Origin: Ulva prolifera
Lineage: Eukaryota > Chlorophyta > Ulvophyceae > Ulvales > Ulvaceae
Reading direction: 5' to 3'
Assembly (NCBI GenBank): GCA_023078555.1
Contig: CM041197.1
Span: 8,712,842-8,776,841 of the forward strand
DNA length: 64,000 nt
Part shown: positions 1 through 64,000 of the stretch, piece by piece
Numbering within the stretch: the stretch's first letter is position 1
How the letters are laid out: the number at the start of each line of letters is the position of its first letter
Notes under the pieces: generated by a model
Database searches by the model: none
Seen by the model: the letters and a program-made list of their open reading frames with translations, nothing else
Told to the model about the DNA's origin: nothing
Translations under genes and position numbers: made by a program

Positions 1-406
1 CAATACTATTGATGGGCACATTCTTGCTGCGGAGCGGCTTGCCAGCCAATTTGCCCCTAGCCGAGAAAGGTCAACAGCGTCTTCCGGCTATGGGCGGTAC
101 TGCGCCCTTCTTGCCACCACATCCACCAGCAACACAAACAAAGTTGAGTGTGTAGACCACCTTCAGGATTCCCAGGTACTCCATGCCTCATTGTAGTTCA
201 GTCAATTTGCCTGTTTACCTGTGACATCCGCATGGTACTACACGAGTGGCAAGCTGTCGCGGGTCAAGGACTCAATTCGCTTCTCACATAGGCATGTTGC
301 TACTTGATGCATTTGTGAGGGTTCATGCCTATGTATTGAGCCTATTTGGTGCCTGCAGGGGTCATCTAAGAAGTCACGCCAGAATACGAAATACATTCGG
401 GTCCCA

Positions 407-1672
407 GTGGCACGCTATCATGATGAAGGCCAAGCTCTGGGCCCATTGGCGGATCCTCCGCTCCTGACAACACCATGTCAAGAAGATTGCGATGCGAAAT
501 GTGATGTTGCACTTATGGGAGATATCAAGCCTCAGCCTACAAACCACACCCCTCTTGATGCCACACAACCATATCCATCTGTTGCAAATCAGTCGACAGC
601 TGCTGCCGCAGTGGTTTCCCCCATGCCACAGGCCCAAGCTGACCACAGCGTACCCACCAATCCGCTGGGTGGTGCGTCACAGCCTCAAGTGCACATGTCA
701 GATGTTTCTCTACCAGCTCTCAATGTCCGCTCTTCCGAAGACCAGAATTTGCAAAACTGCAACTTAAGTGGTCTTTTTGCGACCCACTACCTCAGCAAGA
801 TGAGCCAGTGCAAGCTTCGGCAGCATTGTGTGAGCACACTGAAGTGGGTACTTACAGAAATTCGAATTGATGGGTGGATCCTGGAAAAGCTCATTGACAT
901 TTCCAATGGCAATGCCAACCCTCAGCGTGCGGTGTACAAGCCTATAGGCTTGGTGACATCGCCCAAGGCTGCACTACCGATCCTTGCAAAGCTACAAGAC
1001 CATCCCATAATTCAATCAACACTTTCACATAGTTATGTGATTGCTACCGCGTACTCGCAACTACCCTGCGACTTTCTGACACGGGCTGAGGACAACAGCA
1101 TCTTCAGGAGTGGCCCCAAGAATACTGCGACATTTGTCAAAAACCTGAGAGCTGCATACGGCAATGCGGCTTTGTTGCATGTGCTGCGGGAGCATGATGC
1201 CGCTCCACCGATCATCTGGAGCATGGTGAAGACTGATGATCATGGCGCTGAGGTCACATGGAGCTGGTCTGCACTCATTGCAGCCGCCCCAGTCGACTGC
1301 CGGAACAATACATTTGAGGGTACATGCGCTCTCATGGCGTGGCTCACCACCGGCGTAGTACATTGGATCAACGTGAACTGGTACAATTTTGCCAGTGGCT
1401 TCGCCAAGCCGTTGTCGGTGATTGTGGACCTCGCTGACACCGGTGTGTCCGTTGTTGCCAGCTGCAGCAAATCATCGAATCATCATGGCGTCCAAATGGG
1501 GACCACAGGTCTCCCAGCTGTCCGTCGTCAACGGGTGGAGAATCTGTTGCCGGAGCCTGACCATGCGCCTACAAAGCGGCCGAGACGCAATGTCAGATCT
1601 GTGTATGGGTGCGCTTTCGTACTTTGGCCCTACATATGGTTGTTCATTGGCATTGGCAAGTTCCCAGCTTGA
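407..1672 (+). CDS. Unidentified ORF upstream of the Ulp1-type peptidase exons
   Basis: A 421-codon open frame, the longest uninterrupted one in the first 3 kb. I recognise no family. The N-terminal third is Ser/Pro/Thr/Gln-rich and looks disordered. The middle (around residues 120-330) has mixed globular composition, and near residue 390 there is a basic patch (KRPRRN) that could be a nuclear localisation signal. It lies on the same strand as the peptidase exons that begin at 2073 and ends in a frame that does not run into them. It may be the N-terminal exon of the same gene, with the true donor somewhere before the stop, or a separate ORF of a mobile element. The start codon is not independently supported. 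Confidence 0.4.
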   Translation: MARYHDEGQALGPLADPPLLTTPCQEDCDAKCDVALMGDIKPQPTNHTPLDATQPYPSVANQSTAAAAVVSPMPQAQADHSVPTNPLGGASQPQVHMSDVSLPALNVRSSEDQNLQNCNLSGLFATHYLSKMSQCKLRQHCVSTLKWVLTEIRIDGWILEKLIDISNGNANPQRAVYKPIGLVTSPKAALPILAKLQDHPIIQSTLSHSYVIATAYSQLPCDFLTRAEDNSIFRSGPKNTATFVKNLRAAYGNAALLHVLREHDAAPPIIWSMVKTDDHGAEVTWSWSALIAAAPVDCRNNTFEGTCALMAWLTTGVVHWINVNWYNFASGFAKPLSVIVDLADTGVSVVASCSKSSNHHGVQMGTTGLPAVRRQRVENLLPEPDHAPTKRPRRNVRSVYGCAFVLWPYIWLFIGIGKFPA

Positions 1673-2072
1673 TGTTTATGATCACAACAGGGCTTGCATA
1701 TCTGTGACCGTGAAATGATGGCTCTACAATAAGACCATGTTATGAGAGGTTTTGGATGGCCATCACCGTTGTATACACCCCAGTCTGCCCTGTGCGTTGC
1801 GATTATGACAGGCTCACCTACAGGTCCAAGATGCAGCGAGAGGACTCTGACATCACACACCAGTCGTGCGTCGATCTGCTTGCAAACCTCCAAATTGTCG
1901 GCGGGTGCGATGCCTGTCTTGCATTTGTTTCTGCAGCCCAAACAACATTCTTCTCGGGTGAATCTTTGACCACCGTACGGATGCAGGGAGCTACCGCCTC
2001 ATGCGCAAGCCGTATACACTACACTCGTGAATCCCCCTGAGATGGCAGATGGAGGGCCTTTTTTTGTGCCAG

Positions 2073-3082
2073 GGATGAAAAGAGCCGGCTTCAGCAGTTG
2101 TGCACCAGGCACGTGGCTCTCAGATGAACCAATCAACACTATGGGGAACATACTACAAGTACGGCCTTGCAGCTCGCGTGACTGTGTGGCAGTTCACTAA
2201 TTGTTGTTGTTGGCTATGCCACCAATCCCCAACTAAACTATCTACCTTTCTGCAGGAAGCTGATCTTAAGCTTGGTCAGCAACCAGTCCGATGGATACAA
2301 AGCAGCTTCTTCATAGGGAAACTGCTGGAGGATGGTCAGTTCAACTATGACAATGTAAAAAGATGGCGGCGAGCAGACAAGCTACAACGAATAGGGAAGG
2401 AATGGTATACCCGCTATGGATCACTACAAGCTATAGACCAGATGATTGTACCTGTTAACTTCAAGAATATCCACTGGGTGTGATCTGTACTCTTATGTTT
2501 TCATGATATTTGCATCGGCACAATCATGTGATCGGTCTCAGCTTTCCGATTCTCACATTGTGGCTCACGTTTGCAGTTTCTGCTGATGGTGAGCTACAAT
2601 TGGTCTTCTGAAGCATGTCCAACAATTCTTGTGATCGATTCCCAAGCTCCCACCGACAGAGACTACCTCAGGCAAGTTGTGGACGCAGTTGTCCAGTGGA
2701 CGGCACTCGAGTGGGCGCGAGAACAGCATGAACTGAGCCAGGGCCAACCGAAACACCAGCCGCGACCACTCCCTCAACGCCTTCAGGTTTGTTCTCGCAT
2801 TTGGATTGCTACATAGCCGTACTAGCTGTAAGTTGAGTGCACTATGGTAAAAAATTCATTGGAGTGTAGGCACAAAACTGGAACCTAGATTGCTGCAATT
2901 GGGCTCCTCAACAAGACAATTCGTACGACTGTGGAGTCTTCACAATCATGGCGATGAAGGGTTTATGCAGAAATCAAGATGTCGCCTCATTCACCCATGA
3001 CCAGGCACAGATCACAACACTGTACAGGGCAATGTGCACTCTAGAGTGTGCTGCCTTTGCCCTTCACTCCAGCAGTATGTGA
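2073..3082 (+). CDS. Ulp1/SENP-like cysteine peptidase (C48 family), four exons
   Basis: Exons read as 2073-2158, 2256-2477, 2577-2786 and 2870-3082 (TGA), all joined in phase 0 with GT...AG boundaries. In order they give the C48 landmarks: WLSDEPINT (the W-L-x-D substrate-groove motif) in the first, NIHW with the catalytic His at the end of the second, LVIDSQ with the catalytic Asp in the third, and QQDNSYDCGVFT with the oxyanion Gln and catalytic Cys in the fourth. The family removes SUMO or related modifiers, or processes proteins inside transposons. About 40 residues follow the DCG motif, a normal length. The N-terminus is unresolved and may include the ORF at 407-1672. Direct proximity to a satellite array makes a transposon-borne copy possible, but no terminal repeats were found. 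All catalytic residues are intact. Confidence 0.75.
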
Positions 3083-3245
3083 CTCAATATGCACTCCCTG
3101 TTTCCGATTGAGATGTTGAATTTGGTGTACCGTCTTCTGTGCGCTGTGCAATGGGTGTTCATATCAACGTGAGTGTTCGTCGGAGGATGATGTAATTCAT
3201 TGTTTACTTCAACCTACTGTTTAGTACACAACTATACCATACACT

Positions 3246-6200
3246 TCAATACTGGGGCTGAGGCTGGTTCCTCGACCTGGCCGCTGCTGCTGCAGCTTGC
3301 CAGCTGATTTCTGTGCATTCTGCCTCATTCCCACATGCAGCTGTGCTGCACACCCACATTCCTACACCCCCCCCAGCCCCAGCCTTCCTAATAACTACAT
3401 TTCCATGCCATACACTTCCCAACTGGCAGCTGGGGCTGGTTTCTCCACCTGGCCACCACCTGCTGCAGCTTGCCAGCTGATTTCTGTGCATTCTGCTTCA
3501 TTCCCACATGCAGCTGTGCTGCACACCCACATTTCTACACCCCCCCCAGCCCCAGCCTTCCTAATAACTACATTTCCATGCCATACACTTCCCAACTGGC
3601 AGCTGGGGCTGGTTTCTCCACCTGGCCACCACCTGCTGCAGCTTGCCAGCTGATTTCTGTGCATTCTGCCTCATTCCCACATGCAGCTGTGCTGCACACC
3701 CACATTCCTACACCCCCCCCAGCCCCAGCCTTCCTAATAACTACATTTCCATGCCATACACTTCCCAACTGGCAGCTGGGGCTGGTTTCTCCACCTGGCC
3801 ACCACCTGCTGCAGCTTGCCAGCTGATTTCTGTGCATTCTGCTTCATTCCCACATGCAGCTGTGCTGCACACCCACATTCCTACACCCCCCCCAGCCCCA
3901 GCCTTCCTAATAACTACATTTCCATGCCATACACTTCCCAACTGGCAGCTGGGGCTGGTTTCTCCACCTGGCCACCACCTGCTGCAGCTTGCCAGCTGAT
4001 TTCTGTGCATTCTGCTTCATTCCCACATGCAGCTGTGCTGCACACCCACATTCCTACACCCCCCCCAGCCCCAGCCTTCCTAATAACTACATTTCCATGC
4101 CATACACTTCCCAACTGGCAGCTGGGGCTGGTTCCTCGACCTGGCCACCACCTGCTGCAGCTTGCCAGCTGATTTCTGTGCATTCTGCTTCATTCCCACA
4201 TGCAGCTGTGCTGCACACCCACATTCCTACACCCCCCCCAGCCCCAGCCTCCCTAATAACTACATTTCCATGCCATACACTTCCCAACTGGCAGCTGGGG
4301 CTGGTTTCTCCACCTGGCCACCACCTGCTGCAGCTTGCCAGCTGATTTCTGTGCATTCTGCTTCATTCCCACATGCAGCTGTGCTGCACACCCATATTCC
4401 TACACCCCCCCCAGCCCCAGCCTCCCTAAAAACTACATTTCCATGCCATACACTTCCCAACTGGCAGCTGGGGCTGGTTTCTCCACCTGGCCACCACCTG
4501 CTGCAGCTTGCCAGCTGATTTCTGTGCATTCTGCCTCATTCCCACATGCAGCTGTGCTGCACACCCACATTCCTACACCCCCCCCAGCCCCAGCCTTCCT
4601 AATAACTACATTTCCATGCCATACACTTCCCAACTGGCAGCTGGGGCTGGTTTCTCCACCTGGCCACCACCTGCTGCAGCTTGCCAGCTGATTTCTGTGC
4701 ATTCTGCTTCATTCCCACATGCAGCTGTGCTGCACACCCACATTCCTACACCCCCCCCAGCCCCAGCCTTCCTAATAACTACATTTCCATGCCATACACT
4801 TCCCAACTGGCAGCTGGGGCTGGTTTCTCCACCTGGCCACCACCTGCTGCAGCTTGCCAGCTGATTTCTGTGCATTCTGCTTCATTCCCACATGCAGCTG
4901 TGCTGCACACCCACATTCCTACACCCCCCCCAGCCCCAGCCTTCCTAATAACTACATTTCCATGCCATACACTTCCCAACTGGCAGCTGGGGCTGGTTCC
5001 TCGACCTGGCCACCACCTGCTGCAGCTTGCCAGCTGATTTCTGTGCATTCTGCTTCATTCCCACATGCAGCTGTGCTGCACACCCACATTCCTACACCCC
5101 CCCCAGCCCCAGCCTCCCTAATAACTACATTTCCATGCCATACACTTCCCAACTGGCAGCTGGGGCTGGTTTCTCCACCTGGCCACCACCTGCTGCAGCT
5201 TGCCAGCTGATTTCTGTGCATTCTGCTTCATTCCCACATGCAGCTGTGCTGCACACCCATATTCCTACACCCCCCCCAGCCCCAGCCTCCCTAAAAACCA
5301 CATTTCCATGCCATACACTTCCCAACTGGCAGCTGGGGCTGGTTCCTCCACCTGGCCACCACCTGCTGCAGCTTGCCAGCTGATTTCTGTGCATTCTGCC
5401 TCATTCCCACATGCAGCTGTGCTGCACACCCACATTCCTACACCCCCCCCAGCCCCAGCCTTCCTAAAAACTACATTTCCATGCCATACACTTCCCAACT
5501 GGCAGCTGGGGCTGGTTCCTCGACCTGGCCACCACCTGCTGCAGCTTGCCAGCTGATTTCTGTGCATTCTGCCTCATTCCCACATGCAGCTGTGCTGCAC
5601 ACCCACATTCCTACACCCCCCCCAGCCCCAGCCTTCCTAATAACTACATTTCCATGCCATACACTTCCCAACTGGCAGCTGGGGCTGGTTCCTCCACCTG
5701 GCCACCACCTGCTGCAGCTTGCCAGCTGATTTCTGTGCATTCTGCCTCATTCCCACATGCAGCTGTGCTGCACACCCACATTCCTACACCCCCCCCAGCC
5801 CCAGCCTTCCTAATAACTACATTTCCATGCCATACACTTCCCAACTGGCAGCTGGGGCTGGTTCCTCGACCTGGCCACCACCTGCTGCAGCTTGCCAGCT
5901 GATTTCTGTGCATTCTGCCTCATTCCCACATGCAGTTGTGCTGCACACCCACATTCCTACACCCCCCCCAGCCCCAGCCTTCCTAATAACTACATTTCCA
6001 TGCCATACACTTCCCAACTGGCAGCTGGGGCTGGTTTCTCCACCTGGCCACCACCTGCTGCAGCTTGCCAGCTGATTTCTGTGCATTCTGCTTCATTCCC
6101 ACATGCAGCTGTGCTGCACACCCACATTCCTACACCCCCCCCAGCCCCAGCCTCCCTAATAACTACATTTCCATGCCATACACTTCCCAACTGGCAGCTG

Positions 6201-7148
6201 GGGCTGGTTTCTCCACCTGGCCACCACCTGCTGCAGCTTGCCAGCTGATTTCTGTGCATTCTGCTTCATTCCCACATGCAGCTGTGCTGCACACCCATAT
6301 TCCTACACCCCCCCCAGCCCCAGCCTCCCTAATAACTACATTTCCATGCCATACACTTCCCAACTGGCAGCTGGGGCTGGTTTCTCCACCTGGCCACCAC
6401 CTGCTGCAGCTTGCCAGCTGATTTCTGTGCATTCTGCTTCATTCCCACATGCAGCTGTGCTGCACACCCATATTCCTACACCCCCCCCAGCCCCAGCCTT
6501 CCTAATAACTACATTTCCATGCCATACACTTCCCAACTGGCAGCTGGGGCTGGTTCCTCCACCTGGCCACCACCTGCTGCAGCTTGCCAGCTGGATTCTG
6601 TGCATTCTGCCTCATTCCCACATGCAGTTGTGCTGCACACCCACATTCCTACACCCCCCCCAGCCCCAGCCTTCCTAATAACTACATTTCCATGCCATAC
6701 ACTTCCCAACTGGCAGCTGGGGCTGGTTTCTCCACCTGGCCACCACCTGCTGCAGCTTGCCAGCTGATTTCTGTGCATTCTGCCTCATTCCCACATGCAG
6801 TTGTGCTGCACACCCACATTCCTACACCCCCCCCAGCCCCAGCCTTCCTAATAACTACATTTCCATGCCATACACTTCCCAACTGGCAGCTGGGGCTGGT
6901 TTCTCCACCTGGCCACCACCTGCTGCAGCTTGCCAGCTGGTTTCTGTGCATTCTGCTTCATTCCCACATGCAGCTGTGCTGCACACCCACATTCCTACAC
7001 CCCCCCCAGCCCCAGCCTTCCTAAAAACTACATTTCCATGCCATACACTTCCCAACTGGCAGCTGGGGCTGGTTCCTCGACCTGGCCACCACCTGCTGCA
7101 GCTTGCCAGCTGATTTCTGTGCATTCTGCCTCATTCCCACATGCATCT
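3246..7148. repeat. 173-bp tandem satellite, about 22.5 copies, with 865-bp higher-order period
   Basis: The sequence repeats at an exact 173-bp spacing from about 3246 to 7148. Units differ by single substitutions, for example CTTCCTAATAAC versus CTCCCTAAAAAC, and TTTCTCCACC versus TTCCTCGACC. Blocks of five variant units recur: the units at 3643, 3816 and 3989 reappear with the same translated variants at 4508, 4681 and 4854, and the 4162 unit reappears almost unchanged at 5027. That gives an 865-bp higher-order repeat. Each unit holds inverted motifs (CCAGCCCCAGCC and CAGCTGGGGCTGG) that could fold back. The first copy is diverged and the last breaks off at CACATGCATCTG. The unit length is not a multiple of three, so the many open frames inside are accidental. 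Unit size is near nucleosome plus linker length. Confidence 0.97.
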
Positions 7149-8703
7149 GTCAGCTGCTCGCTGGCAAGTTACAGTTCTACATAGGTGCTACATAGGTGCT
7201 TCGCGAGTCTGTGCGCGGCAGTCGGTGGCCTCGTCGAAAGAATTCTGCCACGACTTTCTGCGGTTCGGTGCATGGGGTGCGCGGTGCCGCGGAGTAAGCA
7301 GAGCAACGCAGTAACGAAGTGAGCAGAAACCACGGATCAAGAGAGCTTGATGTACGCAGCCTGTTCAGTCGTCTTGCGTTCACGTTCGATCCCGTCGAAG
7401 CGTCAACGATGCGTATGCTGCGACAGTACCACCTATCAGACAACCACCATCAGACAGCGGTAGCGCAGACATCCTCGATAGTATCCATCGACCATTTGAC
7501 AACGTGTTTTCAGCAGTTGCAGCCGCCGATCCCGGCCGCGTCCAGGCGCCCCATCGATGGAGTGCGATCCCGCTGTCCCGCTGTGATGATCCTATGATCC
7601 TTTGCCCACGGGGCGCCGTCGCGGCCCTCCACCGCTCTGTATTGCCGTCCGACGGCCCGTGCGTCAACCCGTCGGCGTCATCCGTGCCGGTTCGTGCCTG
7701 GGCTCGCCTCGGGGGCCGGTGCGGGGCGTGCCCGTGGTGGTGTGGGCCCGGGGTGGCTGCGGGGGCCTCGCCCGCGCCCCGCGCCCGCGCGGCGCGGGCT
7801 TCCAATAACACACTATGACATTCCCCATAAGCCGCGAAAGACAATGCAGTGTCACCAATGAGGAGCTCGTGCACAGATGCCAGCGCAACGGCGTGGGCGA
7901 AATACAACAATGAAGTCCTCACATCCCAATTGTGGCACTGATGAGAGCCATCCACGCACCTTCCACGTGGAGTGTCTAGATGTGCGATGCCCATCGCGTT
8001 GCGTCGGTCGCCAACCGGTCGCCTCCCCCCCTTTGACGACGCTGCAAATCCAGGCGAAGACGCTGGCGCGCCAGCTTCCCCGTACCGTTGACGACTATTA
8101 TAATCTGAGCTCTTGCTCGCTTGACGGGAAAACATTCAAGGACGCCGAGTTGACTACAGGCGATGACAGGGACCCATATTGTTAGACAGGCACTTCATAC
8201 ACGTGTATATGCAGTGAACAGCCTTGCTGAACTGGATGAGCACGTTTGATATCGACTAGTAGGAAATGACTATGGCGCCTGGTCAACATGCCTGTATATC
8301 ATGTCGGACTGGTCTGCGGTACACAAGGCCAACCCAGCGGGTGGAGCGTGGTCACGGGAAACAGCACAAGTGGAGGCTATCGAAACATCGTTCCTATCAG
8401 ACTGCCGAATATGCTGGAAATTCAATGGCATATCGTGATGAAACTCCGTGGGACGAGAGCTCACGAGCTGGGGGACGAGGCAGGAAGGCCGCGGTTAACG
8501 CTGCCGTTTATGAGGTATGCAATCCGAGCTTTGCAACAGGAATTTGAAACTTCTTCCAGGTGCCTCGTCGTCCGCATGGGTCTTGCGGTGGCCTCGGTTC
8601 AGCACGCCGATCTGTCAGTCCACATCTTCCAGCAGACAAGGCATCGCAGCGCTTGCATGTGCTACGATGTACAAACACATCACAAATTCTGTTGTGACGG
8701 AGG
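7149..8703. other. Region between satellite and MRS2 gene, no supported gene
   Basis: Several open frames overlap here on both strands, including a 251-codon minus-strand frame at 7380-8135 and a 139-codon plus-strand frame at 8288-8707. None shows a family motif or convincing exon boundaries. The stretch 7660-7805 is extremely GC-rich (Arg/Ala/Gly/Pro in every frame). The MRS2 promoter and any 5' exon would be expected in the last few hundred bases. Confidence 0.4.
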
Positions 8704-11700
8704 ATGATGCATCAAAAGCGTGTCTCCGACGTCCGCGGTGGCTACAGACAACCTCGTCTTGACGGGATGCCGCAAATACCAGCGAGTTCACTGCATGGTG
8801 TGCTGCATGTTGTGCAGCACATATGCTGTGTCATTGTAGAGATTGCGCAGGAACATCCTGTTTTCCAACTCTTTTCCACAGCAGAAGCCGTGGTGCAGTG
8901 TGTTAGAATTCATCCAGACGGCCGGGTTGCGACAGTGTATCTGAAGCGAAGGGATCTTCTGCGGCTCTTTGCGCTCGATCCCCGAGATCTTCGCCGGATC
9001 GATCCCAACCTTCAATACACGCGCTCTTCTCCAACGCTGTACGTCCGTGACAATCTCATCCTAGCCCAGCTGGCCGGTGCTCGCTTGATCATCACAGCAA
9101 GCACCTCTCTCCTGCTTGACCCTCACTGTGCTGCCGCCCGTAAGCTCCTTGGCGAGCTCATTCCAAAGCTGCAAGTCATTGCTGGCAATCGCCTTCTGCA
9201 AGGAGCTATGCGAGAAAATCCAGCCAGAGAACGCAGCAGTTCCACACGAAGCCATACGTCCTCCCATCGACACAGCCACAGTCATGGTCATGGCCACGGC
9301 AGCCATGGTGGCCATAGCCCATCAAGCCACGGCGACGTTCCAGACATGCCCTTTGAGCTGGACGTTGTCGAAGCCACCCTCCACATCAGCATCTCCAAGC
9401 TTGATGCTGAGCTGGTCAGGGCACAGGCACTGGTACAGAGCTGCCTGCAGCGGCTGCCCCGCGACATCACACCACAGAACCTCGACGAGCTCCGCAAGGC
9501 CAAGTCTGCCCTGGTAGAGCTTGAGTCGAAGTCAGATGCGTATCGGTGAGCTGCAACTTCCTCCGAGACTTCTGTGACTCTGACAGGTGCACATGCAACA
9601 GCAGCCCGACCTCCAGCCTGGAGTTGACTCTGCATGCAGTCCGATTTGCATCTCGCTAGCGAAATTTGCTGCTACCCGCCAAGCCCTACTGAGATAGAGC
9701 ATCTCAGTGCAGACCCCGCCGTTTCCAGTTCTGTTGTCGGATTGCCACACGTGGCTTGGTGCATTCATGATTTCCGGTTGCCGGAATTGGCAATTTTCCT
9801 GCGTATGTAAGTTAAGGTAAGTCCGGATGTACTGAGCCGTATCCTGAGGACATTGACAACTCCGGATGAATGGGACCACGTATGCCGAAGGGGTACTCCA
9901 CCTGGGCACCCCCCTCGAATACCGTGCGCAACTCACCGGGCCTCCTCCTGTGCTAAGCGAGGTGGTCATAAACGTATGTGGCTGTGGAGTCATTCATTTG
10001 TGCTTGCGAATAGTTCACAATGTGCTTGAAAAAGAAAACGTGAGCCTTATAACCTTTATGACCTTAAAGGGATGGAGACTAGTAAAACAAAAAAGTTTGA
10101 TCTGATCAATGGAAGTAATATTGACCCTGCAAAGATCAACGACGCCGTGTTCACCCCCCATCCATGTCAGCATCAAGCGCACCCTTGCTCGGCGCGCACT
10201 CGTCGACGTGTAGGCTGCCCGCGCCTCAACAGCATGCGCCTCTGCACACAGGACACTGCCTCAGCCTCACATTGTGGCTGCGCCCGTATGATACCCCCGC
10301 TGTCCGTCCCACCTGCCATGCATGATCTGTTTTGCTGCAGCCCTCCCCTCGCACGGTATCCGACCTGCGACAGGGGCTCAAGAGTATGAGGTTGGACGGC
10401 CCGGGCGAATGTTCGTTGGTACTAAAGCATGAAGCATACATAATGCACGGGACGCCCGGCCAGGCATGTCCGAGCCCGGCAGTGATGCGCATTGAATCCC
10501 AGACAGCAGCTGCTCTGGTGGTGTAGGGAGCTGCTGGAGGACATCATGGACGACGAGGATGAACTGAAGGACTTCAACCTGTCAAGCCGAGTCGAGCGGG
10601 AGGAGCGGCGGCGACAGCGCGAGCGCGGCCGCTTAGAGCGGGAGCTCGAGCGCGAGCGCGCGCGAGACCGCGGCGAGGCGCCGCCCGACGGCCCCGGCGC
10701 CAGCCGCGACTTTGGTGGCTATGGCGACGCCACGCGGCGGCCCACAGAGTCTGGGGATGTGGAGCTGACGACGCATGCGGCGGCGCCGCGGCCCGGGGGG
10801 GCACGCCCACGCGGGGACATCGCAGACAGCGGCCGCATCGGTGCAGGGCGGCTGCGGGAAGGGGCCGGGGGGCCTGCAGCGCTGGATGCAGCGGCCACAG
10901 AGGCGCTGGAAGACGCGTGGGCTGCGCCGTCAGGCATGCGGTCGGACGGGGATGCCTTGGGGTGCGTGGTGGCTTGCATGCATTGCATACGTGGTATTGC
11001 AGGCATGTGGCCTGCCCCGCGGCTGTGCCGTTTCTTCAGCAGCAGGCTATGGGTCAGGTCAGCGTGTGGCGAATATTTTCACGCACAGGGAGCACACCCA
11101 ACCGAAGTGCCTTGGCACCCTCGGCGACACACCCGTAGCTCGCGGGCGCGGCGGACATGGCATTATCGGCCGGCCTACGGTATTGGGCTGTAGGGCGCTG
11201 GGATGCTGCCACCTCAGCGGGTGCCCCGAGGCTGTGCCCAGAGTCACCAGCAAGCAGTTCTCAGCCGCTACATGGGAGGGCATAGATGCAGCATCGGAGC
11301 AGGGTCCTCGGAGGGCGATGCTCGATTGTTTGCGATTCCTGCCGATCATGACAGCGGGGAAGAGAGCCTCGCGGAAATGTCGTCACTGCCATCAAGCGCT
11401 GAGGCGAGGTGGTGCTGCAGGAGTGCGAGTGTCGAGGACGAGGTGACGCCGCGGCCCGGCAGCCCCTCGCAGGAAAGCTCGTGGAGCATCCTCAACCAGT
11501 GCGTACCCCCTTCCGGCACGCTCGCGCCAACAGTTTGGTTGACCTTGCTGCTCACCCCGGCCGCTCCCCCCCCCCCCCCCCCCCTGCCATGGTTCTGACA
11601 GCGCTTGCCACGAAGCTATGCCATCTTTATCAAACAGACACCTTGAGAATAAGCGCAACGGCATGCTCTTCACTGCATCGAGCGCTGCTGGCTAGTGCGC

Positions 11701-12172
11701 GTCCACCGCCAACGAGTGCAGGATCGAGGCGTTCCAGTCATACGAGGGCGACGGCCCGGACGAGGGCTCGGTCGCGATGATGGAGCTGCGGGAGCTATTC
11801 GAACAGGAGGAGGAGAAGCAGGACCTCCAGGAGGTGGAGGACCTGTTTGAGTTCTACCTGCAGCGCGCGACGAGCATCCAGACCGAGGCGGAGCGCCTGC
11901 TCGCGGGCGCGCGCGACCTCGAGGAGTCGATCGGGCTGACGCTGTCGGCGCGCCGCTTCGAGGTACAGCGCCTCGAGCTGCGGCTGTCGATCGGCAGCTT
12001 CGCGGCCGCCCTGGGCGCGATGGCGGCGGGTATCTTCGGGATGAACCTGCGCAGCACGCTGGAGGAGAGCGTGCTGGGCTTCTGGGGCACGACGGTCGGG
12101 ATCGTCGCGGTGTGCGTGTGGGTGTACGCGTGGATCCTGAAGTGGACGCGGCGCAAGAAGATCCTCGTGTGA
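8704..12172 (+). CDS. MRS2/CorA-family magnesium transporter
   Basis: Supported exons are about 8881-9545 (open from an ATG at 8704, but TTTTCCACAG ending at 8880 looks like an acceptor), 10527 to about 10959, and 11722-12172 with TGA. A further exon around 11290-11497 is plausible. The N-domain carries RDLRRIDP, YVRDNLILAQL and LIITASTSLLLDP, matching the MRS2 'RDLR-x-LDP ... I-x-V-R ... II-T' pattern. The join CG|G at 9545/10527 restores ELLEDIMDDEDELKDFNLSS, the conserved acidic helix. The last exon gives a long helix and then AAGIFGMNL: the GMN selectivity signature (12038-12046) at the end of TM1, followed by a second TM and a basic tail (KWTRRKKILV). Unusual features are a His-rich insert (SHRHSHSHGHGHGSHGGH, near 9265-9320) and an Arg/Glu mixed-charge stretch after the acidic helix. 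It moves Mg2+ across an organellar or vacuolar membrane; which membrane is not shown. Confidence 0.85.
9800..9975 (-). repeat. Dispersed repeat copy in MRS2 intron (partner at 50.3 kb)
   Basis: Read on the minus strand, this stretch matches 50305-50480 on the plus strand with scattered substitutions. Shared blocks include GACCACCTCGCTTAGCACAG, ACCCCTTCGGCATA and GGAGTTGTCAATGTCC, and both end in a TTA/CTT-rich tail. This copy begins at the GACCACC block and lacks the upstream part seen in the other, so it looks 5'-truncated. It lies wholly inside the intron 9546-10526. Confidence 0.75.
11566..11584 (+). repeat. Poly-C run (19 nt) in MRS2 intron
   Basis: Nineteen consecutive C residues lie between the plausible exon ending near 11497 and the last exon at 11722. 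Long intronic C runs recur on the coding strand of the neighbouring SEC24 gene. Confidence 0.9.
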
Positions 12173-14743
12173 GTGGCAGCGCAGGGTGCGGGGACAGCCA
12201 CGGGAGACTGTACGGCATGCAGTGGCGCTGTGCGTAGGGCCGCCGCCCCGTCTGTCCCTGCTATGGCTTGGCGGTGGCTCAGGCAATCGGCGTGAGACTA
12301 CCGCCCCGCCGTGCTGCGGGGCCTCCAGGTCTAAGACCTTGGTCATCGCCAGGCCAGTGGCGCAGGCCAAGGCTGTCAGAGCCACGGGCACCGGCCGTCG
12401 GCGAGGTGGCGCAAGCAGATGTTGTGCTGCGGTGTGGCCAGGCTGCGTCTGCTGGCTGCCCTGGGGTGCGAGGGGGCGAGCAAGCATTTGGCGCAGGAGG
12501 TTTTCGGAAGGTGGCCCTTGGCCTGCTCGCCCGGACCCTGGCCCCGTGTTCAGGATGCATGCGTGTGGTCCAGCGACGGCTCTGCTTGCAGTGTCTCACT
12601 GCTGAGGCATCAGACGGCAGCGAGATGTGATCAGGATGCGGCATGCTCGGACGGCCGCCGCTCCTACAGCATGTAGCAGGAATGACGTCCTGTGTTTGCG
12701 GCTGGCGGTGCCATTCTGCAATGAGTGTTGTGCCAGCTGCGTGCCTGATCGTTGCTTTTGCCAACAGGCTGTCCATGAGCGCAGTAGACATTGCTTGCGG
12801 CCTGGCCTGTGGGCGCCTGGGACGTCAGTGAGGATGCTTGTACCCACTGACGTCAGTGTTGTCCAAATTGCATGGGACGCTTTCAAGGCCACGCCCGAGT
12901 TCTGCGTCGCTGATGGCCAGAAAAGTGGTCACGGTGAGGTGAGCCGTGAGTTCTGACAGGAAGTGGCGGCACGGACTTCGAGGTCTGCTGCATGCTGACG
13001 CTAATATGTGTGCTCAGGTGTGACTGTGATGTGATAGAGTCGATGAGGCCGCTAGCTAATTCTCGTGTTGCTTCCATTTTTTCGAGACTGGCTGCTGTGG
13101 TGCAGCACTGTGTCAGTGCATGATTGTGCCTTGGTACACACGCTGTAGCCTGTTAATTTCGATGAGGCCTCAGCACGTTCCAGGTGCCGCAAGTCCTGCG
13201 ATCCAGTGATGGGGCGCTGCTGCCCGTGATGCACGGTCTTCGGCCGCAGTGCATTCCTGCACATCGTGGCATGTGGAACACTGACGTGATGTGTGACAGT
13301 TGCGCATCATGGTACATGTGAACCGTCAGTGGCTATTCGGGTACACCGTGTGTGCCTGATGAACCATCACATGCACTGTGGTCAACCTTCCAGTGAGTGA
13401 TGTGTGGGCACCAGGAACAGCTGCCAGGTGTACATCTGAGCAGTGGTTGGTTCAATGCCTTGCCCACGAAAACGATGCACCACCTCGGCTACAGGTGGGA
13501 ACATGATTTATGAAAGGCATTCCTGCGGTACGCCGGCATGGCAGAGGCATGAAATGATCCGCCATGCCGGCGCAGCCCTCTGTCACGGTTGTGCTGAGCG
13601 AAAGAGAAGCGTCCGCCACGGCTGTCTAGACATGCGAGGGCACATAAAGTTAAAAATATTTAATTGATGGATGGGTCATTTGCGGTCAAGCATGAAAGCC
13701 ACAGCTGCGATTCTGCAGTTGACCTGAAGCTTGGTAAAGTCTCAGCCAGTTCCCCAACTGAGCACCACGAGGAAAACACAAGCTTTGCAAAGGTTGATGG
13801 CTCAGAGTTAGGTCAGGTGCTTCACTTCTTTGGTTCGAAAGTACTGCAACATGAAGCAAGGCCCACCATAAATTGACGCGAAGCGCGCGTGCAAACAGGC
13901 AAGATCCACTGCCACAATGAAACTTGGCCGATGTACTGCAAGTTCCATACAGCCGATCACATGCGTCTAGCTTTTGAAATACTGCATAGTATATCTGACA
14001 TCGTATTTGCGGCAGCTGGCGCAAATTCTCTGCAGCTCTCAATGACAAGTGGCTACTAGCATCAAAGTGCAGCACTGCGTGCAGTGGGAACGCGGCCCAC
14101 GGCACTGACCAAGTGCAAGCCATCATTGCAAGAGAGGCGACGCGAGATCGATGCGTTTCAAACAAGCTGCGCAGTAGTCTACGTGCGTTTTCAGCGGCAG
14201 CGCGTTGATCTGGCGACCTCTTCCGTCTAGCGCTGTCGCAGCAGGGCCTGCACGTGCCGTCCTGGCAGCAGCGTCTAACATAGAGTATGAAATAGCTGCC
14301 CTTATCTGCAGTATCTGCGTACACGTGGTGGGAAATCATGCAGCGCCCACACTATCCGCCAGGTGTTTCTCCATTGGTAATGCCATCAGATGCGTCAGGT
14401 TCTCACCAACCTGTCTACTCTGAAACGGATCGTGTAATACCTCGAGAGCGTACGGCCCATAGATGGTTCGGTTGCTTGAACGTTGCTGTACCGTCCCGAT
14501 CATCGCGAGTACAGGCCGCGACGCTGAACAACCGCGCGGTCAGAGTGTAAGCAAGCTGATTGGCCCTACTTCAGAGAGCAGACTCTGTGTCGAATCATGT
14601 GGATTGCAGATTTTGTCGTGTCATACGCAGCGTCTTGACTGCGAGGTGAGGCTGTCGGATCGGACCGTACGCTGGATTTGATTCCTAATCATGGGACACG
14701 TGCGCTATGCTACTCTTAAGCAGTATATTCTGTGAGCATGCAG
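12173..14743. other. Intergenic region between MRS2 and SEC24, no supported gene
   Basis: No open frame shows recognisable domains. The largest, a minus-strand frame of 217 codons at 13686-14339, has no family motif and normal chance composition. The first few hundred bases should hold the MRS2 3' UTR. The last part should hold the SEC24 promoter and the first SEC24 exon with the start codon, which I could not identify. Confidence 0.4.
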
Positions 14744-17700
14744 GCGCTAATGGCTCCGGCGGGAGACAACCTGGCCAACCTGGCGCACCAGGCTCGTACT
14801 CTGGCGCTCCTGCACAGTTTCCTGGTGCTCCCGGTGCTCCGGGCAGACCCATCATGACAGGAACAAGGCCGCCTTCGATGCCAGGAGCACCTGGCGCGCC
14901 TCCCCCAGGTGCAGTGCCCAGGCCCGGTTTCCCTGCAAGACCACCAGGTGGACCACCAGGTGAGCGCCTTCTGCCCGCTGCTTGCATGTGTGCCGCGTCC
15001 GGTACTTGCCGCTCCTCATATAATTGCTGCGCTGTGGTCTTCCAGGCTGCTCCTGCCATCAACCCCGGCCTCCCGGTGCACCCCGTTGTCCCCACTTAAC
15101 TTCTCGATCCCGTGATTCCCAAGACGACATAGACTCGAGCAAGGGCATGACTTGATCGATTCCGTTGGTGTTGGCTCTGCTGATTCCTGCACTCATAGGC
15201 TTGCTCTACACTGCATCAGGCGCCTTGTTCCGCCTGGCTGCCACTGTGTGACACAGGTTCTTACTCGACATAGCCTCGAGGAGGAACTGTGCCATTCATA
15301 GTTACCTGTCTGTCAGCGTGGACCTTGTCACTGCACAATCACAGCAGTCTCTTCACTCCACAAGCCGAAAAGCTCGATCCATGTGCTTCCAGCCAGGCTG
15401 TCACAGCGTCCACCCACTGCTTCAGGGCCGAGGCCAGCTGCTGCGCCCCCACCGCCAGGAGCTCGGCCAGGAGCACCCCCGGGGGCCCCAGGCGGAGCCC
15501 CAGCGCTCGGCCCGCGCTTCGGTGGCGCCCCAGTCCGGCCTGGCCCACCCTCGCCGGGGCAGCCACCGGGCACTTTCCCCCCAGGAGTGGCGCCTCGAGG
15601 CGTGCCCGTCCCTGCGGGGGCGCCGCGGCCAGGCCCGCCTGGGCCGTCCCCACCAGGTCAACAGCGGCCTGCAACCGGGCCGCCAGGCCCGCCTGGTATG
15701 CCGCCAGCCTCCAAGTTGCATGCCCGTCCGCATCCTTCTATGCATCGCGTCGCAGGCATCCCACCGCTCAAGTCTGTTGACTTTCGAGCGTGCACACGTG
15801 GGGTCTGTTCGAAGTCTCCAGTGTATTTTTGACAAGAGCCGAGCCGAGGAGGCAGGTAGTCTCCAGGTTGTGCGCATCTGCCTGCTCCACTGCTGCCACC
15901 ATAACCCCGGGGATGCACATACATTGCGCCGCTGTCTCTGTGGCAATGCCACTGACCTTGCTGCGCCAGACAAGCTCACTGAATGCTTACATTGGGCTGG
16001 GAACGATGTCGGCCACACGAGCTGGCCCTGAGCTCCTTCACGCCACCTTCTGTTTGCATCACGCTGTCATGCAGCAGGCCCTCAAGCACATGCAAAAGCA
16101 GGCTGCTGCCGTACTGATCAGATCTCCGGCTCCAGGACCCGGACATCCAGCAGTGGGCCGCGGCGGCCCCCTCCCGCCAGGGGCCAGCTCAGAAGCCCCT
16201 GGACCCGGATTCCCCAGCCGTGCTCCCCCTGGAGCCCCTCCCAGGCGCCCTAGCATGCCCGGCGGGGAACCCCCGGTCCGGCCCGGAGCCCCAGTCATCC
16301 GCCCTGGAGCTGGCCCGCCCCGGCCGATGCCGCAGCCTATGGTGCCGACAGCTCGGCCGGGCCCTACCCTACCAACGGAACACAGCAGTGGGATGCCGCC
16401 TGGACACCCCGGCCCACCTGGCCCCGCCCAGCTTGCACCGCGCGGCACGGCCCCTGGCCGCAGCGGGCCGCCGTCATTCGGGGCCCCACCCCCAGCCCTC
16501 AGCAGCCAGCCGCCCCCGCTTGGCGGCGCGCTGCCGTCGAGCAACGGCGCCGCATTTGCGCCGCGCCCGGGGCCACCGACACCCGGCAGCCAGGGTTCTT
16601 TTCGTGGCCCCTCTCCAACGCCGTTCTCCGCCGGGGGGGGCCTGCCCGGCTCCGGGCCCCCCGGCACACCCTCCCCAGAGCTCCTGGCGGCACAGCTGGA
16701 GTCTATTTCCCTCGGCCCAGATGCGCCAGGTGCCCCCGACGCGACGGACCCCTCGCTGTTCCCGCGGCCGCTTACAGCTGACGGCGAGCTAGGGCCGACA
16801 GAGCAGCAGCTTGCGGCCCCCCGGCCGCCGGCGGACCCGATGTCATGTGACCCGCGTGTCATGCGGCCCGCGGTCGCCGCGGTGCCCAACTCGATGAGCC
16901 TGAAGTCGTCGTGGCACCTGCCGCTAGCCCTGGTGCTGCAGCCGCTGGCGGACCCGCCGGCCGGCACCGACATCGCGGTCGTGGATGGCTCGCAGCCAAA
17001 CGCGATCCTGCGCTGCAATGTGTGCCGGTCGTACGTCAATCCGTACAACCGGTGGACGAACGGTGCGCACTTGCCATGCATCGCTGGGGCCTCTGACGAT
17101 GTTGTATGCGGTTACGCGACGCTGAGCAGTCTCTGCAAGGGCGCACTGTGTGCCTGATGCGGCAGTGCGCTGCGTACAAACTGTGCCCAGAATCAGACGA
17201 ATCATTCTACGTTGTCTGCCCATGCTCGCGCGCTGCCGTCAGCTGTGGCAGAACCAGTTGCCGAGCTGGCATCACAGCTGGGCTGAGCAGTGCGCGTGCT
17301 TGCAGGCGGCCGTAGCTTCCAGTGCTGCATCTGCGGCTCGCAGCAGGAGCTCCCAGAGGGCATGTACATCCCGATCAACGCGGACGGCCGGCCGCACGCC
17401 GACAGCGGCCGCCCGGAGCTTGCGGCGGGGTCAGTTGAGTACATCGCGCCTGCGGAGTACGCCGTGCGCGCGCCCATGCCGCCGTGCTACTGCTTCGTGC
17501 TCGACGTGTCGCAGCACGCGGTGCAGAGCGGGATGCTCGCGGTCGCGTGCGCCGCGATCGCAGCCGCCCTGCCGGGCCTCGCGGAGGGCAACTCGATGAC
17601 GCGCGTCGGCTTCATCGCGTACGACTCGGCCGTGCACTTTTTCAGCCTCAGCGGCGCGCCCCAGATGATGACGGTCGGCGACATCGAGGACCCGTTCCCG

Positions 17701-20700
17701 CCGCTGCCGGACGACCACTACGTGACGCTCGACGCGGCGCGGCCCGCGGTCGAGACGCTGCTGGAGACGCTGCCGCAGGCGATGGAGGGCTCGGCGGTGC
17801 TGGACACCGCGATGGGCAGCGCCCTGCAGGCACCCCCCCCCCCCCCCCCCCCTCCCTCCCCCCATCTCGCATGCAAGCCTGTTGTGTTTTCTGCTCGCGC
17901 GGGTGATGTGGCCATGTGCCTGCACGGTAGCATAGCCTTTCCGCAGCGATGGTGCCAGCTTGGTTGCTGGGACCATATGCTGCCTGTGGCAGGGCGTGAT
18001 GCGATCGTGCTTTACTTGGAGTTCTGGTGTGTGTGTGCCCCTGCTCTGAGCTTTCTGGTGATGGCGCACTGGCAGCGCTTCTGGTACGCGCTTGTCGGTC
18101 ACTGGAGGCAGCTAGCGCTGAACGATGTATTTCATGTTGAATGATGACAGTGCATGCACAGCTGTACAGCATTGCGCAATGCACTGATGCGTCGTGGCGC
18201 CATTGTTCGCCCCGCCGGACCCCCACTCCCCCCCTTGTTGTCACAGTCAGGGTGCGTGGCTGCAGGCAGCGTACCGAATGATCAGCCACCTCGGCGGCAA
18301 GCTGCTGCTGTTCTGCTCCGCGGCTTGCACGCTTGGAGTCGGGCCGACGAAGAACCGCGACGCGCCGGCGCACTACAACTCGGACCGCGAGAGCAGCCTG
18401 CGCAACCCTGCCGACCCCTTCTTCAACGCCTTTGCCACCGAGTGCACCGCCGCACAGGTGCCCCCGCCCCTTCAATGCATGGCGAATTACGTCCATGTCC
18501 TTTTGCTGTTGCACTGTCACTCGCTCGCAGTCCGGCCATCTAATCATCTTCATCCATGGACGACACCCTGTCTGGACTGCACAACTGCCGGGACTGCGCT
18601 TGTGCTGCTGTACATGCGATTTTACATCCAATTTCCTTACAGACAAGGTTGGCTTTGCACCAAAGTGGGAGACTTGGCTGGATCGTGGCATCGTGCCTCA
18701 TGTCTTCATGCCCTGTTCGCCACGCAAGTGCATGCACTGTCACAGCGATCATGCATGCTCGTGCGGCCGCTCCTCTTCCCCTGCCCAGCTGAAGCTCATG
18801 CTGTACGCTGGGTGCTGTACAGATCTCGGTGGACATCTTTGCCGCGACATCGCAGTATCTCGACCTCTTCTCGCTCGCCGCCATGCCCCGCCAGACGGGG
18901 GGCTCCCTGTACTACTACCCCGGCTTTGCGGCGGCCCGTGACGGCCGCAAGCTCACCGCCGAGGTCGCGCACAACCTCGGCCGCACGACCGGCTGGGAGG
19001 GCGTCATGCGGCTGCGCTGCTCCAAGGGCGTGCGAATCGCGAGCTTCCACGGCCACCTGCACGTGCGCGCGAATGACCTCGTGGCGCTGCCGGCGTGCTC
19101 CTCGGACGCCACCATCGTAGCGCAGCTGGCACTGGAGGACAGTGTCGTGGCCGCAGGGCACGTGCACGTGCAGTGCGCAGTGTTGTACACAAATTCGCAG
19201 TGCGAGCGGCGCATCCGCGTGCACACGATGGCGCTGCCGGTCGTCGCGGGCGTGTACGAGCTCTTTGAGGCGTCGGACGCCCTCGCCTGCGCCGGTGCCG
19301 CCCTCCCCGCATGCCACCTCTGGCCCTGCTGTCTTCCAGAATCTTGCGGGGCCTGCCATGTGTTTTGACGCGTTGCCTTTTCGGAGTGCGATCTGTGGAT
19401 GTTGTCGCGCGGGCGTCTTTCATGTCGCAAGCGTGCACCGTCGCAGCACGGCACAGACAGGTGAGGGTTGCGTAGAATCGCACACTGGGCGTGCAGGCGC
19501 GCTGGGCAAGCTCGCGATCGACCGCTCGCGCAAGCAGCGGCTGACGGAGGCGCGGGAGGTGCTCGAGGGCAAGGTCGCGTCGCAGCTGCAGGAGTTCAAG
19601 GCGCTGCACCAGAGCACCTTCCGGGGGGCCTCCCGCCTCGGCTACCCCCGCACGCTGCGCGCCGCGCTGCCCTGGATCCACGGCCTGCTGCACAGCTCCG
19701 CACTGCGTGGCGCCGCTGATGTCAACGCCGACGAGCGCTGCGCCCTCATGACCCTCCTCATGGTCCGCTCCCCTGCACCCCCTCCAGCCCGCTGTTCTCC
19801 GTCTGCTCTGATGCTCTACCATGCAACGGACTGAGTGAGTGTATGCTGCTTGATCAACGTCCCGGCCCCGCGAGTGTTCTTTTCTCATGTTCTACCTGAT
19901 GACGCCCCGTGTCCTGTCTCGGGCCACATCGTCCGACATGGAGCAGCCTGCAGCCGCGCTTCAGGGCGCTATCACTGGGCCGGCTCAGTGTACCTCAGGT
20001 CCGGGGGAAGCCGCATCCAAGCTGCGTGTGATGTGCAGACGGCGCCGCTGGAGGTGGTGATGCTGGTGGCATACCCCGCCGTGTTCCCGTTGCACGCGTC
20101 GGGCTGGGGCGACACCCTGCCAGACGGCTCGCTGGTGTTGCCGCCGACGGTGCCGGCGAGCGGCGCGTACCTCGAGCAGCACGGCGCCTACCTCGTTGAC
20201 GCCGGCCACATCACCTTCGTCTGGATCGGTCAGCTCGCTGCCACAGAGCTTGTACAGGTGCCCCCCCCCCCTGCCACATGTTGCTTGCCTCCCGGCCACT
20301 ACATTACAAGGGGCTCAGGCCGTTGCATGGCAGGGTACCACATCAACTTGAAACTGGGCTTGTCCCCAAATGCAGCATTTCAAAGAACCACCCGAACCCG
20401 CTCAGTCGACATGTATCGAGATATCTGCTATTGGCATGACTCCTACCGATCAGTTTGCCTCGCCTGTCTCCCGCATCCACCCTGAGATCCATGGCGGACC
20501 ATGCTGCCATGCTCGTTAACGCGTCATAACGTCGTCTCTAGCTCACCACAAACGAGCCTGCTCCCCCGCACGTATTTTTGCGGTGCACATGCACCTGGCC
20601 GACCGGTCGCCGACTGCGCTGCGTGCTGCGCAGGATCTGTTTGGGCCGCAGGGCGCGCAGCTGGTTGCGGCAGGCGGCGGCCTCGCACGCCTCTCCGAGC

Positions 20701-20930
20701 TCCTCCTGGACGACCTCCCCCCTGGCGCCCCTCTTGGCGACCGCTCACGCGCCCTGCTCGCGCAGCGCCGTCGCGGCCGCCCCGTGTGGCCGCTGTGCTT
20801 CACCGCCGTCCAGGCCACCAACTCGGAGGGCTACTTTGCGGCATACCTTGTGGAGGACCGGCTGCCGCCGCACTCACAGAGCTACCACGAGTTCCTGTCG
20901 GCCCTCCACCGGCGCACCTCCGTGCGGTAG
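14744..20930 (+). CDS. SEC24: SEC24, COPII coat cargo-adaptor subunit
   Basis: Exons: 14744-14959, 15393-15695, 16136-17062, 17306-17829, 18266-18457, 18823-19294, 19497-19762, 20039-20257, 20634-20930 (TAG). The first three encode the Pro/Gly-rich disordered N-terminus typical of SEC24 (PGAPG-type runs). Exon 3 then gives CNVCRSYVNPYNRW and exon 4 FQCCICG, together the four-Cys zinc finger. Exon 4 continues into the vWA-like trunk (PPCYCFVLDVSQHAV, FIAYDSAVHFF). ISVDIFAATSQYLDLFSL and GGSLYYYPGF lead into the beta-sandwich, followed by a helical domain (RLGYPRTLRAALPWIHGLL) and a C-terminal gelsolin-like domain ending in SYHEFLSALHR. With SEC23 it forms the inner COPII coat and binds cargo sorting signals at the ER exit site. 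The intron after 17829 begins GC rather than GT, and the donor at 19763 is GTCCGC. The true start codon was not found. Confidence 0.92.
17833..17852 (+). repeat. Poly-C run (20 nt) directly after a SEC24 splice donor
   Basis: The intron starts at 17830 with GCA and then runs into 20 C residues and a C/T-rich stretch. Two other SEC24 introns also begin with GTGCCCC (18458 and 20258). Confidence 0.9.
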
Positions 20931-22159
20931 TGCGCCCCGCGCCGCGCCGCGGTGGCGCCCGGGCGTTGTGCTCACTGCTGCGGTTCCCGCTGGCGGTCGC
21001 ATGGCGATGTTCCCGATCTGTGCGACCGCACGCACTGCTGCAGCGTTTGGCTCCCCAGTGTATGTTTGGCCGACATTTCGGTCGCTCCCAAGTGACGTCG
21101 TCTGCAATTGAGATGATGTTGCAAGGTTGTGAAGACCTCGCGTTGGCTTACCCGGCCAGACAACATTGAGACTGACAGACCTGTAACAACACAAGTGCAT
21201 ATCCTGGCTCTGCGACAAATCGAAACTGGTGACTCCATCGTGCCTCAAGCAACTCCAACAGCGGCAACATGGCTCTGGCTGGTTGTGTCTTGAGCGGTGG
21301 TCAGTGGCACGTTCTCAGTACCGACACCTCCTGCACTGTGCCGGGACACTGCCTGTGCCGAGGTGATGTTGCACGATCTGTGGCCTGCGCCACCCTTGCT
21401 GCATCTACCTGTCTGTGGATGCAATCTTTGCCACTTGTGTAGTGGTGAAATTTGTTTTTGTAGTGCATCTGTTGAGCCCGTTGGCAAAAGCTTCAGCCGA
21501 GTGCACGACAGTTCTGCACATCCGAGTCAAGGGTGTCTTGTACTTTCGGTGTTGACAACACCAAAGCACACAAACTTGGGCCATTGCATAGCAGAGCACT
21601 CTGAGAGACCGCAAGCCATTTCAACTACCATCACTGACCCAATGATTCTGTGATCATCAACAGAGACATGGTCGGCATGGTCTTGCAAAAGCCTCGAGCC
21701 AGGATGATGATGAGTGAGCTTGGGATGTGTGTGGTGACGAGACAGCATGTTATTGAAGCTCAAGGGTAAACAGCCTGAACTAGCCGACCTCATGAGGATG
21801 GATGCGGTCTTGGCTCTTGAGCACTGATGCATGTGCCTCACAGTGCCAGCGACAATACCGGTCTTGCTTGATATGTTGACAACTTGACATGCATGCGCTG
21901 ATCTGCATGCTCTGGCTGATCCCCAGTCACGAATGTGGTTCTGTCACACAGGCAGGCCAGGGCACGCCTAAAACAGCATTCAATGTGTCCGTTACACACG
22001 GGCTATTGGCAGTCACTCTCCCTCCAGAAGATTGTTTGCTTGCTCATTGCACATGTACATTCTACAATACATATATCAATGGCATGATTCTGCTGACAAC
22101 GTCACAATTGTCGCGAATTCCTGTACCCATCGTGTACCAGACCAAGTCAAATTCGGCGA
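20931..22159. other. SEC24 3' flank, no supported gene
   Basis: No open frame here has a recognisable motif or convincing splice structure. The first part is presumably the SEC24 3' UTR. GC content falls gradually toward the AT-rich island that follows. Confidence 0.4.
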
Positions 22160-22760
22160 AATGAATCTGGGGTATGCCGTATTCGATATAAAAGTTGAGC
22201 CGATATCAGAAAAGCGATTAAAGCAAGCACCTATTAATACGATTATTGCGATTATTTTTGCGTTGCAATGCAAAAATATTTTAAATGAATTCAGTAGCTC
22301 TTTTCCAAACGTAGAATTGCTGTTACATAATAACCCCAACTGTGTTGAATATTTGAATTATGACCACAAAAAACCTTAAGCAGGTAAGCAAACTATCCAT
22401 CCGCTACTTGTAAAAGATAAAATCCATATTAATAGTTGAACCTCAAGGGACTATCAAAGTCATGGCTGTATCCACTTTAGCATGTTCCATAAAATGATTA
22501 TACGTTGTATTTGTATTGCAGAATATAAAAAGGGCAATTTGAAGGAAACCAACATAAGTTAAAACGGTAAAGCAATGCAACTGATTTAACTTACTAGGAG
22601 GATCCCCAGAGACTGCACGCGGAACAGATGAATTTACATTATAAGTGATTTCTTTGACGACACACCTGCCCAAGCTACTGTGCTACATATACAGCTTAAT
22701 ATTGGGGCAGTTTAAAAAAAATCAACAAGTTAGCGTTCGTGGGGATTAACGGATTTTTAA
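22160..22760. other. AT-rich island, compositional outlier
   Basis: Hand counts of 60-base lines give about 30-38% GC here, while flanking coding regions are clearly GC-rich. A plus-strand frame (22032-22379) enters the island and reads an Ile/Asn/Lys/Phe-rich peptide with blocks such as NTIIAIIFALQCKN. It starts in ordinary host-like sequence, so its beginning is not meaningful. I recognise no gene. An organellar, viral or other foreign insert, or a decayed AT-rich element, are all possible. Confidence 0.55.
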
Positions 22761-23134
22761 CAATTGATTTGAGGCTGTCGGCAATTTGCTGAAGTTATCC
22801 CGCGAACATGGATGCGGCATGCGCACAGCCAAGATGCGTGAAGGATCTGGACGACCACTGGCCATGCATTCCAGCTGGCCAGTATGCTCAAGGACGTGTG
22901 CTATCACAATCTTATTGTTGCGGATCCGCCTCGAAGTGCACTCGTCAGGTATATACAGGCTACGTGGCATCTGTAGACCACGCACGGTCGTCGCCCTCCT
23001 CTGGCCAGAGCAGCCCGGCTCAGCCCTGCCGCTGCCATGCCTGTGCGCCAGTGGCATCTTGGATCCTGCGAACCCTGGACTTTGATTGGTCCAGTGCCTG
23101 CACGCGGTACCGGTGGTGCATCGGCGAAAGCCCT

Positions 23135-25414
23135 TTACGCAGCGCGGCTGAGGGCGGCGGCCTGGCCGTCGTAGAGAGCGGCGCGGCCGACGTCGGCCAC
23201 CTGTAGCCGCCGCAGCACCCCCCGCGCCGCCTCCGCTGCCGCCGCCTCGTCCCCCTGCATGCCACCCCAGCATGTGTTAGCAGGCGCCACTTGGTGCATG
23301 GACAGGTTGTTGCTTTCAGGGACTGGGGGTTTGGCGCGGCTTGGGCGAGGAGCGAGATTTGCCCAACAGGAATTATTAGCAATTATAATGCATATGCGTG
23401 TTGAACCCCTGCATCCCGGTCGTGCTCAGGGCCTGATTCCGCTGCAGCAGGCTCGGGCACAGCTCAGTACACACGCACCTCACAGTCCGCCATGCGCCGT
23501 TGCAGGGCCAAGATGTCTGCCGCAGCCTGCAGGGCACGCATGTGTGCCATGCGCGCCAGCGACATGGTGACGCTCTCAGTCCCCCCAGGCGGCACCTCGC
23601 CCCCCTCCGCCGCCAGTGCCTCCACCCGGGCCGCCTCCGCCCGCACAATGCCGTCACACATGCTGCGCTCATCCCGTAGCAGGGCCTGCGCGCGCTCTCG
23701 CCGATCCGCCGCGAAGGCGCCACCTTCTGACGAAGCAGGGACCGCGGCTGTCGTGGGCGCCGCAGCGGCGTGCTGCGCGCTGGGGCAATCCAAGTCGCAG
23801 CACGCACAGTGCAGGAGCCAACGGTGGAAGGACCAGCAGGAGCTGTTGGCGGGGTCGACGGCCACCAACTGCATGAATCAGCGGTTTCGAAAGGGCCGGC
23901 AGAGGACCTACATGTTGAATGTGGACCGAAGCTGGGGACATACGTCCACTGCATGGTAACGACCGGCAGGCACTCATGCCCCAGTGAAGCAGAAGTCCAT
24001 CTGGCTTGATCAGCCAGGTGCATACCTCACATGCTTGCCTGAGGTCCACCACGAGCACATGCCCGACAGGTGTGCCAAGGTGGAATCCCCTCCAGACCAA
24101 CGCACTCAGCTCACCGGGGAGAGCATGCTTTTCAGAGTAGACTCCAGTCCTTTGCTTCCGTGCATAGCATGCGCCGGCGGGGGGTACCCCTTGGGGCACT
24201 GTGATGCAGTCAGCATGCCCTTTGGAGACTGTGATGCAGTCTGTATGCCCTGACCACCACAAAGCGGTGGTTACTCTCCATTGTAGCATCAACGAAGAGG
24301 AACCACTGGAGAGGAATCAGTGGCCGCACTGAATGACGCAGCGGGACTGGTGCACACAGAGTTGAAACAGGCCGTGCACAGCCCAAGGACGCACCTCATG
24401 CAGCAGCTTGAGTTCCTGCTCGATGACGGTGAAGCTCAGTGGAAGTACCCGCGTGCCCGTGCAGCGTCGCACTGGCGCTGCTGCACGTTTGGAGTCAGGT
24501 TGCTGACACGAGCCCTCGGCAACAGTGTCACCTTCTTCCTGCTCGACACAAATCGATGCATCACAGTCATTTCCTTGAAGGCGTGTGCCGCCGGTGCCAG
24601 GCAGTCGTATGCCGGTCTGCAACTCAGATGTGGTCTGGGCGGAGCAGCTGTGGTCTGCAGATAAGGCGACCATCCGCATGTGCCATGCACTGAAGTTGCT
24701 TGGATCTGCCTTGAGCAGGGCCTCGGTGAAGTCGAGGTCTGCTGAGGGAGGGAGATTCAGCTGCTCAGTGAGCCAGGAGCGATACTTCCATGCGTGAAAG
24801 TTCTTGGGGTCACCGTGGACCTGGTCCAAATGCCTGCACTGACAGATGAGCCGTGCAGCCATGTGAAATGATTGGGACGTTGATATTTTGTTGTTTGGGT
24901 GTGTGCTTGTTAGCGGTCGGTTGGGGTTTGTGCTGAATTATCCGTCAGGTAATCGAGGCAAGAGAGCACACCGCTCCACTGCTTTCAAGTCCTGGACTTT
25001 GTTAACATGTCCCTGTTCAACTAGCCACTGCCTTTGGTGCCAAGCTGCATATGACTTGTGATTCTTCTGCAGGCACTGCTCAACAAGCTGCATCTCCTTG
25101 GCTGCCTCTGCAGCACCTTCTGGACCTGCCATGATGGGTTGCAGTACTTCACGCTTCAAATTCCACAACGAATACACTTCGGGGTTTCTAGCGAGCACCG
25201 CGTTGGTAGCCGCGATGATGGGTGGTGGAGTCTGGCCATGCTTCCGGGACTGCAGCGCAGCTTGAACCAGAGCGTGGGCTTTCGCTGCCTGCATGCAAAT
25301 CGAGATATACAACGGAACCCACAGCGGTGTGATGAATGATGTAAAGCTAACCTTCTTGTTTTCTTCATCCATGAGCGGCTCAGCCCCAGGTGGCAGTCTG
25401 CGACGTCCGTGCAT
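23135..25414 (-). CDS. Rab geranylgeranyltransferase alpha subunit
   Basis: Minus-strand exons: 25414-25352 (start MHGRRR), 25288-24972, 24833-24671, 23868-23479, 23254-23135 (TAA). A short extra exon ending at 24026 is probable, because the family has about 40 more residues between the fourth and fifth repeats. The PFTA/PPTA repeats read in order: NPEVYSLWNLKREVL, NHKSYAAWHQRQWL, DPKNFHAWKYRSWL, DPSNFSAWHMRM, DPANSSCWSFHRWLL. The MHGR start is typical of the RabGGTase, not the farnesyltransferase, alpha subunit. With the beta subunit and REP it attaches geranylgeranyl groups to C-terminal cysteines of Rab GTPases. The last exon gives LRRLQVADVGRAALYDGQ, matching the family's final helices, and then stops. 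No leucine-rich repeats follow, unlike many animal and plant versions. Donors include GTTAGC and GTCGCC. Confidence 0.85.
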
Positions 25415-27119
25415 CTTCGTGCGGGTTCAAAAGCCAGAAATTGCACAAAACAGCGGCAAGACAAGTAGATCAAAGGTGAACTATGATCACGAAAGCTTTT
25501 GCCAGTTGGTCATGTGCCAGCTGTGAGGTAATTGCTCACCGCGCCTCAATGTCTTTTGAACAGCAGACCGAACCGACGCCCCACCTACGTGTATTGACTG
25601 TGCCGCTTATCTCCCCTGTCATGTTGCAGACTATGAATACATCACTCAGCACTCTCGTTGGGATGAATGATCGCCATGCATGCTGACGAAGCACAACGCT
25701 GGACAGCCCTGAAGACGTTGCAAGTGTTTGCAGGTCATCGAAAAGACCACTGCTGCACATGAAAAGCATCTAATCATTTACTGTATGGTCCATGTGGCCA
25801 TCTAGACGTGCTATGCACAATTTTTGTTCAGCTCAAATTCTCAGAGGTCGCTTAGTGCCAGAGACTCACGACTCATGACCATGTCAAAGCACCAACACTG
25901 CGCCAACATGCGTTTATCGCCACACAGCCATGACTGAATGAAAGTGACATGTTCCTAACGGATCAAGAGATGCTCAGGCTGGCCCTTACACATGCACCTG
26001 TGCGGCAGAGCTACCAGTGTGCCCGACCTCAAGGCACCCCCGCCTCGAGGCGCTTGTCAATAGCATCAACAGCAGATGCGAATCCGCTTTGATCTCGTCA
26101 CGTGGAGCCCATGGACGGCCCCACCTCCGTGTTATACATCGTTGGGCTGCGTCACACAGCCCTGGCTACGATTCCTTACGTCCCTGACTCGGACCAACTG
26201 GAGCAGCCTTAAGTATGTAGTGTCCAACTGGGCCCTTGGCGCCTTGGGAAGTGTCCAACTGGGCCGCCCTTGGCGCAGGCGAGCAGCCAGGCCGAGCAGC
26301 CAGGCACAACGCTACAGGCACTCCGTTCCTTGTTAGCACCCGTCCCATCCTACAATCCATCATCTGGTACCCAATGACAACACCTCCGGCAGGAACTTGT
26401 CCCTACAGCAAAGCTCGCACAGGGCATGCAAACGTGTGCTTGCACAGCAAGTGCCACAGTACATAATCGAAAAACAGCGCACACACCCGACGCGTGCTGC
26501 TGAGGAAAGCAAGCATATGCTGTGTGGCAAGGACTGGAGGAGCAGGCAGCAGAACGGCAGCAGCGAGGCGCCAGCCTGCCTGCGCCCTACCACAGCACGC
26601 CTCTCAACACAACCTCATCAGTCACACCGCCACCCTGAGGCAATGTTTTTCACCCACAGCCCCATTCGCAAGTCGAGTCAACCCATTGTGTCCCCGCCCC
26701 CCCATCAAACCCGCCATTCCTCATCAATGCCGCAACCTCACGAACAACCCCCCGCACACAGCTCTAAACTCATACAATGTCACATAGCACGCTCAGGAGC
26801 AGGAGAGCAGGATGCTGCCCCAAACCCGGCAAGGGGCGCTGCAGCGCCAGCCTCTGCAGCATCGTCTCCCCAGAATAGTATATACAGGTGTGCGCGCAGG
26901 CCTGCAAAAAGAAAAGGCACGGCCACAGTGACGGACGCCCACAGGACGACGGGCGGCGCACACGTTATTTGATCCCCCCAGACACACGCCACACAGCTCC
27001 CCCCGTAACCCCCAGAGCCCCTGCCGCAGCCCACATCACCCCGGGTCTGTACTTCAGTCCAATACCTCATGCAGCCCGCCCTCCCGGGGGCACTCACCCC
27101 GCCTCCACATCTGCGCCAG
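25415..27119. other. Region between two minus-strand genes, no supported gene
   Basis: This should contain the RabGGTase promoter and the 3' UTR of the kinase gene. A 191-codon plus-strand frame at 26397-26972 is low-complexity (Ser/Pro/His/Gln) and antisense to the presumed kinase 3' UTR. At 26219-26310 there is a short imperfect duplication (GTGTCCAACTGGGC and CGAGCAGCCAGGC each twice). Confidence 0.4.
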
Positions 27120-29316
27120 CTACGCATTAGCTGCCACCGGCCTGTGCTGCCATGGCGGTGCAACGTCCAGCTGGCGGCCCTCGCAGCCGTACCAGGCGCC
27201 GCACGCCGGTCTTGAGAATGGCGACGGGCCCAGCAGGGATTTTGCTTCATGGGCGTCCCAGCAATTTAGGCGCTCGGCGGCGAGGTCCGGGCTCGTGAGG
27301 GTGCTGCTGGCAACGGACGGCGCCTCGGTGGCCGTGGTGGCTGTGCCGCAGCTCAAGGCCTCGACCCGGGACACGAGGGGCTGCTGCTGTGTCTCCTCAA
27401 CTGAGAGCTGCGGCGACTGGGAGCCCGGCCGCAAGCGCGTCATTCGCACATGGCGCAGCGGCGGCGGCGGGAGGACGTCGCCGGCATACGCCGGGCCGCC
27501 CCCGGCCACGGAGCACTGCGTCATGCACGCGTGAGGCGCCACGCGACATTCACCGCCACCTGCATGCAGAGAAAGGCATGCGCGGGGCTGTGTAGGCGCT
27601 GTGGCAGCTGAGGTGGGCGGCCACAGGAACAGAGCAGCACAGCCGTGACGTTGGCGCACCTGTGCTCGCGGTGGGTGAGGACACCGCCGTGTGCTGCGCC
27701 GTGTGCTGCGCCCGCAATCGCCGGTCGTGCTGCAAGACCGGCGGCTGCTTCCTGCCCAGCTCGTGTGATGCGGAGGGCACCTCAGCCACAGCCTTTCGAG
27801 GGAGCGCGATCGCGCACTTGGCCGACAAGCCTGCAGCAGCCCAACCCTCCCGCGTCAGCGCGGAGCTGTGTACATGTCAATGGTGAATGCAGCCCAAGCG
27901 TAGAGTGTGACACGCCGCGGTCAGCGCCTCGGCCTAGCTCGCGGGATCATGATGTGCTCAAGTGGTCGGCGTGGTTGTAAACACCAACTGACGGCATGCA
28001 TGCACATGGCTGAAGGCCTGCAGCGCGCCCCCACGCACAGCACAAGTTGGAGCAGGGTCTCGGTGCGTACCCGTGCCTCGGCACCCCCGGGCTGCCTGGT
28101 CATCGCAGCCCATGACTGGAAGAGGCAGGTCCACGGCGACGCACAGCCGCACCACACGTGAGGCACGCCCGCCCTCAGTCTCGCGGCCGCCGCATCCTCG
28201 CGCCGGCGTCAACGGGGCCGGGGGAGAACTCCCCACCCGCGGCCGCTGCGACTCCAAGACCTGGGTTGGCGCATCATCCGCCGCCGCAGCCGCCGCGGCC
28301 GTATCGATTGGCAAACGCTGCGGCGGCGCGATGGCCTCTGCGGCTTGTTTTTTAGGGCCGCTGTTTGCCGCGTGCTGCGCGCGCTGCAGGGCGTCTTGCT
28401 GGAGGAAGTAGAGGTCGGCGCGGGTGATGCCGGGGGGCACGGCGGCGCCGGCCGCGAGCTTGGCGGCCGCGGCTGTAATGGCGCGTTGCAACGCCGCAGC
28501 AGAGCGCATCGTGGCGGGGCGTGCGGCGAGGCCGTCACAGAGTGCCGCCGCGAAGGCATCGTCGAGGAAGATGGCTAGCAGCGGCTCGAGCTCTGCAGCA
28601 GCGGAGAGGTCGGAGATCTCCTGGGCCCTCCAGCCGGTGAGGAGCTGAATGAGGATGACAGTCACAGAGAAGACGTCGAAGTGGGCGTCTGTAGCGATGG
28701 CTGCTGCAGATGCGTGGGGGAGCGGGTCGAGCGGGAGGGCTTGCACTGCCGCCGGTCGGTACCCGTCTGTGCCCATGCGATTAATTATTGGCGTGCCGAA
28801 CGGCGCCGCAAGGCCGAGGTCCGCGATGACGAGGCGCTTCAGGGCCGTGTCGTGGAAGAGGATGTTCTCTGGCTTGAGGTCCCGGTGGGCAAGGCCGTTG
28901 CTGTGCATGTGGAGCAGGGGCGTGAGGATGTCTGAGACGATGGACAGAGCCACTGCGACTGGCATGATGGTGGCTTCTGCAGATGGCGCCTGCGCCCAGG
29001 ACTGTATGCAGCCTTTGAGCGTGCCTCCTTGGCAGACTGGGAACGATAGAACTGCTGCCTCCTTGGTGGTGTGGGCGGCGAGGGCTGCATAAGGGCGCAG
29101 GATGCCAGGATGAGGTGGCAGGCGCTGACTGTTGCAGTACTCATCGTACAGCAGCCTCTTGGCGATGGCAGTGTTTTTTGCGATCTTATGAGCGGCTTCG
29201 GGCATGCAGAATCGGGACGCTCCTCGAAATACCTGCACACAGCTCCCGTGTTGATGCTGCCCACGCCGAGACCCCAAGAGCGCCATACATGCCAGAAGCA
29301 TCCCGAAGCGTGTCAT
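27120..29316 (-). CDS. Protein kinase with disordered C-terminal tail
   Basis: Minus-strand exons: 29316-28158, 27830-27660, 27559-27120 (TAG). The catalytic core reads AHKIAKN (candidate beta-3 Lys), HRDLKPENILF (catalytic loop), VIADLGLA (Mg-binding Asp, DLG instead of DFG) and GTDGYRPA (activation-segment end). FDVFSVTVILIQLLTG matches subdomain IX. The ATP glycine loop (LGVGSINTGAVC) is visible but in a different frame from the rest, upstream of AHKIAKN, so there is a one-base frame problem near 29210 or an unrecognised small intron or upstream exon. After the kinase domain come Ala-rich and Ser/Pro/Gln-rich segments without a recognised domain. All key catalytic residues are present, so an active Ser/Thr kinase is expected. 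The subfamily is not recognisable. Confidence 0.75.
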
Positions 29317-31584
29317 CTAAAGCGTTGTATCTGTGGATGGCGACATGGATACTCCCGTGCAGTTTACCCAGTGCGGATGCGCATGTCCTGTTGCGCGGTA
29401 AAGCGTGGGCTGACAACCAGCCTTGTGTGCTGTGGCAGGCCAATTGTGGCTGGACATTGATACAAAGCGCCTGCAACACATATTGAGCGTGTCAAACAAC
29501 GAAGCGATGCCCAACGTGCGATTGGCGACTGATGTACCAGGCCTACTAATTCGGTTCAGCAACACCTCAATACCCGATTGTGACGCGAGTGCGGAGGTGA
29601 TGCAGCCTCAATCAGCAGCCAGGATTTAACATCAGCCAGCGTGAATGTTATCGCGGCCAGGACGCCATCAAAGCGTCGCGTGCGCGGGCGTCGATAGCAA
29701 ATGAGAAATACAGCTAGCAGCATGGAGGGCTGCAGCCACGGCAGATCGTGAAGGCACCCATCCAGAACGCCGAACCGCTGATGGTGCGAAACACTGTGGG
29801 CTCATGTTGCGTGCAATGCCTGTACGCATCGATGCTACATGCGGGAGATCTCGCACCCACGCACAGGCGCCCTCGCCCAGGATGTCTTGTTGAACATCGC
29901 CCACGAAGGCCTCGACAGCATTTGCATCAAGCATCCAAATCATATCGTAGGCGTCCTCTTGGTTATGGCCGTAAAAATCTGAAAGGCTATGGGTGCCTGC
30001 TGCACACTAGTGAACAGCAGCTGCTGAAGCATCAACTTTCGCAGCTAGCTGTAGAGCCCTGAAGCCACAGCAACTACATGTGAACCTGGCAAATCTGTTT
30101 ATGTAGGTCAGTCTCATACGCGATCTGGTCCCTTGCAGTCTCCAGAAGTTCGTGCAAAGTCGAGCTGGTTGGTTCTTGATGCCAATCGCAAGCAATGTGG
30201 TGACAAGGGTCGCCATGCGTCATGACTCGACAGCGACTTGTGGCCAGCTGAGTCCACATGGCGCAGAAATTTTGCGCATGCGCAAGGCATGAGTCACACC
30301 CAGTGGGCAATTGTTAACGGGGGCACAGAGGTATGGCAAGCCGTCAGTCATGAAGCAGCGGATCACAAACACTGCCCGGAGCATGTAGCGACGGGTACCG
30401 GTTTAGTCACAAGCTTTCTAAGGTGACCACATGTAAAGTGTCTCGAGATAAAGTGAATCTGAATGGTGCTACTCCACTCCCAACATCATGATGCGGTGCC
30501 ATTCGCATCCTGCAGCCCAGATGCAAGTGTACATAGTTCCAAGGTATGAATGCGGAAATGCACGCGAAAGGCCCAGCTGTTTTGGCCAGCTTTCAGCCTG
30601 AGGCAGACGTCTGACCACCGAGAGCTCTCCCACATCTGCTACATTGATTGGTCAATTGAACCCACATGATCAACAACGATCCGCACTGGCAGGCAGTGCA
30701 AGCGTAGCATCGATTCTCACGATGATGCTCTATGGAGTAGCTACAAACAACCCAATCAAGTTTTTTTTGCATGAGCCTGCAGGCATGCCACGATCCACCC
30801 CTGCCCCACAGTGTCCTAGCTACAGCGTTGAGAATGCTGACGTCTGCCCAGTGCCGAAGGCCCTAGGCTGCCAGCAGGGAGAGCGCCCCACACTGCTGCA
30901 ACCCCCTGTGTAAAAGTAAAATAAATGTGTAGGACTGGTGCACCCTCTCATGCGCAGTCCAGCATGCGTGGATGTCAACACGGTCTGGTTTCAAGGCAGT
31001 TGGGCTGCAACATACCATGCATAGCCAGGCCTCCACACGCCAGCTACAGTCCATTGCCGCTACATGTGTTTTGAATCTGCCAGTTTGCCCTCCCTAGTGG
31101 AAATCGCAGCATCACATCCAAGAGCGCTGCCAACCTCCGCACTGCTATTTCAAGCACTGACACATCAAAAGTCGACGCCACATGATTCTCTCCCCCACAC
31201 CCCTCAACAAAGCCTGCATCTTGTATACATTCGTATGTACAAGCCAGTGATGCCCCAACGCGGGTATACACAGGCCAGCAGGCTACTCCCCGGAACACAA
31301 CCTAGAGTCATGCGCTTCATGTCTGCACAGCACACATGGCACACCCAGCCGCTCAACAGGCCGTCACCGCCACAGCACCATACATGCTGCTCTACTTATT
31401 TCATGAAGCTGGTCTGATAAAACGAATTCATGCAGCATCTCACAAAATTCCCGCCCTGTAGACACTGAGAGCAGAGGGGTCTCCACAAAAGCACGTCCAC
31501 AAATGCCCGCATCCTTCTTTAGTACCCTGGGCAGCATATAGCAATTGCACATGCCCGGACGCTTCAACGCAGCGCTGCGGTGGC
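29317..31584. other. Intergenic region, no supported gene
   Basis: More than 2 kb with only short open frames of mixed composition and no splice structure tied to a protein motif. It should hold the kinase promoter at one end and the 3' UTR of the hydrolase gene at the other. Confidence 0.4.
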
Positions 31585-33608
31585 CTATGCCTCATCAAGC
31601 CACCCCAGCCACCGGAGCATAAGATCCGGCGAGTCCCCAAACATGTCAGCGACGTACTCCGGCGCCGACGGCGGGGCCGGCGGCGCCACGCCCGGGCACA
31701 GCATCACCCGCACCGCCGCGACCGCCAGCGCCGCCACGATGTCCACCTGCTCTTGCCGCGGCCGCGTCGAGCGCTCCGCGACCACACGCATCGCGCGGGG
31801 CGGCGCAGCCGCGGCTGCGGGCGGCGGCTCGCCCCCGGCGAGCGGGTTGCCGCGCAGCGCGTCGTCGACGATGCTGATGTGGTCCATATCGTTGAGGATG
31901 AGGTAGGCGTCGCGGGGGTTGAAGGCGTCCTCGACGACGACCGGGCCGCCGTCGATGTCGGCGAGCTCGAGGTCGCCGTTGGCGACGAGGAAGACGGTGT
32001 CATTGCGGGGCGGCGCGTGACGGGCGTATTCGTCGATTGCAAACTGCGGTTCACTGAGGCCGTAGCAGAAGGCACCCTTGATCTGGGGTAGGTACGGCAG
32101 GGCGGGAAGCTGGGGGGTAAACTCGAGGGTGAGGGGCCCGACGGGAATGACGTTTGCGGGCTGGTGGAGGTACAGCATTGCCTTGGCCTGCAGGCAGGAG
32201 GCTCTTGATGTGCACGGCTGCAGCCAGTGTTTGGCGCACATGAGTTGGATGAGTGCTTGCGGCGTTTCTGGGGAGTCCAGGTGTAGTGTACAGTTCATAA
32301 ATTAAGATTTATCATGTGTGTCAGCACATTTGGGGTAGAGATGCTGTGTACAGATGTTGTGCAACATTACAGTGTGCACACTTTTGTCTACACACTGAAG
32401 TCTGCAAGAAGGTACAGGAACCTGTGCCAAGGATAAGGACTTGACTCATGGGCTGGCATTTGAATGGCACGTGAAAGGTGTAAACAGCTATTAAAAGCAA
32501 CGTATGGAGCCCTGACACAATGCTGTCATGAATAGCCGGGTGCTCTTGTGTTTTCCTGGAAGCCTGTCCATCAACGTCACAAGGTTGCAGGCTGGGAGGA
32601 CGCACTGCTCTGGCTCCCAGGGCGTGGCCCAGCAAAGCTACTGAGTCCTGATTCGGAGTTTCGCATGGCAGAATCTGAGCGCTGCCAGACGCATACTCGT
32701 CCGCAATCCACCGCAACGCTAGCGGGATCACCGAAGCCGGGATGAGGTTCACGTCAGTGAAATTTGAAAAGTGAATTCGGGGATCGTCAGGTACCATGAC
32801 GTCAACGAGCTGCTCCATGACGATTACGAAGTATCCACTTCTTGCCAGGGCCTCAGAAATCTTTGAATAGTTGTCCATGGGCCGCGCTGCGCCAGGCAGG
32901 ACAACGACGATGGGTGCACCTGCGTCCTCTGGCTTGCGCATCCCGCCATGCTGCAACAAGGCATTGGATGTCACCATTTCGATGGCACGAATCCATGTTC
33001 ACGGACCTCCATGACGACGAGTCGGGCATCTACCCGCGAAACACGCGTGCAGACGTATGTCAGATTCAAACCGACCCAGCCTGAAAGCAACAACAATCGG
33101 CGCACAAAGTGCGCAAGCATGGATTTATCCTGCACCAGTTCAGTGTTTTTCAATCCAGGATCATTCGTATGCTTCCCGAGGGAATCACAGCTGAGCCGCT
33201 GCTCAATTCGTTCAATTCGCTGGCTCGGCTACTCCGGCAATCTCGCTACGCAGATGTAACTTGAAGATCTTGGGCAACAGTCCCACAATCATAGGAATTC
33301 TGCATCCTGCTGCGCTGTGCTGGAGAGGTGCACGCAAAGCTTGTGCTGCGGAGTTATCTCGGAGCTACCGCGGAGCGCGAAGTGCAGCCGATGGCCAAAA
33401 GCAGCGGCTTGCGCACCTCACATGTCTCTGGTGGATCCGGTGTACAATAAATTGTGGCCGCGGTGTCAAGCCCAGTCTCCACATCTTGACCCAACTCGAC
33501 GACGGTCGACAGTACAGGTTCAAGCTCTCCGTAGCCACCGTAGCTTGCACGTGCACTCCTCAAACTCACAAGCAGAGCAGCGAGCAAGGTTCGCACAGAC
33601 ATTGACAA
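31585..33608 (-). CDS. Secreted or plastid chlorophyllase-like alpha/beta-hydrolase, nucleophile Ser replaced by Ala
   Basis: Minus-strand exons: 33608-33417, 32950-32606, 32187-31585 (TAG); one more small exon between the first two is likely. Exon 1 begins MSMSVRTLLAALLVSLRSARA, a clear signal peptide. Exon 2 gives IVVVLPGAARPMDNYSKI (the strand and oxyanion loop, normally xxHG) and LARSGYFVIVMEQLVD, then VALLGHALGARA. The last is the nucleophile elbow, normally GHSxGG; here the Ser position is an Ala codon at 32621-32623. Exon 3 gives ANGDLELADIDGG and LILNDMDHISIVDD, which fits the acid and catalytic His regions of the chlorophyllase/dienelactone-hydrolase type. With no Ser it should not hydrolyse esters by the usual mechanism. 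It may bind a pigment or lipid ligand or be a decaying gene, though the rest of the fold is intact. Confidence 0.65.
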
Positions 33609-35083
33609 TAAGTCTCTTGTTGAATGCGTCGGAGCTCTACACTAGCCTTCAGGTCTGCCGGAACCAGTCAACACAGAGCACCATTCGACCTGGCTGTTGC
33701 GAGCCTCACCAGCATGTTCGTCCTTGTGAGTCCATACATCAAGGTCGCCAGCTGCATGTGTCACACGTGTCGTACTTGGCTCAAATTCGCTCATGCTGCA
33801 CTTACAGATTTAGGCTTGCGGCGAAATTGCTTCAGTTGCCGCGCGACACCATGCCACTCGCAGCCGCGGCATGGTGCGCCACGTCGCGTTTGGGCAAAAG
33901 CACGACAGCGCGTGCCAATCATGCGAAGCGTGTGTGCCGGACAAACATCGTTGGAGCACCTGATTTGCGATATGTAACACACATACATGTGCGCACACCG
34001 GCACACCTATCAGACCTAGGGCTCTAGATCTTCCAGCAGCTGCAGCGTTCAACTCGGTCTGCATGCAATGCATTGGCAATTGCAGTGTGGGGTTCAACGG
34101 TACATCGGTACATGCCGCATGCTTCTCCCTCGATCGTGGCTGGATTCAGTTCGACAGTTACCACTGTACTGCATGCAGCTGCGCCTCGTGCAGAAAATGT
34201 TCGTAGCAGTTCACATCGAATGAATTACCCACCTCCGCGGAGCTCCGGTAGCACAGCCTCGCAAGTCCTCGGCAGGAGAACGAGATTCCGGCGATTGCGC
34301 AGTTCCCCTGTGTAGACTCCCTTTCGAGCAAACGTGGCTAGCTTGCGAACGTGGTGTGGCTTTTGCGGCTGACACCCGTTTGATTCGATTCGGAAGTTGC
34401 ACTGTTTATCGATTTTAACTTGCAAGCCGAGGGTAGTTTATCTATAATACATCCGTTGCCCATGCAGCTGCGCGCAATGTGAAACACTCAATTCACGTCA
34501 ATCACTTTTAAGTGTACACAGCAGCTTCAGAGCGCAATCTGCACACAACATTAACTCGAGAAGGACATCAGCAACAGCCAGCACAGTCTGCACAGAAGAT
34601 TCGTTTTGATGAGACTCACAGTGCCCAATGGTCACCAGGCAGCTCCTGTCAGCCGTCCGGAGAATTCACTGGGGTCAGTGGGATCAGTGAGTCGTGCTCG
34701 GGGTAGCCTTTGTGTGCAATAGGGAGGGCTGGAGAGGGCAGGGGCTAGTGTGATAGTCTGCGGAGTTGCAGGATGCAGGCTGGGGTCTCATGGGTTGGGG
34801 GGGAGGGGGGGGGGGGGGGGGGGAGGTGACTGCATGCTGGAGGGCTTGCTGCAGGGCTTACTGGGCGGATGACAGTTACAGGAGCTCGGCCATTGCCGGT
34901 GAATTGCGACCAGAAGCGGTGACACGAAAATCTGCACACTGAGCTCATACAGCACACTCAAAAGCCGAACCCCAAGCAGAAGGGAGGTTTTTGTTGCAAC
35001 CATGGTAGGCTATGCAGGATTGGCTGGGTTGACTTGGGATGTGTCTAGAGGCAGTGCTGATGTGCTAGGGTCATACATATGCT
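33609..35083. other. Intergenic region with G-tract, no supported gene
   Basis: Short open frames only; a 236-codon plus-strand frame at 33317-34027 overlaps the hydrolase first exon antisense and has no motif. A G-rich tract at 34797-34826 contains a long run of G broken once by A. The 5' end of the retroelement may lie in the last few hundred bases, but no boundary was found. Confidence 0.4.
34797..34826 (+). repeat. G-rich homopolymer tract
   Basis: A nearly pure G tract interrupted by single A residues. Such tracts can form G-quadruplexes and often stall polymerases. No gene overlaps it. Confidence 0.85.
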
Positions 35084-36990
35084 GTGCCATGTCTGCGGTG
35101 CCACCTGCTTCTCCATCAGTGTCGATGTTGCGCATCAGTGCATCAGAAAAGCGATGAAGGGCATGCACACACTGGCAGGCAGATCCGCTGCGCTGGCCTC
35201 CACGACGAGCGCGCGGGGGAGGCTATCCGGCGGTACATCAACCTCATCCTTGCAGGGCGGATTCCCCACTCAGAGACCCTGCTCGCGTCCCGCCTGATTG
35301 CGCTTGAAAAGCCGTCGGGGGCCCCGCGGCCTATCGCGATTGGCGAGATCTTCATTCGACTGGCCAGCATCTGCGCCCTGGCATGTGTGCCGGACGCCGG
35401 CGCTCTGCTGGCCCCCCTTCAGATCGGCGTCGGCATCCAAGGTGGCGCCGAAATCCCTAGGCATGCCCTGCGGCCAGATTTCGCTGACCCTGCCACGGTC
35501 ACGGTTTCCACAGACCTCCAGAATGCCTTCAATGAGATGTCCCGGGAGACGATGAGGACGCAGCTTGCAGAGACTCTGCCACAGCTCCTGCCGTACTTCC
35601 ACACGGTGTACGGGCGGGGCAGCCCGCTGGTCGCCGTGCGACCGGACGGCACCACAGCGGAGCTGCGCAGCGAATCGGGGGTGAGACAGGGCGACCCCCT
35701 GGGCCCGCTCCTATTCGCGCTCGCCTACCTCCCCACCCTGAAGGAAGCACAGGGGCTTGCCCCCAATTCCCTGGCCCTGGTCACGTCGTGCCACGATGAT
35801 ACGTATGTGCAGGGCGACGCGGAGAGCGTCGTGGCGGCTGCGAATGCCATCCTCTCGCGGCACAAGTGCAACCGCGCAAAAACAGTCGTGTACTGCGCAG
35901 ACCCTGAGAAGGCGCGCCATGTGGCGGCGCAGCTGCGGGCCTCGGTGGCCCCGGAGGGGCTCCTTGTGTGCGGAACCCCGCTTGGCACACAGGCATTCGT
36001 CGACGCCCACGTGCGGCAGCGCTGCCAGCGGACTGTGGAGCTCATCGACAAGCTCGTGGGACTGCCGCTGCAGTCCCAGTCGAAGTGGGCGGTCCTGTTC
36101 CACTGCCTGCAGAATCGGGAGGCGCATCTCCTCCGGAACACGCCGTGGACTGCACTCCGGGAACACCTGCCAGCTGTAGAAGAGGCTACGCTGCGTGGCC
36201 TTTGCAGCATTATCGGTGTGTCTGATTTGACCCCGGCACAGGCCGAGCAGGCCATCCTGCCTCACCGCCACGGCGGAATGGGGCTCCGGCACTACTGCGA
36301 GGACGTCGCGGATGCGGCGCGCATGTCATCCGCCGCGCTGGCTCAATGCGCCCTCGCCGACGGTGTCGAGCGCGGCCTGCCGTTCCGGGGCTGCGCAGCC
36401 GTCGAGATGCAGCAAGTGCTCGACAGACTCCGTCTGACATGGAGTGTCTCCATCCCAGATATCGCCAACAGTCCCGCAGGCGCAGCGAACTGGGCAGTTG
36501 ACGAATCGGCAAAGGTGCGGCTGACCCAACTGCAGCGCGCGCTCGCCCGGGCAGAGGCTGACGGGCGCAAAGCTGCGGTCTTCCAGGCGCTGCGCGTGGC
36601 CACGAACGGCCGCTCCGCCCAGATTGCAGCAAGGGCTCGAGCGTCGAGAGCCCGCCTGCGCAGCTGCATGGGCGCCATCGCGTCGGCGTGGCTCATGGCG
36701 CTCCCGGGCCCCGTCACGGGCCTGTCCGACATGGAGTTCGGAGTCTGCGCCCGCTTGAGGTTGGGCGAGGCCCTGCTGCCTACCCTGAGCGACGACGGTG
36801 ATTGCCCCTGTGGCTGCAGCGGGGAGTCCGGCACCCACTCACTGGTCTGTAAGTCGCTGTGGGGGACTGTGATCGCCCGCCACAACCTGCTCGTGGAGGC
36901 GTGGCGCCGCGTCATCGCGCGCAGCGGCATCGCCTCCGCGGTGGAACCGCACCTGAGCAGACTCCCGCAGGGCCTCGGCCGTGGCCTCCC
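35084..36990 (+). CDS. Reverse transcriptase with C-terminal zinc motif (non-LTR type)
   Basis: The frame has no stop until 37411, but family resemblance ends near 36990. RT motifs in order: GAPRPIAIGE (motif 2 region, near 35320), TDLQNAFNEMS (motif A, catalytic Asp near 35513), SGVRQGDPLGPLLFAL (motif B, near 35675-35720) and CHDDTYVQG (motif C, near 35790-35815). Motif C has DD preceded by H where most RTs have YADD or FADD. After a thumb and connector region comes CPCGCSGESGTHSLVC (near 36805-36852), a zinc-binding pattern, then IARHNLLVEAWRRVI, the RHN motif that precedes the endonuclease in this class. Beyond 36990 the frame reads a Pro/Arg/Ser-rich low-complexity stretch. No upstream ORF or start codon is convincing. 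Confidence 0.85.
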
Positions 36991-37112
36991 CGCACGCCCG
37001 GCAGCAACCCGCACGTCACCATCCACCACACCCTCACCGGTGAGGGCCCGCTCAGGCCTCGGCCGCGCCCTCAACCTCTCATGGCGCCCAGGCTCTGCCC
37101 TCCATCTTCCCT

Positions 37113-38027
37113 GTGGCTGCTCCCGTATGCACTGCCGACGCCGATGCCGCGGTCCTCGGCGCTGTCGTTCTCGGCGCCGCTGCGATCCGCGCGCAGTCGC
37201 CCCGCGCCCACGATGTGGCCGACCCCTGGCCAGCTCTCCCTGCAACAGCTCAGCCTGTCTCCGACACCTCCCCTGCCTCGGCCGCGCCCGCTCCCTCCCA
37301 TGGCGCCCAGGCTCCCCCTCCTGTCACGTACGCAGCTGCTGTCTCCGCCTCGGGGTGGGCTCCCTGTGTCACGCCTGCCCCCGACGCTGGCCCGACCCCC
37401 ACCCCGGCTGAGCCCGGAGCGGCGCCGCCAGCGGCGCCGGGGGCGGCGGGCGACGAGCATGACGCCCCTGACCCTCACCGGCCTCTGGCGGCCGGGCAGC
37501 GTTCGCGGCGATCGGACAACGCCCGGAGTGCCCCTTCAGCTCCTCCTCCCCGGTCGCGCAGAGGCGCTCAGCGCGGTGACATTCTCGCGTTCTTCCCTGG
37601 CTCGCCGGTGATCGGCGACGTGTGCGTGTCTCACCCTCTGGCTGGCTCGAATGTCCGCTCCGCGGCAGCCTGTGACGGCGCCGCCGCGGCGCAGTCCGAC
37701 CAGCGCAAGCGCGACAAATACGGCCGGGCGGGCTCCGGCGCATTCACCCTGGTGCCACTCTCTCACGAGACATATGGGAGGATTGGCCCTGCCGCGTTCG
37801 CCTTCCTGAACCGGCTTGCCGACCTTGCTGCAGGTTCGGGCGCCGCCTCCCGGCGGCTGTTTTTGGAGAATGCGATGCGCGACCTGTCCACGACGCTGTG
37901 CCGCGCGGTGGCTCGGCAGGTGCACGCCGCTGCCCCGCTGATGGCGCGTCATGCGGGCAAGGCTGTTTTGACGGGGCTGGCAGTCCCGTCCGATGACCTC
38001 AAGCCGCTCACAGGCCACCCGGCCTGA
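37113..38027 (+). CDS. Restriction-like endonuclease domain of the retroelement, out of frame with the RT
   Basis: The first half (to about 37550) is a Pro/Ala/Ser-rich linker. The second half reads RGDILAFFPGSPVIGDVCVS, then KRDKYG and LVPLSHETYGRIG. This matches the PD-(D/E)XK-like endonuclease that follows the RHN motif in related elements: a D near the start, a D in a hydrophobic strand (IGDVCV), a Lys downstream and an E-x-x-G-R motif. In intact relatives it is continuous with the RT; here it is shifted by one base relative to the RT frame. The linker contains imperfect direct repeats (GCCGCGCCC...ATGGCGCCCAGGCTC near 37064 and 37280), so slippage there is the likely cause. It would nick target DNA to prime reverse transcription. 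Confidence 0.6.
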   Translation: MAAPVCTADADAAVLGAVVLGAAAIRAQSPRAHDVADPWPALPATAQPVSDTSPASAAPAPSHGAQAPPPVTYAAAVSASGWAPCVTPAPDAGPTPTPAEPGAAPPAAPGAAGDEHDAPDPHRPLAAGQRSRRSDNARSAPSAPPPRSRRGAQRGDILAFFPGSPVIGDVCVSHPLAGSNVRSAAACDGAAAAQSDQRKRDKYGRAGSGAFTLVPLSHETYGRIGPAAFAFLNRLADLAAGSGAASRRLFLENAMRDLSTTLCRAVARQVHAAAPLMARHAGKAVLTGLAVPSDDLKPLTGHPA

Positions 38028-38618
38028 GTGGCGCTGCGCGCCCGCCCGGGCTGCGTGGTGGGCAGTCACCGCTGCGTGCACGCTCGCAGCCTCGTCCGCT
38101 TTGTTGTGATGGCGGCTTAGGCGTGCCGCGTTTCTCTGGTGTCTTCCCCATGCGCCTGCTTGAGGCCCGCCGTTGGGACATAGCCGGGTAGTTTGGGCGG
38201 GCTGGGCTGGACTTTGGGGATTACGGGTGTGGGTTTGCGGGCGGGCGGGTTGGTGTGCGAGGGCTGGGCTTGGGGGGTTGCGCTGGGGGAGGCGGGGGCC
38301 TCCCCGGGTTGGGGGTTTTTGTTGCGGTCTCGCTGTTTGTTTGCTGGGCGGCCTTGGCGGCTTGTGCTTCCGGGTCTCGTGCGCCTGGCTGGAGGGCGGG
38401 GTTCGGCTGGGTGTGGGCGTGTGGGTGTTGGCGTGTGTGTGGCTGTGTGGCTGTGTGGCTGTGTCCGGCGCGGGTGCTGCCGTTGCGTGGGTGTTTTGGT
38501 GTGAGCTTCGTGTGGCTTGCTGCGTGGTGTGCGGTTCCCCTGGTTCTTGCTTGCGGTGCTACCTGCCTCGCTTGCTTTGTCCTTGTAACACACAGGCAGA
38601 ACACACCATGTCGGCACA

Positions 38619-38708
38619 CCATGTCGGCGTCTGATGAGGCCCTTTGGAAAGGCCGAAACATGTGATGAGGCCCTTTGGAAAGGCCGAAACATGTTATGCC
38701 GGTCTGTG
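38619..38708 (+). ncRNA. Candidate type I hammerhead ribozyme with duplicated core
   Basis: The core CTGATGA (38631-38637) is followed by stem II GGCC/GGCC (38638-38641 with 38651-38654) and GAAA (38655-38658). Stem I pairs CGGCGU (38625-38630) with AUGCCG (38696-38701); U-G and G-U pairs extend it outward, then a mismatch and two more pairs. Stem III pairs CAUG (38659-38662) with CAUG (38690-38693), leaving UU at 38694-38695 as the N-U-H cleavage site directly before stem I. The stem III loop contains a second copy of the core (38663-38689) whose leading C is G. Two tandem ACACCATGTCGGC blocks precede the core. All invariant core bases of the first copy are present. It lies about 600 nt after the endonuclease stop, as expected for a self-processing retroelement end. 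Confidence 0.7.
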
Positions 38709-38710
38709 AT

Positions 38711-40616
38711 GTTCATGTAATACAGCATCAACCAGTGAACTTTCTACCTCAGTACACTACGTAGCACATTACATTTCGGAGCATGACCTCAAAATGCCTT
38801 CAATGCAGTGCGTCCAACATGGAATGCAGAAGTTGAGTTGAGATGTTCGCTTTGACAGTTGCATAAAGTGCGTTATTCATCTGACTCGTTGGTGGGGGAC
38901 AGTGACGACCATGCACTGGGTGTCACATCGTGATCCATTCTGCAGGCCAGGCCAGCACAAATTACGAGATCGTCATGAAGTTTGATGTTTTGAAGCATCT
39001 ACATCTCTTGATTGAATACTGTTGGCTTTTACACTGGTGGTGAGATGCCTGCAGATGCTCAAGTAGTCCGGAGCACATTGCCTCACATGCCAGAAGCAGT
39101 CCATGACCGCTTTGGTCGAAAGGTCGGCGTCCCTTATGGAAATATGGTAACATTGTGCGACCTAAATCCGCCTCGTGAACGTCCATTTGTAGTCCATGGC
39201 CACTGTGCTGTTTGTTTGAAAACAAAGCTGTTTGTTTGAAAACAAAGTGCACAGCAGGTCATTTGAATACAAGCCTCTATTATACCTGAATCCAACCCGG
39301 AGAGTGCTTCCTACATTTTTGCAGTGCCAGAATTATGCACGAACTTGAGCAAGCGTATCGGAAAAGCGTGTTTCAGATAGCGAGGCCCGTGACTCCGTCG
39401 TGAAACGCACATTCACATGCCAGATCATAGAACAAAACGAGAATGTGCAAGAATGGTGACGTTGCAATCATTGCTACCGATTGACGCAACACTGATCCGG
39501 GGCTGGTATCGCAGCGGTCGTACGGACTACAGCTTCCGGTCGAGGTACGCCGCACACATACCCGACAGTGTCATGTCTGAATCCCCGGCCAATCCAATCA
39601 TGTACTGGGGACGCTGCTCTGATCGCACTGATGTGTCGGCAACACATCCTGATCGGCCATCCGCTTTCAAGGCCGTCCTGGTAGGTGGAGTGGCGACCTG
39701 TGCTCACGTGGCCTATGCAAGCAAAGAGCGATCAGCAAAGGCACTTGTTGCAAGTGGACAGTAGCCCATCGGCAGGCTCTTGGTTGCGCTACGATCTATT
39801 CGGGACAAATCAGACGGGTCGGCTCAACAGATCGCGATTGATATGCTCTGCACATCGTTCGCTCAATGGCTAACGATCAACATTGAACCGCGGCATGATT
39901 TGATTTGTCAGGAAAGATTACATATCGCTGCTTGATTTCATGTTTTCGATGGAAGGCTTGCATGTCAACGCCACAGCTGTGCCACACACACGTCCTTTAC
40001 TTGCTCCCGGACGGCCAATACATGGTTGAGAATGGAATTCAAGCTGAAGTGGTTGATCACGTCGTCCACGCTCTTCTTCGGTGCGCTTTTAATTGCCGCA
40101 CGAATCGTCTTTCAAGACATGCGAGGACTGCTGTGGAGACTCTTCGGATCGAGTGTTGTTGACTGCGATGCTAAGTAGTCTATTACAGTTTTTTTCCCAC
40201 GCAATGCGCGAGCTCGTGTTATCTGCTACTGCTGTGGAAATCCCAGTGTAGCAGTCACATACCGCGGCTCGTCTGTGGGCATGAAGCATCGTGCATCCAG
40301 TTTGCTGGCTCATCAGAGGCAATGCTCTCAGGTGCAGTGCACATTGTCTCCGTTGTCTGCTGTCGCAGCGTTTGTGCAGCTAAAAGCCTCGAACTTGAGC
40401 CTGGATTGTGTCACCATTCACGTTTATGCACTGCTGGCATAGATTTACTCTACTTTACTTTACTGCTGGCCGGACCATTATAGCTTATTCTCCTGGTCAG
40501 GTTGCCCATGCACATCGTTTGCTTGATTCAAGCACTTGTCGCAATGTCATCTACCGGTAAGTATGCTGTAATGCTATACATATCCCGCCCATACATATCT
40601 CGCGACATCCCACCAT
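38711..40616. other. Intergenic region between retroelement and polycystin gene
   Basis: Only short open frames without motifs. A 20-bp direct repeat (GCTGTTTGTTTGAAAACAAA) occurs twice in tandem at 39208-39247, and each copy holds an imperfect palindrome. A TTTACTCTACTTTACTTTAC stretch at 40444-40463 resembles the tail of the dispersed repeat at 50.3 kb. Confidence 0.4.
39208..39247. repeat. Tandem 20-bp repeat with internal palindrome
   Basis: Two exact adjacent copies of GCTGTTTGTTTGAAAACAAA. TTTGTTT and AAAACAAA within each copy are near-complementary. Confidence 0.9.
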
Positions 40617-43600
40617 GTGCAACAGGCTCACCTCAACTCACTGAATCGTTCAGGACTCTTCCTTGCAAGACTTTGCACACATGTGCACGCACGCACATCA
40701 GGCGTGCATATAGATGACTATGGCAACGGCGCTGCCTCCGACCAGCACACATTCCGTCGCATCGACACCGCGCAAGACTCTTTGGGGGCCAGCAACTTCA
40801 GATTGCTCCAACAAGTAGAGCCATGGATGGAGCGATACATCTCCCCGCCGTTCCCACCGCCCTCACCTCCTCCACCAAACCCCCCATATCCTCCAGAGCC
40901 CTTCCCTCCTCCATCTCCCCCGCCGCCGCCAGACCCTCCCATGCCGCCCTCGCCGCCGTTCCCCCCACCTTCACCGCCGCCGTCCCCACCACCACCGGCA
41001 CCCCCTCCCTCGCCCCCCCCCTTTCCTCCACCGTCACCGCCACCGTCTCCTCCGCCACCGCCCCCCTCCCCGCCACCCTCACCCCCTCCGCCTTTTCCCC
41101 CGCCGTCGCCACCACCCCCCTCCCCTCCACCGCCGCCTCCTCCCCCATCTCCCCCGCCATCGCCACCACCCCCCTCCCCGCCACCCTCACCCCCTCCGCC
41201 TTTTCCCCCGCCGTCGCCACCACCCCCCTCCCCTCCACCGCCGCCTCCTCCCCCATCTCCCCCGCCATCGCCACCACCCCCATTTCCGCCGCCCTCACCC
41301 CCTCCGCCTTTTCCCCCGCCGTCGCCACCACCCCCCTCCCCTCCACCGCCGCCTCCTCCCCCATCTCCCCCGCCATCGCCACCACCCCCATTTCCGCCTC
41401 CCTCACCCCCTCCGCCTTTTCCCCCGCCGTCGCCACCACCCCCCTCCCCTCCACCGCCGCCTCCTCCCCCATCTCCCCCGCCATCGCCACCACCCCCATT
41501 TCCGCCGCCCTCACCCCCTCCGCCTTTTCCCCCGCCGTTGCCACCACCCCCCCTCCCCTCCACCGCCGCCTCCTCCCCCATCTCCCCCGCCATCGCCACC
41601 ACCCCCATTTCCGCCGCCCTCACCCCCTCCGCCTTTTCCCCCGCCGTCGCCACCACCCCCCTCCCCGCCACCCTCGCCTCCTCCCTCATCTCCCCCGCCA
41701 TCGCCACCACCCCCATTTCCGCCTCCCTCACCCCCACCCAGCCCACCACCGTCACCACCCCCAAGGCCCCCTCCTAGCCCCCCACCTGGACCCCCACCCT
41801 CGCCGCCGCCAGCACCTCCACCCTTTCCGCCGCCGCCGTTCCCGTCACCACTGCCCCCTCCCCACCCTCCTCCTAGCCCCCCACTGTCACCCCCACCCTT
41901 ACCTCCTCTGTTTCCGCCGCCGTCACCTCCGCCGTTGCCGCCCCCAAACCCCCCTCCACACTCACCACAACCAGTGCCCCCTCCTTCCCCGCACCCTTTC
42001 CCACCACCCCCCTTTCCCCCACCCTCTCCCCCACCGCTGCCTGTCCCGCCGTCACCCCCAGCGCTATCGCCTCCCCTTCCCTTGCCCCCACCCCCACCCC
42101 CGTCACCCCCACCACCCAGCCCGCCACCACCTAGCCCGCCACCTCCTAGCCCACCACCTCCTAGCCCACCACCTACAATGCCCCCACCTTTGCCCCCACC
42201 GCCCAGCCCTCCTCCGCCATACCCCCCTCCATTTCCACCACCACCGTCACCCCCACCACCCTCTCCACCCCTCCCACCCCCACCTCCACTACCGCCATCT
42301 CCGCCGCCTGCCCCTCCCCCCCCCTCCCCGCCTCCATCGCCGCCACCGCCGCCATCCCCGCCTCCGCCTCCTCCCCTCGCGGCCGTCCTCCGTGAGCTCC
42401 CCCCCTCAGCCACCAACTCCATCCCGGACCCGCCGAGCGCCGGCCCAGACGTCAACCCCCCAAAGCTCATTCTCCTTGGCCCCTCCGACTTTCGCCTTCC
42501 CCTGGACACCCCCTTCACCGACCCTGGAGTCTACGCGACAGACCCTGAAGGGTCCCGGGTGACCATCGTGACCACTGGCGCCGCAGTGGTGCGGAGTGAC
42601 ACGCTCACCCTCACCCCGGGCATGGCCGTCCCCTCCGGCGCCGCCACACTGCCACCGCCATTCACAGTGCAGTACACTGCGACAGACGAGGCTGGGAACA
42701 TGGCGACCATGAGCCGGACAGTGTCTGTGTTTGACCCATGCGCGCCAGCGGAGCGCTGGTGTGCCGGCGCCGCGCTGTGCTCCGTCAGCGGCATGTGCCT
42801 CTCCTTCAACCCCTGCCTCAGCGATTCGCACCGTGCCCTCTTTCCGGACCTCTGCACCGCATCTGGCACCGCAGATGGCGGCGTGTTCTCGGTCGTTGCC
42901 GACACGATTCCGCCGCGGATCACGGTGGGGGGCCCGGGCCCCCTCGCTGCGACAGGCGCGGAGGCATACGTGCGGTACACATACATCTCAGCGGCACCGA
43001 CGGCCACATGGGTGGACCCCGGGGTGCGGGGGGAGGACAATGTAGACGGTGACATCAGCAGCTCGGTCACGGTGTTTGGGTTGAAGGCGCTGCAAACGGA
43101 GTGGGTGACTGACGTCGCCGCTCCGCATGTGCTGACATACCTGCTGCGTGATGCGGCGGGCAATGAGGCGGTGCCGCAGCAGCGGTGGGTATTCGTGGCA
43201 TGCGCAGCCGGGGAGCGGGAGTGCGTGCATGGCAGCGGCCGGCGGTTCTGCTCGGCGGGTGGTGCGTGTGTGGAGCCCTCGGTGCTTGTGCGCGATGCCC
43301 CGCCAACGGTGACATTACTGGTGCGCCCCTCTTATCATCCTCTCCCCCGCCTTTGCTGTTACACCATGGCGGACGGGCGGCTCGACAAAGAGTCTGATGA
43401 CTCCGTGCGGGCCATGCTGGCGAGAATCATGCTGTCCCATGTTGAGGAAATATGACTGCAGTGCTGGAGTCACATCCGTGGCAGCTGCGTTTTCATTCCA
43501 CCTCTCCACAGCGAGGGCAAGTGCGCTGGCATGGTGTGTGCATCCCCGCAAACACGAAAGCGGTGGAACCCAGCTGGACAGTCGTCAGTTTCCCTCGTGC

Positions 43601-46600
43601 CCATTGTGACCTGTGTGGGCCACACATGCTGCTCGTGCATACGTGAACGCATGCAGGGTCCAGCAACGGTGGCAGTAGAGCAGGGTACGGCGTACGCGCT
43701 GTGTCCCCGGCCGCGGCCGCTGGACGTCGTGTGCGACCCGGGCGCCGAGGCGTATGATGCATGGGAGGGTGACCTGACGCCGCGCCTCGAGGCGTGCAGC
43801 ACCTCCCAGCAGCGCTTCCTCGTGTCTCGCTTTGGCGTGCAGGGCTGTGCGCTGAACACCTCTGCGGCGCCGGCAGAGCTGTTCGTCACATTCACCGTGC
43901 GAGACAGCACCGGGCTGGAGGGGTCGGCCACCAGGCGCGCATTCAGATCCTGTGTTCCCACCCCTTCACTGCGTGGATATCATGTAGTGATGGTGTGCAG
44001 CCCGAGCATGACCCCATGCAGGGGGCCTTTGATATCCTTGCCGCAATCGTGTGACCAAGCACTGGGAAGAGGCCTGGGGCAACATCGGCATGAGGGACAA
44101 TGCTGGACAGCGGCAATGCGCATTCCCGCAGCAGAGTCGTGTGGCCCAGCACGGGGTCCCAAGCCTGTAGTTCCATACCTTGGCGTGTAGGTCCGTCGTG
44201 GTGCTGCCGGCCTGCGGCCAGGCGGAGTTCCGCTGCGACTCCGGTGCCTGCTCCGTAGACGCCAGCTGCGCCGACGCGGCACGCGCCGGTGCCTCCGCCG
44301 CAGCGGCCGTCGCAGCGGCGCGCAACAGCGCCCCGCGCATTGCGCTGGTTGAGACAGCGTCGATCGGAGCGGTGGTGGAGGTGCGGCAGGGCACCGCGTA
44401 CGCGCCGTGCGACGCGGACACGCCGCGGGAGTTCCTGGCAGAGTGCGAGCCGGGTGCGACGGCAGAGGACGCCGAGGACGGCGACCTCTCACCGCGGATC
44501 GTGGTGTGTGACGCCCCCCACTGAACGTGTTCGAGAGGCTATGTGGTGAATTTGCAGAGACTATATGGGCACTCGCCCTGGGGTCAAAGGGTTCTGGGAG
44601 CCATCATTTAACATTGGCCTTGACTCTTGTAAACTGCCTCAGGGACAACATTCAATGCTTAACGTCATGCCTGAATGTGACAAGCTTCAGTCAGAACATC
44701 AGGTGAGCATATGCGGAAGAAGTCGTGGCCGAGTGGCGGAACATAGCAGCGAACGGCGCGGCGCTGATGATGTGCAGGTGTGCCCGCCGGAGGACTGCCG
44801 GCCGTTTGGCTGCCCGGGGCATGAATTCGCCGCGAAGGGCCTCCGTGGCTGCGGCATCGACACGGCCAGCGCAGCCATAGGCACGGAGGTGCGGCTGGAG
44901 TTCCTCGTGGCGGACCACGGCGTGCCGGCACTTGCGGCGACGGCCACGCGCACCATCCGCGTCGTGCAGCGGTGCCCTCAGGGACTGAACTACTGCGCTG
45001 CAGACCACACCTGCTCGGTGGTGCGTTCTGTGGGCCTTTCACATGGGACACATTGGAGGGTGGGTAATGGTCCCATCCAAGGGGGGTCACGTACTTTTTG
45101 ACGCTTGGATTCACGCGTGCAGGTTCCCTGTGACCTGCGTGAGGAGCTCGGCTACGTGCTCCTCTCGAACGAGCTCCCCCGCATCACCCTCGCGGCCCCC
45201 GGCGCCCGCGTCGTCCGCCTGCCATACCCCGACCTCTCCGCGCAGCCCGCTCTCGCCCTCGCCCCCTGCCCCTCCGCCTCTGCCCGCATGGTCCCGGGCG
45301 CCACGTCGCTGCGATGCGGCGCGTTCGCAGAAGATGCAGAGGACGGTGACCTTTCCACACGTATCTCGGTGGAACAGCTGCATGCATGCGGCAGCTCTGC
45401 GTCCATGCCTGTGGCCGGAGCACCGCCCGCGCCTGACGAGGGTTGTGTGTTCTGTTCTGTGGAGTCCCTAGATGCAGGCCTCTGCCCCGCGGGCCACACG
45501 TTCGTGTACCGCTATGCCGTTCTCGATGCCGACTCGAACGTGGCCGAGGTGGAGCGCGAGGTGGTGGCGGAGGGGGTAGAGGTGTGGGTGGCCACAAGCG
45601 TCATCTTCCGGAACCCCCGCCGCGGCGCATTGCGGATGTATGCAGCATACGAAGCGCAGGTGTGGCGCGAGGCAGAGTGGCCGGACGCAGTTAGCTCGCG
45701 GGCACGCGCCGCGCAGGCCGCCGTCGGCGGCATGCTTGGCGGCCGCTTCCTGCCGCAGGATGTGCGCGTGGAGGATGCTGAGGCTGTGATATTTCAGGGA
45801 GAGTGGGCAGTTAATGTGACACTCACGGTTGCGGTCACGGGCCGGCATGCGCTGCCATGGTATGAGGCGGATGCTTACATGACAGATCTGCGCGCCTCGA
45901 TTCGCGGAGGCAGCGCCGACAACTTTGCAAGCGCCACAGCAGCAGGGTCAGCTCGGGCTCTTCTGGGAGATCTTGCCGTGGCGCAGAAGCGGAGTAGTAT
46001 AGGAGGTCATGCGGGCCGGTGGTGGGAGGAGCGTGGCGTGGTGACTGGGGGTGTGGTGGTGACGGGCGGTGCGGGGAGGGACCTTCTGCAGGATGTCGGG
46101 GTGCCTCTAAGACTGTACCCGGCCGTAGCGGCTGTGGAGGTGCGTCCCGCATGTGCTTCATACAAGATGTCTGTATTGTCTGCGTGCATGTATTGAGCAC
46201 GTAAAAAGTATGGCATGCTGCGCCAGCTGCTGTGCATGTCCATATGACCAGGTAAATGTGAGAGTGTCTAGAAAGCAGCTGTTGGACGTGCAAAATGCCG
46301 CTAGTGTGCTTCCTTCTGCTTTGCGGTGCAGTGTACGGCTCATCTGGCTGCATGCACATATATATTCTCTCTTTCCTAGAGTACAAATAAGCCGCCGCCT
46401 GCAGGCGACATTTCTCAAACTGCGGTGGCCCGGAGCAGGCACCGCAGCGTCCGCAGCGACCACCTCTGCCAACAGCGGCGCAGAGCTCCCGACCGCAGCC
46501 AAGGTGTTCCTTCAGACGTGGACGCAGCTCGCGCGCGCCGGCGCGGCCGTGCCGGAGGGCGGCTACCGTCCGGAGCTCGTTGGAGTCGTTGGCGCCACGG

Positions 46601-49600
46601 CGGTGACGGTGCCGGCTGCTGTGGCGCATGCCACGGGTGGCCAAGAGCTGCTGCTGCTGCTGCCATACATGCTGGAGGCGCTGGACGCGGATCGAAAGCA
46701 GCTGCCTGGTGGCCTCGCAGCCGGGCTGTGGGATGATGGTGTGGCTGTGTGCACATGCTGCACTAGCCTGTACAGTGACCCTGTCATAGCCAGCAACATC
46801 CGTGTCCATTCAAGTTGGTTCACATGGAATGTATAATTTGCGGCCCGGGAAGGAAACCCTCACATCATTTGCTACGCACAGCATTGGATGAGCAGAGACC
46901 AAACTGTTGCATCTGGCTGCCCAGGCGCCTCGGGTCACGCATTGGAATTTTGTTGTTCTGTTTGGGGATATAGTACACGCTGGTCGTGGCCCACGCCCCG
47001 CGGACGACTGCCATTGATACATTTTGCTCATCACTCGCTCTGCGACTTGTCATTGGGGGACCTGCCGCGGCGCTGGAAGGCAGACTTGAGAGCCCAGAGG
47101 CACTCACAGAATCGTGTATGCCTGCATCTCTGCGGGGGGGGGGACACTGCTACCGGAGGGTGCATGGCTACATGCATGCGACTCCATCGGCTGCACGAGC
47201 TTTCTCAGCGCATCTCCACATCCAATCTTGAACACGAGAATTTGGAACATGCCCGATGGCATTGCAAGAAACCCCTACCATTTTGGCCGTGCAGAGGTGA
47301 TTGCAGAGGAGGATCTGGCGATTGCGGCGCTGCTGGATGCGCTGCTGGACGAGCACGCCGCCGCCGTCACGGCAAAAGAGGAGCAGCTGCAGCAGGCTGC
47401 CGCGTTCCTCAGCCTCGGGGCCCTCGATGCCGCTGACCGCGGCGTCACCGACCGCGCCGCCAACAGTGGCAGCGCCGGCGCCGCCTCCGCCATGGAGGCT
47501 CAGGTGCTGGCCCCTGCACGCTAGCTTGTGGAGCGCAGCTGCTTCCCTACACGTTTCTGTGGATGTGGGAGTGCTGTGAACAGTACGCAGTATACTTTGG
47601 GCACCCCCGCTGGGGTTTGGTGCCACCACTCCCAGGGCCGAAAGCGGCTATGGGCCATTGGCCCGAATCTACCCGAATCCCGGCATCATGCATGTGCCCG
47701 ATTGCTTGGCTACACCTGTATGGACACTGGTCACGCTGGGAAGCCTGGGTCGACAGGTCGGACCCTGGTGAGCCACATCTCTTTTATTGTGTTGGAGATT
47801 TCCAAAAAATCAACTCTCATCCTTTTTGCTCGATCAAACAGCCTCTGGCTACAGCACCGCGCCCAAGATGTCCCCTCTGACAGTGTGATGATAGGGTAAC
47901 ACGAGACCCGGTGGCTGCAGGCGCTGCTGAAGCTGTCTGTGCAGAGCTGGCCCCAGTGCTCGAACCGTGATCCCCTCGGGACTGCAAAGCTGGTTCTGCG
48001 CCTGCTGGCGCCCTGCGGCGCGTCAGACTCTAATGGCGCACCGGCCCGGCGGCGCATGCATGCAGTACTCGCTCTACCTCTGCAAGCTGGACAACAGGCA
48101 TCTGGCGGCGTATCTCCATTGCTGCGCTCGGAAGTCCCTGTAGATACATCACCGGCAAGAAGCACCTTGCAGGAAAGTCCCACACAAAATGAGGAGTCCG
48201 GGCATGCATTTGGTCTCAAATGTGCGCGAGGACGTCCAGCTCGCCTGCTGCAGAACACCGCCGCGCGGGCCACGCCGATGGCACATTCGATGAACACGAT
48301 TTCTGCACAGCCCCCGCCACCGGAGACTGGAGCCGGCGCCGGCCACCTGCACGGCTCCGCGTCGTCGCTCAGGCGCTCTGCCGCAACGGTGTGGGCACTG
48401 GTGAAGGCTGCCGTGCGCGCCGACGCTGCGCAGGGGTCAGTGACTGTTGAGCGGCTGTCGAAGCAAGCGGCGCGGGAGATGCGGGCAGCGCCGCTGGCTA
48501 CTGTTCGGCCGGGGCTGTCGTGGGGGCCGCGGCGGATGGTCGGTGAGGCGGGACTCAATGCGCTGGTGGGTGGCGTGCTGGTGCATCAGACCCGCCGCAC
48601 CAGCAACGTCCACTGCGGCCAGGTCCGGGACACCAGCCACCATGCGTGCTGTCTGGAGTTGTGCCACGTTGCATCACCGTGGTATGTTGCATGCAACAAG
48701 TGACAGCCGTGACTGATCATTGCCCTGCTGTGCATTTGGCTTGCGTGTTTGTACATAAGGTATGGTGTGGGTGCTGCATGGCTTATTGCCACATTGCTGC
48801 CCGCGGTTCTGTGATGCTGCAGTGCAACGTGTTGTCCAGCGGGTCGATAACAGGCCAAGACATGACCCGAGCACGCATGGCACTCTGCTGACTATCTGCC
48901 ACATACAGCACGCCCCACCGCCGTAGCGCAGAACACTGTGCACACAATGAATTCGCAGTGCGCATGCAGATCTTCTCGGCGCTCGTGTCACAGTGCGCAG
49001 TACAGAATGGCACCGTGCTTGCGGCGCCCCACGCGCACGGCCGCGCCGCCGCTCGCGCCGCCGCCGCCCCCTTCGGCCACGACCCCCGCTGGCTCGCCGA
49101 CTCCCCTCAGTACGATGCGCACCTTGCCGCGGAGGCGGGCGCATGGTACAACGCGACGACCGAGGTTGACCCGAACACCGGCATCCCGTACGCGTTCACA
49201 CCGCGGCGGCTGCGATACAAGGCCCGGGGAACGCTGCTGGTCCTTGACCGGTTGCTACCCCGCGACAGCGCCGAGGTGCGGCCCGCCGCATTGACATGCC
49301 TGTATGATCAATCGCAGTTATTTCGTGCATCCCCACGGGTGAGTATCGGGGTCTTTTGCCTGCGCGGCACCGTCGCTGCGCTGTGATTTGAAGGCAGGTT
49401 CGTGTGTGTTCCCTGGTCGGTGTTGTCACCATGGACTTTTGCTCTGCTGCTCACAGCCTCCCTGTGAAGATCACCTTTGGCTGTGGTGCAGCTGGCGATT
49501 GTTCTGATCGTTTCTGCTGAAAGTGCAAGCATCACGGCTCCTATGTACGCCACAATACGTTCTTGCATGCATTAGGCATCTGCAAAGATGTCGAGCCAGT

Positions 49601-52600
49601 ATCGGCTCTGTTGCGAAGGCATCCGTGCCTCTGGGACAGGCAAAGATTACGAAGCGGCCAAATCATTGACCCTGCAGGGGCTGCTGGAGTCGCTGCGGGA
49701 CGGCCAGTTCCTTGACGGCGCCACAGCGGCCGCCGCCGTCGAGCTCCTCACCGTCAATGACGCCCTCCGCGTCGTCGGCTACGCACGAATCTCCCTCGCT
49801 GCCGCGCCGTGGGGCACGTATGGCGCCGCCGTCGCCGTGCTGCCGCTGCCGCTGCGCCTCTACGCTGCCACGGCGGCCGGCGCGGCGCGAGCTACCAACG
49901 ATGCCGCGCTGCTGCTGCTGCTCGCGGGGTTCCTGTGGAGCGCGTGGGCGCCGCTCAGCGGCCCGGTCGGTACGTGGCTGCGGCAGGGGTGGGCGTCCTG
50001 GCGGCTGCAGCGGCGGCGGGTGCGGCCCCGTGTGGAGCTGACGATTGACATCTCCTGTACCAGCTTATGAAAACGTGTCAGTGCTTTAAATGCTGCCTCT
50101 GTGCATTTTTTCCTCGAGTCATTGTACCTTGCACTCCAGCTGCAACATTGCACAGTGCCATACCATAGTCATGAGTGACGATACTTCGGGCCATTGCGTA
50201 CGTTACCATGCATACACCGTCCAATGGGTTGAGGACGGATAAAAAGCTACCCCCTCCGTTTCAGGAGGTCGTGGGTTTGATTTGCGTGCGCTTTGGGGAA
50301 TCGAAACGGCCGTACGTGACCACCTCGCTTAGCACAGGAGGAGGCCCTGTGAGTTGCGTACAGTTGTCTGAGGGGGGTTTCCAGGTGGTTTACCCCTTCG
50401 GCATATGTGGTCGCGTCAATTCGGAGTTGTCAATGTCCAATAGGATACGGCTCAGTAAATTCAGATTTGCTTTACTTTACACCGCGCGATCGTGTTCTGC
50501 GGTCCATCGTACGGTGGAGCAATCCTGCCGTTGTGGGGCTGCATGTGCTGTGGGAGGCAGCTAGCGCAGGGGCGCATACCCGTGCGGGCGGCCTGTGCAG
50601 GACCACTTCGGGGCACGCAAGGCGGCGGACCTGTCAGCGGGGGCCCTACTTGCGCTCAAGCGGAGGCTCACATTCACCACCGTCCTGCAGCTCGCGTGCT
50701 GCGCTGTCATGGCAGTGTCAGGCCTCATGCTCGTTGCAGTATTCGCGACCCAGCACCTCCTGCCGCACCTTCTGCGCAAGTCCTACCCCATCTACGACGC
50801 GCAGCAGAGCGCGCCGGCACGGCCGTGGCTCCTTGCACGCAGCGCGCCAGCAGGCAGCGTGGCTACGGTGGAAGTGCGGGGCCCCCTTCATTGATTTGTA
50901 CAACCTGCACGATACAGATTCTCCGGCTGACAGTCTTTGCGTGACAGCGCCTGGGCCTAATGTGTGACCACCATACACGCACATGACGTCGTCAGGAGCC
51001 CTGCCTGTGTACAACTGACTCCAAGCGCTCATAACATGGAGCCTTGTAGATTCCTGATGGCTTTGCCGGTGCCGACCTCAGCGCTACCACGGCGCGGCCA
51101 GCACTCCGCGCCCCCGGCCCGCGCGATCCCGGCCGCTACCTCCTCCCAGAGGATTCCTCCGGCCTATCCACCCTCTCGCGCGCCGCGTTCGTTGTGCGGC
51201 TGCTGGTGCAGCTGAACGCCGCGTACGTTGCACAGCATGGCGTGGTGGCGCTGGCGCTCATCCTGCTGCTGTTCGCCCACCTCGCGGAGCTGCCGCGCAT
51301 CCGCACGATCGTCGTCACGCTCGCCGCCAGCGTCGGCCCCGTGCTCGAGTTCTGCGCGGTCATGGTGCCGATGGTGCTGTGCCTAGCTGTCAGCGGCGGC
51401 CTCACCGTCGGCGGCCCGAGGTGCGGACGCTTGCAGCTGTGGCCACAGGCGCTCCACTCCGCGTTTGCACTCGCACGCTGTGCGTCATGATTTGCCTTGG
51501 ACGAAAGACATGAATCACTCCTCAGTTGCGCATGGGCCAGCCAAGAAGTTGGATGTGTCCATGTGTGTTAGACTGCGGTCCGTGTGCGCAAATTTGCCTC
51601 ATCACAGACCGGGGCATCTACACCCTGGCTTCGGGCAGCCCCGGACTTGACACAACCTCAACCCCGATACTAACGATGGACTGCCGTACGTGTGATTGCC
51701 TGGTGCACGTGGGTCACAATGTAGTGAGTTGAACATTTCAATGTGGGTGCAGGTATGAGGCCCTGGCGTCGCTGTGGCCTTCGGTGGTGCTCCACATGTC
51801 CTACCTCTTCCTCGGCGACGCTGGCGACCTCAAGTCCGCCGTGCTCGGCACCGACTTCGAGCCCAGCTTCTTTGAGCTGGTGTGTGTGCCGCCATATCGC
51901 TCCTGCAGTCCGGGCCATGCTCCATGCGTGTGTGTAGTACGCCGCATGCACTTTAAAAATCTGAGTATTGCAACACCGCGTCAGCGGCAATGCGCAACAA
52001 TCCGACTGTGTGGGTGGATGTCAGACATGAGATGCAGATGTTGGACGGATGGAAGGCAGGGGCCAGCAGCGTTTGAAGTGATGGGCTCTGTCAAATATGC
52101 CTCTGTGCTCTGTCAGACAGAGCAATTTTCATGCTGGAGCAATGAGTAATTCTGGTTTTCATGTTTGGGTCCCATCCCCATCCACAAGCACCGCATGTGC
52201 CGAGCACCGGGCCCACGGTGCAGGTGCTCTCCATGCTAGACTACTACCTCCTGCCGACGCTGCTGCAATTCGTGGTGCTCAACATCCTGCTCGCGATTGT
52301 GTTTGACCGATTCATCGACATCAAGGCGCACGATGCGCACGCCGGGGACCCCTGGAAGCTCGAGCGGGAGGTCGCGGAGCAGCTCTTCCACATCCGGTGC
52401 GGCCCCCTGCAACAGTTTTGTTGGTGCTCTGCCATACAATGGCCAGAGTATTTGTAATTTGCAGCAATGCAGTTTCATGATCCAATCCAGCAGATGCTTC
52501 AAGTACGCGCGTGTGACTGTCCACCCCTGTCGGCGACTTGAACTCTTGCAAGCCTGTCTCCTGTGTGATGAGAGCACTGTGCATTGCGGTGCAGGGACGT

Positions 52601-52918
52601 GGTGCTTCGTGGCGCTATGCGCTACCACCGCATCGAGGGTGGCCTCAGGGGCCTCCACACGCTGAGCACCCCGCAGGAGCGGCGGCTGCGCATCATCCAG
52701 CTGCTCAGCGAGAAGATCGCCGGTGAGCTGCGGGACGGCCGCGCCTTTCAGGCTGCCTTTGCGCGCGGCGTCACCACTGAGCGGCCCATGTTTGACTGGA
52801 TCGCGCACATCGGCGCCGACGTCCCGGTGCGCGTGCCCTGCGTCCATGTCTGTTGGCCTAAATTATAGTGTGGCCCAACTCCAAAGCAGACACAGCGTGC
52901 TGCATAGCTTTTTGTGTG

Positions 52919-52950
<32 letters not shown>

Positions 52951-55900
52951 CTCGGCAAGCTTCCGTCTCTGGTTTTGGCTTGGAATGCAATGCGTACAAC
53001 AATGTGCCTGCACACCTTGCAGCAGCACCTGCGTCAGCATTGCCAGCAGCCGGAGCTTCTGCAGCCAGAGCTGTACACGTTTCTGGGACAGTCCGGCTGA
53101 CACAGCCGTGGCAGCAAGCTCCTGGGCCGCTGGCACCCTGCCCCATGTGTAAGGCCACATGCATGTGTTGTATCGGGTACAACGTGTCGTTATGCGTGGC
53201 CGATTCGATCTTGGAAACTTGCCGACAGGCACTTGAACTCAGCACGAGAAGCATTCAGGTTGACGTGGGTGCTTTGAGCTGTGTCCACGGTGCTGTGCAG
53301 ACGAGCCTCAGTGTGCACCCGCACAGCCTCCTCGGCCACCTGCAGAAGGCCCGCCGCGCGCGCCTGTCTGACCTCGACACCCGCACCCGCCCCTCTCACT
53401 CCTCAGCCGCCTCCTTCACGCTCACGTTCCCATGGCGGCCACGCCACAAGTCCACACGCAGCGCAGATTCAGCTCTAGGTCAAGGCGAAGCGCCTCCCAG
53501 ATCGCGCGAGGTGGTGAGCATGCCTGCGGCGCAGTATGCCCGCACGGGGGAGACCCCACTTGCGCAGACGCGGGCCGTCCGGTTGGACTGCCTCCGGCAG
53601 TGCTCCACAGCTGACATCCTGCAAATCGCAACGGCACACAGGGCGGAGATGGCTGCAGCCCGCGCAGACCTCGCCCAGCACTGGCGTGATCGGCAGGCCG
53701 CCGCGGCAGCGGTGCCGCCTCCCATGCCCGCCGTGGCCGCAGCGGCGGTGTTCCACCAGATCGAGCAGCGCCGCCGGGCGGCGCCGCCGCATCGGCTGCG
53801 GCCGCTGCGGTCGATGGCAGACCGGCCGCAGGGTCGGCCGCTGCGAGGAGGCGCTGCGGTGCTGGGGGAGCGGGCCGATGCTGCTGCACCTCCGGGCGGC
53901 GCACATGGCGGCGGCACCAGGGGCCGTGAGTTGCGGCAGCAGACAAGTGCACCACCGCAGCTGATGGCGTGTGCGGCAATGGGCACCCTTGTGCCTGCAG
54001 AATCTCCGCAATCCAGCCGTCGCAGTGAGCACAACGCTGCAGATCAACCTGGCACCGGTACCGTCCCTGGCGCGGCGGCTGAGCATGTACAGGATGGGCA
54101 GCCCCCAGTCACGCCGGAGGTTCACCGTCTGGACCCTGATCTTGTAGGCGCGGCGGGCTATGTGAATCAGCCACCGCAGCAGTCTCTGTATCATCGCCGA
54201 GTGCAGCGCGTGCTGGGATCCAGCGCAACACGAAGTGCAACGGCCCTCGAGTACAGCACCAACGGAACACATGTCGCAGTGGAGGTTCCTGCTGCACCCG
54301 CCGGCCCACCACCACGCCCCTGGTACAGTCTCTGGGGCAGGAGGCAGCGTAGGCGCGACCCCATGCATGAAGAGCCAGGTGGGGTCGGGGAAGGTTCTGA
54401 GGAGAGGCTGCGGAGCCAGGACGTACAGCATGCATTGCATCCCCTCTCCCGCGCTCTGCTGCCGCCCGCCCAGCAGAGCTCCGGCTGGACCCCTTGGAGA
54501 GCGGGCGCTGGCTCTCAGAAGAACGCTGACACGTGGAATGCGGAGGAGGATCCCTCATGGCTGGAGCCACTTCATTCAGTAGGCGCCGTTGGGGCCAGCC
54601 AGCACGGTGGGGGTGGCAGCAGCCATCGGCGCACAGCACGCAGCACAGATGCTGCAGAGCTACCAGCCTTGAACCGCAGCCAGCACTCGTCAGTGCATGA
54701 AGCAGATAAGGTCAGTGACAGTAGCGGCCGTCGGCATGTGCATGTTCCCTGCTGTGCGATGCATGAACCACGTGAGCCAGAAGTGCTGGAAGGACCAGGG
54801 GCTTGTGTTTGGCGGCCAACACAGGTCTCACAGCACGTGACGCGGAACACTTCCTGCGGCACCACGGCAAGCTGGGCACATTCAACTTTTGGCTGGCTTT
54901 GGTGGGCTCTCAGGGTGCAGTGGAATAGCCGGGTCGCTCCATACACACCATCGCGATCCGGGAGTGCAAGCGTGGTGTACTCAGTGGGGAGAGGGGTGGC
55001 GCAGTCGTTCACCGCAACTCTTGGCCGCATGTCATCGGTGTTTGCCGGTGCGGGTGCGCGGGAGCAGCTGCAGGAAATGCGGCAGGTGGAGGCGGAGGTG
55101 GCTGAGGCGTACATCACTGCGGAGGTGGAGCGCGCACAGCGTGCACAGCAGCGTTTCACAGCGCACCTACGCCACTACCTTGCGGCGCATCCGGAGCTCA
55201 AGGGAGAGATGGAGCAGGTCCTGGGTGGGGCAGCGTGGGTGCGCGAGGCCACGACCATGGATACGCAGGGTTCACATGGCACATCAAAACGAACAGACAT
55301 CATATGGGCATCAGAGGGGGTGACGGGCGTGGATGAAGGCGGCGCAGGTGCCGCCCAGCAAAGGTATGACTGACTTGGCATGATGCTGACAATTGCTTGA
55401 CTTAGTGGTACTCCTAGAGGAGCATTCAAGGACAGATCCACACGGCTGTGCTGGGAGAATGTGCATGCCTCCAGGGTTTGGATGTCTCGCCAACGCCGTC
55501 GACTAGCTTTGGGTGCCTCGGGAATAGCACGTGGCCTGTGGGGGAGGCTGTGCATGTGCTATGCACGGTTTGATGCAAGCACAACTCTCCGTGTGCAACG
55601 CCCTTACCTCCCTAATATCTATGCCCAAGTGAACATGCAGTGTGTTCGGCCTGCGCAAAGGGCGTACGCTCGGCTGATGCTGCTGAAGTATCTGCGCACG
55701 CATGCAACGTTCTCCAAGTCGTCTCTACGTGGGTGCCGGACAGTAGGATATTTGCACAATGGACTGAGCGTAGCTGGGTGCAGTTCAGGAGATGGCACGG
55801 CACCACATGTACACCGGCAGCGGCAACGGAGCCGCGTTGCTGGCAGGCGGCAGGAAACGTTCACGCAGGCAGCCTTTGGTTGGTTTGTGCGCAGAATCCT

Positions 55901-58900
55901 GTTTCTGGGTGGCGCATCCGAGCTAAGCCCTAGCCGCCGCGGCGGCTCAGCCCGCAGCTGGCACCTCCCCAGCCTCCTCTCCGCACGCCAGCCTTCTGAA
56001 CATCACATGTATGCCGCACGCAGAGCGGGACACCACGCTGGGCTAGGTGCGGCTTGCTTTAGACTCTGCTTTCAGTTCCGGAAATGTGGTATCCACGACA
56101 CAATCGAGCACGCGGCATGTGTTGATGGTGTGTTGGCCATCTAGAGCTGTAGGAAGGGTCATGGAGTCGATGGTGGCTCCCGCGCATTCCATGCAGGCCT
56201 CAGGCTCGCAGCCAGACAGTATTCTCAACATCGACTGGCGATAAGACCACTGGGCTCACACCGTATCACCATGTGCATGTACGGCATTGTTCAGATACAC
56301 ATACAATTGATAACCCCACAAGACGGTGCAGGAGGTAAGATCTTCACCCGGGCCGCAGCGGCATTTTCGGCGCTGGCACAGCGGCACCCACCGGCAGCCG
56401 CATCGCCCCGGGACGACGATCCCCCTGGGGAGTCACCCGGCCACGCAGCACCCCAGTTCCATGGCAGACGCCGCGGACTACTCGGTGGCCTCCGCGCCGT
56501 CTGTTCCCTCCCCAGCGCCATCGGCACGGCCATCTCCACGGTGTCGTCCCTGGGTGGCGGGCGTGAGGCTGCAGCCGCCACGGCGGTGCAGGCCCTCGCG
56601 GGTGCCCTGCGGCCACAGGAGCGGCTGCCGACGCTGGATGCAGGGACAGCCGGCACGCGGGTGCTATGGCAGGCGATGCTGAGCAACTACAGCCCGTCGG
56701 CCCTGCGGCAGGCGCAGCAGGCGCAGGAGGGGGATGAGGCGGGCTCGCCGTGTGCTGGACGTGATGCAGAACATCAAATGGCTTCCGGTGACACCCTCAC
56801 CAGGCACGTGCCCGTCCAGCTTCACTCACAGATGTGAGAAAAGTTGATGTTCTGTGTGCGCGCGCCTGCGGCGTTGATGCACGCAGTAATGCACGCAGTA
56901 ATGCATCTCCAGACAAACACGACAGGCCACTGCAGGCAACTCGATGGGACGTGACACTCTCACATGGCCTGTATGACCACGATGTCAACAAGCAAGCACT
57001 AGCTGTGCCTATGCGTGGCATGCAACGATCAGAGACGTGGCTCGTGCAGGGAGGCTGTGCTACGCAAGTGGCTGCAGGGTCAAGGCGTTCCCGCACCAGA
57101 GGCGGTCCCTCCATCAGGGCCCGGGGAGCGCACCGGCTCCTGCATCAGCCGCCCGGACATGCGCACATTGCTAAAACCCTTCGATGTGCGGCGGCTCGAG
57201 GCCACGCTGCGTGCTATGGACCCTGGCCAGCTAGCGACCGTTGCCGCCTGCTCTAGCGTGTTCTGGGTGTGCGGCCACGCGGTTGACAACCCTGAGGAGG
57301 TTGCGATGTATGCGATGGAGGCGAAGGAGCGGAGGTATGCAGCGCTCATCACTGTCCTCCATCGCAGAGGGCATATCCGGACCAGCGTCAAGCTTATGAT
57401 TCATTCAAGACCTGTTCAACTTAGCTCTGTGTTGTTTTGCCAGTGCACTCGCAAGCTGTATCTGTTGAGAGCCTCCAGGAAAGTCATCGGGTTGCGACCG
57501 TGCAGGCTGCAGAGCCACTGCCAGGCGCTGACCCTGAACATGCTGGAATCCTTGTCTAAGAGCGTACGGGCGGCCCGGCATGCGCTGCCGCCGCTGCATC
57601 CCCGGAGCCCCTGTCCACGCTCTGCCCGCCGGCGAGGCCCGCGCCCCCCCGCACACACCAGCAGCCGCCCCGCTGCCGGCGCCACATCTGATGTAGCGAG
57701 GATGCGGAGACAGCAAACACATGCACCACTGGCCGACGGCTCTCGAATGTGTCCTGGGATGCCTGACATCCCCCACAGCATGCGCAGCACGCCGGACGGC
57801 GAGCCAGGGTGCAGTGGTGCTGCCATCCCGCCGCTCAATCCCAATGGAGTGGACTTCAAGGAGTGGCATGGAGCCCTGAACACGGCGTATGCGGTGATGA
57901 AGGGCATGATAGGCAGCCTCCCCAGCGCGGACGTGCACGCCACACACTCGTCCGTGCTGCTGCTCTCGTTCGAGGCCTCAAAGATGGCGGCGCAGCTGCG
58001 GCGCGCTGTCTCAGACTTGCACACTCTGCAAGTATGATGTTCACTCCAGATCTGGATGTTCACTCCAGATCTGGTGTCAACATGCAACGCATGACTCCCA
58101 AGCATGCATGCATGTCAGCTTTGCTGACACTGCGGCCTCATTCTCAGCGACGGAGTCAATGATTGTGTATAGCCATATTGTGCAAAGCGTACCTGTTACA
58201 TCGCTTGTGGGTGTCAGTGAATGTGTCGTGGTTCGAGAAGCTGCAGACATGAAAAGAAATTATGAGCGGATGAGCTATAGCATACTTGCGTCGGTACATA
58301 AGCAGGATGTTCCAGCTGGCACGAAACAAGTAGTCTGAGCCTTGGATGTGTGCTGTGCAGGCCTCCCTGAGCGCTGCGCTGGAACGTGCGGGTGCCGCGG
58401 TGACCCGCTTCTGCCGCCTGATGCATGCGCGTAGCACGGTACAGCGCGTGGTCGCAGACAGTGCGCGGGCGGTGCGCCTCCGCCGCCTCGCGGCTGAGCT
58501 GCGTGCTGCCGGTGCAGCTGTCGCGGAGAGGCGGCTACAGGGTGCACATCGCGAGCGCACCACCGCAATGTGCCGTGGCCTCGTGCATGACATCGTGGCC
58601 GCGGCGGCCGCCCGTGGGGCCTTCCCGGCGGCCGTGCGTGCCGTCATGCGACGCCGCGTTGTGGTGCACTGCCGCCGTATTACCCTTGCGCTGGCCGATG
58701 CCGCTACACATGCTGCAGGCGTCCGGACAGGCGCAAGGGCCGCAGTTGCAGCCTCAGCGGCGACAGAGCGTTGGGTCACCGACGCGCGGGCGATGCGTGC
58801 GGCAGGCGAGCAGGACGCAATGCGGCGGTGGCTACGTCGGTTTGTGCAAGCGCTTGCAGCTAGTACCCCTGCACTGTCGCGGCACAAGTCTCGGCTGATT

Positions 58901-58951
58901 GCTGAGGGTTTGTTGGATGGCATGATCAATGAATTGGTCCAACGGCCTTAG
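40617..58951 (+). CDS. Giant polycystin-type cation channel with polyproline and Ig-like repeat ectodomain
   Basis: Exons read with matching phases: about 40617-43320, 43657-~43947, 44191-44503, 44777-45020, 45123-46139, 46405-46738, 47295-47503, 47921-48622, 48970-49275, 49678-~50020, 50600-50873, ~51107-51420, 51753-51879, 52224-52396, 52595-52826, 53301-55363, further exons, then about 57060-57333, ~57520-58031 and 58361-58951 (TAG). A Ser/Pro wall-like tract leads into five Ig-like repeats with D-x-x-D/E-G-D-(I/L)-S/T signatures (DNVDGDISS, DAWEGDLTP, DAEDGDLSP, DAEDGDLST) and Cys-rich linkers. The channel part begins with WYNATTEVDPNTGIPYAF and LLESLRDGQFLDGATAA, resembling the polycystin extracellular domain. 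Hydrophobic segments follow (VVALALILLLFAHLAE, VLEFCAVMVPMVLCLAV, LQFVVLNILLAIVFDRFID), the last matching the polycystin S6. A long disordered, partly coiled-coil cytosolic tail ends the protein. The start codon and exons between 55.4 and 57.0 kb are uncertain, and the tail could be a separate gene. Confidence 0.7.
40846..42390 (+). repeat. Ser/Pro-coding tract with six 108-bp tandem repeats and one frame-breaking C
   Basis: About 1.5 kb coding almost only Pro and Ser in PPSPPPP-like runs, as in pherophorins and extensins. Inside it, copies of a 108-bp unit start at CCTTTT positions 41091, 41199, 41307, 41415, 41523 and 41632. The fifth interval is 109 bp because one C run (near 41546-41552) has seven C instead of six. 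This shifts the frame, so the upstream frame stops at 41777 and the Ig-like domains continue in the next frame. Confidence 0.95.
50200..50490 (+). repeat. SINE-like dispersed repeat with possible tRNA-type promoter boxes
   Basis: Located between two polycystin exons. The 5' part contains ATGGGTTGAGGACGG (A-box-like) and, about 45 nt later, GTGGGTTTGATTTGCG, close to the B-box consensus GGTTCGANTCC. The body from 50310 to 50480 matches the minus-strand copy at 9800-9975. It ends in a CTTTACTTTAC tail. A tRNA-derived SINE fits; the box matches are imperfect. Confidence 0.55.
52920..52950 (+). repeat. 31-nt poly-G run in a polycystin intron
   Basis: Thirty-one consecutive G residues about 93 nt after the donor at 52827. 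The intron runs to 53300. Confidence 0.95.
58031..58076. repeat. Short tandem duplication after an exon end
   Basis: TGTTCACTCCAGATCTGG occurs twice in a row, starting just after the polycystin exon that ends near 58031. Confidence 0.8.
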
Positions 58952-59671
58952 CAGCAGTCCGTCTTGATCCACATGGAAGGGCGAAAGGATGAAGCTGATG
59001 AGTTACGTTGTCGATATGACGAAGCTATGGGTGCGGCGGTGGAGGATGGCGAGTCGCGTATTTGGAAAAAAGGTAGGTGTGCAGTACACATGCAGGGGGT
59101 TTGGACCAGGGTGGATTTCGAAAGTGTCAATTGTAATTGTTGTCCTGAATTGCAAGGTCTGCACACAGCAGTGAGTTTGCCTGAGAGTTGTTCCGAATTG
59201 ACAGTAAAGTGGTGTGCAAGCTGGAAACTACACACTGACAGAGCAGTCGACAAAAATCCACCAAAGCCCCATCAACACACAACGCCGAAACAGAAAACTT
59301 GCGTCTGCCTATCCGCCCATCTACTCCATCATGCATCATTCCCCCGGCTCCAGCCAACCTGAACTGCAGCCAATCGTCGCAACGGCTCATCCATGCTGCC
59401 AAGCCCCGCGCACCTCGCTTCCACGTCTTGGCGCTATAGCCCAGACGACGGGAAAACTGCCGCCCTCTGCCATCACCCCCATCTTTCCTCCCCGCCAGGC
59501 CTTCACAACCAAAGCCACCAGATGCAGCCTCGAGCTGCTCTGGCAGCTGCATCAATCACACTACACTGGCCCTTTCATCACACGTAGCACCATGAGAGTT
59601 ACTGGCCTGGAGCAATCCAGGGGCGTCCCTGGTTGCCTACACCGCCCAATGCCAGTGCTGCTGCCCCCCAC
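58952..59671. other. Convergent 3' region between polycystin and FMN-protein genes
   Basis: The two flanking genes point toward each other, so this region should hold both 3' UTRs. Open frames here, including a plus-strand one running from 59214 to 60077, overlap the minus-strand gene antisense and carry no motif. Confidence 0.4.
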
Positions 59672-60957
59672 CTACGCGGCCTCCAGCAGCACGGCCCGCA
59701 TCGCCTGCGCCGCCTCCTCCGGCGTGTGCACCTTCCGCCGGAACTGCAGCCGGTGCACCGTGCAGTCCCAGCCGCGGCGGATGCGGATGTCCGCGCCCGC
59801 CGCATCGATCGAGATCACCGACGCCTCAACCCCCCGGAGCTCCCCCCCCTCCATGCCCCCCTCCTCCGCGGCCGGCGCCGCGGCGGCGCTCGCGTGCCAC
59901 TGCAGCTCCTCTCCACCAGCATCGCCGAGGAAGTGTGTCGCGAGGTCCGCCGAGAAGCGCGCGGTGAGGGCGTCGGTCGTCTCCTGGGGGTGGTACGTCA
60001 CGATGTTGTCGGGGCGCGTGCCCGCGTACTCCGCGGGGTCGATCCACGACATCGTGCCAAAGCCGCCGACAAAGTAGATGTCGCGGATGTGCATCATGCG
60101 GTAGAAGCGGAACGAGTCTGAGATGACGCGGCGCTTGCTCGGCGACTCGGAGTGCTTTGGCAGGAAGATGTCCTTCGCGCGTCCCTGCACGCCACGGACA
60201 CTTTCTGTGATACAGGCACCGCATGCACTGTCATCACCGAGGCACCAACCTGCTTCAACCTCATGTGTGCAACGATGCTGCAGCAGAACAGATGGCCATG
60301 GCGGAAGTGGCAGCAGGCAGTGGTGAGGACGGGTCCCACACGTGCACAGGGCAAAACTCGTGTGTTTGTGTGCGTGTGACACAAGCCTCAGAACCACAGC
60401 CAAGTGAGCGATCAACAGCGCCTCTGCGAAGCTTCTTGAAGAATCTAGCGGTGCTCATCAGGTTGCATCATCGGCTTCACACAGAAACGAACACAACCCC
60501 AATGCGCAATGCGGATACACCCCGCCGTACCCTGTGCACTGTAGCAAGCCCCTGCCAACACAGTCAGGACACGAATTGTCGCGGGAGTGACGATGCCGAG
60601 GTATAAGTTGTCGCAGCACACTGCATTCCATGCAGTTCTGTTGCACGCGGCCTCACATTCCTCCACTCAGCGGGGCCCAGTGCGGACCTGCATCTCGTCG
60701 GGCAGCTCGTAGACGTCGCCGAAGATGGTGACGCGCGCGTCCGACAGGCCGAGCCAGCCGGGCATCTGCACGACGAGCGAGCACCGGGGGTCCTCCTGGA
60801 GGTTGTTGCTGTGGATGGAGAGGGGGGAGAGGCAGAAGATGGGGTGGCCGGCGCCGTCGGCGGCAAAGTCGACGAGCATGCCGAAGGGGTACCCCGCGCG
60901 GCGGTGGTGCATGTACGACATGTTGGTGCACAGGTGCGCATACTGCGAGCCCTCGAT
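59672..60957 (-). CDS. FMN-binding split-barrel protein (PPOX-like) with DUF2470-like C-terminus
   Basis: Minus-strand exons 60957-60688 and 60184-59672 (TAG) join in phase 0; an upstream exon carrying the N-terminus is missing. The first gives GYPFGMLVDFAADGAGHPIF, LSIHSNNLQEDPRCSLVVQ and DARVTIFGDVYELPDE, the core of the pyridoxamine-phosphate-oxidase-like FMN split barrel. The second gives FRFYRMMHIRDIYFVGGFGT and WIDPAEY, the end of the barrel, then a domain with VISIDAAGADIRIRRGWDC resembling DUF2470. This layout matches plant plastid proteins of the Arabidopsis At1g51560/At3g21140 type and is related to HugZ-like heme-handling proteins. Substrate and reaction are unknown here. The first exon's acceptor is GTGCAG and its donor GTCCGC. 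Confidence 0.75.
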
Positions 60958-62649
60958 CTGCACGCCGGCCGCCCCTCACGTGTGCGCACACATGCGTGTA
61001 TGCTATGCATGACCTCTGGCTGGGCCCCGTGCGTCTGCAGTCGCATGTGTGGCTGAGGTGCTGCAGCCACGTGTGAGCAACTGTGTGTCGGCTGACTGAG
61101 CCGCAGGATGCCCTGGCGGACTCGCTGGCATGAAGTGGCTGCGGTGTATGCATGCACATGAAGTATGGGTGTTGTATGTGCCGGCAGGACGCGTCACGGA
61201 GCGTCCCATGGCCGCTGTCGGGATGCGCCAATGTCAGGCTGCAGACTGTGGACGGCATGGATCCTCTGCGTGATGCTCCTCTGTGCTGCAGAGTGTTTGG
61301 GAATGCGGTGCCGATTTTTGACAGCTTACGACATGGAGGCGCTATGTTCAGCAGCGGCATGTCCACCAGCGGCTACAACTGTCGCCAGAGCACATGCACT
61401 GGCGACGTGATCGCCAATGCTACGAGTTCTAATCGCAAGCAGCGAGAAGCCATGGGTCGTGGGCAACCAAGCGTGTCAAGAAGCTCATGGCGGAGGCAGG
61501 ACATTGCTGTGAGGTGAGGCTGGTGAACGGCACAACAAGATGTGGCGCGGTCTGGCGCATTCTGAGAAATGTGACATACAGACCAGACAGCGGGAGGAGC
61601 ACACCAGATTCCGAACGGCAAGTGTTGGTCTGGGTAGAGCATATCGCGATGTGGCGCTCTCCACAGCTGAGCCAGCTGGTGTGCCAGTCAGGCCTTCTTT
61701 CTGAGAAGCATCACTCAACCCCGGGGGCTTGCCTGCAGCACCGGAGTTTAAGCCTTCCCCAGCGCCATTTCCTGCAACGCTGTGCGCTGGTGTGCAATGA
61801 GAGGTGTCATGTCATTGCTGAGAGGACGCCTCGTGCAACAACTAGTGCACTGATCAGTGTGGCTACACACGGCGATGCATCGCAGTGTACACAGCGCCCA
61901 GTCGAAGAAGATGCAGAGTCTATCGCCAGTTCTGGGGTACGGCGTGTGCAAGCGAAGGCCGATAAGGCCAGCGCTAGTGCCGAGCTTCAAACGGACGACA
62001 CGGACGGATCCCGCACCTGAAGATTTACTACCATGACCTTTTCCAGAAGGAGTTGCAGGGCTCTCTGATCGTTCTGCCAGAGGAACTATCCGTGCCGCGA
62101 TGCGCAGAGTGCATGAATTCCGCAAACTGGGGCGCACGGACGGCTGGTTCAAAGACACACGGGGGCCAGTACAGGCCATATCGTGGCACCTTCAGACTAG
62201 AAATGTCGTGATTACTCTCATCATGCTTTTGCGCCTCGTGTTGCTGCTATGGCACGCTCGGCACTCCGGCCGCTGACCATCTACCGAACTGGCTCCAGAC
62301 AGGCGAAGGTGCACGGAGGAACAATGCTGTCCAAGTAATGCGCTTTGGAGCACATGCACTCATGTGTGATGCCGCCTTCGTCTTTTGAGAGTCGTCTGCA
62401 CGCAACGCTGTGCATGGCGACTGGTGCTGCTGCCGTCAAGAATCCCACATGTTCAAACGACGGTCTATGTATGCGAAGGAGCACGAGCGAATTTACGTCA
62501 CACATCCTTCCAATATTGGTGTCGTCACGCATGTCTGCCCCTTTTTGCATAGCTATCTCTGAAATCTGAAGGTGGGCGTGCCGGGACAGCGTCGGCTTCT
62601 GGTCTCCACATCGCCGTTCTCTTGGGTGAATTGGTCACCGCAGCTTCGC
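60958..62649. other. Region between FMN-protein gene and purM, no supported gene
   Basis: The missing first exon and promoter of the FMN-protein gene should lie here on the minus strand, but no frame could be tied to it. A 177-codon plus-strand frame (61487-62020) and a 143-codon minus-strand frame (61748-62179) show no family motif. Confidence 0.4.
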
Positions 62650-64000
62650 ATGATGAAGGCCTGTATCTATAGACCAGCTCGCAACTCACAAGGTTCCCCG
62701 CACAGCGCGCGATACAGACGACTGCAATGTCGAGCAACGCCCGACAAGCTTAGCTATAAAGATGCTGGTGTGGACATTGACGCAGGAAATGAACTTATAA
62801 ATCGTATCAAGAAGCTTAATCCCGACATCGGTGGATTCAACGGGATGTTCCCGTTTGGTGCGCTTTGAAATGGCCCATGCTTGCGCTTGATCACAGCAGC
62901 GTGGTGTGGTCTGTCGCCAAGCCACCGTCGGCCAAACCCGGATAAGAGTGACTGGACATTCAAGCTGTTCAGGAGATTCGTATCTGGTCGCCGGGACTGA
63001 TGGAGTCGGGACCAAGCTCAAGCTGGCCTTCGAAATGGAGAAGCACGACACCATCGGCATTGATCTCGTCGCGATGTGCGTCAATGACGTGGTGGTCTGC
63101 GGAGCCAAACCTCTCTTCTTCTTAGACTACTATGCCACAGGCAAGCTGGACGTTGATGTGGCAGAGCAGGTGGTCAAGGGCATCAATGCAGCGTGTGTAG
63201 AGATCGGGGCACTGCTGCTCGGAGGAGAGACCGCTGAGATGCCTGGCATGTACGGCGGAGGGGAATACGACGTAGCAGGTGTGGTCCAGCCACCCATGTC
63301 ACTGTGAATGCCGCCACAGATGCGAAGCCTCACATTCTCTGCCCTCAGGGCAGCGCCCGGTCAACAACCTTCCTTGATCTGTTGACAGCGCCCTGTCAAC
63401 CACCATTCTTGTCCACCACTTCCTTGACAGCACCATTTTCAACATCGTCCTTGATTGAAGCTGAGCCGCTCGGTATCCCAGCTCCCAGCCTGTGAGCCGG
63501 CACAGCGGTCGCAGATCTGCTGTTCACGCCATATCCAGCACGACTGCTGCAGGCTTTGCCGTTGGGTCTGTGAAGAAGAGCGAGGTGGTTACGGGCGAGG
63601 ACATCGCCCCGGGGGACGTCCTCATCGGCATGCCCTCCACCGGTGTGCACTCCAACGGCTTCTCGTTGGTCCGCAAGGTGAGCCCCCCCTTCCGGGCCCG
63701 CCACATGCATGGCCCCCTGTTTCGTGCATCGGGACTCGAGCCACAGATCAGACCTGACGCTGAACACCGCAGTGCCATGCGAAGTCTGGCTGTTTGTGCA
63801 ACACGCACACACTGTCAGCTTCCCAGGCACCAAGATCAGCAGCGGCACCCGCCCACGGGCCTGCTGGAGCCATCAGCAGCTGCTCACAGCCGTGCTCATG
63901 CATGCATGCAAGCATGTGCGCACACACCGAGGCGCATGCAGGTGCTGGACCGCAGCGGCATCTCGCTGCGCGACCCCGCCCCGTGGGACGCCTCGCAGGC
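62650..64000 (+). CDS. purM: Phosphoribosylaminoimidazole synthetase (AIR synthetase), 3' end outside the window
   Basis: Exons: 62650-62857 (ATG; may extend upstream in frame), 62973-63279, 63553-63677, and 63942 to the window edge or to a donor near 63998. The first gives a basic, Ser/Arg-rich leader that could be a plastid or mitochondrial transit peptide, then [20 protein letters not shown], the PurM N-terminal signature. The second gives [12 protein letters not shown] (ATP-binding loop), [20 protein letters not shown] and [12 protein letters not shown]. The third gives [12 protein letters not shown]. All are diagnostic AIR synthetase motifs. It closes the imidazole ring, FGAM + ATP to AIR, in purine synthesis. 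No sign of fusion to GARS or GART appears on the 5' side; the 3' side cannot be judged. The exon joins G|GA, G|GC and AAG|GTG are all in frame. Confidence 0.92.

Follow-up and report, generated by a model that had tools for sequence, protein, structure and literature searches.

The core of a hammerhead ribozyme is CUGANGA ... GAAA, accompanied by an NUH cleavage triplet. Minimal type I hammerheads of Penelope-like elements (PLEs) were reportedly described by Cervera and De la Pena in 2014 and by Lunse, Weinberg and Breaker in 2017. PLEs with an N-terminal endonuclease have a CxC between the endonuclease and the reverse transcriptase (RT) and no CCHH cysteine pair in the endonuclease, and Craig et al., who reportedly defined them in 2021, are said to describe them as being without canonical hammerhead motifs. 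The minimal type I hammerheads of canonical PLEs are treated in three reviews (PMC7761336, PMC6155905, PMC11722881), the first two of which describe them as being without helix III and possibly cleaving in dimeric form. PLEs are 5'-truncated on insertion, according to PMC8969392, and the ribozyme of PAc (Poseidon of Anolis carolinensis) cleaved only with protein present and was dispensable for insertion in vitro (PMC11167929).

The window, i.e., the whole analysed stretch of 64,000 nucleotides of Ulva prolifera DNA, contains a candidate hammerhead with a full core, stems I to III and a GUU^A site in type I order, as a previous sequence-only reading had claimed, with cleavage predicted after position 38695 (Table 1). 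The region is, very probably, the 5'-truncated 3' end of a Penelope-like retroelement (N-terminal GIY-YIG, C-terminal RT) carrying a type I hammerhead, and the LINE-like RT element found upstream is unrelated to it.

Table 1. Position of the features around the candidate hammerhead (window coordinates).
Feature	Position	Strand	Description
LINE-like RT element, 5'-truncated	~35180..38594	+	ends ...TTTGTCCTTGTAAC(AC)n; neighbour, outside the hammerhead element
13-nt tandem repeat, ACACCATGTCGGC x2	38603..38628	+	between LINE end and Penelope-like copy; read from sequence
Stem I strands	38623..38703	+	38623-38630 with 38696-38703; from pairing and consensus of copies
5'-truncated 3' end of Penelope-like element	38626..38754	+	GGCGTCTGATGA to CTACCTCAGTA; from matches to copies and upstream comparison
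Hammerhead core 1	38631..38658	+	CUGAUGA 38631-38637, stem II GGCC/GGCC hairpin 38638-38654, GAAA 38655-38658
Stem III strands, intramolecular, around second core	38659..38693	+	CAUG 38659-38662 with CAUG 38690-38693
Second core, TGATGA..GAAA	38663..38689	+	within exact 31-nt tandem repeat; private to window copy
Predicted cleavage site, GUU^A	38694..38696	+	between 38695 and 38696

In the window copy, eight pairs are possible in stem I (five Watson-Crick and three G-U) and five in stem III, the outer part of the 5' strand of stem I being probably flanking DNA. The 27-nt core, admitting up to three mismatches, was matched twice in the window and never in 100 shuffles. The second of the two cores does lie in the loop of stem III, as previously noticed, but the change of its leading C to G is not a point change: the C is missing because this core begins where the two units of an exact 31-nt tandem repeat meet (38632-38662, 38663-38693). 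The core duplication is an accident unique to the window copy, the only genome match to its junction (two mismatches at most) being the window itself, and all copies examined have one full core each, except the window (L001) and the fold-back copy L059. A duplicated core as a feature of the family was rejected on the single junction match, which equally speaks against any general role of the duplicated form in 3'-end definition or transcript processing. Since other duplications occur in the same stretch at L059 and L070, the window core was probably duplicated via slippage during reverse transcription. With such a duplication, ACAUG could pair with CAUGU inside a single molecule and stem III would need no partner, but the folds competing with this hammerhead have the higher predicted stability. 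At L070 (contig C3:11848224-11848314) the 3' half of the core is partly duplicated. L059 (contig C3:1370000-1370420) is a head-to-head scrambled copy in which five core-pattern matches, distributed over the two strands, fall in approximately 160 bp; it is reminiscent of the inverted pLTRs and palindromes known from PLEs (PMC3846280).

In the genome (88.9 Mb, 44 contigs), a BLAST search with the 201 nt around the motif retrieved 42 rows, namely the window, 39 rows starting at 38663 (query position 104) and two short ones. The 19-nt core pattern AAGGCCGAAACATGTTATG, with up to two mismatches, gave 107 genome matches and its reversed control none; matches are not copies here, the window contributing two and L059 five. 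In this and three further pattern searches, the places listed were the first 100 of 107, 187, 107 and 131. Most of the copies examined read CACGTAGGCGT / CTGATGAGGCCCTTTGGCAAGGCCGAAACATGTT / ATGCCGGTCCGTG. Their 3' ends are ...CAGT(TAG)TA, then mostly CA, their 5' ends vary, and many of them, not all, are flanked by candidate target duplications with a length of ~8-21 nt. The window locus is an ordinary truncated copy of this Penelope-like 3' end; its 5' edge, set by eye, is uncertain (~38626-38629), as GGC also ends the flanking 13-nt tandem repeat. Two copies, L008 and L009, lie 3370 bp apart on contig C9 and form a tandem segmental duplication, their alignment showing 100% identity over the motif, the preceding 1537 nt and the following 736 nt.

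The longer copies reveal the coding part of the element. L013 and L030 run upstream into an RT frame (RVT_1 scoring only 15.0 and 16.9 bits against a cut-off of 29.6), in which the motif FRYVDD was read by eye, and upstream of the RT a GIY-YIG domain (PF01541) was found above the Pfam cut-off, with E values of 4.7e-8 in L067 and 2.1e-8 in L068. A match to TIGR01453 was also obtained (3.6e-12, below its cut-off), and on contig C8 GIY-YIG and RT share a single frame of 1026 codons. In both L067 and L068 a CSC triplet between endonuclease and RT, and one cysteine between GVY and YIG, were recognised by eye without reference sequences; endonuclease before RT together with CxC is the layout of Chlamys/Naiad PLEs. 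Here, what is probably an N-terminal-endonuclease PLE carries a candidate for the canonical hammerhead that the group is said to lack. PDB and NCBIfam searches provided no useful relative for the RT, the predicted structure of the RT part (367 aa) had a mean pLDDT of 34.9, and no 5' pLTR or 5' hammerhead was seen in the two long copies L067 and L068.

The hammerhead is placed approximately 420-450 nt past the RT frame and 60 nt before the 3' end of the element. Using 41 of 64 PLE RT match rows (those reaching query residue 345, some rows being pieces of one copy) and 135 motif positions from the matches listed, 33 rows were found to be followed on the same strand, at no more than 2 kb, by a hammerhead match, at a distance of 417-554 nt in 29 of them and of 372, 720, 1072 and 1952 nt in the others; no hammerhead match lay within 2 kb downstream of the remaining eight.

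The candidate ribozyme sequence is preserved better than its surroundings. Core and stem II are identical at 30-32 of 33 positions between the two subfamilies, compared with 46-48 of 65-66 in the 64 nt upstream and 33-41 of 40-51 in the tail, and both subfamilies show CUGANGA...GAAA and the NUH triplet in order, with core changes in individual copies (e.g., L004, L016 and L058). Stem I pairs in both, as GGCGU/AUGCC in one and GACAU/GUGUC in the other. In an alignment of 15 of the 23 distinct sequences extracted, leaving out those truncated at the core (L007, L018, L058, L060, L063, L065) or rearranged (L059, L070), stem I was 97.3% paired over the two subfamilies and the whole structure 96.0% paired, against 31.1-42.9% with slid partners. 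One G-C to A-U double change in stem I occurs in 4 of the 15 sequences, and one outer stem I pair is open in 6. As to the shuffle control, two-sided pair changes were reached in 422 and pair types in 495 of 500 shuffles, and two further measures by 25 of 500. Compensating changes give stems I and II a support that, at the level of sequence, is modest because some of these shuffle measures are unexceptional. Conservation in the genome copies, together with stem I changes keeping pairing in two subfamilies, supports the type I assignment already proposed for the motif, as far as sequence can indicate.

Covariance models and folding were less favourable. The Rfam check that had been suggested for the motif retrieved nothing at the gathering threshold in the window, where the best match was Hammerhead_3, a type III alignment and thus another permutation, with 27.6 bits vs a cut-off of 48.5; the lack of a covariance-model hit had been named beforehand as an outcome that would refute the proposal. 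Nor did Rfam match, at E <= 1, any of 12 loci with single-core relatives, five of which are truncated at the core. Thermodynamic folding of the window copy assigned -21.1 kcal/mol to the proposed hammerhead fold vs -29.1 kcal/mol to the preferred one, and in the predicted ensemble the probability was ~0.62 for stem III, ~0.4 for the inner pairs of stem I and ~0.03 for the stem II belonging to core 1; a 116-nt stretch folded no better than its shuffles (z = -0.86). That the motif has decayed or lost its function, does not cleave and persists through the youth of its copies would agree with these unconstrained energies, which favour shapes other than the hammerhead, with the unexceptional shuffle controls, and with the near-identity of many subfamily A copies, 15 extracted loci of which share one identical 76-nt sequence. 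We nevertheless hold it quite unlikely, since stem I keeps its pairing and core and stem II are nearly invariant between subfamilies whose upstream sequences are only ~71-74% identical.

In the family at large, stem I consists of an inner helix, an internal loop and an outer CACG/CGUG helix (imperfect in subfamily B), stem II is GGCC/GGCC, and stem III is the loopless palindrome ACAUGU. As this palindrome leaves no room for a loop, two strands must pair, and by analogy with the minimal PLE hammerheads cleavage is probably dimeric. The partners, joined by their ACAUGU sequences, would be separate RNAs or a pair of units within one tandem transcript, and their cleavage after GUU or GUC would serve to trim tandem or read-through transcripts.

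The 5' ends were compared over 38 copies (L001-L030, L058 and L060-L066). Eight start within 9 nt, between -6 and +2 relative to the C of CUGAUGA (the window, L007, L018, L058, L060, L063, L065 and L066), three start between -89 and -7 (L012, L016 and L020), and the remaining 27 reach further upstream or to the end of the sequence examined. With uniform ends, the simulated chance of 8 of 11 falling in any 9-nt stretch is ~1e-4, for an interval chosen post hoc. Four more copies were picked for having no upstream match: L086 starts at the core, another is ambiguous, and the other two show no truncation at this place. Eight core-less copies with a tail match (L072-L079) were also inspected for a footprint of cleavage, with starts at |AUGCC; they were chosen from 20 such places among the matches listed (100 of 107) in a way that limits the positions to ~19. 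Starts lie no more than ~3 nt from the predicted cleavage site in L073, L076, L077 and L078 and some 6-9 nt upstream of it in L074, L075 and L079, and L072 is ambiguous; when the 3' flanks of six of them were read, target duplications were present in L074, L076, L077 and L078, and none was seen at L073 and L075.

The cluster of 5' ends at the core is open to three readings: the RT may halt at stem I of a dimer, the core may mark a pLTR-like edge, or transcripts may begin there. A more specific proposal, which we put forward tentatively and consider rather unlikely as a whole, is that of an autonomous N-terminal-endonuclease PLE lineage with a conserved dimeric hammerhead (palindromic stem III), in which the excess of 5' ends at CUGAUGA would mark RT stopping where a second RNA holds the 5' strand of stem I, so that genome copies would record in vivo dimers on the template. 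The same edge, shared by eight of 38 copies in the 9 nt around the core start, would also be expected if the short copies were a separate non-autonomous retrozyme-like element, using the PLE machinery and having its own 5' end at the core. This seems very improbable, because the short copies agree with the tails of long PLE copies in sequence and at the 3' end, the upstream limits of other copies are spread over many positions, and no hammerhead pairs a few hundred nt apart were found among the matches listed (100 of 107), except in the scrambled L059.

The sequence-only reading had assigned the hammerhead to the LINE-like element upstream, described as having both RT and endonuclease. The RT is there, with RVT_1 below the Pfam cut-off; no endonuclease domain was detected by Pfam either in the window LINE or in a 1513-aa relative. 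The family counts 78 RT match rows in the genome. When 15 other LINE copies (12 at 76-97% and three at 38% RT identity) were inspected over 2.5 kb or more downstream, by regular expression and covariance model, no hammerhead was found in any of them, so that the core expected beside other RT copies of this element was missing. When 15 hammerhead sequences were made into a covariance model and run against 30 sources (266,785 bases, LINE loci included), the one match was the window; the 26 LINE loci scanned are mutually overlapping and include that of the window. Among the matches listed, including 46 tails, a motif or tail match within 6 kb downstream was found for two of the 78 rows, one being the window and the other a tail-only match at 2250 nt. 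Conservation of the stem I complement in other copies likewise fails for the LINE and holds for the Penelope-like element owning the motif. A LINE with a 3' ribozyme was rejected, the motif being absent from the 3' sides of the 15 other copies inspected, and the proposed link to the upstream RT falls with it, given that the motif recurs with a different RT. That the hammerhead is the 3' end of this LINE, its duplicated form defining that end or processing transcripts, is suggested by an RT on the same strand in an element ending ~32 nt before the hammerhead copy, and is extremely improbable in view of the 15 copies without the motif, the two rows of 78 and a duplication seen once. In the window copy, L043, L044, L045 and L055 the LINE has its 3' terminus at (AC)n or AC-rich DNA, which suggests that the element targets microsatellites. 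Further downstream, the window has long proline/serine-rich ORFs (40617-42562); a frame overlapping them, 41935-43455, matches an Ig-like domain (PF16403). Proline-rich ORFs and a Chlamys-like element are both in keeping with a green-algal source.

Hammerheads in PLEs are known, and what may be new in Ulva is their presence in a PLE with an N-terminal endonuclease, for which no report was found in titles and abstract openings from a literature lying mostly outside subscription journals. If the statement attributed to the original definition of these PLEs holds, hammerheads extend to the N-terminal-endonuclease clade, and 5' ends clustered at the ribozyme offer a testable clue to the unsettled role of the hammerhead in PLE replication. 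As in Chlamys/Naiad PLEs, GIY-YIG precedes the RT, a CxC triplet (by eye) lies between, copies are 5'-truncated and the setting is green-algal; unlike them, reportedly devoid of canonical hammerheads, the Ulva family carries one. With the hammerheads of canonical PLEs, as presented in the reviews, the Ulva motif shares the type I order, little or no stem III, a position near a terminal repeat or tail and a proposed dimeric cleavage, whereas the N-terminal endonuclease, the 6-nt palindromic stem III and a stem I with internal loop and outer helix set it apart. In PAc, a hammerhead is likewise near the 3' end of the insertion with a short tail beyond, but the endonuclease is C-terminal and the hammerhead overlaps the ORF start (PMC11167929). 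Finally, like retrozymes (PMC7761336), the Ulva family has its hammerhead on a dispersed retroelement; unlike retrozymes, its copies are truncated tails of an element encoding RT and endonuclease, mostly with one hammerhead each.
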